Source of the DNA: a virus
Virus record (IMG/VR): IMGVR_UViG_3300008952_002688
Span: 1 to 41,356 of that record
Direction: 5' to 3' (one strand)
Length of the DNA stretch: 41,356 nucleotides
Numbering within the stretch: the first letter of the stretch is position 1; every line of letters begins with the position of its first letter. Below the pieces are notes generated by a model. It did no database searches and was not told the DNA's origin. It worked only from the letters and a program-made list of their open reading frames with translations. This document shows positions 1 through 41,356 of this stretch, in pieces. The translations under genes were made by a program, and so were the position numbers.

Positions 1-1
1 G

Positions 2-100
2 ATTATGAGGTATGTCGGAGGAGATCCACATAATGACAATGGTGCATCTTCTGAAGCTGTCTATCAAAGTGAACATAGAAAGACGTTTAAGAAGGAGTAA
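2..100 (+). CDS. C-terminal end of an upstream gene (partial)
   Basis: An open frame enters at the left edge and ends at TAA 98-100. Only about 32 residues are visible, hydrophilic and rich in Asp, Asn, Ser and Lys, ending in KTFKKE. The stop lies four bases before the next start, so this gene belongs to the same baseplate-type operon. No family can be assigned from so little sequence. Confidence 0.55.
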   Translation: MMRYVGGDPHNDNGASSEAVYQSEHRKTFKKE

Positions 101-103
101 CAG

Positions 104-400
104 GTGTCAACATCAAGATATGCATTTCTAAAGAAGATTAATGGCGGAGGCGCGTATGGAACAAATACAATCTCTGCAAATATTCGTGCAGGAATAAGAA
201 CGGGTATGCTTTCATATAGAACAGTTGTCTTAAGTGAATCAGAAAGACTTGACACTGTTGCAGGAAGCTTCTATGGAGACGGTTCCCTGTGGTGGATAAT
301 AGCAGCTGCTTCCGGAATTGGATGGGGATTACAAGTTCCTGCTGGGACACTTCTATGTATCCCTGACAGTCCGGGCGACGTGTACTCATATCTCGGATAG
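104..400 (+). CDS. LysM-like baseplate wedge protein (gp53-type)
   Basis: This 98-residue protein has the pattern of a LysM-type fold used in phage baseplates. After the segment ESERLDTVAGSFYGDG comes SLWWIIAAASGIGWG, then a Pro-rich turn and AGTLLCIP. This matches the general scheme 'short duration, tail protein, Trp-rich helix, L.G..L.IP' of gp53-like wedge and LysM tail proteins. In T4 the gp53 family joins baseplate wedges around the hub. The length is close to a bare LysM module and shorter than T4 gp53. The start is GTG 104, four bases after the preceding stop with AAGAAGGAG upstream. It is followed five bases later by the large hub-like gene. The role in the baseplate is inferred from fold pattern and neighbour. 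Confidence 0.6.
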   Translation: MSTSRYAFLKKINGGGAYGTNTISANIRAGIRTGMLSYRTVVLSESERLDTVAGSFYGDGSLWWIIAAASGIGWGLQVPAGTLLCIPDSPGDVYSYLG

Positions 401-404
401 AAAA

Positions 405-3400
405 ATGGGAATTTTACAAAACATACTAGCCGGGAAGAAGCTTCGTAAGGAAAGAAAGGTCTCACCGTATGTTACTATGAAAGAGCTTATAGCGTATATT
501 GCGTTTGGGAGTAAGCGGGAGGATTACATTAGAATGGTGGGTGAGACTGGGGAGAATGGAGACCAGGTTGAGCCAGACCTTATCGTTCATACAAATAGTG
601 ATCACATCAATCTTATTGAAGAATTTCTGGATATGTCGGTCGGTGTAACCACAACAGTTGATCTAATGAAAAGGATAAAGGCTCACAAGCCTTCGGGCGG
701 CACATCGAGTCTTATTGACATAATTGGAGATCTTTTGGGAGGTGGCCATCCAGTCCACCGACCCTATGTTGATGAGCTTATTGCTGCACAGGTTCGCGTG
801 TATTTTGAAAACATTGAAGACTTAGACATCGGACTAATTCAGCCCAAGGCAAAGCATTACAGAATAGCTGATCCATCAGGAATCAGTGAAGGCGACCAGG
901 AAACAATTGATCTTGCCAGATATCTCCTTCACGGAAGAAAGGTCAGGCATCTCAAAGGAGAACTAGGTAGCACTGGCGGGGACTCAGCATTCGATAACAC
1001 TGCACCGTCTGTCGTTGACATGATTTCTGAAAGTGAATCAACATATGATTCAGCATCTGTCGACAGTGATAGGCTTATGAACATGATTGCTGCATTGATG
1101 ACACAGCATATCGACGACGGGGATGGCAATAATATTATAATTCCGCTAATCCTGGAAGACAGAACTGTTCTCAAGCATGAGTTCAGCATCGAGAACCACG
1201 AGGATCTTGTCTACCTGGGTGCTCATATCAACGATGACGTGCCCGCCGGTATTGCGCACATAGCTCAGGCCATGGCAGCATTACTCGATGAGATTTCCGA
1301 AATCAACTACATAAACACACAGCTCCAGGTTGAAGATTCTTTTCTTAGAGCGTGGTTTGCCCGGGTGAGGTCTCATTGTGAAATAGACAACACCTTCGAG
1401 TTGGCTCAATATGCAAGCCAGACAACAGGCTTGCATGAGGGAGAACTATACGACTGGTTGAACAGTAGCGAACCGGTCGGGAATGGCCATATCAATTCTT
1501 CTCCAACAAATCCTGATAGATTAAATTCTCCAAATCTATCTGTGATCGTGATTCCTGGTCTTGATGTCAATCTTAGCACTAGAAATACGTCTCATGTTGC
1601 GCTGTTTTCATCTGGAATTCCGACAGTTGAGATGTCTCTAGCTGCTCCCTTTCTCAAGCTTCAGTTTGAGATAGCGAAGGCATCTGTGATAGAAGAGCAG
1701 GCATCACTTGGAACTACTATAACATTTCTCGGAGACGGAACAGTCAAATTTGGATCATCAGACTGGGGAATGCAGACAGGATTGGGACCGGGTGTATCTA
1801 GGACTACTGAGACTTCCGCAGGGATGACGGTCTCTCAGCCAGGGCTTTTTGGGAAAGACGACGACCTGGATCGTACCGATGTATCTCTGACAACAAGATC
1901 TGGAATTGAAGCATTTACGTCTCCTCAGACAATGGTCAACATGAACATAAATTCCCAGAGGTCTGAAAAGATACTTGATCCCACCCAGCCCATGATGTCA
2001 CTTGACTCAGTCCAGATTAAAGAGTATCTATCTGGTCACGGATTGATTGGATTTAAGAGGGCTACAGTCTCACTAACACTTCACGATAGAACAAGGCTTA
2101 GAGAGGTTGCTCACTTCATAGCGCCTGCTCAATTCGGTCGTGTAACAGCTGGAATTGAATTTGGTTGGTCTCATCCGCACAGTGATCCTGCAAAGGGAAG
2201 CCCGTATGGAAAGTTTCTTAACTCTCTTAGAAATACTGCGAAGTATCGTCTAATTAAGGGAAATTACAACATGGACGCATCTGGTCAGATTAAGATCACT
2301 CTGGAGATGGGAACAACCGGGGGAGAGGAGAGCAAACACATCCACGCATGTACTGGACGGTTTGTAGAAGTAAAGTTAATTGAGGATTTATTACGTGACG
2401 TCAACGCGATTCACAAACAACGAATGCTTGCGTACGGATCACTATCACCAGATATTTTTGACTATACCACCCTCTATGAGAGAAGTACAGATCTGACACA
2501 CTCTCTTGTTGACGTCCAGATGCTCATCGAAGCTGAGCAGATATACAGGGACATGATACATAGTGGAAATGTCTCTCATGCAGCATATGAGCTTGCTAGC
2601 ATGCTCAAGGTCTTCATTGAGACTGGTGGAAGTACTTACAGAACTGTAACTTCAACTTCTCTAATGGGAGATATTTTAGATAGCTTCGAGCCAAGAACAT
2701 CGCCGTCTCCTGATCCATTTTTGGCAGACTTGACAATGGGAGTAATAAATTCATCGCTGACAGATCTCAATGACTCACTAAAATTTGCCAGCAATAGCTT
2801 GCTCGGGTTCGGCACAAAAGACTATGTCTCGCTAGGGAAGGTGATGACAACCCTGATAGGGAAACCCCTATGTGCCTCTCATAGATTTGACGAGGTTCAG
2901 ATGATATTTTACGGAATGAATGACTCCGCCGGTGCTATGGTAAATTATCCCATATCTTCATTTCCAGTAGACATCTCATCACTTCGAACACAGATTATGG
3001 AATACATTGAAAATGCCGGAACAATTACTGTTGCTGGAGTCATAAGAATCTTAACAGGAATGACAAACAGTGCCTCTTCGGAAGCATATGGATTTTCTGA
3101 CTTATATCGATATAATGCAGCACTCACGGATGAAAATAGAAGACGTCGTGCTGAGATGGGCGGACCAGACGATCCCAACCCTTACACATCTGCAAACGAA
3201 AGCTTTAAACTCAATGAAAGGCTTGTCCAGAGAATGTACCAGTGCGGATTGGCTAGACCAAGATTTAAAGTTCCTGTGATTAAGGTCCATTTTGAGTCAG
3301 GTCCGCAGCTTCTTTGCGATGATGAGGGTCAGCAGATTGGTGATGTCGATGATACAAAGCATATTTTAAGAATTCACGTATATGATCAAAATGCATCAGC

Positions 3401-4454
3401 TCATCCTGGTGAACAGGTAGTTCTTGACGCTCTTTCAAGCGCTGAGGAGACATCACTGTTTGATAGGGATACAGTCGTTGCAGGGGGCTCTGACAGGCTT
3501 GAGACCGTCCAGCAGCGGGTGGAGGCGACTCTTAGCACAGTTTCAACTGTTGTCCCAAGTAACGAAAGGGACATATCTAGAGTAGCGTCTTTTCTACTTG
3601 GCGGAGGAAATAGCACTTCACTGGAATATAGCCGCACTACTGGAGCTTCAAATCGAGGTGATAATCAGTATGATTCCCTAAGGACCCCTGTATTTCAAAA
3701 CATCTCTAGGGATGCAATTCACGACTTTATCAAGACTAGAATCCCGACAATTCAATTTGGGACTGCATTTAGTCCGTACTCAGAGGTCACAATAAGCGGA
3801 ATGTCTAGCGGTGGTACATTTGACGCACTCTTGTCAAATCAGTTTCGAGACCAGCGTGATCCACAGACAAATCAGGGCTCAGACCCGCTTGTCAGTGAGG
3901 TCACAGTTGTTCCGGTAACAGCAAAGGTAGCTGGTCTCGGAAATCCGATGTTTCATCCCGGACAGGAGTTCTACATGGACCTGAAGACTGGAACAACAGC
4001 TGACAATATCTTTGCAGTTAGATCAGTTACTCATAATATCTCTCCTGGGACGTTCAAATCAGACATTGAGTTTGGACCCGCTGGCGCATTTTCTAGTGTC
4101 TCCTCAATTAGATCAAGTCTCATATCAGCACTTTCAACCATGGCGGAGATTGCGGAAGAAGGTGGCTCAATCGGAATCATGAGCCCAGATGTTAGCTGGG
4201 GTCCGAGACCAGGAACTGACGAGTTCTCTAGAATCGAGGGAGGAACACTTGACAATGGGGGCTATGCTGATCCTCCAGATCTCGAAACCGGAATTGCTGG
4301 AAACACCTGGACACGTGATGAAATCAGACAGCTGAGGGAGCAATACCCTGATGGCGTCAGTAGAATTGAAATGACTATGCGTAACGGATGGTCGCTTAAG
4401 AACGTTGAAACTGAGCTCCAGACCGCAGCTAACATCGCGATTCTCGATGCGTGA
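405..4454 (+). CDS. Very large baseplate/tail hub-like structural protein
   Basis: This is a 1349-residue protein from ATG 405, four bases after the previous stop; an in-frame codon at 318 would overlap the gp53-like gene and is not favoured. Residues about 560-680 contain a beta-rich region with TAGIEFGWSHPHSDP. Residues about 1165-1230 read like the last domain of phage hub proteins (gp27/gpD/VgrG type): GLGNPMFHPGQEFYMDL, then a segment ending in VRSVTHNISPGTF. The middle is low in recognisable motifs. The last 50 residues (about 1300-1349) differ in style and look like a compact helical domain with TWTRDEIRQLREQYPDG. The likely role is a central baseplate or tail-tip protein. Assignment rests on the hub-like C-terminal pattern and position; no enzymatic motif was seen. 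Confidence 0.55.
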   Translation: MGILQNILAGKKLRKERKVSPYVTMKELIAYIAFGSKREDYIRMVGETGENGDQVEPDLIVHTNSDHINLIEEFLDMSVGVTTTVDLMKRIKAHKPSGGTSSLIDIIGDLLGGGHPVHRPYVDELIAAQVRVYFENIEDLDIGLIQPKAKHYRIADPSGISEGDQETIDLARYLLHGRKVRHLKGELGSTGGDSAFDNTAPSVVDMISESESTYDSASVDSDRLMNMIAALMTQHIDDGDGNNIIIPLILEDRTVLKHEFSIENHEDLVYLGAHINDDVPAGIAHIAQAMAALLDEISEINYINTQLQVEDSFLRAWFARVRSHCEIDNTFELAQYASQTTGLHEGELYDWLNSSEPVGNGHINSSPTNPDRLNSPNLSVIVIPGLDVNLSTRNTSHVALFSSGIPTVEMSLAAPFLKLQFEIAKASVIEEQASLGTTITFLGDGTVKFGSSDWGMQTGLGPGVSRTTETSAGMTVSQPGLFGKDDDLDRTDVSLTTRSGIEAFTSPQTMVNMNINSQRSEKILDPTQPMMSLDSVQIKEYLSGHGLIGFKRATVSLTLHDRTRLREVAHFIAPAQFGRVTAGIEFGWSHPHSDPAKGSPYGKFLNSLRNTAKYRLIKGNYNMDASGQIKITLEMGTTGGEESKHIHACTGRFVEVKLIEDLLRDVNAIHKQRMLAYGSLSPDIFDYTTLYERSTDLTHSLVDVQMLIEAEQIYRDMIHSGNVSHAAYELASMLKVFIETGGSTYRTVTSTSLMGDILDSFEPRTSPSPDPFLADLTMGVINSSLTDLNDSLKFASNSLLGFGTKDYVSLGKVMTTLIGKPLCASHRFDEVQMIFYGMNDSAGAMVNYPISSFPVDISSLRTQIMEYIENAGTITVAGVIRILTGMTNSASSEAYGFSDLYRYNAALTDENRRRRAEMGGPDDPNPYTSANESFKLNERLVQRMYQCGLARPRFKVPVIKVHFESGPQLLCDDEGQQIGDVDDTKHILRIHVYDQNASAHPGEQVVLDALSSAEETSLFDRDTVVAGGSDRLETVQQRVEATLSTVSTVVPSNERDISRVASFLLGGGNSTSLEYSRTTGASNRGDNQYDSLRTPVFQNISRDAIHDFIKTRIPTIQFGTAFSPYSEVTISGMSSGGTFDALLSNQFRDQRDPQTNQGSDPLVSEVTVVPVTAKVAGLGNPMFHPGQEFYMDLKTGTTADNIFAVRSVTHNISPGTFKSDIEFGPAGAFSSVSSIRSSLISALSTMAEIAEEGGSIGIMSPDVSWGPRPGTDEFSRIEGGTLDNGGYADPPDLETGIAGNTWTRDEIRQLREQYPDGVSRIEMTMRNGWSLKNVETELQTAANIAILDA

Positions 4455-4519
4455 TGATTAATTCCTGTGAGAGTATCTAAGACTATGGAACAATCTATAG
4501 GCCCCTGTTATAATAAATC

Positions 4520-5731
4520 ATGCGTGTGTGTATTCATAAGGATGTGATTGGAAGTGACAGGCACCTGGTTAGTGACGGTGATGAGTTTTGCTGGTCTCCA
4601 TTCGTCCCGGATGACGCGTGGCTGTGCGGATTTTCTGACTCTCACCTGAGAAGCGTCGATCTTCTCGCCAGCCAGGTGGGTGTCAGCCTAAAGGTCTCTC
4701 CGTCTGAGAGTCACGACAAGTCCTGGTCGATTCTTAGACCAAACGGCTCCGTGGGTGTCCCCTGGAGGTGGGTCCTCCGGGGATCGACGTTCCAGACACA
4801 CTTAGAGCAGCTTCTAGACCAAATCTGGGAACTCTTGGGGTCTAATCATGATTCCTATTATGGACAAGAGTTCGTGACAATGAGAGGGTTTCTACAGTCA
4901 CTAGATCAAGCCAAGATCGACAAGAAGAGGCTGTATGAGATATTGGACGATCCGAGCGAGAGAGATGGATCCCTTAGGTCTTTTATTCCGGACAGCCAGG
5001 GACTTCTAAGCAAGGTATCATACAGCCAGACGTCATCATGTAGCGGAAGGCTGACAGTCAAGAGCGGCCCTTCAATTCTGACGATGAGAAAGGACAGGCG
5101 GGCACTGCTGAGGTCTAGATACTCAGACGGAAAGATCATCCAGATAGACTTTGTCTCACTTGAGCCCAGGGTTGCCCTTTGCACTGCAGGAAGCCCGTTT
5201 GACGGCGACGTATATAATCTAATAGGAAAAGATGTCTTGAACTCTGAAGTTGACAGGAAGTCTGCTAAGATAGCTACAATAGGATGTCTTTACGGAATGT
5301 CTGCAAAGAAACTTTCTGATGTAATTGGGACCAATGATCTAGGAATGAGCCGACAGATTCTAAAGAAGATTAGAAACCACTTTAAGATCCCTAGACTTGA
5401 GAAAGATCTCAAATCTCAGCTCTCTGAGAACGGATCTATCACTAATCTATATGGAAGGGTGATGACTCCTGATTCAGACTCTGGCCACCTTCTCGTCAAT
5501 AGGTTCATACAGTCGACTGCAGCGGATGCTGCAATTCTTGGATTTTCATCTCTTTGCAGGCAGATCGAGAATGAAGAGATAAAAGCATCTCCCATATTTG
5601 TCATTCATGACGCACTAATTTTAGATGTTGACTGTGATGATCTTGAAAAGATTGAAAATATTATTGAAAATTCTCTAAGGCTTCCTAAATTAGATGGAAA
5701 ATTTCCTGTCTCTATGGAGATCATAAGCTGA
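4520..5731 (+). CDS. Short family A (Pol I-like) DNA polymerase domain
   Basis: This 403-residue protein carries the palm/fingers core of a family A DNA polymerase. A pre-motif SCSGRLTVKSGP corresponds to the usual T-x-GRLS region. Motif A is IIQIDFVSLEPRVAL with Asp210. Motif B (O helix) is RKSAKIATIGCLYG with Arg246, Lys250 and Tyr258. Motif C is VIHDALILDV with His363-Asp364. Two canonical residues differ: the O-helix Phe is Ile254, and the Glu after HD in motif C is Ala365. No 3'-5' exonuclease domain is present, and the N-terminal 130 residues are unassigned. T7-like or Pol I replicative enzymes are longer. A family C polymerase is encoded at 31953-35537, so this may be a repair, gap-filling or translesion enzyme. 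The start is ATG 4520 with no clear Shine-Dalgarno. Confidence 0.8.
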   Translation: MRVCIHKDVIGSDRHLVSDGDEFCWSPFVPDDAWLCGFSDSHLRSVDLLASQVGVSLKVSPSESHDKSWSILRPNGSVGVPWRWVLRGSTFQTHLEQLLDQIWELLGSNHDSYYGQEFVTMRGFLQSLDQAKIDKKRLYEILDDPSERDGSLRSFIPDSQGLLSKVSYSQTSSCSGRLTVKSGPSILTMRKDRRALLRSRYSDGKIIQIDFVSLEPRVALCTAGSPFDGDVYNLIGKDVLNSEVDRKSAKIATIGCLYGMSAKKLSDVIGTNDLGMSRQILKKIRNHFKIPRLEKDLKSQLSENGSITNLYGRVMTPDSDSGHLLVNRFIQSTAADAAILGFSSLCRQIENEEIKASPIFVIHDALILDVDCDDLEKIENIIENSLRLPKLDGKFPVSMEIIS

Positions 5732-5755
5732 CGTCGAAATACTTATCTTTGAGAT

Positions 5756-6388
5756 GTGGCCATGAGAATACCTAAAAGCAAGATAAGATCAATCATAAAA
5801 GAAGAGATTGAGGTTCTTAACATAAGGAACAAGGGTCAGTTTGCATATCTTATGCAAATTATAATGGATAAGCCAAATGAGCCCGTTTCTGCTAATGTAA
5901 TTGAACCTTTTCGGGGAAAGACAATACTAAGAAAGGGACAGACCTTTAGTGACATAACGCCTGAGGGTTCTTATTATCTGCTAAAATATTATAATATTGA
6001 CATTAAAAAGACGCCAATTCCCGGAAAGCATCCTCGATCCCATAGCCCAGAATTAAAAAATAGACCTACTACTAGAAGATCACCTAGAGCTTACACGTCT
6101 GGTGTTGATGATGTTGAATCAGTAGCTAGCTCTCTAATGGGACATGTGAGGGGAGGATCTCAACCACTCAGATCGTCTATAGAGAGAATAGTTGCAGATC
6201 CAGACAGAAATGAAATTGCCGTTTATCTTAGGGATCCTAGAACCAGGGAAACAACAGATCAGGAAATTGCATGTGCAATTCGATATCTTATTGATAATAA
6301 AATTGGCCCTACAAGCAGGTATATTATTAACCCATGCGGGCATAAAGACAAAGCTACAAAAGATCTGATGATGATCGTAAAGTTGTAG
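5756..6388 (+). CDS. Unknown basic protein with N-terminal LRxIIKEE-type motif
   Basis: I do not recognise this 210-residue protein. It starts at GTG 5756 (or ATG 5762 two codons later) behind a weak TTGAGATG site. The N-terminus contains IPKSKIRSIIKEEIEVL, a short amphipathic helix also seen in variant form in the proteins at 7048-9336 and 24555-25142. The centre (about 85-115) is Pro/Arg/Ser-rich and probably disordered. The C-terminal part (about 140-210) looks folded, with alternating hydrophobic residues. It lies 24 bases after the family A polymerase gene and 44 bases before an HD phosphohydrolase gene. Coding is supported by frame length and spacing, not by homology. Confidence 0.65.
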   Translation: MAMRIPKSKIRSIIKEEIEVLNIRNKGQFAYLMQIIMDKPNEPVSANVIEPFRGKTILRKGQTFSDITPEGSYYLLKYYNIDIKKTPIPGKHPRSHSPELKNRPTTRRSPRAYTSGVDDVESVASSLMGHVRGGSQPLRSSIERIVADPDRNEIAVYLRDPRTRETTDQEIACAIRYLIDNKIGPTSRYIINPCGHKDKATKDLMMIVKL

Positions 6389-6432
6389 TGTACATCTCGC
6401 TTAAATAGAATAGACTTTTATAAGAGGTGCTT

Positions 6433-7026
6433 ATGAATATAAAGCTATCATTAGATGAAATTGAGAATAACTGGAGCGTGTTTGAAAAGCTTTGTGGGAG
6501 GCTTTCTGATCATAATTTAAATCACATGCTAGAATCTTTGGGAGAAAGACTTTCTACCTGTCCTGCGTCTGCAAGACTTGATCAGTACAATGCTTATCCT
6601 GGAGGCTTAATTCAACATTCTCTTGATGTAACGTCATCGATGAGAAAGATAAATGAATCACACGACCTGGGATTGAAGACATCTTCTATATTAAAGGTAG
6701 GACTTCTACACGACATAGGAAAAGTGGGATCAATTGAAAGAGATCATTTTATCTCCCAGGACTCTGACTGGCATAGAGAAAAATTAGGACAGATGTTTAA
6801 ATTCAATGATGAACTCAATAGAATGTCCACTTCTCACAGATCTCTTTGCCTTCTTCAGTCATTTGGCGTGACCATGTCTTCTGATGAGTGGATATCAGTT
6901 CAGCTTGCTGCAGGTTCACATTTTGAAGAAAATAGATTTTACGTTGGTCATGAGCCTACACTGGCCCTTGCTTTGCAAAATGCTAAATCAATGGTAATTC
7001 ACAAGTTCAAAATTAGCAATAGCTAG
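6433..7026 (+). CDS. HD-domain phosphohydrolase
   Basis: This 197-residue protein has the HD superfamily metal-site pattern. A first His lies in YPGGLIQHSLDV, the His-Asp pair in LLHDIGK, and further His residues in SDWHREK and MSTSHRSL. HD proteins hydrolyse phosphate bonds in nucleotides, including dNTPs and signalling nucleotides. The substrate here cannot be read from sequence. A role in nucleotide turnover is plausible given the polymerase and RNR genes nearby, and removal of a host signalling nucleotide is another option. The start is set at ATG 6433 because AAGAGG sits five bases upstream; GTG 6427 is an in-frame alternative overlapping that site. Confidence 0.75.
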   Translation: MNIKLSLDEIENNWSVFEKLCGRLSDHNLNHMLESLGERLSTCPASARLDQYNAYPGGLIQHSLDVTSSMRKINESHDLGLKTSSILKVGLLHDIGKVGSIERDHFISQDSDWHREKLGQMFKFNDELNRMSTSHRSLCLLQSFGVTMSSDEWISVQLAAGSHFEENRFYVGHEPTLALALQNAKSMVIHKFKISNS

Positions 7027-7047
7027 TTGATCTGAATATTTAATAAT

Positions 7048-9336
7048 GTGAAAGGTAAGGGCGAGAGTAAGTCTGGATACTATTCCAGTCACGGCGTTAT
7101 GGTCCCAATGGGGCCTGCTTTTGATTCTGATGGCTCTAAGTATCTAGGGAGACCCAGAAGACCGAGATATTCAGGAAGCTCAGGGTCTCCATCCATGCAT
7201 GCTGACAGTGGATTTTCATCCACTGACGGTCTTGGTAGGGTTAATAAAGGATATGATCAGGATGTTGAGATGCCCTCAATGTTTCCTGAGCAGGATGATG
7301 AGTATGTCGATGACGAGGACTTGTTGAATATTTCCCTGAGAACTAGAAAGCTTCCTGTATATTCAATTGGAGTTCATCCAAATTCTGGAAGGAGAGGACT
7401 TAAGACGCTAAGTGAAGGTTTTCTTCCAGGATTTATTGGAGATTTCTTTAAGAGCTTAGGTCTATCAGCACCCGGTATCGACGTCCTAATAGGGAAGATG
7501 ATTCTCGATAGAGAGGCGGAAAGCGGAAGAGTTGCAATTGAGAATATGTGCGACTTAGTTGGAATTAGTTCAAATGATCTTGGTGCATCCCTTATAGACC
7601 CTGCTGATGATACAATGATATTAATCATTCAGAGAATATGCTCTATGGATGATCAGCAGCGTCTAGAAGCTAGAGATCTGTTTAGAGAATTTCTTAAATC
7701 ACTCAAGGATGCAATTGTAACATTAGTTCAGGCATACGACTCACTTGTAACAATCGGTCTTGGTCAGCTTGGGCCACAAGCTGCAACTCCTGAAGAAATT
7801 GCAACTGTTCCTGCTGTAAATTTTATGTCAGGCATCGTAGGCTTCTTCACCAGAGCACTTCCTGTCGAAAGGCTTGTATTCAACTTATCTTCAAATCTGG
7901 CTAAAATGTTTGTAAACGTGATGGAGATATCAGATACATTAGAGGCTGCATCTCCCAAGTATAAAGAAGCAATTTCTAGACTTGATAGCGGATTTGGACC
8001 TGCATTTTCTGCAATTAGATCTAGTCCAGCACTCTCTCTTTCGAGACTTGGCACTCTCTATGCAGCCCTAAGTGGTGAGAAAGATCTCTGTCTTGCCCAA
8101 GAGCTTCCCAAGACAGTTGAAGCTGAAGACGAAATTGTTGAAGACATTCCGGCAGAACCTGAAATATCTGGCGAGGAGATAGCTGCAGCATCTACTGGTA
8201 TTGCAATGCTTCCAGATCAAGAAGATCTTGGATTTCCAGAAGCTGCAGGATGCGCATGTCCAATTTCTGAATCAAGATTTAGGCTGCTGGAGAATAGATA
8301 TAATAAATCAATGAGGAGTCTTGGAATGTCCGAGTCAATGTTAAGAGTATTTGTAAAAGAGATAGTCAAAGAAGCAAAAAGAAAGAGTGACGAGGAGACT
8401 GTTCAAGACAGGCCTAGTAGATATGGTGGACAAGGCTATCTTCCACATCCAGGAATGTCTTATGGGCAGAGATATCTTCCTGCAAACGAGGAAGACGAGG
8501 AGGAATTCTTATCTGACGAAGAAGAAAGACTTCATGCAGGAGATGGCTTTGCAGTCAATTACAGGGCAGATGACGGCTATTCATCGTGGCAAGCAAGACC
8601 CGAAAGCTTAAATGAAAGAGAAATAAGAGCTATAATTAAACAAGAGCTAAATGAGGCAGGTCTTTCTGATATTATGCCTGACAGGCTCAAGAGAGGAATT
8701 GCAACAGCAGGAATAGCCGGAACCTTGGGAATTCCCATAGTCTCTGGAGTGGGTGCATTGTCAGTAGCCGGTGATGTGCTGATGTCTTCACCAGAGAGCA
8801 CAATGCAGGAAATTTTAGATGACATGGAGCCAGAGGATAGACTCAAAAAGGCTACAAATGTCCTAAAAGGGACAGATGATCAAGTCAACAGCCTTCCCCA
8901 AGATTTGAAGAAAGCTGCTTATCAAGTTGCATCTGACTATTTAGACTCTCAGCAGGCTCAAGATGACCTCGCGATTCCTGATAGAGGACAGCAGTCGGAT
9001 ATCTCAATGGTTCAAACACAGCCAATGGAATCCTACTATGAGGGAAAAAAGATAACAAGATCTCAACTTCGAAGAATCATTAAAGAAGAAGAGAGAAAAC
9101 TTTTACAGAATGATGATTCTAAAAAAAAAGATAAAGATAAAGAGAAAGACGATCTAGACGAATTCAGTGTATCATCAGGTGTTGCAGGCGTAGTGACTCC
9201 CCTCGGAACCGGCCCAGACGGAGGAAAGGGAAGTGATGGCGGCGCCAGAGAGAGGTCTATTCATGCCAATGAGCGAGGATTCGGCGGAGGAAAAAGATCA
9301 GGGTCGTGGATGACCTATCCTGTAAAGGGATATTAA
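7048..9336 (+). CDS. Large low-complexity protein with three amphipathic LRxII-type motifs
   Basis: This 762-residue protein is not recognised. The start is GTG 7048. Residues 1-90 are Gly/Ser/Arg-rich, then acidic. A helical region with hydrophobic stretches covers about 120-350, followed by an acidic linker at about 355-390. Three related helical motifs occur: SESMLRVFVKEIVKEA (about 428-443), NEREIRAIIKQELNEA (about 522-537) and ITRSQLRRIIKEEERK (about 669-684). A Gly/Ala-rich hydrophobic segment at about 553-580 could insert in a membrane or pack as a hairpin. The C-terminus is Lys/Asp- then Gly-rich, and includes a run of nine A at 9121-9129 without loss of frame. The mix of disordered linkers and short helices suggests a virion-internal or scaffold-like protein, which is inference only. 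Confidence 0.65.
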   Translation: MKGKGESKSGYYSSHGVMVPMGPAFDSDGSKYLGRPRRPRYSGSSGSPSMHADSGFSSTDGLGRVNKGYDQDVEMPSMFPEQDDEYVDDEDLLNISLRTRKLPVYSIGVHPNSGRRGLKTLSEGFLPGFIGDFFKSLGLSAPGIDVLIGKMILDREAESGRVAIENMCDLVGISSNDLGASLIDPADDTMILIIQRICSMDDQQRLEARDLFREFLKSLKDAIVTLVQAYDSLVTIGLGQLGPQAATPEEIATVPAVNFMSGIVGFFTRALPVERLVFNLSSNLAKMFVNVMEISDTLEAASPKYKEAISRLDSGFGPAFSAIRSSPALSLSRLGTLYAALSGEKDLCLAQELPKTVEAEDEIVEDIPAEPEISGEEIAAASTGIAMLPDQEDLGFPEAAGCACPISESRFRLLENRYNKSMRSLGMSESMLRVFVKEIVKEAKRKSDEETVQDRPSRYGGQGYLPHPGMSYGQRYLPANEEDEEEFLSDEEERLHAGDGFAVNYRADDGYSSWQARPESLNEREIRAIIKQELNEAGLSDIMPDRLKRGIATAGIAGTLGIPIVSGVGALSVAGDVLMSSPESTMQEILDDMEPEDRLKKATNVLKGTDDQVNSLPQDLKKAAYQVASDYLDSQQAQDDLAIPDRGQQSDISMVQTQPMESYYEGKKITRSQLRRIIKEEERKLLQNDDSKKKDKDKEKDDLDEFSVSSGVAGVVTPLGTGPDGGKGSDGGARERSIHANERGFGGGKRSGSWMTYPVKGY

Positions 9337-9373
9337 TTTTTTGAACAACCTCTTATCTTGCTGTATCTTTAAA

Positions 9374-9402
9374 TTGTGATACTATTTTATCACAAAGTGA
9401 TA
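9374..9402 (+). promoter_or_regulatory. Perfect 8-bp hairpin and extra half-site in SSB leader
   Basis: TTGTGATA at 9374-9381 pairs perfectly with TATCACAA at 9388-9395 around the loop CTATTT. A third copy of the half-site, GTGATA, follows at 9397-9402 and could compete for the same partner. No T-run follows, so this is not an intrinsic terminator. It lies in the 103-base gap before the gp32-like gene and is followed by an A/T-rich stretch and AGGAGG at 9429-9434. T4 gp32 represses its own translation through a leader structure plus an unstructured A/U-rich site, and the layout here is similar. A DNA operator is the main alternative. Confidence 0.45.
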
Positions 9403-9439
9403 TTGCCAATTTACCATTTTGAAAATTTAGGAGGTTATC

Positions 9440-10222
9440 ATGGCATTTGACAGAGAAGCATTACAGCGAAGGCTTGATGCATTAAGCGGAAATCGAAGAA
9501 AGAAATCAGCCACGTGGAGACCCACGGAGGGAGAGGATTCTACTATTAGACTTCTCTCTTTTCCAGACAACGACGGGCAGCCATTCAAGGAGCTTTATTT
9601 CTACTATAATATTGGAAATAATCCTGGCCTATTGGCTCCCTATCAGTTTGGTGATCCAGACCCGATTCAGGAATTGATTACCAAGCTTAGAGGCGATGAT
9701 GCTCGTGAGTCTTATGAGCTAGCAAAGAAGCTCTATCCTAAGATGCGGGTGTATGCACCAATCATCGTTAGAGGAGAAGAGGACAAAGGTGTTCAGATCT
9801 GGGGATTTGGAAAGATGGTGTATCAATCACTTCTTAATATTATGCTAGATGAAGACTATGGCGACATTACAGACCCAACTGAGGGAAGAGACGTTAAGGT
9901 TACCTGTACCCGAGAAGCTGGAAGAAAGTGGGCAACAACTACTGTCCGACCAAGGGGAAAGGAGACAGACCTCTCTACAAATAGCAAGCAAGCATCTACG
10001 TGGATGTCTGAAATTCCAGACCCTACTGGGATGTATGAGTGCAAGTCATATGACGAACTTACCAAGATTATTAATGATTGGCTGAATTCGGATATGGAAG
10101 ACAGCTCCATGGGAACTTCCATGGGAGGCTCTAAGAAGGCCACCCCAGATAATACAGGATCTTCTTCTGACAGCTCTGGCTATAAGTCTCTTGATGATGC
10201 TTTTGCAGACTTGATGGAATGA
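9440..10222 (+). CDS. gp32-like single-stranded DNA-binding protein
   Basis: This 260-residue protein matches the T4 gp32 layout. A basic N-terminus (MAFDREALQRRLDALSGNRR) would serve cooperativity, a core contains RLLSFPDNDGQPFKELYFYY and FGDPDPIQELITKLRG, and a Ser/Gly linker leads to an acidic tail SLDDAFADLME that would bind partner proteins. gp32 coats single-stranded DNA and recruits helicase, recombinase and polymerase. The zinc-binding cysteines of T4 gp32 are absent: the region that should hold them reads NNPGLLAPYQFGDPDP, and only two scattered Cys occur later. The start is ATG 9440 behind a strong AGGAGG. The gene follows a hairpin leader and ends just before a strong terminator, consistent with its own abundant transcript. 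It directly precedes the UvsX-like gene. Confidence 0.85.
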   Translation: MAFDREALQRRLDALSGNRRKKSATWRPTEGEDSTIRLLSFPDNDGQPFKELYFYYNIGNNPGLLAPYQFGDPDPIQELITKLRGDDARESYELAKKLYPKMRVYAPIIVRGEEDKGVQIWGFGKMVYQSLLNIMLDEDYGDITDPTEGRDVKVTCTREAGRKWATTTVRPRGKETDLSTNSKQASTWMSEIPDPTGMYECKSYDELTKIINDWLNSDMEDSSMGTSMGGSKKATPDNTGSSSDSSGYKSLDDAFADLME

Positions 10223-10231
10223 TGTAATACT

Positions 10232-10265
10232 AAGAGAGGGAGGAATTGACCTCCCTCTCTTTTTT
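10232..10265 (+). terminator. Strong intrinsic terminator after the SSB gene
   Basis: A perfect 12-bp stem (AAGAGAGGGAGG at 10232-10243 with CCTCCCTCTCTT at 10250-10261) closes a six-base loop and runs into TTTT. It sits nine bases after the SSB stop and ends 19 bases before the UvsX-like start. The SSB transcript would therefore end here, with some read-through into the recombinase gene. Confidence 0.9.
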
Positions 10266-10284
10266 AAGTACCAGGAGTGTCGGT

Positions 10285-11427
10285 TTGGCAAAAACAAATG
10301 ATTTTACTAGTGATTTAATTAAATCTCTTAATAAAGAGCACGGAAGTCGTGTTGCGTATAACTTGAGTCAAGATGAATCTCCAACGCATGTTAATCGGTG
10401 GATTAGTACAGGATCAAAGCTTCTTGACTATATTTGCTCAAATAGAAGAGATGGCGGTCTTCCAGAGGGAAGAATTATAGAGATTTTTGGTCCTCCGTCT
10501 ATTGGAAAGTCCCATATTGCAACACAGATTGCAAGAACAACACAGAAAATGGGAGGAATTGTAGTCTACATAGACACAGAGAATGCTACATCTGTTGAGA
10601 ATCTAAAAATGCTCGGCGTTGATGTCGCTAGTCGATTTGTGTATGTCGACACTCACTGCACAGAAGAAGTTCTCTCAATTGCAGAAGCAACGATAATGAA
10701 AGCAAAGGCAATGGATAAAGATCTTCCTGTTACAATTGTGTGGGATTCAGTTGCTGCATCTTCTCCAAAAGCAGAGCTTCTTGGAGACTATGATAAAGAA
10801 TCAATAGGGCTTCAGGCACGTGCAATCTCGAAAGGAATGCGAAAGATTACTGGAGTAATCGCTAATCAGAATGTATTATTTGTAATACTCAATCAGATTA
10901 GAACTAAGATCGGTGTAATGTACGGCGACCCAGATACAACACCTGGCGGGAAGGCGATTCCGTTTCATGCGTCAACAAGAATTAAGCTAGGTGCCGGTCA
11001 ACAGATAAAGGAGGGAGACGACGTAATTGGAATTCACGTTTCACCAAAAACAATCAAGAATAAGGTTGCTCCTCCATTTAGAAAGATTGATTTTGAGATT
11101 CACTTCGGTGTGGGCATTAAAGAGCACGAACAGGTTTTCGATCTATTGAGAAAGAATGGCGCTGAGGTAATTGGTAAAAATCATGTAGGTGTTTCTGGGA
11201 CTGGATCCTGGAAGACATTTTCTGTGATAGACTGTGATACTGGTGAGAGCATCATTGAGAAGAAATTTCATAAAGCAAACTTTAATGACATAATGACAAA
11301 TCCAGAATATTCTAGCTATATTGACGACTTGCTTGAAAAAGCAATGGTGAAAAAATTTAATCAAGATCCTGATATTGATATTGAGTCTTATGAAGAAGTA
11401 AGGGCAGTTGCACTTGAAATTGAGTGA
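10285..11427 (+). CDS. uvsX: UvsX/RecA-like recombinase
   Basis: This 380-residue ATPase has a Walker A motif GPPSIGKS (about 69-76), the RecA-type segment VVYIDTENA, a Walker B-like strand VTIVWDSVAA, and the conserved region FVILNQIRTKIGVMYGDPD followed by TTPGGKAIPFHAS. RecA/UvsX proteins form filaments on single-stranded DNA and drive strand exchange, which in T4-like phages also primes replication. The length is near that of T4 UvsX. I place the start at TTG 10285, which has AGGAG seven bases upstream; an earlier TTG at 10246 lies inside the terminator stem and is rejected. The gene overlaps the downstream frame region of the 5' nuclease by only a few bases if that gene starts at GTG 11424. 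The neighbours are SSB, nuclease and helicase, the T4-type recombination-replication set. Confidence 0.88.
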   Translation: MAKTNDFTSDLIKSLNKEHGSRVAYNLSQDESPTHVNRWISTGSKLLDYICSNRRDGGLPEGRIIEIFGPPSIGKSHIATQIARTTQKMGGIVVYIDTENATSVENLKMLGVDVASRFVYVDTHCTEEVLSIAEATIMKAKAMDKDLPVTIVWDSVAASSPKAELLGDYDKESIGLQARAISKGMRKITGVIANQNVLFVILNQIRTKIGVMYGDPDTTPGGKAIPFHASTRIKLGAGQQIKEGDDVIGIHVSPKTIKNKVAPPFRKIDFEIHFGVGIKEHEQVFDLLRKNGAEVIGKNHVGVSGTGSWKTFSVIDCDTGESIIEKKFHKANFNDIMTNPEYSSYIDDLLEKAMVKKFNQDPDIDIESYEEVRAVALEIE

Positions 11428-11435
11428 GGTGTAGT

Positions 11436-12413
11436 TTGAGCAAGGTAACACCTGTTGTCCTGGTTGATGCATTTAATCTTTTTATGAGGCACTATGTCGC
11501 TCATCCTGCGATGAGTGATCACGGCCAGCATGTTGGTGGGATTGTTGGATTCTTAAACGCTTTAAAGAAGATATGCTTTGAAATGACACCCACAGACGTC
11601 GTCATAGTGTGGGAAGGCGGCGGATCAAAGAAGAGGAGGGACATTCTTCCCACGTATAAGATGAGCAGAAGACCTCAAAAACTAAACAGATTTTATGAAA
11701 ATGATGATATTCCTAACACAATTGAGAATAGAAATGATCAAATTTCTTTTCTAATATCATCTCTAAAAAGACTCCCGGTAATTCAGGTCTATGTTGATAG
11801 CTGTGAAGCAGACGATGTCATTGGCTATCTTTCTAGATATAAATTTAGAGATGATAAAAAAGTTATCATCTCTTCTGATAGAGACTACTACCAGCTTCTA
11901 GACAATAGGACTGTGATTTTCTCTCCTACATGGAAGAAGTTTGTCAATAAAAAAGAAGTTATAGAAAAATTTGGAATAAGTCCGACTAACTTCTGTCTTG
12001 CAAAAGCTATATGCGGTGACCCGTCTGATAACATAAAGGGAGTAAAGGGTGCCGGATTTAGGACAATATCAAAAAGATTTCCCTCGATGGCTGCAGAGGA
12101 CGACTGTACTATATTAGACATAGTCTCAGAAGCAAAAGAAAGGGCTCAAGAGAAGAAATCTCCAAAGATTTTTAAAGAAATAGCATGCAGTGAGAACCTA
12201 ATTAGAATGAACTGGAAATTAACATATCTAGATACTTCAAACATCTCTCCCATACAAATTAAAAAGATTGAAAGTTTAATTGATACTTTTAGTCCCACAC
12301 CAAATAAAATATCACTAATCAGGATGATGATAAAAAATGGAATTCAGAATCTTGATATCGATCACCTTTTTCTATCAATGAGGAACATTGGAAAACGTAG
12401 TAATAATGAATGA
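11436..12413 (+). CDS. rnh: 5'-3' exonuclease / RNase H (flap nuclease family)
   Basis: This protein of about 325 residues has the metal-binding acidic clusters of the T4 RNase H/T5 flap nuclease family. They are VVLVDAFNLFMRHY at the N-terminus, CEADDVIGYL in the middle, SSDRDYYQLL, and CGDPSDNIKGVKGAG, the helix-hairpin-helix entry. Such enzymes remove RNA primers and 5' flaps during lagging-strand synthesis. The N-terminal arch region (YKMSRRPQKLNRFYEND) is basic as expected for DNA threading. The start is taken at TTG 11436 with GAGG five bases before it; GTG 11424, overlapping the UvsX stop, is an in-frame alternative. The gene overlaps the helicase gene downstream by 8-26 bases depending on that start, suggesting translational coupling. 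Confidence 0.85.
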   Translation: MSKVTPVVLVDAFNLFMRHYVAHPAMSDHGQHVGGIVGFLNALKKICFEMTPTDVVIVWEGGGSKKRRDILPTYKMSRRPQKLNRFYENDDIPNTIENRNDQISFLISSLKRLPVIQVYVDSCEADDVIGYLSRYKFRDDKKVIISSDRDYYQLLDNRTVIFSPTWKKFVNKKEVIEKFGISPTNFCLAKAICGDPSDNIKGVKGAGFRTISKRFPSMAAEDDCTILDIVSEAKERAQEKKSPKIFKEIACSENLIRMNWKLTYLDTSNISPIQIKKIESLIDTFSPTPNKISLIRMMIKNGIQNLDIDHLFLSMRNIGKRSNNE

Positions 12414-13797
12414 GTTTGCTTCTGAAGGACCTGCACACTTTAAGCAATATGGCAAGTCTTTTCAGGAGAAGATCTTTCAGTGCATGATCACTGATAAGAA
12501 CTGGTCTACACAAATGTCTGAGGTTATGACTCCGACATATTTTGATTTAAAATATTTAAGATATCTGTCAGATAAATATTTTTCTTATTATCTCAAATAT
12601 AAAGACTTTCCCACACTACCCCTCTTAATAACAATAGTTCGTGACGACCTAAGAGAGGGAAAGGACGTAATTCTTAGAGATCAAATAGTTGAATTCTTGC
12701 ATAGAATTAGAATGAATCCTGATATTGGGGATCTTAAGTTTGTCAAAGAAAAGACTCTTGACTTCTGTAAGCAACAGGCGATGAAAGAGGCACTGGAAGA
12801 GGCAGTTGAGAGAATCTCAGATGGAAAACTTGAATCTGTAATGGACCTTATGAGACATGCCCTGTCTGTGGGAATGCCCTCTTCAATTGGTCATGACTTT
12901 ATGGAGGACGCTGAGGCTAGATTTGTTCACATTAGCAGGTGTGCATGTCCCACAGGAATCCCTCAGCTTGACAAGAAAGACATACTAAACGGCGGTCTCG
13001 GCCGCGGTGAAATTGGCGTAATTACTGCTAACACTGGTGTTGGAAAGAGTCACTTTCTTGTGAGTGTGGGAGCCGAAGCTATACGACTAGGAAAGAATGT
13101 TATTCACTATACCTTCGAACTCTCAGAGACTGCTGTCGGCCTAAGATATGATTCTAATTTTTGTGACATTCCAAGCAATGATGTTATTGATAGAAAAGAT
13201 GAGGTTCTCAAAAAATATGAAGAGATGGATCTTGGAAGATTAATTATTAAAGAATATCCAACAGGTTCGGCGACAGTAATGATGATAAGAAATCATCTAG
13301 AGAAACTATCTCTTAAATCTTTTGTTCCAAGCTTGATTATAATTGACTATGCAGATATTATGAGATCCTCTAGAAAGTATGACTCTCTTAGACATGAGCT
13401 TAAGCTGATTTATGAAGAATTAAGAAACCTAGCCATGGATATGAATGTGCCTATCTGGACAGCATCTCAGGCTAATAGAGATTCTGCAAATTCAGACATT
13501 GTCGGTCTTGAAAACATGTCTGAAGCATATGGTAAGGCAATGGTAGCTGATGTTGTCGTTTCACTTTCTAGAAAGCCTACAGAAAAATCAAGCGGTCTTG
13601 GTAGAATATTTATTGCAAAAAATAGAGCCGGAAGAGATGGCATCTTATTTCCCATGAGAATGGACACTGCTCGGTCAAAAATCCTTGTTGTCGACAGTGA
13701 TGATGAGATGACCCTGAGTGAGGCTCTAAGGTCAGACAATAATGATATGAAAACCATATTGAAGAATAAGTGGAATGAGATTAACAGTACTAGTTAG
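12388..13797 (+). CDS. Replicative DNA helicase, DnaB/gp41-like
   Basis: This 469-residue protein has the RecA-fold core of hexameric replicative helicases. Walker A is ANTGVGKS (about 214-221), followed by HYTFELSETAVGLRYD. Walker B is LIIIDYADIM, then WTASQANRDS, the arginine-finger region and GRIFIAKNRAGRDG. The N-terminal 170 residues are helical, as in DnaB/gp41 N-domains. It would unwind the fork and partner with a primase that is not in this window. The start could be TTG 12388, with GAGG four bases upstream, or ATG 12406, which overlaps the preceding stop. The gene overlaps the 5' nuclease and is followed by the RNR gene after a short gap without a terminator. Confidence 0.87.
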   Translation: MENVVIMNEFASEGPAHFKQYGKSFQEKIFQCMITDKNWSTQMSEVMTPTYFDLKYLRYLSDKYFSYYLKYKDFPTLPLLITIVRDDLREGKDVILRDQIVEFLHRIRMNPDIGDLKFVKEKTLDFCKQQAMKEALEEAVERISDGKLESVMDLMRHALSVGMPSSIGHDFMEDAEARFVHISRCACPTGIPQLDKKDILNGGLGRGEIGVITANTGVGKSHFLVSVGAEAIRLGKNVIHYTFELSETAVGLRYDSNFCDIPSNDVIDRKDEVLKKYEEMDLGRLIIKEYPTGSATVMMIRNHLEKLSLKSFVPSLIIIDYADIMRSSRKYDSLRHELKLIYEELRNLAMDMNVPIWTASQANRDSANSDIVGLENMSEAYGKAMVADVVVSLSRKPTEKSSGLGRIFIAKNRAGRDGILFPMRMDTARSKILVVDSDDEMTLSEALRSDNNDMKTILKNKWNEINSTS

Positions 13798-13833
13798 TCT
13801 GCTGTAATTTTAAAAATCTTGGAGAGATTAGTA

Positions 13834-16296
13834 ATGCATAAGCTTGAAGATGTAATTAGTTCTTCGACAGATTATTTTGAAGGAGATGACCTAGCTGCGT
13901 CAGTATTTGCTACAAAGTATGCACTGTGTGATAGAGAGGGAAACTATCATGAAAAGACTCCCGATGATATGCATAAGAGGCTTGCAAGGGAATTTTTTAG
14001 GATTGAGTCAAAATATCCCAATCCATTGACAGAGGATGAAATCTATAGCCTCTTTAAAGATTTCAAATATGTAGTTCCTCAAGGCTCCCCTATGGCTGGC
14101 ATTGGAAATAATAATCAAATTCAGTCAATTTCCAATTGCTTTGTACTTGAATCACCTAGAGACTCATACGGAGGAATACTAAAGTCAGACCAAGAACTAG
14201 TTCAAATTGCCAAGCGTCGCGGAGGAGTAGGATTTGATATATCTACTCTTCGCCCAAAGGGTCTACCGACAGGAAATGCTGCAAGAACAACAGACGGAAT
14301 AGAAGTCTTTATGGAAAGATTTTCTAACTCTACACGTGAAGTAGCTCAGGGAGGAAGAAGAGGTGCTCTAATGATAACAATATCTGTTCATCATCCTCAA
14401 ATTAGAGACTATATTAACATTAAAAGAGATAGAAAGAAGGTTACAGGTGCTAATATTTCAATTAGACTTTCTGATGAGTTTTTGACTGCTGTTAGAGATG
14501 ATGATGATCTTCACTTAAGATTTCCTGTTGAAAAAGATGTAGATCATATTGTCCAGGACAGGGTTAGAGCTAGAGATGTCTGGAATGAAATCATAGATGC
14601 TGCACATGATTCTGCAGAGCCGGGATTGATATTTTGGGATTCTGTCATCAGAAATTCACCAGCTGATGTTTATGAAGAAGAGGGATTCGGGACTACTTCT
14701 ACAAATCCATGCTCAGAGCTACCTCTCGCACCTTACGATTCTTGCAGACTAATGCTTGTCAATCTAATATCCTTTGTTGATGATCCGTTTACAGAATCTG
14801 CAGCATTTGATTTCGAAAAGTTTAGTGAATGTGCTGTCAAGGCTCAAAGGCTGATGGACGACATGATTGACCTTGAAGTTGAGCAAATAGATAAGATTTT
14901 AAGAAAAATTAAGCGTGACCCTGAGTCTAAAGAAGTTAAGAAGATTGAAAAAGATCTATGGGAAACAATTAGAAAAAAGGCATTAAACGGAAGAAGAACA
15001 GGACTGGGTGTTACAGCTGTGGGTGATACACTTGCATCTCTCGGAACAAGATACGGAAGTGAAAAATCTATTAGGGTAGTTGAAGAGATATACAAGACTC
15101 TTGCAGTATCTGCCTATAAGTCATCATGCATTATGGCATCTGAGAGAGGTGCCTTTCCAATTCATGATCACGACAGGGAGGTTGGTCATCCCTTTCTAGA
15201 GAGGATATGGTCTGCTTGCAATAAGACATCTAAGATGAGCAAGCAATCAGGAAGGAGAAATATTTCAATTTTAACTACTGCACCTGCTGGATCAGTTTCA
15301 ACTTTGACACAGACAACAAGCGGAATTGAGCCAGCCTTCATGCTGAAGTACACAAGAAGAAGAAAGATAAGTCAGATAACAGAGGATGTAGAGGCTGATT
15401 TTGTAGATGACCTTGGTGACTCCTGGAAGGAGTACGATGTATATCATCACGGATTTAAAAACTGGATGAACAAGTCTGGTCTTTCTGAAGCTGAAGATTC
15501 TCCGTATTATATGTCAACAGCAAATGAAATTAACTGGGAATCAAGAGTCAAGCTCCAGGCTGCAGCTCAAAGGTGGATTGATCATGGAATATCTTCTACA
15601 ATTAACCTTCCCAGCGATGTAACTGTCGACGAAGTAAAGAAGATTTATGAGTCAGGCTGGGAACTGGGGTGTAAAGGGCTGACAGTGTATAGAGATGGAT
15701 GTCGAACAGGGGTTTTAATTGGTGAGGGAGCAGAAGAAGATCAGTCGTTTAAAACACATGAAGCACCCTTCAGGCCATCAGAACTAGAGTGCTCAATACA
15801 TCATGCAACAATCAAGGGAGAGGCGTGGACTATTCTTGTTGGACTAATGGGTACAAGGCCTTATGAGGTCATGGGAGGTCTCCAGAAGTACATAGAGATT
15901 CCCAAGAAGTATAGAAAAGGTATAATCATCAAGCATCCGTATAAGACGAAGAATTCTAGATATGATCTTAGGATTGGAGGAAATGGTGATGAAATTCTCA
16001 TAAAGGATATAGTCGATGTATTTGATAATCCAAATCATGCAGGATTTACAAGAACAATTTCACTAGCGCTTAGGCACGGTGCACAGATTAATTACGTCGT
16101 CGAACAGCTTCAGAAAGACAGGGAAATGGATATGTTCTCTTTCTCTAGGGTGATTGCAAGAGTTCTAAAAACATATATTCAAGATGGAACATCGCCAGGT
16201 AAGAATGTTTGTGAAAGCTGCGATGCAACGGACGCTCTAAGATATCAGGAAGGCTGTGTAACGTGCATGTCTTGCGGATACTCAAAATGCTCTTAA
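13834..16296 (+). CDS. nrdJ: Class II (B12-dependent) ribonucleotide reductase
   Basis: This 820-residue protein reads as NrdJ. It has SISNCFVLES with Cys102, RRGGVGFDISTLRP, NPCSELPL with Cys293 and Glu295 (the N-x-C-x-E radical site), TAPAGSVSTLTQTTSGIEP, and the late signature STINLPSDVTVDEVK then GCKGLTVYRDGCR. The C-terminus carries a Cys-rich tail (CESC, CVTCMSCGYSKC) typical of the redox/zinc-ribbon end of class II enzymes. Class II RNRs reduce ribonucleotides with adenosylcobalamin and need no separate radical subunit; none is encoded nearby. No N-terminal ATP-cone was seen. The start is ATG 13834, with GGAGAG about eight bases upstream; TTG 13819 would overlap that site. It feeds dNTPs to the adjacent replication genes. 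Confidence 0.88.
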   Translation: MHKLEDVISSSTDYFEGDDLAASVFATKYALCDREGNYHEKTPDDMHKRLAREFFRIESKYPNPLTEDEIYSLFKDFKYVVPQGSPMAGIGNNNQIQSISNCFVLESPRDSYGGILKSDQELVQIAKRRGGVGFDISTLRPKGLPTGNAARTTDGIEVFMERFSNSTREVAQGGRRGALMITISVHHPQIRDYINIKRDRKKVTGANISIRLSDEFLTAVRDDDDLHLRFPVEKDVDHIVQDRVRARDVWNEIIDAAHDSAEPGLIFWDSVIRNSPADVYEEEGFGTTSTNPCSELPLAPYDSCRLMLVNLISFVDDPFTESAAFDFEKFSECAVKAQRLMDDMIDLEVEQIDKILRKIKRDPESKEVKKIEKDLWETIRKKALNGRRTGLGVTAVGDTLASLGTRYGSEKSIRVVEEIYKTLAVSAYKSSCIMASERGAFPIHDHDREVGHPFLERIWSACNKTSKMSKQSGRRNISILTTAPAGSVSTLTQTTSGIEPAFMLKYTRRRKISQITEDVEADFVDDLGDSWKEYDVYHHGFKNWMNKSGLSEAEDSPYYMSTANEINWESRVKLQAAAQRWIDHGISSTINLPSDVTVDEVKKIYESGWELGCKGLTVYRDGCRTGVLIGEGAEEDQSFKTHEAPFRPSELECSIHHATIKGEAWTILVGLMGTRPYEVMGGLQKYIEIPKKYRKGIIIKHPYKTKNSRYDLRIGGNGDEILIKDIVDVFDNPNHAGFTRTISLALRHGAQINYVVEQLQKDREMDMFSFSRVIARVLKTYIQDGTSPGKNVCESCDATDALRYQEGCVTCMSCGYSKCS

Positions 16297-16313
16297 AGGA
16301 ATAGTGCTTTACA

Positions 16314-16916
16314 ATGAAATGGACAACAAAAATATCTCCCCTTATCAAAGAAGTGGAGCTAAGAAAGAATCCAGTAATAATTACTGTCAATAAGTTTGAT
16401 GAAAAGTCTGCAAAAGAATTTCAGCAACAAGTAGCGCAAGCACACAATACTGGTCAAAAAGTTATTCCAGTTGTTATTGACTCTTATGGCGGACAGGTTT
16501 ACAGCTTGATGTCTATGATAAGCGCAATTTCACACTCAGAGCTTCCAGTTGCTACTATTGTTGAAGGTAAGGCAATGTCGTGCGGAGCTATTCTCTTCTC
16601 TTTTGGTGAGCAGGGAATGAGGTTTATGGATCCTGACGCTACAGTTATGATCCATGATGTATCTAGCATGGCGTGGGGGAAAGTTGAAGAAGTCAAAGTT
16701 AGTGCAGAAGAGACGGATAGGCTAAATCAAAAAGTCTATACAATGATGGCGAGAAATTGTCGAAAGAAGGACGACTACTTTCTAAAGATTGTGCATAGAA
16801 AAGGACATGCAGACTGGTTCTTAGATGCTACTGAGGCTAAAAAGCATGGAATGGCAAATCAGCTAAGAGTGCCCAAAGTTAATATCAGTGTTTCAGTTGA
16901 CATAGAATTTGAGTGA
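16314..16916 (+). CDS. ClpP-like serine peptidase
   Basis: This 200-residue protein fits the ClpP/crotonase fold. VVIDSYGGQVYSLMSM supplies the oxyanion glycines. GKAMSCGAILFSFG holds the nucleophile Ser89. ATVMIHDVSS gives His114. DWFLDATEAKKHGMAN supplies a candidate Asp171 in the usual C-terminal position. The length matches bacterial ClpP. In phages, ClpP-type enzymes serve either as head-maturation proteases or as host-like protein degraders. Here the gene sits among RNR and lysis genes and no capsid genes are visible, so the second role or a regulatory one is possible. The ATG start has AAAGGAA upstream at a long spacing. Confidence 0.82.
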   Translation: MKWTTKISPLIKEVELRKNPVIITVNKFDEKSAKEFQQQVAQAHNTGQKVIPVVIDSYGGQVYSLMSMISAISHSELPVATIVEGKAMSCGAILFSFGEQGMRFMDPDATVMIHDVSSMAWGKVEEVKVSAEETDRLNQKVYTMMARNCRKKDDYFLKIVHRKGHADWFLDATEAKKHGMANQLRVPKVNISVSVDIEFE

Positions 16917-16919
16917 ATT

Positions 16920-17840
16920 GTGGATAAGGTATTTTATAATAAATCATCTGCTTCAAATCTCGGCTGGGATCCCAGCTGGTTTATGTGTGATCACTTTGAT
17001 GATACATTAACCTCCGCTGTTAGAAAGTGGCAAAGAGAGAACGGACTAACAGCTGACGGACTTGTGGGTCCAGCTACTTACAGAAGGATCTGGACAGAGA
17101 GAGAGTCAGAGATATCTACTTTTAAACCAGCAAATAGAAGATTTGACTCTAACAGATGGATTGTTCACAACGGAAAGTTTATACCAATTGAATGGAAAAA
17201 TGTTGTTCTCTGGGATGAGCATGGGGGCCTAGATACAAAGAAGGGAAACTACTATGACTACTCAGGAAAGCCAGGTAGAAAGCCTACATTCTTTGTCAAT
17301 CATTGGGATGTATGCCTATCATCAGAGTCTTGCGCAGGTGTTTTAAAAAGAAGAGGTGCTTCTGTTCACTTTTGCATCGATAATGATGGAACAATTTATC
17401 AGCTTTTAGATACACAACATGCAGCCTGGCATGCCGGAGGTCAAAAATGGAATCAAAAATCTATTGGTGTGGAGATATCAAATGCGTATTATACAAAGTA
17501 TCAGAGCTGGTATGAAAAAAATGGCCTGGGATCTAGACCGGTTTTGGAGGATTCATGGACCCATGGCAACAAGCATAAACCTCATCTCGGATTTTATCCA
17601 GTACAGATTGAGGCAGCACGAGCACTATGGAAAGCAGTCCACATCGGATTCGGAATCCCACTAGAATGTCCGCTAAGGGATGGCCAGATGTTGACTGGCG
17701 TGTCCTCAGATGCCGCTAAGGGAAAGTTTGAAGGATTTATTCATCATTATCATCTCACAAGAAGGAAGATAGATTGCGGAGGATTTGACTTAGAATCCAA
17801 CCTCCAGATTGTAAGACAGTCGCCTATGTATTGTCTATAG
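16920..17840 (+). CDS. N-acetylmuramoyl-L-alanine amidase endolysin with PG-binding domain
   Basis: This 306-residue protein has two domains. The first (about 22-60) is a peptidoglycan-binding module with TLTSAVRKWQRENGLTADG then VGPATYRRIW. The second (about 115-300) is an Amidase_2/T7 lysozyme-type catalytic domain: VNHWDVCLSSE supplies the first zinc His, GTIYQLLDTQHAAWHAGG and SIGVEISNAYY supply the active-site strand, and IHHYHLTRRKIDCGG supplies the second His and the Cys ligand. It cleaves the amide between muramic acid and L-Ala in peptidoglycan at lysis. No signal peptide is visible, so a holin would normally be needed; none is adjacent. The start is GTG 16920, three bases after the ClpP-like stop. 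The binding domain is N-terminal, as in many Gram-negative phage endolysins. Confidence 0.87.
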   Translation: MDKVFYNKSSASNLGWDPSWFMCDHFDDTLTSAVRKWQRENGLTADGLVGPATYRRIWTERESEISTFKPANRRFDSNRWIVHNGKFIPIEWKNVVLWDEHGGLDTKKGNYYDYSGKPGRKPTFFVNHWDVCLSSESCAGVLKRRGASVHFCIDNDGTIYQLLDTQHAAWHAGGQKWNQKSIGVEISNAYYTKYQSWYEKNGLGSRPVLEDSWTHGNKHKPHLGFYPVQIEAARALWKAVHIGFGIPLECPLRDGQMLTGVSSDAAKGKFEGFIHHYHLTRRKIDCGGFDLESNLQIVRQSPMYCL

Positions 17841-17844
17841 CTTT

Positions 17845-18261
17845 GTGAGAAATAAATTGGAACTTGTATCGACACATGTTTGCAAGACACAAAATCTCGG
17901 TATGCACGGCAACCTTTTCGGAGGAGTAATGCTTTCCTGGCTAGATGAAGCTGGAGCAGCATTCACATCCCAGGTGTGTGGAACACCAAGGATGGTGACT
18001 AAGTCAATTTCTGAAGTAGTCTTTCAGAAGCCAGTTAGAGCTGGACAGATCATTAAGATATATGCTGATGTTGTAAGAATTGGAGAATCATCAATTACAA
18101 TTAGACTGGAAGCTAGAAGACATAGTGTGTATAACGGATCACAGAGAAATGTTGTCTCTGTTGATATGGTTTTTGTCAGAATAGACGGAGATGGTGAACC
18201 TGTCCCAATTAAGACGATTAGGCATGACTATCAGGATAGAAGGTCTAAAAAGGAACAGTAA
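17845..18261 (+). CDS. Hotdog-fold acyl-CoA thioesterase (YciA-like)
   Basis: This 138-residue protein closely follows the YciA/ACOT pattern of acyl-CoA thioesterases. It has the N-terminal GMHGNLFGGVMLSWLDEAG with the catalytic-type Asp in the helix, then RMVTKSISEVVFQKPVRAG, then IYADVVRIGESSITIRLEA. These enzymes hydrolyse acyl-CoA to free fatty acid and CoA. The length matches a single hotdog domain, which would dimerise or hexamerise. The gene starts at GTG 17845, four bases after the endolysin stop (TTG 17857 is an alternative), so it is co-expressed with lysis functions. Why a phage carries it is unknown; membrane lipid or CoA metabolism are possible targets. Confidence 0.82.
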   Translation: MRNKLELVSTHVCKTQNLGMHGNLFGGVMLSWLDEAGAAFTSQVCGTPRMVTKSISEVVFQKPVRAGQIIKIYADVVRIGESSITIRLEARRHSVYNGSQRNVVSVDMVFVRIDGDGEPVPIKTIRHDYQDRRSKKEQ

Positions 18262-18268
18262 GCTTTTT

Positions 18269-18327
18269 AACAATAGATCATAGAGATGGTACTTTTATGA
18301 AACATCTGTGATCCTTTTGTTATTGTT
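18269..18327 (+). promoter_or_regulatory. Long interrupted hairpin before the first fiber gene
   Basis: Three nested stems fold this gap: AACAATA (18269-18275) with TATTGTT (18321-18327), GATCA (18276-18280) with TGATC (18309-18313), and AGATG (18284-18288) with CATCT (18303-18307), leaving a 14-base loop. Only a short TTT follows, so terminator strength is doubtful. It separates the lysis/thioesterase genes from the fiber genes and ends 12 bases before the fiber start, so it could be a weak terminator, an RNase site or a translational control element. Confidence 0.45.
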
Positions 18328-18339
18328 TTCGGGATAAAA

Positions 18340-19416
18340 ATGACAGCTATTAGAGTTACTGAGTCTTCTGGTTCTATCGGCGTACTTCAGATATCAGATG
18401 GCACAGGGGGATTTTCTCCATCAAATCTGCTATTTAATACAGCATCTTCTGGGATAGCCAAAAGCTTTTTGCTAGGTAGTGATGTAGCAGTCTTCGTAAG
18501 TGGTGCAACAGATTCAAGAGGTACTTCTCTTGCTGGGTCAACTCTTTTTGGCGGTGACGTAATAATTAGCGGAACACTCTATGGTGGCTCACCACTCAAA
18601 CTAGGTGGTGAGGTAGAATTTATTACATCTGACGGTGAAACAACAGATCTAAAAAATCCTTCTGGAAGTGTAAAGATGTTCGGAAGAGATGAGGTAAAGA
18701 TCGGATCAGGTGATGGGCTTATACGCCTAATTGACCTGGGAGGCTCGACAGCAGGAAAGATCTTTCTAACTGGGTCTAGTACAAATACAAACAGACGCCT
18801 TAAGTTTTTGTCAAAGGGGCAGATTCACTTACACGGCGCAAACCCTAACGCAGTCTCTCCTGGATCTAATGTATTTTTATTTGTTTCTGGGGCAATTGAT
18901 TCACATAAGACGCTAAGGAGAGGGGTGGCTTTATTCGGAGGCGATGTCGTCATTAGTGGAACGCTATACGCAGAGAAACAAGTCGTCGAGGTTGATGAGG
19001 TTGCAACAGGTCATCTTACAGTGTCAGGAACAATATCGACTGAATCAGGAATATCTGGATCTCTTACAAGACTTTCCAATGGAAAGAGCTTTATAGAACA
19101 GTCAGGAGCAGTAACTGTTAGTTCTGCGTCTGGGGGTGCAATTACAATAGCGTCGCCAAGCTATGTCTCTAGTGAGTATCTTGGCATGAGTAATGGATCA
19201 AATACAAAATTTACATTCAATTATCAACCTGACAATGTGAAAAATGTCTCTGTTTTCGTTAACGGTATTTTCCAAGCACCTGCAACGTCGATTACTAGTG
19301 CAGGATATCAAGATTATTCAGTAACAGGGTCAAGTATGTATTTTACAACTGGGTCCTTACCTGAATCAGGTAGCGTAGTTTTTGCAAACTATACAACAAA
19401 TAGCAGCATATCATAG
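18340..19416 (+). CDS. Tail fiber-type structural protein with internal repeats
   Basis: This 358-residue protein is Gly/Ser/Thr/Val-rich and beta-repetitive, as phage fibers are. Two copies of a block of about 35 residues occur, each with VFVSG or LFVSG, an Asp-Ser pair, then LFGGDVIISGTLY or LFGGDVVISGTLY (about 48-82 and 178-212). The last 90 residues form a distinct module with VSVFVNGIFQAP and a final stretch of small and polar residues, similar in outline to the end of the protein at 19889-23098. It likely forms part of a fiber or decorates the virion. The start is ATG 18340 behind GGGAT. It opens the fiber block downstream of a long hairpin. Confidence 0.7.
   Translation: MTAIRVTESSGSIGVLQISDGTGGFSPSNLLFNTASSGIAKSFLLGSDVAVFVSGATDSRGTSLAGSTLFGGDVIISGTLYGGSPLKLGGEVEFITSDGETTDLKNPSGSVKMFGRDEVKIGSGDGLIRLIDLGGSTAGKIFLTGSSTNTNRRLKFLSKGQIHLHGANPNAVSPGSNVFLFVSGAIDSHKTLRRGVALFGGDVVISGTLYAEKQVVEVDEVATGHLTVSGTISTESGISGSLTRLSNGKSFIEQSGAVTVSSASGGAITIASPSYVSSEYLGMSNGSNTKFTFNYQPDNVKNVSVFVNGIFQAPATSITSAGYQDYSVTGSSMYFTTGSLPESGSVVFANYTTNSSIS
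18481..18975 (+). repeat. Two-copy internal repeat in fiber gene (18481-18585 and 18871-18975)
   Basis: The two segments encode matching blocks of about 35 residues built around VSGA-x-DS and LFGGDV-I/V-ISGTLY, 390 bases apart. The DNA has diverged more than the protein, pointing to an old duplication of a fiber module. Confidence 0.7.
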
Positions 19417-19525
19417 CTCTGTGAATAAAGCTCACACAAGATAAAAACATTCCTTTCATTTCTGAACTTAGTATCCGGATTGATACTTATTGGTGATACG
19501 TAGTCTATCAGCGGAATCAGCATAA

Positions 19526-19747
19526 ATGAAAGAATATTCAACTCCAGACCTATCTATTGCTGCCTTTTTATTAATGAAGGGCATTACACTCATTAGGGCA
19601 AATAGACTAAAGTCTGGAAAATTTAATTTTACATTCAGCGATCCGGATCAAAGATGCCAAAGTCTCGCACTAGAGTTCCTTAATTCAGAGTTTTCTGACT
19701 ATGATAATCATGTAAGAAATCTAAAGAGGATGATATATAGTAACTGA
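19526..19747 (+). CDS. Small DUF5659-like protein
   Basis: This 73-residue protein has the outline of the DUF5659 family: TPDLSIAAFLLMKGITLI, a basic turn (NRLKSGKFNFTF), and a C-terminal helix ending in VRNLKRMIYSN. The function of that family is not known to me. It lies between the two fiber-type genes, with 109 bases before it and 141 after. The start is ATG 19526 with CGGAA upstream. Its small size and placement suggest an accessory or regulatory role rather than a virion part, but nothing in the sequence decides this. Confidence 0.6.
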   Translation: MKEYSTPDLSIAAFLLMKGITLIRANRLKSGKFNFTFSDPDQRCQSLALEFLNSEFSDYDNHVRNLKRMIYSN

Positions 19748-19764
19748 AGACCCTCTTAGGGTCT
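19748..19764 (+). terminator. Short perfect hairpin, possible weak terminator
   Basis: AGACCCT and AGGGTCT pair perfectly over a three-base loop two bases after the stop of the DUF5659-like gene. The following bases (AGTGTTAGG) lack a proper T-run, so termination would be weak, or the hairpin may protect the mRNA end. Confidence 0.4.
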
Positions 19765-19767
19765 AGT

Positions 19768-19824
19768 GTTAGGTTAGTTTTCGTTAAAATTATAGTCACG
19801 TTTCGTTAGAGAATCGTTAGGTTA
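19768..19824 (+). repeat. Short direct repeats in the leader of the long fiber gene
   Basis: GTTAGGTTA occurs at 19768-19776 and again at 19816-19824, and the core CGTTA occurs three times in the same 60 bases. The cluster lies in the 141-base leader of the 1069-residue fiber-type gene and could be an operator or part of an mRNA leader structure. No clear -35/-10 pair was found. Confidence 0.4.
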
Positions 19825-19888
19825 TGTGATGATTTTTGCACGTTGCAGATCATCTAAGCCAATAATCTATAAATAAAGGAAAATTATA

Positions 19889-22800
19889 ATGGCTATTAAA
19901 ACAAAGGTAAGATTTACTCAGGTTTCTGGGTCAATTCCTACCGACTCTGAATCAGCTGCGGCTTCTACGAGTCTTGCACTAAGTGATCTGGGCAACGTTC
20001 TTGATCACATGGCTTCTTCTATTAAGAGAATCCACGGTGCAGCGACATGGACAGCAGCAGCATCTGGTTCATTCTCAACTAATATCTACCCAGCATCTGC
20101 TGATGGAGCCTCACTGGGTTTCACAGACAAGGAGTGGTCAGATCTTTATCTCGCTGATGGGGGTATTATCAACCTCGGTGAGGGACAGGACGTCAAACTA
20201 ACTCATGTTGCTGATACAGGTGTTCTTCTAAACTCAACACGTCAGTTTCAGTTTGGTGATTCAGGCACATACATTCACCAGGCAGCTGATGGCCAGCTTG
20301 ATATTGTCTCTGACGGAAACATTGATCTTGCTGTTGGTGCAGCCGGCGTTATTGTTCGAGGAACAACTCCAAAAGTAACAATCGGTGATGCAGGTGCAGA
20401 AGATACCTTCTTGGTATTCGACGGAAATGCACAGGATTATCGTATCGGTCTCGATGATGGAACTGATAAACTTGAGATTGGTGTTGGAGCTACTCACGGT
20501 ACAACAACTGCTATAACAGTCGACGCTTCTCAGCAAGTTGTTGTTGTTGCAGCTACCGAGGCAACTAGTACATCAGATGGTGCACTTGTTTCAACAGGTG
20601 GTCTTTCGGTTGCCAAGAGTGCTGTTATCGGTGATGATCTCGATCTTCTATCTGATGGCGCAATCATGAATATCGGCTCTACTTCTAAGTTCACTTTGAC
20701 CGCTGCTGATGCTAACAACGCTGTCGTTGCTTCTGCTAACCATAGGCTTGCATTTGGTAATGCCGGTGAGTATATTTACGGTGACGGAACCGATATGAAG
20801 GTCATATCAAGTGGTGACGTTGATATAACAGCTACTCTGGTTGATGTAACTGGTGCAGGTACATTTAGCGGCATTCTTAAAACTGATGATACTACTGAAG
20901 CTACCACAGCTACTGATGGTTCACTTCAGACAGACGGTGGTCTTTCAGTTGCAAAGAGTGCTGTTATCGGTGACGACTTGGATCTCCTTTCAAACGGTGC
21001 AATTCTTAAAGTTGGTAACGCTCAACCGTTCACTTTGACACACTCAAATGCAAATAATACACTACTAGCTACTGCTAATCACAGATTGGCCTTTGGTGAT
21101 GCTGGTGAGTACATTGCTGGTGACGGAACTGATATGAAAATCATATCAAGCGGTGACGTTGATGTGACAGCTACATTGTTTGATGTAACTGGTGGCGGTG
21201 CTTTCAGTGGAAACCTCACAGTAGGTGGAAACCTTGATATTAACGGTACAACAACCACAATTGATACAGCAAACTTGACTGTTGAAGACTCAATCATTGC
21301 CCTCGGTGTTTCAGGTGCGAACGGTTCATTCTCTAATGTTGGTGATAGAGCTATCATCTTCGCAAGAGGATCTGCTGCTCACTCGTTTATGCCGGCTCTC
21401 AATTACGGTAGTGATGGTGTTTTTGAATTAGGAACTTTCTCAGCTTCTGCTGCGTCAGGTACAATGGGAGCAGCACAAGCAGGTATTTCACTGAAGGCAG
21501 GGGCACTTCTGCCAATGGCTTCAGACGGAGGAGCTCTCGGTTCTACATCACTCATGTGGTCAGATGCATTCTTAGCATCAGGCGCTGTTATCAACTTTAA
21601 TAACGGTGACGTTACACTAACTCACTCAGCAAATGCAATAACAGTTGCAGGTGGAACTACAGCTACTGCTGCACTAACTTCAACAACTATTGTTGCTAGT
21701 GGCATTGTTAAGACTGATGATACAACTGAAGCTACTTCAACAACTGATGGTTCTTTACAGACCGACGGTGGTTTGAGTGTTGCTAAGAGCGCAGTTATTG
21801 GTGACGACCTAGACTTGCTATCCGACAGTGCTATTATCAATGTTGGTAGTACATCTAAGTTCACACTAACTGATCAGGCTGCTAATAACTGCTTGATGGC
21901 TGCTGCTAATCACAGACTTGCATTCGGTGATGCCGGTGAGTATCTCACAGGAGATGGTACTAATATTAGTGTTATTTCATCGGGAGATATCATTCTTGAT
22001 CCAGGTGGAAACAACGTCCTTCCAGGCGGTGACTCTGCTGATGATCTTGGTGCATCTGGTACAGCATGGCGTGCACTCTACGTTGATGCAATTGATCTAA
22101 ATGGTCAGGGTTCAATCAGCATGGGTGGAACAGGTCGTATTGATCTAGACGCTGATGATGATACTTCAATCCGCGCTTCTGCTGACGACGTTATTACGTT
22201 TGAAGCTGGTGGGTCAGATATCGTTAATATTGCTAGCACAGGTATGAAGATTGCAGATGACAAGCTTCTTGTTTTCGGTGATGGAAACGATGCTCAATTT
22301 GAGTATGATGAAGATGGCAATGATGTTTTACTTTATTCTGGAGCAAGTTTCAGAATCAGTGATGATGTCAAGCTCGAGTTCGGTGCAGCCGGTGACGCTT
22401 CAATCGAGTACGATGAGAACGGAACTGATCAGCTTAGATTTGCACTTCCTTCTGCCGGTATGGTTCTTGGAGGTACAACTCCAAAGCTCGTTATCGGTGA
22501 TGCAGGTGCCGAAGATACATTCTTAGTCTTTGACGGAAACGCACAGGACTACCGTATCGGTCTAGATGATGGAACTGATAAGCTTGAGATGGGTGTTGGT
22601 GGTACTCATGGTACAACAACCTCTCTTACGCTAGATTCTAGTAGAAATGTTGACATTGCAGCTCATAATGGAACTATCGGTCTTTCGCTCGGTGGAACAA
22701 TTGTTACTTCAACTGCTTCAGAGATCAATCTTCTAGATGGGGGAACTTCAGTCGGTGCTGGAATCACGCTTGCTGACGGCGACGGTATCTTCGTCAATGA

Positions 22801-23098
22801 TGGCGGAACATCCAAGCTTCAGCCAGTATCAGATCTTGCCTCATATATCATTGGAAAGAGACAGAAGTCAATTGTTTCTGGATCTGCTGTTAACGCTGAT
22901 ACAAACGTTGCAACCGGTCTTGCCGACTGGTCCGAAGCAGAATTAAATGCTAAGGAAGTTTACGTCAATGGTCAGCTTATGACACCAGGAAATGACGCTG
23001 CCTCTAATGGTGACTGGTATCCGGGTGGTGGTGATAACGTTAAGTTTGAATTCGCACTTCTTTCTGACGATATCGTTCAGTTTGTTGTCTGGTACTAA
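19889..23098 (+). CDS. Large repeat-rich tail fiber-type protein
   Basis: This 1069-residue protein is composed of beta-rich, Gly/Asp/Thr-rich modules typical of phage fibers. A block of about 113 residues starting TEAT-x-T/S-x-DG and containing GGLSVAKSAVIGDDLDLLS and ANHRLAFG-D/N-AGEY is present three times. A second 50-residue block around DAGAEDTFLVFDGNAQDYRI is present twice. A shorter motif W-S-D-x-(Y/F)-LA recurs with LTH strands. NLDINGTTTTIDT and NLTVEDSIIALG lie between copies. The C-terminus has KEVYVNGQLMTPG and ends in VQFVVWY, related in outline to the other fiber's last module. The start is ATG 19889 with AAGGA upstream. A strong terminator follows. The codon choice (GGT, GCT, GAT) is more uniform than in neighbours, fitting high expression. 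Confidence 0.75.
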   Translation: MAIKTKVRFTQVSGSIPTDSESAAASTSLALSDLGNVLDHMASSIKRIHGAATWTAAASGSFSTNIYPASADGASLGFTDKEWSDLYLADGGIINLGEGQDVKLTHVADTGVLLNSTRQFQFGDSGTYIHQAADGQLDIVSDGNIDLAVGAAGVIVRGTTPKVTIGDAGAEDTFLVFDGNAQDYRIGLDDGTDKLEIGVGATHGTTTAITVDASQQVVVVAATEATSTSDGALVSTGGLSVAKSAVIGDDLDLLSDGAIMNIGSTSKFTLTAADANNAVVASANHRLAFGNAGEYIYGDGTDMKVISSGDVDITATLVDVTGAGTFSGILKTDDTTEATTATDGSLQTDGGLSVAKSAVIGDDLDLLSNGAILKVGNAQPFTLTHSNANNTLLATANHRLAFGDAGEYIAGDGTDMKIISSGDVDVTATLFDVTGGGAFSGNLTVGGNLDINGTTTTIDTANLTVEDSIIALGVSGANGSFSNVGDRAIIFARGSAAHSFMPALNYGSDGVFELGTFSASAASGTMGAAQAGISLKAGALLPMASDGGALGSTSLMWSDAFLASGAVINFNNGDVTLTHSANAITVAGGTTATAALTSTTIVASGIVKTDDTTEATSTTDGSLQTDGGLSVAKSAVIGDDLDLLSDSAIINVGSTSKFTLTDQAANNCLMAAANHRLAFGDAGEYLTGDGTNISVISSGDIILDPGGNNVLPGGDSADDLGASGTAWRALYVDAIDLNGQGSISMGGTGRIDLDADDDTSIRASADDVITFEAGGSDIVNIASTGMKIADDKLLVFGDGNDAQFEYDEDGNDVLLYSGASFRISDDVKLEFGAAGDASIEYDENGTDQLRFALPSAGMVLGGTTPKLVIGDAGAEDTFLVFDGNAQDYRIGLDDGTDKLEMGVGGTHGTTTSLTLDSSRNVDIAAHNGTIGLSLGGTIVTSTASEINLLDGGTSVGAGITLADGDGIFVNDGGTSKLQPVSDLASYIIGKRQKSIVSGSAVNADTNVATGLADWSEAELNAKEVYVNGQLMTPGNDAASNGDWYPGGGDNVKFEFALLSDDIVQFVVWY
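20360..20509 (+). repeat. Fiber repeat B, copy 1
   Basis: It encodes a 50-residue block around DAGAEDTFLVFDGNAQDYRI. Copy 2 at 22472-22621 differs at four residues but at about twenty bases, mostly third positions. Confidence 0.8.
20555..21232 (+). repeat. Fiber repeat A, copies 1 and 2 in tandem (339-base period)
   Basis: Copy 1 begins at 20555 and copy 2 at 20894. Each encodes TEAT..., GGLSVAKSAVIGDDLDLLS, ANHRLAFG, GDGTDMK-V/I-ISSGDVD and a closing GxFSG. The 113-residue unit stays in frame throughout. Confidence 0.8.
21725..21990 (+). repeat. Fiber repeat A, copy 3
   Basis: This third copy begins again with TEATSTTDGSLQTDGG and GGLSVAKSAVIGDDLDLLS, and loses similarity after VISSGDI. 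It is separated from copies 1-2 by unique sequence of about 490 bases. Confidence 0.78.
22472..22621 (+). repeat. Fiber repeat B, copy 2
   Basis: This is the second copy of the 50-residue block, 2112 bases after the first and in the same frame. Confidence 0.8.
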
Positions 23099-23118
23099 TC
23101 CGTAGTTAAGAAATTTTT

Positions 23119-23150
23119 TGGGGGACCTCTTATGGGGTCCCCCATTTTTT
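23119..23150 (+). terminator. Strong intrinsic terminator after fiber gene
   Basis: TGGGGGACC at 23119-23127 pairs with GGTCCCCCA at 23136-23144 and is followed by TTTTTT. It lies 20 bases after the fiber stop. An open frame begins inside the stem at 23132, but a start there is not credible. Confidence 0.9.
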
Positions 23151-23224
23151 ATATCTGGAAAGATATAAACGAATATTTAATTGATCTGTATTATACAATG
23201 TATTCCAAATATTTGAGGTGCAAT

Positions 23225-23665
23225 GTGGAATTTGAATTACAATATCTTGAGAGGCTAAAATCTGATCTCGAGGAAAAAATATCTGACAGGGAAGTCTCAC
23301 TTCTATCAAAAAATTCTATTTCTGGTCTAGAAGAAGCTTTTGAGACAGTCAAGTCTGTCTGTGTTGGTGAGGTCATTAGAGTTAAAGATAGCAATGAAGA
23401 TCTTGCAAAGTATGTTGAAACTTTTTCTAATAGTATTCTTACTTCTCTATTAGAGCTTAAAGAAAGCGAAGCTTTGGGGATTACAAGGACTGAGTCTCAT
23501 ATTGAGGTTTTAAAAGAGATGGCAACAGATGCTCATACTGCTAGAGAGAAAATTATTGAAAAGTCCAGAGAGGATGTTGAAAAAGAGAGAGAAGAAAATA
23601 TCTCTCCGACAGCAAGAATGGCTCGGGCAGCATTTGGTGAACCAAAAAAAAAAGAAGAAAGATAG
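23225..23665 (+). CDS. Unknown charged coiled-coil protein
   Basis: This 146-residue protein is not recognised. It is strongly helical and charged: EFELQYLERLKSDLEEKISD near the start, many Glu/Lys heptads, and a Lys-rich tail with EPKKKEER. A coiled coil is likely over most of its length. The start is set at GTG 23225 because GAGG lies six bases upstream; earlier in-frame codons fall in or next to the terminator. A run of ten A at 23644-23653 codes for the Lys tail. It opens a run of small genes after the fiber block; a scaffold, tape or assembly-chaperone role is possible but unproven. Confidence 0.6.
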   Translation: MEFELQYLERLKSDLEEKISDREVSLLSKNSISGLEEAFETVKSVCVGEVIRVKDSNEDLAKYVETFSNSILTSLLELKESEALGITRTESHIEVLKEMATDAHTAREKIIEKSREDVEKEREENISPTARMARAAFGEPKKKEER

Positions 23666-23728
23666 GAGAAAAGCCGAAACGCTTGAAGACTATTAGAAAT
23701 TCTGAAAATAAAAGTACAGAAGCAGATC

Positions 23729-23736
23729 TATAAATA
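23729..23736 (+). promoter_or_regulatory. T4 late-type promoter element TATAAATA
   Basis: An exact TATAAATA lies 19 bases before the next start codon (23756), in a 90-base gap that holds nothing else recognisable. In T4-like phages this octamer is the whole late promoter. A late sigma gene is not in this window, so this is a candidate only. Confidence 0.35.
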
Positions 23737-23755
23737 TTATAAATTGTGAAGCTAT

Positions 23756-24187
23756 ATGCCAATTACATTAGTTAAAAATGTCAACTTTGGAGCAGCCCTG
23801 ACAGGTCTTACTACTGTTGGGTATAGGCTGTACTGGCTTAATGGAACCCTAAGCGGGTCAAGGGTGACGTCAGGAGTAGGAGAAATTCTCACAAATTCTG
23901 GAATATATTCTTCTAGTATTTATTTTTCAACTTCGTTTAGCGGCTCTATCCTATGGGATACGGGCGGTTCATCTCCAACCTATGCAACTGAGGAATACAA
24001 TCCACAGCCCGAGCAGATTGATTTTATTAGAAATATTGAGGGAGGAAGATGGAAAATAGATACTTCAACAAATAAAATGACGTTCTATAAAGATGATAAC
24101 ACAACAGCTGTTGCAACTTTTGATCTAAAGGATTCAGATGGATCAGCGTCTTCAACTAGTGTGTTTGAACGTGTGAGAAATGACTAG
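23756..24187 (+). CDS. Small virion-type protein, unknown
   Basis: This 143-residue protein is beta-rich with many Gly, Ser and Thr. The first half (about 1-70) contains GYRLYWLNGTLSGSR and a Ser-rich strand. The second half has RNIEGGRWKIDTSTNKMTFY and ATFDLKDSDGSAS, ending in FERVRND. This outline is common in small phage tail or neck proteins that carry a short immunoglobulin-like part, but I cannot name the family. The start is ATG 23756. The stop overlaps the next gene's GTG by one base. Confidence 0.6.
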   Translation: MPITLVKNVNFGAALTGLTTVGYRLYWLNGTLSGSRVTSGVGEILTNSGIYSSSIYFSTSFSGSILWDTGGSSPTYATEEYNPQPEQIDFIRNIEGGRWKIDTSTNKMTFYKDDNTTAVATFDLKDSDGSASSTSVFERVRND

Positions 24188-24552
24188 TGGCAACAAATCT
24201 AGTTACGAGGGGTCTTGGATCTAGCCATACAATAGTCGGAAAAGGCTTTGGTTCATCTTTGGCTGCTGTTGCAGATGCTGTTATTAAATATGGCGGCAGA
24301 AAGGCAAAGGATGCGGCCAGTCATGTACTAAGAGCTGCTGAAGAAGTAATTGACCTGTACAAGATCACTGCTTCATTAATTTCAATCAACGATGAAGACT
24401 TACCCTTTCCTAGTTCAAAAACTGTTCAAGGGACAATAAATAGAAGCAAAGATATCGTTGTCTCAATTAATAACTTTGCCGTTTCTAATGTTTATAAGCC
24501 TACTTATAGGATAGTTATAGACATCTTAGGTGTCGAGAAAGGGATTAAGTAG
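24187..24552 (+). CDS. Unknown small phage protein (LVTRGLG N-terminus)
   Basis: This 121-residue protein begins MATNLVTRGLGSSHTIVGKG, has an Ala-rich helix (SLAAVADAVIKYGG, then AASHVLRAAEEVIDLYK) and a beta-like C-terminus (YKPTYRIVIDILGVEK). The Gly-rich N-terminal segment resembles short peptides in other phage structural proteins, but no function follows. GTG 24187 shares a base with the preceding stop, so translation is probably coupled. It is followed by another small gene after two bases. Confidence 0.58.
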   Translation: MATNLVTRGLGSSHTIVGKGFGSSLAAVADAVIKYGGRKAKDAASHVLRAAEEVIDLYKITASLISINDEDLPFPSSKTVQGTINRSKDIVVSINNFAVSNVYKPTYRIVIDILGVEKGIK

Positions 24553-24554
24553 AT

Positions 24555-25142
24555 ATGAGTACTATAGATCTTACATTAGATAATAATAATGAGCTTACTT
24601 TCCAGGTAAATATTGAAGGAAGCTCTCCTGCAAAGCCTTCTTGCAGATTTTTAATAGAGGGTGAAGAAATGTCGTTTGCTTTTCCTGGAGAGATGGCAAA
24701 TGACGGAATAGTTCACGTTAATATTCCACCTCTTGAAAAGGTTTTAAAAGAAGGAAATTACAACTCTGGGCTAGAAGTGATCGTTGATGACAGGGTATTT
24801 GTACCGTTGACACTTACTACAAGCTTTGAAAAGTCAGTAAAGGTTACAGCAGAAGCTGTAACAAGAAAGAAAAGACCAGCGGCTACAGCGTCTGCTCAGC
24901 TGATTGGAACAACATCTAGAAACAATAGAGTACAGAGCATGACAGATAATCTCATAAAAGAGACAGAAGAAAGACAGCTCCGTGCAAATCTAATTGGAAC
25001 ACGTGTAAGAAAAGACAAGCAGAAAGAAAGATCACCAATTCCAACTAGTCAAAAAAGTAAAAATCAAAATGATGTAAGCTTTGGAGACTTATCAGAATCT
25101 CAAGTAAGAAATCTTATAAGAAGCTTTATCAATAAACAGTGA
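24555..25142 (+). CDS. Unknown protein with basic linker and C-terminal helical motif
   Basis: This 195-residue protein has three parts. Residues 1-100 form a beta-rich domain with CRFLIEGEEMSFAFPG, VIVDDRVFVPLTLTTSFE and KSVKVTAEAV. Residues 105-170 are basic and probably disordered (two Q/N-L-IGT segments recur: AQLIGTTSR and ANLIGTRVR). The end is a short helix DLSESQVRNLIRSFINKQ, which resembles the LRxIIKEE-type motifs in the proteins at 5756 and 7048. The layout of a folded head plus a tethered helix suggests a scaffold or capsid-associated protein, but this is inference. The start is ATG 24555. Confidence 0.6.
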   Translation: MSTIDLTLDNNNELTFQVNIEGSSPAKPSCRFLIEGEEMSFAFPGEMANDGIVHVNIPPLEKVLKEGNYNSGLEVIVDDRVFVPLTLTTSFEKSVKVTAEAVTRKKRPAATASAQLIGTTSRNNRVQSMTDNLIKETEERQLRANLIGTRVRKDKQKERSPIPTSQKSKNQNDVSFGDLSESQVRNLIRSFINKQ

Positions 25143-25153
25143 GGAAATAAAGG

Positions 25154-25393
25154 ATGATAAATACAATCCTTATGATATATGTCTTATTTTCTATTTTATA
25201 CTTTATATTTTTCACCAGAAGTCTTGCTGACTGCCATCGCATTATATCAGAGTCTAAGTCTAGAGATATGAAAAACTTAGCAAAGAATAAGATCATTAAT
25301 GTCAGGAGTGATATTGTTTTATGTCCTGTATGGCCGTATTTGCTATATAGGGATATTTCTATTGCAATAAGGGCATTACAGTCTTTAAAATAG
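25154..25393 (+). CDS. Small membrane-anchored protein
   Basis: This 79-residue protein has one strong N-terminal membrane segment (about 4-22, TILMIYVLFSILYFIFF), followed by a charged cytoplasm-like region and a second weaker hydrophobic patch around VLCPVWPYLLYRDISIAIRA. The ATG 25154 start has GAGGAAATAAAGG upstream. A holin-like or other membrane role is possible. No family was recognised. Confidence 0.55.
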   Translation: MINTILMIYVLFSILYFIFFTRSLADCHRIISESKSRDMKNLAKNKIINVRSDIVLCPVWPYLLYRDISIAIRALQSLK

Positions 25394-25397
25394 AAGT

Positions 25398-26114
25398 ATG
25401 CAGAAAATAAAAAAGCTGCTATTTCAAATGAGATATCTTGAAGAATATCTTGATGAGTGTCAGTCTATTTTTGAAAATTCTAAAATAGAATTCAATAGCG
25501 CAATTAGACAGCTACACTATGATTTAAATGTATTTGACAGCTCACTCGATCTTGTCTATGATGCAAAAAATTCAAATAGCGATGAAATCACTGATCTGTG
25601 CGACGAACCAGTGTCAGGAGAAAAGACTTCACATCCCGCGTGGGCAAAAAAGATTTTTAGAGATATAGTAAAAGAGACTCATCCGGATCATTTTCCAAAA
25701 GAGCTTAGGGAGTCTAGAAAGAAAAACTTAACGGAAATCTATGAGAAAACAATTAAATCATATAATGAGAAATCATATGCAGAACTAATTGAATCTGCAT
25801 TTAGACTGGGAATAGAGATAGAAGACATATCTAAAGAGCAGTCTGATACTATAAAGAAAAAAATCACATTTATTGAAAATGAAATTTCTGTTATTAGAAA
25901 TAGTCTGTACTGGCAGTGGGCACATGCTAATGATGAAATGAAGCAGTCAATTTTAAAAAAATTTGTTGATATGCGAGGCTGGACATCAATAAATGCTTCA
26001 AGAAAGAGATCAAGAAAGGGTTCCGGAACTCACCCAGGAAAGTCAATGTCATGGGCAAGAAAGAAATTTAAAAACGTTTCTGAAATACCTAGTTGTGACG
26101 AAGAGGAAAAGTAG
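25398..26114 (+). CDS. J-domain-like co-chaperone-type protein
   Basis: This 238-residue protein has a coiled-coil N-terminus (about 1-60). It then has a J-domain-like hairpin: WAKKIFRDIVKETHPDHF with the HPD triad at 95-97, then a helix LTEIYEKTIKSYNEKSYAEL, where J-domains have the third helix. A second long helix (about 150-190) and a basic Ser/Gly-rich tail (RKRSRKGSGTHPGK) follow. J-domains stimulate DnaK-type ATPases. The loop order and HPD triad support the call, but helix I is weak. A second, complete DnaJ is encoded at 30823-31893. The start is ATG 25398, four bases after the preceding stop. Confidence 0.6.
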   Translation: MQKIKKLLFQMRYLEEYLDECQSIFENSKIEFNSAIRQLHYDLNVFDSSLDLVYDAKNSNSDEITDLCDEPVSGEKTSHPAWAKKIFRDIVKETHPDHFPKELRESRKKNLTEIYEKTIKSYNEKSYAELIESAFRLGIEIEDISKEQSDTIKKKITFIENEISVIRNSLYWQWAHANDEMKQSILKKFVDMRGWTSINASRKRSRKGSGTHPGKSMSWARKKFKNVSEIPSCDEEEK

Positions 26115-26120
26115 AAAAAA

Positions 26121-26333
26121 ATGTCACAAATCCCATCTATTGTAGTTGTAATTGTATTTATGGTAGGTTTATCTTTGATCTTAAATTTAATTGGAAATGC
26201 TTTTTTTGAAATTATGTACACTGTTTTCCAAAACCGCGAGAATCGACAAGGTCACTTGAACATCACTGCAAATCCTCAGTATGATAATTCTGGGGAAGAT
26301 GATGAAATGGATACCTCCGAAATCACCGTATAA
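26121..26333 (+). CDS. Small membrane protein with acidic tail
   Basis: This 70-residue protein has an N-terminal membrane segment (about 5-27, PSIVVVIVFMVGLSLILNLI) and a hydrophilic acidic C-terminus (NSGEDDEMDTSEI). It starts six bases after the J-like gene and its end overlaps the glycosylase gene by about 35 bases. The role is unknown; a holin or spanin-like part is possible but not shown. Confidence 0.5.
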   Translation: MSQIPSIVVVIVFMVGLSLILNLIGNAFFEIMYTVFQNRENRQGHLNITANPQYDNSGEDDEMDTSEITV

Positions 26334-26727
26334 TTTAATTCAAGAACAGCTATGGAATAATCCGTGGAAGATATTTGTAGCTTGTATATTTTGCAATCTT
26401 ACAAAAAGGGTTGAATCTGAACCCTATATGTGGAAATTTTTTAGTCTATATCCCACACCTGAAAGTGCAGCTATTGCAAATCAGGCTGATCTACAGAAAA
26501 TGATTCAACCGCTTGGATTGTCTGAGAGACGATCTAAGGCACTTATTAGAATGTCTAATGATTATCTAGTAAAAGACTGGAAGAGTAGTCCAGAAGTTCT
26601 ATATGGAATAGGAAAGTATGCTTCTGATGCTTACAGAATATTTTGCTTAGGTGAGTGGAAAAGTGTTAGTCCGAAGGACGGTGCTCTTGTAAATTATCAT
26701 AGCTTTCTAAAGTCAGCTGCTTGCTAA
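26299..26727 (+). CDS. MBD4-like DNA glycosylase (HhH-GPD fold)
   Basis: This 142-residue protein resembles the glycosylase domain of eukaryotic MBD4 from end to end. It has KWIPPKSPYNLIQEQL, then PWKIFVACIFCNLTKR, WKFFSLYPTPESA, IQPLGLSERRSKAL, the helix-hairpin-helix LYGIGKYASDAYRIFC (about 101-116) and WKSVSPKDGALVNYH, where Asp127 falls on the catalytic Asp of that family. MBD4 removes T or U (and some damaged pyrimidines) from G mispairs without an iron-sulfur cluster, and no cluster cysteines are seen here. No methyl-CpG-binding domain is attached. I place the start at ATG 26299 (or 26302) with GGGGA upstream; ATG 26281 is an alternative. The stop overlaps the convergent metallophosphoesterase by four bases. 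The substrate is inferred. Confidence 0.82.
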   Translation: MMKWIPPKSPYNLIQEQLWNNPWKIFVACIFCNLTKRVESEPYMWKFFSLYPTPESAAIANQADLQKMIQPLGLSERRSKALIRMSNDYLVKDWKSSPEVLYGIGKYASDAYRIFCLGEWKSVSPKDGALVNYHSFLKSAAC

Positions 26728-27383
26728 TTTTCAAACTTTCTTAATCTTGATACACCGTCTATAACTGTAACATAAGTTTGATGAGTAACCCAGTCTCCTG
26801 CGTTAATGTATGTTTTAATATTTTGATCTTCATCGATCCATATAACAGCTTCAGGTATATGAGTATGTCCCATAATAAATACATCAATATCTGGATGGTG
26901 CCTGATAACATGAATAATGCTTCTTAGTTTGTGACGCTTAATCTGGATTGATGTCCACCATGTTGTGAAGTCAAAATTAAATGTAAACTCTAGCATATTT
27001 TGAATGACAGACAATATCTTGATAAAGAATCTGTTATGAATCATTCCCTTATCATAGTCGTCTCCATGTTCTATTCTAAATCTTCTTTTTCCTTCTTGAA
27101 ATTCATACTTCTTAACAAACCTAATATTAAAGAATTGTCTACCTACTACACCAACAAGACTTTCGTCGTGATTTCCGACGACGTATATAATCTCTTTATT
27201 TTTACCAATGGCCTCTAGAATTTCCATACACCGTTCTGTAAAGGTTGGTATCTTAATAAAGTCTATTATGTCACCTGCTAAGATGATCTGGTCAAATTCT
27301 ACAGCTGAAAGAAACGTCAAAAGCTCTTTAGACTTATAAAACCTACTACCAATGTGTGTATCAGAAATGATGACTCTTTTCAT
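26724..27383 (-). CDS. Calcineurin-type metallophosphoesterase, LpxH-like
   Basis: This 219-residue protein is the only minus-strand gene in the window. The metallophosphoesterase motifs are all present: SDTHIG (Asp8, His10), AGDIIDF (Asp38), VVGNHDES (Asn71-His72), EHGDDYD (about 105-111) and MGHTHIPE. This order matches the LpxH/UDP-diacylglucosamine hydrolase branch, which cleaves a pyrophosphate bond in lipid A precursors, but other phosphoesterases share it. Start and stop are clear (ATG at 27383, TAG at 26724). The opposite orientation and its own upstream -10 element suggest separate control and late gain by the phage. The real substrate could also be a nucleotide or a phospholipid. 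Confidence 0.8.
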   Translation of the reverse strand: MKRVIISDTHIGSRFYKSKELLTFLSAVEFDQIILAGDIIDFIKIPTFTERCMEILEAIGKNKEIIYVVGNHDESLVGVVGRQFFNIRFVKKYEFQEGKRRFRIEHGDDYDKGMIHNRFFIKILSVIQNMLEFTFNFDFTTWWTSIQIKRHKLRSIIHVIRHHPDIDVFIMGHTHIPEAVIWIDEDQNIKTYINAGDWVTHQTYVTVIDGVSRLRKFEN

Positions 27384-27403
27384 TGAACAAGGCCTTAATA
27401 TAG

Positions 27404-27409
27404 ATTATA
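27404..27409 (-). promoter_or_regulatory. Candidate -10 element for the minus-strand gene
   Basis: On the minus strand 27409-27404 reads TATAAT, about 20 bases before the metallophosphoesterase start. No good -35 box was seen at normal spacing. ATACTATTAA at 27407-27416 recurs at 27459-27468. Confidence 0.4.
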
Positions 27410-27451
27410 CTATTAATTATGGCTAGCGGATACAGCCGTAAATTTTTAGTT

Positions 27452-27457
27452 TATAAT
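27452..27457 (+). promoter_or_regulatory. Candidate -10 element for the downstream operon
   Basis: TATAAT at 27452-27457 lies 32 bases before ATG 27490, with a partial -35-like GATACA 17 bases upstream. It is divergent from the minus-strand element, and the repeated decamer ATACTATTAA flanks both, so a shared regulator is possible. Confidence 0.4.
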
Positions 27458-27489
27458 CATACTATTAAGCTTAAATGCAGAGGAAAAAA

Positions 27490-27714
27490 ATGAATTATTC
27501 ACTTTCAAACGAAGTTATTGCGCATATAGCGAAGCTATTACAGATGGCTATTTTAAGCGGAACTGACGTTGTAGATCATATTAGAATGATCAGACTAAAT
27601 ATCTCAGATGAAGACAGTGAATCTCTTATTATGACAGATGAATATAGAGAAATGTCTGAAGGACAAGTTCAAAAAATGCTTGAAAATATTGAAGCTCTTA
27701 CACTGGAGAGTTAA
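27490..27714 (+). CDS. Small conserved-looking phage protein, unknown
   Basis: This 74-residue helical protein begins MNYSLSNEVIAHIAKLLQMA and contains GTDVVDHIRMIRLN and a Glu-rich C-terminus. The composition is that of a small soluble phage accessory protein, and no catalytic motif is visible. The start is ATG 27490 because GAGG lies seven bases before it; ATG 27475 would lack a good site. It opens the nucleotide-metabolism run that follows. Confidence 0.55.
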   Translation: MNYSLSNEVIAHIAKLLQMAILSGTDVVDHIRMIRLNISDEDSESLIMTDEYREMSEGQVQKMLENIEALTLES

Positions 27715-27722
27715 TAGAAAAA

Positions 27723-28091
27723 ATGGACAGACTTGAGGAAATGTTCGACCGAAGATACCGATTTATGGAATCTTTAAATAAAAAGATTCCGGGATCATCG
27801 CCAATAGAGCTAGACCTAAGCAAGAAAGAAGATCAGCAAATTTGTAGAGATGTAGCACTTAGGGGAGTTGAGGAAATGTTCGAAGCACTTCAGCATCTTA
27901 AAAACTGGAAACCTCATAGAGTTACAGATATCTCTGGATTCGATAGGGAGAAATTTCTTGAAGAGATGGTCGATGCTTTTAATTATTTCTTTTCCCTCCT
28001 TATTATGGCTGGGTTTGATGATCTAGATCTGTTCAAAGAATACTGCAGAAAAGATAAGATCATTCATAAAAGACTTGAGGACGGCTACTAA
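27723..28091 (+). CDS. All-alpha NTP pyrophosphohydrolase, dUTPase-like
   Basis: This 122-residue protein has the paired acidic helices of the dimeric dUTPase/MazG superfamily. RGVEEMFEALQHLKNW holds Glu50, Glu51 and Glu54, and FLEEMVDAFNYFFSLL holds Glu80, Glu81 and Asp84. The end reads HKRLEDGY, typical for this group. Such enzymes hydrolyse NTPs, often dUTP or dCTP, to the monophosphate. The start is ATG 27723, eight bases after the preceding stop. It stands next to a second enzyme of the same fold and upstream of ThyX, which uses dUMP, so making dUMP is a natural role. The exact nucleotide is not readable. Confidence 0.75.
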   Translation: MDRLEEMFDRRYRFMESLNKKIPGSSPIELDLSKKEDQQICRDVALRGVEEMFEALQHLKNWKPHRVTDISGFDREKFLEEMVDAFNYFFSLLIMAGFDDLDLFKEYCRKDKIIHKRLEDGY

Positions 28092-28145
28092 ACGTCTCTC
28101 ATGTACTTTATTTTTTTCTGAATTATAATTGATCTAGGAGGTGCT

Positions 28146-29099
28146 ATGCGTGACTTAGATTATTTTTTTAATCGTCAAAATAAATTTTCTGATCTTTTTT
28201 TCAAACCTGGTGATATGACAAATGAAGAGAGGGAAGAGATGACAAAATCTTTTGCCCTTGCTCTTCACGCTGAGGTTTCTGAGCTAATAAGCGCAGTCAA
28301 TTTTAAAGATCACAGACAGCTTAAAAACAATGCTGACCCATCAAAGATCCTTTATGAATCAGTTGATGTGTTTAGATATCTACTTGCAATTTTAAATCTA
28401 TGGAATATAGATCCGCGCGATCTATCAGATGCATTTGAAGACAAGGACATGTTTCTTCATATGAGATATCATATTGAATCACAAGTATGGGACGGACAGC
28501 CGGTCCTTGTATTTGATATTGATGATGTAATTGCTCACTTTAGATCTAATTTTATTGACTGGCTAGAGTCTGAAAAAGGTGTCATTGTTGATAAAGCTTC
28601 TACTGAATATTATACAACTACAGAGGTTAAAGACTCGGGTCTGAATCCAGAAGATGTATTTGATGAGTTCTTATCAGAAAGAAAGCTTAGAAATCTTACT
28701 TTAGACAGGGGAGTCGTAGATGTTATAAATTACTTTTACGACACAGGATGCTGGATTCAGCTTCTCACAGCAAGGCCAGGTGACGTTCTACAGTGCAAGT
28801 ATGATACTTACAGATGGTTAAGTAGATCAGGGTTGAAGTTTCACAGGGTTGATTTTAGTGCAGAGAAGTATAGATGGCTTACAAAGTCTGAATATTTTGA
28901 CTCTGGACAGATTGTTTGTGCTATTGATGATTCAGCGAAGCATTCAGCTGAATATGCAAAGCACGGCATATCAACTCTATCACCAGTAACATCATATAAT
29001 AGAGAGCTAGAAGATGTTGACGGCGTGATGATGTATTACGGTTCAAGTCAGCTAAGAGTTCTCATCGATACATTTTTGATGAAGGGAAAATTTATATGA
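28146..29099 (+). CDS. Fusion of an all-alpha NTP-PPase domain with a HAD phosphatase
   Basis: This 317-residue two-domain protein is unusual. Residues 1-112 form a MazG/dUTPase-like helical domain: ALHAEVSELISAVNF (Glu43, Glu46) and YESVDVFRYLLAILNL (Glu71, Asp74). Residues 118-317 form a HAD-type phosphatase: LVFDIDDVIAHF with the DxD nucleophile pair (Asp124, Asp126), WIQLLTARPGD as motif II, and IVCAIDDSAKH as motif IV. Together it could turn an NTP into a monophosphate and then a nucleoside. AGGAGG lies just before ATG 28146 and the stop precedes a terminator-like hairpin. The fused order, and not a simple gene pair, suggests channelling of one nucleotide. The substrate is unknown. Confidence 0.75.
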   Translation: MRDLDYFFNRQNKFSDLFFKPGDMTNEEREEMTKSFALALHAEVSELISAVNFKDHRQLKNNADPSKILYESVDVFRYLLAILNLWNIDPRDLSDAFEDKDMFLHMRYHIESQVWDGQPVLVFDIDDVIAHFRSNFIDWLESEKGVIVDKASTEYYTTTEVKDSGLNPEDVFDEFLSERKLRNLTLDRGVVDVINYFYDTGCWIQLLTARPGDVLQCKYDTYRWLSRSGLKFHRVDFSAEKYRWLTKSEYFDSGQIVCAIDDSAKHSAEYAKHGISTLSPVTSYNRELEDVDGVMMYYGSSQLRVLIDTFLMKGKFI

Positions 29100-29101
29100 A
29101 A

Positions 29102-29126
29102 AAAGGGGTGAACAAACCACCCTTTT
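29102..29126 (+). terminator. Terminator-like hairpin
   Basis: AAAGGGGTG at 29102-29110 pairs with CACCCTTTT at 29118-29126 (one G-T pair) over a seven-base loop. The T-run is part of the stem, so strength is moderate. It lies three bases after the fusion gene's stop and 32 bases before ThyX. Confidence 0.65.
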
Positions 29127-29158
29127 CGTGTAACAATCAATTATAAAAGGAGATATAA

Positions 29159-30148
29159 ATGCCACAAAATAGAGACCTTGACCCAATAGAGCTTCCAATG
29201 GATTTAAAGTTTGGGCAGGAACCTACTACAGAATTTTTTAATAATTTATCAGCTCTAAAGGTTGAGCTTGTTGATCACCCTACTAGAGATCAAGCTCTTA
29301 ATGTTGCATGGCAATATGTCAAGGCTACGTGGGCTGACTGTCCAGATGAAACAAATCCTGTGAATGTATCTCCTCAGGAGATGTCATCAAATCTTGAAGA
29401 TGTTCTATGCTTTAGGGCACTTCCAACACCAATGGAGTGCCTTGGGTTCACATTTAAATTGAGCGGTCTTTCATTTCAAGAAGTGACTCATATTATTCGT
29501 CATAGGGCTGGTTCTTTTGCAGCACAGTGTACAGGTGACAGAGATCTAAGGGGAGACCCAGCTGTTGTACCAGAGGCAATTCAAAACTCTCCAGAATTCT
29601 TTGAGAGATACAAGAGAATTGTTAGAGAATCAAAACAGCTATATTCTGATATGACAGATTCGAAAGCTGTTTCAATGATGGATGCAAGGATGATTCTTCC
29701 AAAGTGTATGACATCTTTCTATCTAATGAGACTAAACCTGAAAGACCTTTTGGGATTTATTAAGCAGAGACAAGATATTCAAATTCAACCAGCTGCTGAT
29801 AATTTACTTGCAGCAATGATGGCAAAAGAAGTCATTAAAGTCCTTCCTGAGGCATCTGCAAGAATAGATTTCAGTGCGCCTGATATGCATTACATCAAGA
29901 CGTTTAGAATAAAGCAGGGCGATAAGTGGATTAGTAGAGGAACAAATCTATATTGGCCTGAACCGAAGAACGATAAGTTTGAGTATCATCCAAGTGATAC
30001 AATCTACCAGTCTCGTAGAGAAAAGATTAATGGAATAAACAGACCTAGCGGTCCGACTAAATTTGAGAAGATATGGAATGACATTATGGATGAAATTTCC
30101 ACTATGAAGATTTCCTATAGAAACTATATGAATGGAGAAAATATATGA
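29159..30148 (+). CDS. thyX: Divergent ThyX-like flavin-dependent thymidylate synthase
   Basis: This 329-residue protein has the ThyX core. A strand CLGFTFKLSGLSFQE leads to IIRHRAGSFAAQCTGD, where RHR-x-x-S (114-119) is kept but the rest of the canonical motif (N-E-x-S-x-R) is not. Later DARMILPKCMTSFYLMRLN and LKDLLGFIKQRQDIQIQ match the second ThyX signature. The length is above the usual 220-250 residues because of extra N- and C-terminal sequence. ThyX methylates dUMP to dTMP with FAD and methylenetetrahydrofolate. The altered motif could mean another pyrimidine or reaction. AAGGAG lies seven bases before ATG 29159. It overlaps the deoxyribosyltransferase-like gene by four bases (ATGA). 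Confidence 0.75.
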   Translation: MPQNRDLDPIELPMDLKFGQEPTTEFFNNLSALKVELVDHPTRDQALNVAWQYVKATWADCPDETNPVNVSPQEMSSNLEDVLCFRALPTPMECLGFTFKLSGLSFQEVTHIIRHRAGSFAAQCTGDRDLRGDPAVVPEAIQNSPEFFERYKRIVRESKQLYSDMTDSKAVSMMDARMILPKCMTSFYLMRLNLKDLLGFIKQRQDIQIQPAADNLLAAMMAKEVIKVLPEASARIDFSAPDMHYIKTFRIKQGDKWISRGTNLYWPEPKNDKFEYHPSDTIYQSRREKINGINRPSGPTKFEKIWNDIMDEISTMKISYRNYMNGENI

Positions 30149-30585
30149 AAGCGTATATTGCAAGCTCGTGGTTTACACCAGATGCTTTTGAAGAAGTTGA
30201 AACGATCAAGAAGCTGCTTACAAGGCATGGATTTGATTACTTTTCACCAAAAGATTTTTTTATATGTCCCCCAAGTGCTGATCTTAAGACTCAAAAGGAT
30301 ACTTTTGACGGCAATGTTGAGCATATTCTTGGAAATGATTTTGTAATTTGCAATACTAGAGACAAGGATATGGGAAGTATTTTTGAAGCTGGTGTTGCTT
30401 TTCAGTCTGATACCCCTATAATTTACTTTTGTGCTGGGCTTCCAGAGGGAGCTACATTTAACTTAATGCTAGCACAGTCGGGAATTAAGGTCTGTACTTC
30501 TTTTGAAGACTTAGATGACTACCTTTCTCGGTGCTCTGATCTAGAGATGCTTCTTGTCGAGCCATACTATGGAAGTATTGAATAA
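30145..30585 (+). CDS. Nucleoside 2-deoxyribosyltransferase-like protein
   Basis: This 146-residue protein has the compact fold of nucleoside deoxyribosyltransferases. It opens with KAYIASSWFTPDAF, then a helix with a Leu-rich face, GNDFVICNTRDKDMGSIFEAG (Asp65, Glu81 as the nucleophile) and a final strand TPIIYFCAGLP. These enzymes exchange or remove the base of a deoxynucleoside; a related branch (DNPH1/RCL) hydrolyses 5-hydroxymethyl-dUMP. Both fit the ThyX and MBD4-like context, but the sequence alone does not decide. ATG 30145 overlaps the ThyX stop (ATGA), so translation is coupled. Confidence 0.72.
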   Translation: MKAYIASSWFTPDAFEEVETIKKLLTRHGFDYFSPKDFFICPPSADLKTQKDTFDGNVEHILGNDFVICNTRDKDMGSIFEAGVAFQSDTPIIYFCAGLPEGATFNLMLAQSGIKVCTSFEDLDDYLSRCSDLEMLLVEPYYGSIE

Positions 30586-30826
30586 GGTATTTGCACTTAT
30601 ACAGCATGAAGGAATATTCCAGTCTCTAGTTGGGATATTTTCTAATCCTGATGATGCAAGAAAGGAGATAGATAGAATAGAGAGAAGGGGAGTCGTATTT
30701 TATATTCAAGAGAGGCTGATAGATGTTATTGATGAACCTTCTTATGAAATAGAAGTTAAGTACTGTGTAAAGGGACATAAGTCTGAGATGATCGTAACAA
30801 GAAACACAGTAGAGAATGTTAATTGA
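30569..30826 (+). CDS. Small unknown phage protein
   Basis: This protein of about 85 residues contains [18 protein letters not shown], an acidic helix ([16 protein letters not shown]) and a beta-like end ([14 protein letters not shown]). I do not recognise it. The start is uncertain: ATG 30569 and TTG 30578 are both in frame, and the upstream gene runs over them to 30585. The stop TGA overlaps the next gene's TTG by four bases, so the three genes 30145-31893 are linked by overlaps. Confidence 0.55.
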
Positions 30827-31893
30827 AGAACGATTACTACAGAACTTTAGATATCAAGAAAGATGCAAGCCCAGATGAGATTAAAAAGGCTTATAGAAAG
30901 CTAGCTATAAAATATCATCCTGATAAAAATCCCGATAATCCAGATGCTGAGTTAAAGTTCAAGGAAGTCTCTGAGGCATATTCAGTACTATCTGATGTAG
31001 AAAAGAGAAAGAATTATGACATGTATGGTCATGATGGAGTTTCACAGAATTTCTCTGGGCTTGACCCAAGAGATGTTTTCGGTCACTTTGAAAATATGTT
31101 TGGCGGATTTGATCACTTCTTTGGCAGTAGAAGGAGCTGGAACAATTCTAGGCAGAGAGGGTCAGATACTAGATTTAAAGTAAAGATAGACCTTGAAGAA
31201 GTTTTATCTGGATGTAGCAAAAAAGTTCTCATTAAGAAAATAGTCTCATGTCAGATTTGTAGAGGCCAAGGGTTCAAAGATAAATCAGACACTACTAGAT
31301 GTGCACAGTGCAAGGGATCTGGAAGAATTCAGCAAGCTATTAGAGGGTTTATGACAATTGCAGCCCCCTGTCACTCGTGTGCCGGACATGGGTTTGTCGT
31401 TACCAAGACATGCAAGTGTTGTCACGGATCTGGAGCAATAAAAGAAAGAAAGGATATCAACGTCACAATACCACCAGGTGTTCATACAGGAAATATTCTT
31501 AAGCTTTCTGGAATGGGAAATAAAGAGGCAACAGCGGAAATAGCAGGAGACGCACTTATAGAAATTGAAGTCAATGAACATTCAAAGTTTCATCGAAAAG
31601 GTGTCGATATTCATAGTCACACTTCCATCTCTTATAGCGAAGCAGTACTCGGAACAAGGATAAGTGTTGGGTGTCTAGATGGAAAGTCTTCAATAACAAT
31701 CCCTCCGGGAATACAGCCAGGAGAGATTATCGAGATAAGCGACGAAGGGCTACCTGTAAAAATTAACTCTTCAGACAGGGGAGTGCATCATGTTCATGTT
31801 TCAGTAAGCGTCCCTAAGGAAATATCACAAGAAGAAAAAGAATTGATTGAAAAGCTAGAATCTTTAAGGCTTAGAAAAAGATTTATTGATTGA
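30823..31893 (+). CDS. dnaJ: Complete type I DnaJ co-chaperone
   Basis: This 356-residue protein carries every part of bacterial DnaJ. A J-domain (about 1-68) holds [13 protein letters not shown] with HPD at 32-34 and YDMYGHDG. A Gly/Phe region follows. Four C-x-x-C-x-G-x-G zinc motifs follow at about 143-212 ([32 protein letters not shown]). The C-terminal substrate-binding domains include [19 protein letters not shown] and [14 protein letters not shown]. DnaJ delivers clients to DnaK; no DnaK or GrpE is in the window, so host partners are likely used, as DnaJ-DnaK assist replication in some phages. The TTG start overlaps the preceding stop (TTGA). It sits directly before the DnaE polymerase gene, which may suggest a replication role. 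Confidence 0.9.
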
Positions 31894-31952
31894 CTCTATT
31901 TCATGTAAATTTCTTCAATTTGGTTTAAAATTATCATAGGAGGTAGTTGATA

Positions 31953-34900
31953 GTGTTTAATAAGTTTTCTGTGCCAAAGAGATTCGTAGGTCTTCATGCA
32001 CATGATGGTAGTTCTGTATACGATGGTCTTGGATATCCTAATGAACATATTGATTTTGTTCTTGAAAACGGGATGGATGCTTTTGCATTAACAAATCACG
32101 GACATATGAATTCTGCAGCTCATGCACACAACTATGCTAAGAAGTTAAAGAATAAAGGCGTAGGGTATAGACACATCTACGGATGTGAGTGCTATTTTGT
32201 AGATGATCTAGACGAATGGAGAAGTGACTATAATGAGTATCGAGAAAAAGTTAGACAGGAAAAGGAGCTTCAAAAGAAATCAAAGAGTGAGATATCTGAG
32301 GGTGATGAGAGTGAAGGCCTAGTCATTGAGAATGAGGATGAATCAAAGGCAGATCGTGGAACGTACCCATCGTGGAAGAAGCGGTATCATCTTGTAGTTC
32401 TTGCTAAGAACTATAAAGGGCTGCAGAATCTCTTTAGATTGGTCAAGAGATCATACAAGGAAGGGTTCTATAGGTTTCCTCGTATTGATTACAAGATGCT
32501 TAAAGAGCACTCTGAGGGGCTTATAGTCTCAACAGCTTGTGTTGGGGGTCGGCCGTCTGGCCATATATTCCAGCACTTTGAAGGAAAGAGCTTTAATGAA
32601 CTAACTCCTGATCTCGTAGATGACCCAGTTGTTCTCAATCAAATCATGAGAAAGCTTGAAAATATGACGGATAGATTTGTTGATGCTGTAGGTGAGGAAA
32701 ATTTCTTTCTTGAAATTCAATTCAATGACCTTGTTGCTCAAAATCTTGCCAACAGGTGCATCATTAATCTTTCTGAAAAGACAGGGATTCCGCTTCTTGC
32801 AACAGCTGATTCCCATTACTGCAACCCAGATATGTGGGAAGCAAGAGAGATGTATAGGCTTCTCGGAAGAATGGGGTCTCGTGGAGGTGAAATGCCCAAA
32901 CTTCCCAAAAAGGAGGACTTAAAGTGTGAGCTCTATCCTAAAAATGCACAGCAGATGTGGGATGAATTTGGAAAGAGTTACGATAAATATGACTTCTACA
33001 AGGGTAGCGAAGAAGCTGTTCGCGGAGCAATTGAGAAATCTTATGGAATTGCATGGGATATGTGTGAAGAAGTCTGGTTTGACGGATCAGCAAAGCTTCC
33101 AAACTTTGGAACGCCTGAGAAGTCTGCGTTTGCCCAGTTAGTTGAACAGGTAAAAGAGGGAATGGTTAAAGATGGTCTTCATGAAAAACCTGAGTACGTC
33201 GAACGAGTAAGGGAGGAAATGTCTGTCATCAAGAAGCTAGGGTTTGAGAATTACTTTTTAACACTAACTAAGGTATTTGAAAAGTCACAACATAGAACTC
33301 TACTTGGACCAGGTCGAGGATCCGGTGGGGGAAGTCTGGTTAATTACGTACTTGGGATTACGCATATCGACCCAATTCAGTACGGACTTCTATTTGAGAG
33401 ATTTCTAGGTATTCACAAAGCATCATGGCCTGATATTGATTCTGATGTAGGTGATAGAGATGTCCTTATTGACGTTTCTCGTGAGCTTTTTGGTGAAGAC
33501 TCTGTCATACCTGTTTCTAATTTCAATACTTTGAAGTTAAAATCCCTTATCAAGGATGTCTCTAAGTTCTATGGAATTCCATTTGATAAGATAAACGCTC
33601 TAACCGGGCCTCTTGAGAGAGAGGTTATGCCCAGAGCCATGGGTGATCATGAAGAAAGGTCTACGTATGTCCTAACACACGAAGACTGTATGAAATATAG
33701 TGATCCCTATAAAGAGTTCATGGATGAATATCCAAAGATTGCAGAGCATATTAAGTCCTTATTTATGGAGCCAAGGTCGATCGGTCGACATGCAGGAGGA
33801 GTTCTAGTATGTCCAGATCTTGAGAGCAGCATGCCAGTCATTAAGGTCAGGGGTGAACTTCAAACACCCTGGTCTGAGGGAATGAACTGGAGGCATCTTG
33901 AAGAGAATGGATTTCTCAAGTTTGACTTTCTAGGACTTGCAACGCTTAAGATGGTAGAAGATTCCATCAGGCTTATCTTAAGAAATCAGGGAGTAGAAAA
34001 TCCTACATTTGATGATATCAATAAATTCTTTGATGAAAATATAAACAGCAGATTTCATAAGATGGATGATCAAAAAGTCTGGGAATATGTCTATCATGGT
34101 GGAAGGTTTGTTCAGGTTTTTCAATTCACAAATACAGGTGCTAGAAACTTCTGTGTCGCAGCAAAGCCCAGGTCAATTGAGGACCTTGCTACAATCACTG
34201 CAATCTATCGTCCAGGACCCCTTGCTGCAAACGTTCACAGGAAGTATGTAAGAGCTGGTAAAGATATTGAAAATATCACATATGATCACCCTGTCCTTGA
34301 AGAGCTCTTAAGTGAAAGTCGAGGATTTGTCGTCTTCCAGGAGCAGTTTATGCTTATTGCTCAAAATCTTTGCGGATTCGACAAGGGAGCATCAGATAAG
34401 ATGAGAAAGACTCTTGTTAAGAAGTCACTCGACATGAATGAAAAGAAGGCAAAAGAAAGGGCTGACCTAAGAAAGAAATTCATTACAGGCGCTGTTGATC
34501 TATCTGGAATGGAAGAGGATAAAGCGACTAAGCTTTATGAAACAATCGAGGCATTCTCTGCTTACGGATTCAATAAATCACATGCTGTTGCATACGCCGT
34601 TGATTCGTACTATTCCGCATGGCTTCACACATACTATGAGAGGGAGTGGCTTGCCACATGTCTTCAGACGTGGAATGGATCTCCAAAGTTTGCAAAGATC
34701 ATAGCTGAGATTAAGTCTCTAGGATATAAGATTCTTCAACCAGACATCAATGCCTCTTCAGACGTATGGGTATATAGCGATGAAAGAGAGGGATTTGTTC
34801 CTCCACTTACTGCAATTAAGGGTGTTGGTGACTCTGCTGTTGCTGAGATTATGCAAAATAGACCCTATGATTCTCTTGATGATATTCTGTTTACAGCGGA

Positions 34901-35537
34901 TGGAAAGTGGAAGTCTTCTAAACTGAACAAGACAGCATTTGATTCTCTTTGCAAGGTTGAGGCTTTTGGCAGTGTATCAGAAATGTCTAATGGAGAGATT
35001 CAAAATCACAGACAGCTTCATGATATTATTGTTGGAAACTATGATCAGCTAAAGAAAGGCAGATACGGGATGACAAAAACAGCCCATAAGAAACTGCTTA
35101 AGACACAAGGCTCTGTTGAAGAGTTTGTTCCTAAGTTGATCATTGATAACTACGGATCTTCAGACTGGTCTAGGACACTTAAGATAGGGTTTAGTGTTGA
35201 TCTAATGTCAGGTGCAGATGAATCACTCGTATTTCCTCCCGAAATTATGGATAAAATTAAGAAATCAGAGCTTAAGCCCATCACTGCACTATCAGGAAAG
35301 GTAAAGGATGTTGTCTGGTTCTGCATTCAAGAAATCAATGAGAAGAAGACTAAGAATGGAAAGGTATTCTATCGAATGAGAGTTTGTGATAATAATTCTG
35401 AAAGCTGCTGGCTTCGAGTATGGACAAAATTTAAGGAAGTTCCAGATCCGTATACGATATGGCTTGCAGAGGTTGCATCAACTGAATCCTGGGGGTGTAG
35501 CACCTCTTCTTATAAAATGAGAAAAATTAATGTGTGA
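31953..35537 (+). CDS. dnaE: DnaE-type (family C) DNA polymerase III alpha
   Basis: This 1194-residue protein is a complete Pol III alpha subunit. The PHP domain (about 1-280) keeps likely metal ligands (GLHAHDGSSVYDG, ALTNHGHM, YGCECYF, TADSHYC), so it may proofread. The polymerase core has GPGRGSGGGSLVNYVLGITH, the catalytic pair in WPDIDSDVGDRD (Asp494, Asp496) and the third Asp in KFDFLGLATLK (Asp658). The fingers, helix-hairpin-helix (IKGVGDSAVAEI) and a C-terminal OB region (about 1110-1180, ALSGKVKDVVWFCIQE) follow. It would be the main replicase, with a short family A polymerase at 4520-5731. The start is GTG 31953, nine bases after AGGAGG; TTG 31947 is an alternative. The gap before it is 59 bases, without a terminator. 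Confidence 0.92.
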   Translation: MFNKFSVPKRFVGLHAHDGSSVYDGLGYPNEHIDFVLENGMDAFALTNHGHMNSAAHAHNYAKKLKNKGVGYRHIYGCECYFVDDLDEWRSDYNEYREKVRQEKELQKKSKSEISEGDESEGLVIENEDESKADRGTYPSWKKRYHLVVLAKNYKGLQNLFRLVKRSYKEGFYRFPRIDYKMLKEHSEGLIVSTACVGGRPSGHIFQHFEGKSFNELTPDLVDDPVVLNQIMRKLENMTDRFVDAVGEENFFLEIQFNDLVAQNLANRCIINLSEKTGIPLLATADSHYCNPDMWEAREMYRLLGRMGSRGGEMPKLPKKEDLKCELYPKNAQQMWDEFGKSYDKYDFYKGSEEAVRGAIEKSYGIAWDMCEEVWFDGSAKLPNFGTPEKSAFAQLVEQVKEGMVKDGLHEKPEYVERVREEMSVIKKLGFENYFLTLTKVFEKSQHRTLLGPGRGSGGGSLVNYVLGITHIDPIQYGLLFERFLGIHKASWPDIDSDVGDRDVLIDVSRELFGEDSVIPVSNFNTLKLKSLIKDVSKFYGIPFDKINALTGPLEREVMPRAMGDHEERSTYVLTHEDCMKYSDPYKEFMDEYPKIAEHIKSLFMEPRSIGRHAGGVLVCPDLESSMPVIKVRGELQTPWSEGMNWRHLEENGFLKFDFLGLATLKMVEDSIRLILRNQGVENPTFDDINKFFDENINSRFHKMDDQKVWEYVYHGGRFVQVFQFTNTGARNFCVAAKPRSIEDLATITAIYRPGPLAANVHRKYVRAGKDIENITYDHPVLEELLSESRGFVVFQEQFMLIAQNLCGFDKGASDKMRKTLVKKSLDMNEKKAKERADLRKKFITGAVDLSGMEEDKATKLYETIEAFSAYGFNKSHAVAYAVDSYYSAWLHTYYEREWLATCLQTWNGSPKFAKIIAEIKSLGYKILQPDINASSDVWVYSDEREGFVPPLTAIKGVGDSAVAEIMQNRPYDSLDDILFTADGKWKSSKLNKTAFDSLCKVEAFGSVSEMSNGEIQNHRQLHDIIVGNYDQLKKGRYGMTKTAHKKLLKTQGSVEEFVPKLIIDNYGSSDWSRTLKIGFSVDLMSGADESLVFPPEIMDKIKKSELKPITALSGKVKDVVWFCIQEINEKKTKNGKVFYRMRVCDNNSESCWLRVWTKFKEVPDPYTIWLAEVASTESWGCSTSSYKMRKINV

Positions 35538-35546
35538 GGTTAGATA

Positions 35547-36455
35547 GTGCTGACATTTCCAATCAATATGATTTCAATAGAGGGTCCTGATCTTTCTGGA
35601 AAGACAACCTTAATCAATGACATTCATAAGAAGACGAACTATCGGTGGCATATAATGGATAGGTCGAAGCTTTCTAGAATGGTGTTTGCTAAGATGTATG
35701 ATAGAGATGTCGAACAGGCGACAAGAGAGTTCTACGAAGAAGTTAGCAATCTAAATAACAGATGCGTCTTTTTAATGCCCACATTCGAAGTTCTGGAGAA
35801 GAGATACAAAACTCGTGGTGATGAAATTCATACAATTGATACTCTAAGAGAGTCATACGATTTATTTTTTAAAGAATTTACTAGACTCCCATCTTTATCA
35901 AACGTTTATGGAATTATGAACGGTTCGTCTGGAAGATTAAGCAATATGGTTATTGACTATCATAATTGCATTGAAAAGTATCTAACACTAAAAGAAGTCC
36001 ATGGTCAAGTGCAAAATTTTGTAAAGCACTTTCCAAACAGAGAGTGCAATCAGCTAACATTCACGCTTCATGATAGCGGTGAATTTAAAGAGTCAGACAT
36101 AGCCTCTATGAGTGAAAAATCAGAAAAAGAATACTATCACAGAATTTACGACTCTCTGATGAATAAAATTGATGATGAACAGTCTGGAAAAAATCCGTAC
36201 TCAAGAAAAGAAGGGCTAGATTCAAGAAGATATGTGTTTACAGAAGATACATGCATTTCAATGATCCACATCTTAAATAGAGACGGCATCCTAGATATAA
36301 GATTTGTCTGTAGGTCTACAGATATTAACAATAAGTTTGAACACGATTTAAAATTTCTATACTTTATAGCTTCAGAGTGCTGGAGCTTATTGGGTGAAGG
36401 GTGTAATTTTTGTAGAATGCATTTCACCTTAAACTCTGCACACATTCTTGAGTAA
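35547..36455 (+). CDS. P-loop nucleotide kinase fused to a thymidylate-synthase-fold domain
   Basis: This 302-residue protein joins two nucleotide domains. Residues 1-130 are a thymidylate/dNMP kinase-like P-loop domain with MISIEGPDLSGKTTLI (GPDLSGKTT) and later LEKRYKTRGDE. Residues about 150-302 resemble a short thymidylate synthase: TCISMIHILNRDG holds a candidate nucleophile Cys236, which sits 20 residues before FVCRSTD (Arg256, Ser257, Asp259), exactly as in ThyA. The position of the dUMP-selecting Asn is Asp267 (KFEHDL), the change known from dCMP hydroxymethylase, and the end SAHILE matches the AHIY loop. I infer dCMP hydroxymethylase plus kinase activity, but the TS domain is short and may be inactive. 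GTG 35547 has GAGG seven bases before it. Homology is read by eye. Confidence 0.6.
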   Translation: MLTFPINMISIEGPDLSGKTTLINDIHKKTNYRWHIMDRSKLSRMVFAKMYDRDVEQATREFYEEVSNLNNRCVFLMPTFEVLEKRYKTRGDEIHTIDTLRESYDLFFKEFTRLPSLSNVYGIMNGSSGRLSNMVIDYHNCIEKYLTLKEVHGQVQNFVKHFPNRECNQLTFTLHDSGEFKESDIASMSEKSEKEYYHRIYDSLMNKIDDEQSGKNPYSRKEGLDSRRYVFTEDTCISMIHILNRDGILDIRFVCRSTDINNKFEHDLKFLYFIASECWSLLGEGCNFCRMHFTLNSAHILE

Positions 36456-36474
36456 AATATACTGAGGTAGAAAT

Positions 36475-37479
36475 ATGGAAAAGAGAGCTTTAGTTACAGG
36501 CGGTTGTGGATTTATCGGTTCAAACCTAACAAAGGAACTTGTCAAACAAGGGTGGATGGTAGACATCGTAGATGACATGTCAAATGGTCATTTAGAACTC
36601 TTAGAGGGATTAAAATTTAGAGCTATTCCTAGCTCAGAATTTCTTACTGAGTTTAACAAACAAGCTGGAAGGGAACGGGATACAGTTGTTGTCATTCAAG
36701 ATGATTTTGCATCACCTGGAATATCACACCAGATATCTAAAAAGATGTACGATATTGTGTTTCACCAAGCAGCGATACCCAGAGTCTTATTTTCTGTTGA
36801 AAATCCTTCTATGACAACAAATACAAATATTGGTTCAACAGTTAGGTTATTTGAAGCATGCATCGGAAATGTTAAAAGAATTGTCTGGGCTTCATCTTCT
36901 TCAGTGTACGGAGGTGCTAAATTGATGCCCACATCTGAAGATCACCCAAAGGATCCCAAGTCACCATACGCCTGGCAGAAATCTTCAATAGAAGAGCTTT
37001 CTAGGGTTTTTTGTAATCTCTATGATATTGATATTGTATGCCTAAGATACTTTAATGTTTTTGGTCCAGGACAGTATGGAGATTCTCCTTACTCAACTGC
37101 AGTTTCTGCATGGTGCAATGCCGTTCTCAACGGCCTTCCGCTTAGGAGTGATGGTGATGGAACACAGTCAAGAGATCTTTGCTACATTGACAATGTCGTA
37201 CAGGCAAATGTCTTAGTTGCAAATCGGGATGAAAATTTTGAAGGACAGTTCTATAATATCGCGTGCGGTGATAGGACGACAAATAATCAAATTCTTAATT
37301 TTTTTAGAGATAAGTTTCCTGATATTAAAGTAGCTGATGCTCCATGGAGGCCTGGTGATGTTAGGCACACACAGGCTGATATTGCAAGAGCTAGAGAAGA
37401 TTTTGGTTATGAACCCACAGTGAGAATTTGGGAAGGACTGGAGAGAACAGTTAAATGGTGGGGGCTTAAAGATGAGTAA
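36475..37479 (+). CDS. NAD-dependent sugar epimerase/dehydratase (GalE/WbpP-like SDR)
   Basis: This 334-residue extended short-chain dehydrogenase has the N-terminal dinucleotide motif VTGGCGFIGS (about 7-16), a DDM acid for NAD ribose, the catalytic ASSSSVYGG with Ser, and SPYAWQK with the Tyr-x-x-x-Lys pair. Later RYFNVFGPGQYGDSPYS and SDGDGTQSRDLCYIDNV are typical of UDP-sugar epimerases. It would convert a nucleotide sugar, for example at C4 of UDP-glucose or its N-acetyl form. The start is ATG 36475 with GAGG before it. It overlaps the cupin gene by eight bases. With methyltransferase and sulfotransferase genes downstream it may serve glycan or DNA decoration, which is inference. Confidence 0.8.
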   Translation: MEKRALVTGGCGFIGSNLTKELVKQGWMVDIVDDMSNGHLELLEGLKFRAIPSSEFLTEFNKQAGRERDTVVVIQDDFASPGISHQISKKMYDIVFHQAAIPRVLFSVENPSMTTNTNIGSTVRLFEACIGNVKRIVWASSSSVYGGAKLMPTSEDHPKDPKSPYAWQKSSIEELSRVFCNLYDIDIVCLRYFNVFGPGQYGDSPYSTAVSAWCNAVLNGLPLRSDGDGTQSRDLCYIDNVVQANVLVANRDENFEGQFYNIACGDRTTNNQILNFFRDKFPDIKVADAPWRPGDVRHTQADIARAREDFGYEPTVRIWEGLERTVKWWGLKDE

Positions 37480-37903
37480 GGCAATATGGAGAAGTCAATC
37501 TACAAACCATATAAAACCATGGGGATCAGAGGTTTCATGGACAGCACCAAATGCTCATGGAAAGATTTTAACTATCAATTCTGGAAAAAGACTAAGCTTT
37601 AAAATGAACAAAGTTAAGACAGAAACTCTCTTTATTGTTCAAGGAAGGGTTTCAGTTGACTGTGCAGATCAGGGATTTTTTAAAGATCCGCCCAACTATC
37701 CCATGAGAAGGGTAACTCTATCTCAGGGTGAGTGTCTAAATATTCAATCTGAGTGTCCATATAGAATAACTGCTGAGATAGATTCAATAATATTTGAAAT
37801 AGGTGATACTAAAAATGACTGTGTTGATAGAATCATAGATGACTATGGACGAGAAGATAAGTCACTTGCATGCTTTGCGGAGATTATAGTTGAGAATTCC
37901 TGA
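37472..37903 (+). CDS. Cupin-fold protein, mannose-6-phosphate isomerase II-like
   Basis: This 143-residue protein has the cupin order: KPWGSEVSW, ILTINSGKRLSFKMNKVK, then TLFIVQGRVSVDC and TLSQGECLNIQ. Near the end comes DRIIDDYGRED, as in sugar-phosphate cupins. The usual His metal ligands are not all visible, so it may bind a sugar nucleotide rather than isomerise it. It overlaps the epimerase gene by eight bases and the thymidine kinase gene by 14, so the three are translated together. The substrate is unknown. Confidence 0.65.
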   Translation: MSKAIWRSQSTNHIKPWGSEVSWTAPNAHGKILTINSGKRLSFKMNKVKTETLFIVQGRVSVDCADQGFFKDPPNYPMRRVTLSQGECLNIQSECPYRITAEIDSIIFEIGDTKNDCVDRIIDDYGREDKSLACFAEIIVENS

Positions 37904-38447
37904 ATTTATTATTTTTACTGGACCGATGTTTGGTTCAAAGACTACAAGGCTCATGGCAACCCTAGATAGATTTAGATATCAAAATAGAAATATTTTCTGC
38001 TTTAAGCCCGCAATGGATGACAGATATTCTTCAGGCGAGATCTGTACACACTCGGGCGGAAAGATTCAAGCCGTTTGTGTAAAAGCTGGTGAAGATATAT
38101 TAAAATATTTACAGGATAAAGAAAATATTCATGTTATTGCAGTCGACGAGGCTTTTATGATAGATGGCTCTGCAGAAGCACTTCTTTCTCTTTTTAGAGA
38201 GGGAAAGACGATTGTAGTATCCTCTCTTCAACTTTCTGCTAGCGGAAATGTATTTGAAGAAATTAGAGATATGATGCCATGGGCAACAAAAATTGAGGTT
38301 TGTCCAGCTGTGTGTCCAATCTCTGGACAAGACGCTTACTATACACATAGAAAGCTTTCAGGCCTTGATGAGATTACTGTTGGCGGATCTGAGCTTTACG
38401 AGCCCAGGTCGTGGTTTCATCACAGTTTTATGAATCAGTCAAGATAG
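37890..38447 (+). CDS. tdk: Thymidine kinase (TK1 family)
   Basis: This 185-residue protein has the TK1 order: P-loop GPMFGSKTTRLM (about 11-22), CFKPAMDDRYSSG, THSGGKIQAVC, the Walker B-type VIAVDEAFMID with Glu87, and a C-terminal ISGQDAYYTHRK, then TVGGSELYEPRSWFH. It phosphorylates thymidine (or deoxyuridine) for salvage. The paired zinc cysteines are partly changed (CPAVCPIS), so zinc binding may be incomplete. The TTG start has GGAG seven bases upstream and overlaps the cupin gene. Its place beside an NTP-PPase/HAD and kinase-TS set suggests nucleoside recycling. Confidence 0.85.
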   Translation: MRIPEFIIFTGPMFGSKTTRLMATLDRFRYQNRNIFCFKPAMDDRYSSGEICTHSGGKIQAVCVKAGEDILKYLQDKENIHVIAVDEAFMIDGSAEALLSLFREGKTIVVSSLQLSASGNVFEEIRDMMPWATKIEVCPAVCPISGQDAYYTHRKLSGLDEITVGGSELYEPRSWFHHSFMNQSR

Positions 38448-38482
38448 ATATTGATGAACTTATTGTTTCAAGTGGGTGAAGA

Positions 38483-39472
38483 ATGATTGAACCAAATAGC
38501 GTGAACTGTGTAATCTACCACGCAAACTGCACAGATGGATTTGGTGCAGCGTATTCTGCATGGAAGCTCTTGGGAAACAGAACAGAGTACTATGCATGCA
38601 AGCACGGAACGCCGCCTCCAGACGTAAAAGATAAAAACGTTGTAATCTTAGATTTTTCTTTTGACAATGCAACTATAAAGAAGATGATTGAGGATTCAAA
38701 CTCTTTGCTCGTTATCGATCATCATAAGTCTGCCATGGTTGAACTTCATGATATATCTAACACTTATTTTGACATGACAAAGAGCGGAGCTATGCTAGCG
38801 TGGGAGTGGTTCCACCCTGGAAAGGAGCCTCCAAAATTTATAAGATATATTCAGGATCGAGATCTGTGGAAGTGGGAGCTTGACTATTCTAAGGAATTCA
38901 GCGCAGCATTTGATATGGTGCCCTTTGAGTTCGAAGAGTTTGAAAAGTTTGAAGACGACTCTGTCTTTGATGATGCTGTAAAGCGCGGATCGTATATACT
39001 TGCGTACAGCAAGACTGTTATTAAAAAGGTTTGCGAAAAGGCAGTTAAGAGAAAGTACAAGGGAATGAAGGTTATGGTTGTCAACTCTTCTCACTGGATG
39101 TCAGAGATTGGCGCAAGACTTGCACCTGATTGCGACTTTGCCGTTATTTGGTATTATGATCATGAAGATAGAATCAATAAGATAAGCTTACGTGCTTTCC
39201 ATGATGCCGTTGATGTTTCAGAGATTGCAAAAAGGTTTGGCGGCGGAGGTCATAAGAAGGCTTCTGGATTTCAAATAAGCGGTGAACTCTGTGTCGATGA
39301 TATCTTTGACCCTGAGGAAGAAGACGAGTCCGAAGATCCCGTTGACACTTCAGCTGCTAGAGAGGAGCTTAAAAAGATTCAAAGTGCCCTTGATGAGGAA
39401 AGCGATAAAGAAGCAGTCGCCAAGGTTGAAGAAATTCTGGATAAGATTGAATCATCAAAGGATGAAGAGTAA
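38483..39472 (+). CDS. DHH/DHHA1 phosphoesterase
   Basis: This 329-residue protein has the DHH family metal motifs: IYHANCTDGFGAA (His13, Asp18), VILDFSFDN (Asp57), LVIDHHKSAMVE (Asp79-His80-His81) and RYIQDRDLWKW. The DHHA1 substrate-binding signature RFGGGGHKKASGF follows. Family members such as NrnA/NrnB degrade short RNAs or cyclic dinucleotides, and others split pyrophosphate. The last 60 residues are an acidic coiled region (DPEEEDESEDP, then a Glu/Lys helix) not found in the simple enzymes. The start is ATG 38483. It could act against nucleotide-based host signals or clear nanoRNA; which is not readable. Confidence 0.82.
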   Translation: MIEPNSVNCVIYHANCTDGFGAAYSAWKLLGNRTEYYACKHGTPPPDVKDKNVVILDFSFDNATIKKMIEDSNSLLVIDHHKSAMVELHDISNTYFDMTKSGAMLAWEWFHPGKEPPKFIRYIQDRDLWKWELDYSKEFSAAFDMVPFEFEEFEKFEDDSVFDDAVKRGSYILAYSKTVIKKVCEKAVKRKYKGMKVMVVNSSHWMSEIGARLAPDCDFAVIWYYDHEDRINKISLRAFHDAVDVSEIAKRFGGGGHKKASGFQISGELCVDDIFDPEEEDESEDPVDTSAAREELKKIQSALDEESDKEAVAKVEEILDKIESSKDEE

Positions 39473-40215
39473 TGTCGTATCTCGGATTTATTAGACCGCT
39501 CTGCAGACACTACCTATCTCAGATTGATTTTCCAAAAGTTTTAGAGATAGGTGTAGACAAGGGTCAATCAGCAATTCCTCTAATTCAAAATCTTTCTTTG
39601 ACAAAGTCAAGGTTCATGTATGCTGGAATAGATATCTTATTGAACCACGAGCTTCTTGAGCAATTGTCTCAATTCGAAGGGGTAACAGCAAGCTGGATAG
39701 ATGATGAAACTCTCAACGAGAGAGCAATAATGATGTTTGAGGAAAATAGCTTAGACTGGCTAGAGAACAATCAGGGGTCTCCTTTAAAGTTCGATCTAGT
39801 CCTCATAGACGGCGATCACAATTACTTCACCGTCTCAAGAGAATTAAACCTCATACAAAGCCTATTAAAGCCAACATCTATAATAGTCTGTGATGATTAC
39901 AATGGAAGATACTCAGAAGATGATATGTTCTATTCTGAGAGAGAGGCTTATCAAGATGTTTCTGATGCAACACCCAGGTCTGAATCAGAGAAAAAAGGAG
40001 TCAGGAGTGCGGTTAATGACTTTATAGACGGGCAAGGGGACGCATGGGTTGGCGCCCATTTCAGCAATGACCCATGCATTCTATATCGACCGGAGTTTGT
40101 TAGCATTAATATAGATGAGTCCTTTACACTTATACGAGACATGGACATGTCGATTTCACTTGGCAAGAAAGCTTCTGGAACGTTTAGCCTTGGATCCTTT
40201 ATTTCAAATTCTTAG
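39472..40215 (+). CDS. Class I SAM-dependent methyltransferase-like protein
   Basis: This 247-residue protein has the class I methyltransferase outline: VLEIGVDKGQSAI (motif I), YAGIDILLNHEL with an acidic residue for SAM, and KFDLVLIDGDHNY (motif IV region), then SIIVCDDYNGRYSED, where Methyltransf_24-type enzymes have metal ligands. The C-terminal quarter is beta-rich. The target, often a glycan or small molecule in this group, is unknown. It overlaps the DHH stop by one base (TAATG) and is followed by the sulfotransferase after 12 bases. Confidence 0.7.
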   Translation: MSYLGFIRPLCRHYLSQIDFPKVLEIGVDKGQSAIPLIQNLSLTKSRFMYAGIDILLNHELLEQLSQFEGVTASWIDDETLNERAIMMFEENSLDWLENNQGSPLKFDLVLIDGDHNYFTVSRELNLIQSLLKPTSIIVCDDYNGRYSEDDMFYSEREAYQDVSDATPRSESEKKGVRSAVNDFIDGQGDAWVGAHFSNDPCILYRPEFVSINIDESFTLIRDMDMSISLGKKASGTFSLGSFISNS

Positions 40216-40227
40216 CAGGAGAGATGG

Positions 40228-40929
40228 GTGTCAATATATCAGAAAGAAAATAAGAGAGTCTTATTTGTTCACATTCCAAAAACAGGAGGGACATCTATTA
40301 GGCATCTCCTTCATTCCGAGGGGTGGGAAAAGATTGAAGACCCACAAATACCAGATCATTTAAAAAATGAGATCATCGGGGATAGAAGATCAAAGCATCA
40401 GCATAGTTCACTAAGAGATCTATGGAAGAAATCATGGGATTATGAGTTTGCAATGGTGAGAAATCCATATGAAAGATTCCTATCTCAGGTAAAGCATATT
40501 AGTGTCGCTAGGAAGAAAATGGGATACGATTCTGGATTCCCAGATATGCCGTCATCAGATGGAACTTTGAATATCTTTGACTCTGTACATAACAAACTAA
40601 TTCCAAAGAACGGCAAAGGGATTGATGATAACCACTTTAGACCCCAGTCTGAATTTATAAACAAAGATACAAGATTTTTTAAGCTCGAGAGCCAGAGAGA
40701 AGATGCCATTGACTTTCTTAAGTCTAATAATATAATTTCACAAGATGCAGTCTTTCCCCATCTTCATGAAAGCATTCATGATGCGCCTAACCTAATAGTT
40801 GCATGGCCGCTTCGAAAAATGCTGCATAGTCAATTTCTTAATTTTTATTTTGATGATTTTAAAAATCTTGGGTATTCAAAAGATGTTCCAACATATGGGC
40901 TAAACGTAGACTGGAGCAAAATCAAATGA
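40228..40929 (+). CDS. Sulfotransferase family protein
   Basis: This 233-residue protein has the two PAPS-binding signatures: LFVHIPKTGGTSIRHLL (about 12-28, 5'-phosphosulfate loop) and FAMVRNPYERFLSQ (3'-phosphate site). It fits the HNK-1/Sulfotransfer_2 branch, which sulfates carbohydrates. The C-terminus (FYFDDFKNLGYSKD) is also typical. A sugar of a virion or host surface is the likely acceptor. The start is GTG 40228 with AGGAGAG upstream. ATGA joins it to the dCMP deaminase gene. Confidence 0.8.
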   Translation: MSIYQKENKRVLFVHIPKTGGTSIRHLLHSEGWEKIEDPQIPDHLKNEIIGDRRSKHQHSSLRDLWKKSWDYEFAMVRNPYERFLSQVKHISVARKKMGYDSGFPDMPSSDGTLNIFDSVHNKLIPKNGKGIDDNHFRPQSEFINKDTRFFKLESQREDAIDFLKSNNIISQDAVFPHLHESIHDAPNLIVAWPLRKMLHSQFLNFYFDDFKNLGYSKDVPTYGLNVDWSKIK

Positions 40930-41345
40930 GACCTACATGGGACCAGATATGGATGGATTTTTCTTATTCAATTTCTAGAAGGTCAGTTGATCCAAGACAT
41001 CAGGTGGGAGCTGTCGTAGTTACTGATGATAATACTCAGGTCTTGGCAGTCGGATATAATGGAAACTATACTGGTGGTCCAAATGAGGTTGAATCTTTAA
41101 CACCGGGTGAGTCGGGAATGATTCATGCAGAGATTAATGCTCTTCTTAAGATGGACTATAACAATCCTAAAAAAAAGATCATGTATGTAACTTTAAGCCC
41201 GTGTAGAATGTGTGCCAAGGCAATGATTAATTCTGGAATTTCTAGAGTTGTCTATAGTGAAAAGTATAGAGATGACTCATCTTTAGAAATATTGAAAAAT
41301 GAGGGAATAGAAGTAGTTAAGTTTATCCCTAAGGATCATAATTAG
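40926..41345 (+). CDS. dCMP deaminase
   Basis: This 139-residue protein has the zinc-deaminase core: GYNGNYTGGPNEV near the substrate site, MIHAEINALL (His67, Glu69) and LSPCRMCAKAMI (Cys93, Cys96). It deaminates dCMP to dUMP, the ThyX substrate. The length is that of a compact phage or bacterial enzyme, with no extra domain. ATG 40926 overlaps the sulfotransferase stop (ATGA). The last 11 bases of the window after it hold no feature. Confidence 0.88.
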   Translation: MRPTWDQIWMDFSYSISRRSVDPRHQVGAVVVTDDNTQVLAVGYNGNYTGGPNEVESLTPGESGMIHAEINALLKMDYNNPKKKIMYVTLSPCRMCAKAMINSGISRVVYSEKYRDDSSLEILKNEGIEVVKFIPKDHN

Positions 41346-41356
41346 TCTATGACGTA

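Follow-up and report, generated by a model that had tools for sequence, protein, structure and literature searches.

With enzymes of the thymidylate synthase (TS) superfamily, phages produce modified DNA letters and so block the defences of their hosts. In T4, dCMP is modified by the hydroxymethylase gp42 (dCH; pdb-codes: 1b49, 6a9a), a protein of 246 residues with a full tetrahydrofolate (THF) site, and phosphorylation is performed by a separate kinase, gp1. Cys148 of gp42 attacks C6, Asp179 recognises and protonates the cytosine and Arg123 and Arg124 of the other protomer hold the phosphate, and the THF contacts include Ile81, Trp82, Val85, Ser94, Tyr96, Asp171, Phe174, Arg177, Tyr218 and Arg220 (PMC6400193). 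Likewise acting on dCMP, AfhB or 5-hydroxy-dCMP synthase of Mosigvirus-type phages (pdb-codes: 9iqu, 9iqc; PMC13390438) combines the TS fold with an aspartate at the cytosine position and the motifs RSxN and SAH; 5-hydroxy-dCMP synthase is described as a TS-superfamily member and a homologue of the 5-hydroxymethyl-dC synthase (PMC13390438). Enzymes of the AfhB type comprise 238 residues, carry no fused kinase and are encoded next to a U32 peptidase-family gene. The enzyme of Mosigvirus APCEc01 has the same length (238 residues) and includes the segment aligned from 9iqc in the PDB search, and the two are probably the same enzyme, as judged from their sequences; in this phage an annotated thymidylate kinase gene is located two genes away from the 5-hydroxy-dCMP synthase. 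The neighbouring U32 gene was seen in the phage contigs L132:1485-2645 and L133:1536-2944 (Mosigvirus, Kanagawavirus); in Entb_45 the 5-hydroxy-dCMP synthase gene also has an annotated chorismate mutase as neighbour. Since the hydroxylation of tRNA and rRNA pyrimidines draws on U32 proteins and prephenate, these neighbours could have a role in phage hydroxylation.

Three further systems are related in part to the protein described here. The CMP hydroxymethylase MilA (pdb-codes: 5jnh, 5jp9) applies the TS fold to cytidylate, but is a biosynthetic enzyme of ca. 315–320 residues without a kinase. Protozoan bifunctional DHFR-TS joins a TS to another enzyme of nucleotide metabolism; there, however, the partner is DHFR and the TS is full-length, folate-dependent and dUMP-specific. 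YorR of SPbeta (pdb-codes: 2axp, 3kb2) and the thymidylate-kinase-like phage proteins of phrog_761 share a kinase domain with the fusion protein, but lack a TS-fold domain. The window analysed is the complete stretch of 41,356 nucleotides of the IMG/VR virus record IMGVR_UViG_3300008952_002688, and it encodes a kinase joined to a shrunken dCMP-type TS domain, a combination in one viral protein which seems to be previously undescribed.

Domain architecture and predicted fold

The gene and its two domains are located as follows:

35547..36455, + strand: kinase/TS-fold fusion protein (ORF of 302 residues, GTG start)
35547..35978, + strand: P-loop NMP-kinase-like domain, N-terminal, residues ca. 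1–144 (profile, PHROGs, conservation)
35580..35609, + strand: Walker A / P-loop EGPDLSGKTT, residues 12–21 (family alignment, 64/64)
35979..36452, + strand: compact TS-superfamily domain, C-terminal, residues ca. 145–302 (Foldseek, hmmsearch, hhalign)

The homologue L003 has an ATG start at the position matching the GTG of the window. An AlphaFold model calculated from an input of 64 sequences reached a mean pLDDT of 95.6 and a pTM of 0.91, compared with a pLDDT of 47 when three near-identical sequences served as input. Foldseek comparison with the PDB placed the phage dCMP hydroxylase AfhB in complex with dCMP first (9iqu, E 7.6e-7) and a flavin-dependent monooxygenase with dCMP and FAD second (9iqc, E 4.9e-6), followed by bifunctional DHFR-TS, MilA (5jnh, E 2.4e-5), TS and T4 dCH (1b5d, E 6.9e-5). 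No target covers both domains, which keeps the global TM-scores modest (at most 0.34 when normalised to the query), and the rmsd is large in some of the listed alignments; weight is therefore given to the agreement among many TS-superfamily matches and not to a single score. A preliminary description of the locus had postulated a TS fold in the C-terminal part, and model and fold search indeed reveal such a fold after residue 145. By fold and homology the C-terminal domain is a member of the TS superfamily. Fold search and profile alignment argue against a ThyX-like fold, which was considered for the C-terminal tail.

The N-terminal half matches YorR (2axp/3kb2) with an E-value of 3.3e-10 when the family profile is compared with all PDB sequences, and phrog_761 (thymidylate kinase) was matched in 14 of the 14 members tested. 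E12, G13, D15, G18, K19, D38, R39, R53, R86, G91 and D92 are invariant among 64 sequences. The features of a P-loop NMP kinase are present as the Walker A motif from E12 to T21, the DR motif formed by D38 and R39, and the Arg-rich lid with R86/R90, G91 and D92. These data agree with the earlier proposal of a fused dNMP kinase-like P-loop. The accompanying statement that no protein of this layout has been described also holds for the libraries searched: none was found by Foldseek in the PDB, in the viral structure library, where no protein spans both domains (best TM 0.38), or in public phage records. Computation thus establishes the domain architecture, fold, homology and residue conservation of the fusion protein.

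A family of fusion proteins on viral contigs

We collected 105 homologous ORFs, mostly from viral contigs, among them 64 sequences below 90% identity. The homologues contain both domains and are 27–84% identical to the window protein; they thus form a diverged family, and the match is not due to chance. Scans of viral contigs returned just two close relatives (95% and 84%) as long as the window protein or only its tail served as query, and the wider family was reached by scanning viral contigs with the adjacent PolIII gene and then with the resulting alignment. Public phage records contributed a single weak match, confined to the kinase part. Stand-alone kinase relatives without the TS-fold domain, such as L009, L122, L123 and L125–L128, are present in other records. 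Most fusion contigs belong to one phage lineage and the co-occurrence counts given below are non-independent, with L124 as the one case of a different polymerase background; the label “marine” of the contigs derives from collection and gene content.

The contig L124 (region 7998-12030), assigned to an Emcibacteraceae MAG, encodes a full-length, very divergent kinase-TS fusion, which ends with SAHIYV and thus keeps the Tyr. A divergent ThyX of 379 residues and a family B DNA polymerase are located near this fusion. The pair of fusion and divergent ThyX is therefore also found outside the PolIII phage lineage.

Conserved dCMP-type residues in the TS-fold domain

The positions of the TS-fold domain which correspond to functional residues of T4 dCH and ThyA are:

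36123..36125, + strand: Glu193 in the motif E-x-x-Y-Y (64/64), candidate for the catalytic Glu60 (T4 dCH)/Glu58 (ThyA)
36225..36230, + strand: Arg227-Arg228, counterpart of the two Arg which bind the phosphate in T4 dCH (Arg123/Arg124, other protomer; conservation, hhalign)
36252..36254, + strand: Cys236, position of the catalytic nucleophile (T4 Cys148, ThyA Cys146; 64/64; hmmsearch, hhalign)
36312..36323, + strand: Arg256-Ser257-Thr258-Asp259 (Arg-Ser 64/64; position 259 variable, D/N/E)
36345..36347, + strand: Asp267, cytosine-specificity position (T4 Asp179; ThyA Asn177; 64/64)
36441..36443, + strand: His299 in NSAHI, equivalent of T4 His216 (64/64)

E193, R227, C236, R256, S257, D267 and H299 are invariant in the 64 sequences, while R228 is kept in 63 and A298 of the SAH motif in 53 of them. 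The assignment of Glu193 as candidate counterpart of Glu60 is based on the pattern E-x-x-[WY]-[YF] and the order of the elements. As pointed out in the preliminary description, Cys236 precedes Arg256-Ser257-Thr258-Asp259 by exactly 20 residues, a spacing retained in 63/64 relatives, and Asp267 occupies the position of the Asn in dUMP-specific synthases: eleven residues after the Arg (63/64), it coincides with Asn177 of ThyA and Asp179 of gp42. The Arg-Ser-x-Asp motif stated there stands for Arg-Ser but not for its last residue, since position 259 is Asp in 28 sequences including that of the window, Asn in 29 and Glu in seven.

When the family profile was compared with all PDB sequences by hmmsearch, T4 dCH was matched with an E-value of 0.0031 from Cys236 to about His299, and AfhB with 0.056. 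An hhalign comparison of the C-terminal domain with six TS-superfamily proteins gave a probability of 95.4 and a pairwise E-value of 1.7e-8; the Arg pair, the Cys, Arg-Ser, the Asp and the His, the same residues as in the alignment with gp42 (Arg123/124, Cys148, Arg168-Ser169, Asp179 and His216), each fall onto their counterparts, with a deletion of ca. 15 residues between the Arg pair and the Cys. Pairwise E-values were 8.2e-6 for the 5-hydroxy-dCMP synthases, 1e-5 for dCH and 3.5e-4 for ThyA, whereas the domain HMM favoured T4 dCH (0.00018) over the 5-hydroxy-dCMP synthases (0.003), again with ThyA as weakest match.

The motif C-x19-RSx[DN]-x7-D occurs in 60 of 200,000 shuffles of the window protein and in two unrelated ORFs among ca. 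18,500; because it recurs by chance, the motif alone is weak evidence, and the case is built on family-wide conservation together with the profile match and the fold. The two ORFs were checked and are chance matches unrelated to the fusion protein. Pfam PF00303 matched neither the window protein nor 13 relatives nor any of 36 contigs, as the model is insensitive to such a shortened domain. Pfam, PHROGs and single-sequence PDB searches with the window protein likewise did not detect the TS domain, which shows that it escapes library searches based on a single sequence.

Reduction of the folate site

The TS domain of the fusion protein comprises ca. 158 residues and is ca. 90 residues shorter than T4 gp42 with its 246. 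The segment leading from the putative catalytic Glu to the Arg pair measures 34 residues, compared to 63 in gp42. The proteins end soon after His299, in most members within a few residues, and the gp42-type tail is absent. At the position of Tyr218, nearly all members carry I, L, V or R, and position 259, equivalent to Asp171, is Asn or Glu in 36/64. As far as the alignment can be read in terms of function, the fusion TS domain retains the dCMP-binding half, and most of the folate contacts of gp42 appear to be without a conserved counterpart. In the 5-hydroxy-dCMP synthase of Mosigvirus phages, Asp171 is replaced by Asn and Tyr218 by Phe, and the SAH motif is present. The resemblance of the fusion family to this enzyme is partial: position 259 is Asn in 29/64 sequences, but Asp in 28 including that of the window, and the Ala of SAH is kept in 53/64.

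Genomic context

The gene of the fusion protein is embedded in a cluster for nucleotide metabolism and replication:

29159..30148, + strand: ThyX, divergent long form with RHR-x7-C (Pfam Thy1, E 1.9e-18), co-occurring with the fusion
31947..35537, + strand: DNA polymerase III alpha, directly upstream of the fusion (upstream in 64/64 loci)
36475..37479, + strand: NAD-dependent nucleotide-sugar epimerase (Pfam Epimerase, E 2.1e-45; 45/64 loci)
37890..38447, + strand: thymidine kinase (Pfam TK, E 1.1e-30; 55/64 loci)
40926..41345, + strand: dCMP deaminase (phrog_174, E 9.8e-48; 53/64 loci)

A DHH phosphoesterase is found in 40/64 loci; these synteny counts refer to 64 loci, some of them incomplete, on contigs of uncertain completeness. 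Among 36 fusion contigs, ThyX is present in 35 and a canonical TS in none. The TS domain of the fusion is hence not needed for dTMP formation, which fits a different job. A survey of jumbo phages found TS and ThyX to be anticorrelated (PMC7824862).

The ThyX of the window has 329 residues, a C-terminal extension and a signature RHR-x7-S that reads RHR-x7-C (RHRAGSFAAQCTGDR); at least 90% of the relatives in the alignment likewise carry the Cys. This long class (319–351 residues) occurs in 34/36 fusion contigs, about half of which also encode a canonical ThyX of ca. 240 residues, and the long Cys-type ThyX may act on another nucleotide. Three further genes of the window were noted. The product of 28146-29099 (+) has a dUTPase_2/MazG-like domain in its N-terminal part (Pfam 1.6e-4), resembles PHROGs named polynucleotide kinase or phosphoheptose isomerase in its C-terminal part, and is possibly a dCTPase/dUTPase fusion. 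A nucleoside 2-deoxyribosyltransferase-like gene at 30145-30585 (+; Pfam 2.3e-11; 28/64 loci) adjoins the long ThyX, and a sulfotransferase-like gene at 40228-40929 (+; Pfam 1.5e-8) lies within the nucleotide gene cluster, rare with 4/64 loci.

A glycosylation pathway of the RB69/Mosigvirus type found no support. The U32 protein, neighbour of the hydroxylase in Mosigvirus, was present in 0/35 fusion contigs searched, and glycosyltransferase family 2 genes in 5/35, so that they are not general.

Functional implications

Based on these findings, we consider it reasonably probable that the fusion protein unites a C5-modifying enzyme for dCMP with a kinase and that its chemistry is not that of gp42. 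We propose dCMP as the substrate in view of the function established for Asp179 of T4 gp42. In this scenario, dCMP would be bound by the TS domain, its phosphate by Arg227/228, its sugar by His299 and N3/N4 of its cytosine by Asp267. Cys236 would then add to C6, and the activated C5 would be modified. The fused P-loop kinase might act on the modified dCMP, or more broadly on dNMPs, as a step on the way to the triphosphate, which could finally be used by the phage DNA polymerase III, the product of the adjacent gene. Catalysis, channelling and a modified base in the phage DNA are what we infer from this arrangement. Concerning the chemistry, we favour 5-hydroxylation of the AfhB/5-hydroxy-dCMP synthase type over hydroxymethylation with methylenetetrahydrofolate, because the folate site appears to be largely missing and some AfhB-like features are present. 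However, this preference for a hydroxylase is a tentative one, as the sequence profile ranks T4 dCH over AfhB; the missing U32 gene and the scarcity of glycosyltransferase family 2 genes also speak against our reading.

The preliminary description had envisaged a single enzyme that makes and phosphorylates hydroxymethyl-dCMP. The invariance of the catalytic Cys and of the specificity Asp agrees with this proposal; the loss of most gp42 THF contacts and AfhB, an oxygen-adding superfamily member not considered there, as best fold match do not. A true methylene-THF-dependent, gp42-like dCMP hydroxymethylase, which together with the kinase would make hm-dCDP in one protein, thus appears rather unlikely to us. 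It draws on T4 dCH as best TS-superfamily sequence match in the PDB, on its lead over the 5-hydroxy-dCMP synthases with the domain HMM, and on Asp267, Cys236 and the candidate Glu193, but it has to accommodate the missing THF contacts, the shortened stretch between Glu and Arg pair, the variable position 259 and the His near the end of the chain.

The shortened TS domain may also have lost catalysis altogether. As a non-catalytic binding or specificity module, it would present dCMP or modified dCMP to the kinase; dCMP-binding residues kept, cofactor-binding residues lost and a fully conserved kinase would be compatible with such a function, yet Cys236 and Glu193, retained in 64/64, go beyond the needs of simple binding, and we regard this option as improbable as well. 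An action on dUMP or another nucleotide, as a variant of thymidylate or hydroxymethyl-dUMP synthase, could be argued from superfamily membership alone and is highly improbable given that Asp replaces Asn177 in all 64 sequences, that ThyX is present in nearly all contigs, often twice, and that ThyA is the weakest match. A chance motif in an unrelated kinase extension, to which the missing PF00303 matches and the shuffled sequences might point, is practically dismissed by the agreement of fold search, PDB profile search and profile-profile alignment on the superfamily, in register and with 64/64 conservation.

If the fusion protein is a dCMP-modifying enzyme with its own kinase, as we prefer, altered DNA letters could be made with a single protein, and the family of about 100 members, mostly from uncultured viruses, would represent a minimal version of a DNA-letter-altering enzyme. 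A more far-reaching idea, held with considerable reserve, is that a folate-free mini TS-fold enzyme puts a group other than hydroxymethyl, oxygen or another one, onto C5 of dCMP and, with the fused kinase and the Cys-type ThyX paralogue, constitutes a new modified-cytosine pathway in marine phages. The concrete prediction is that dCMP is modified and that this requires Cys236 and Asp267. The family thereby provides a test of the smallest part of the TS fold that can support C5 chemistry, and of whether folate is needed for it.
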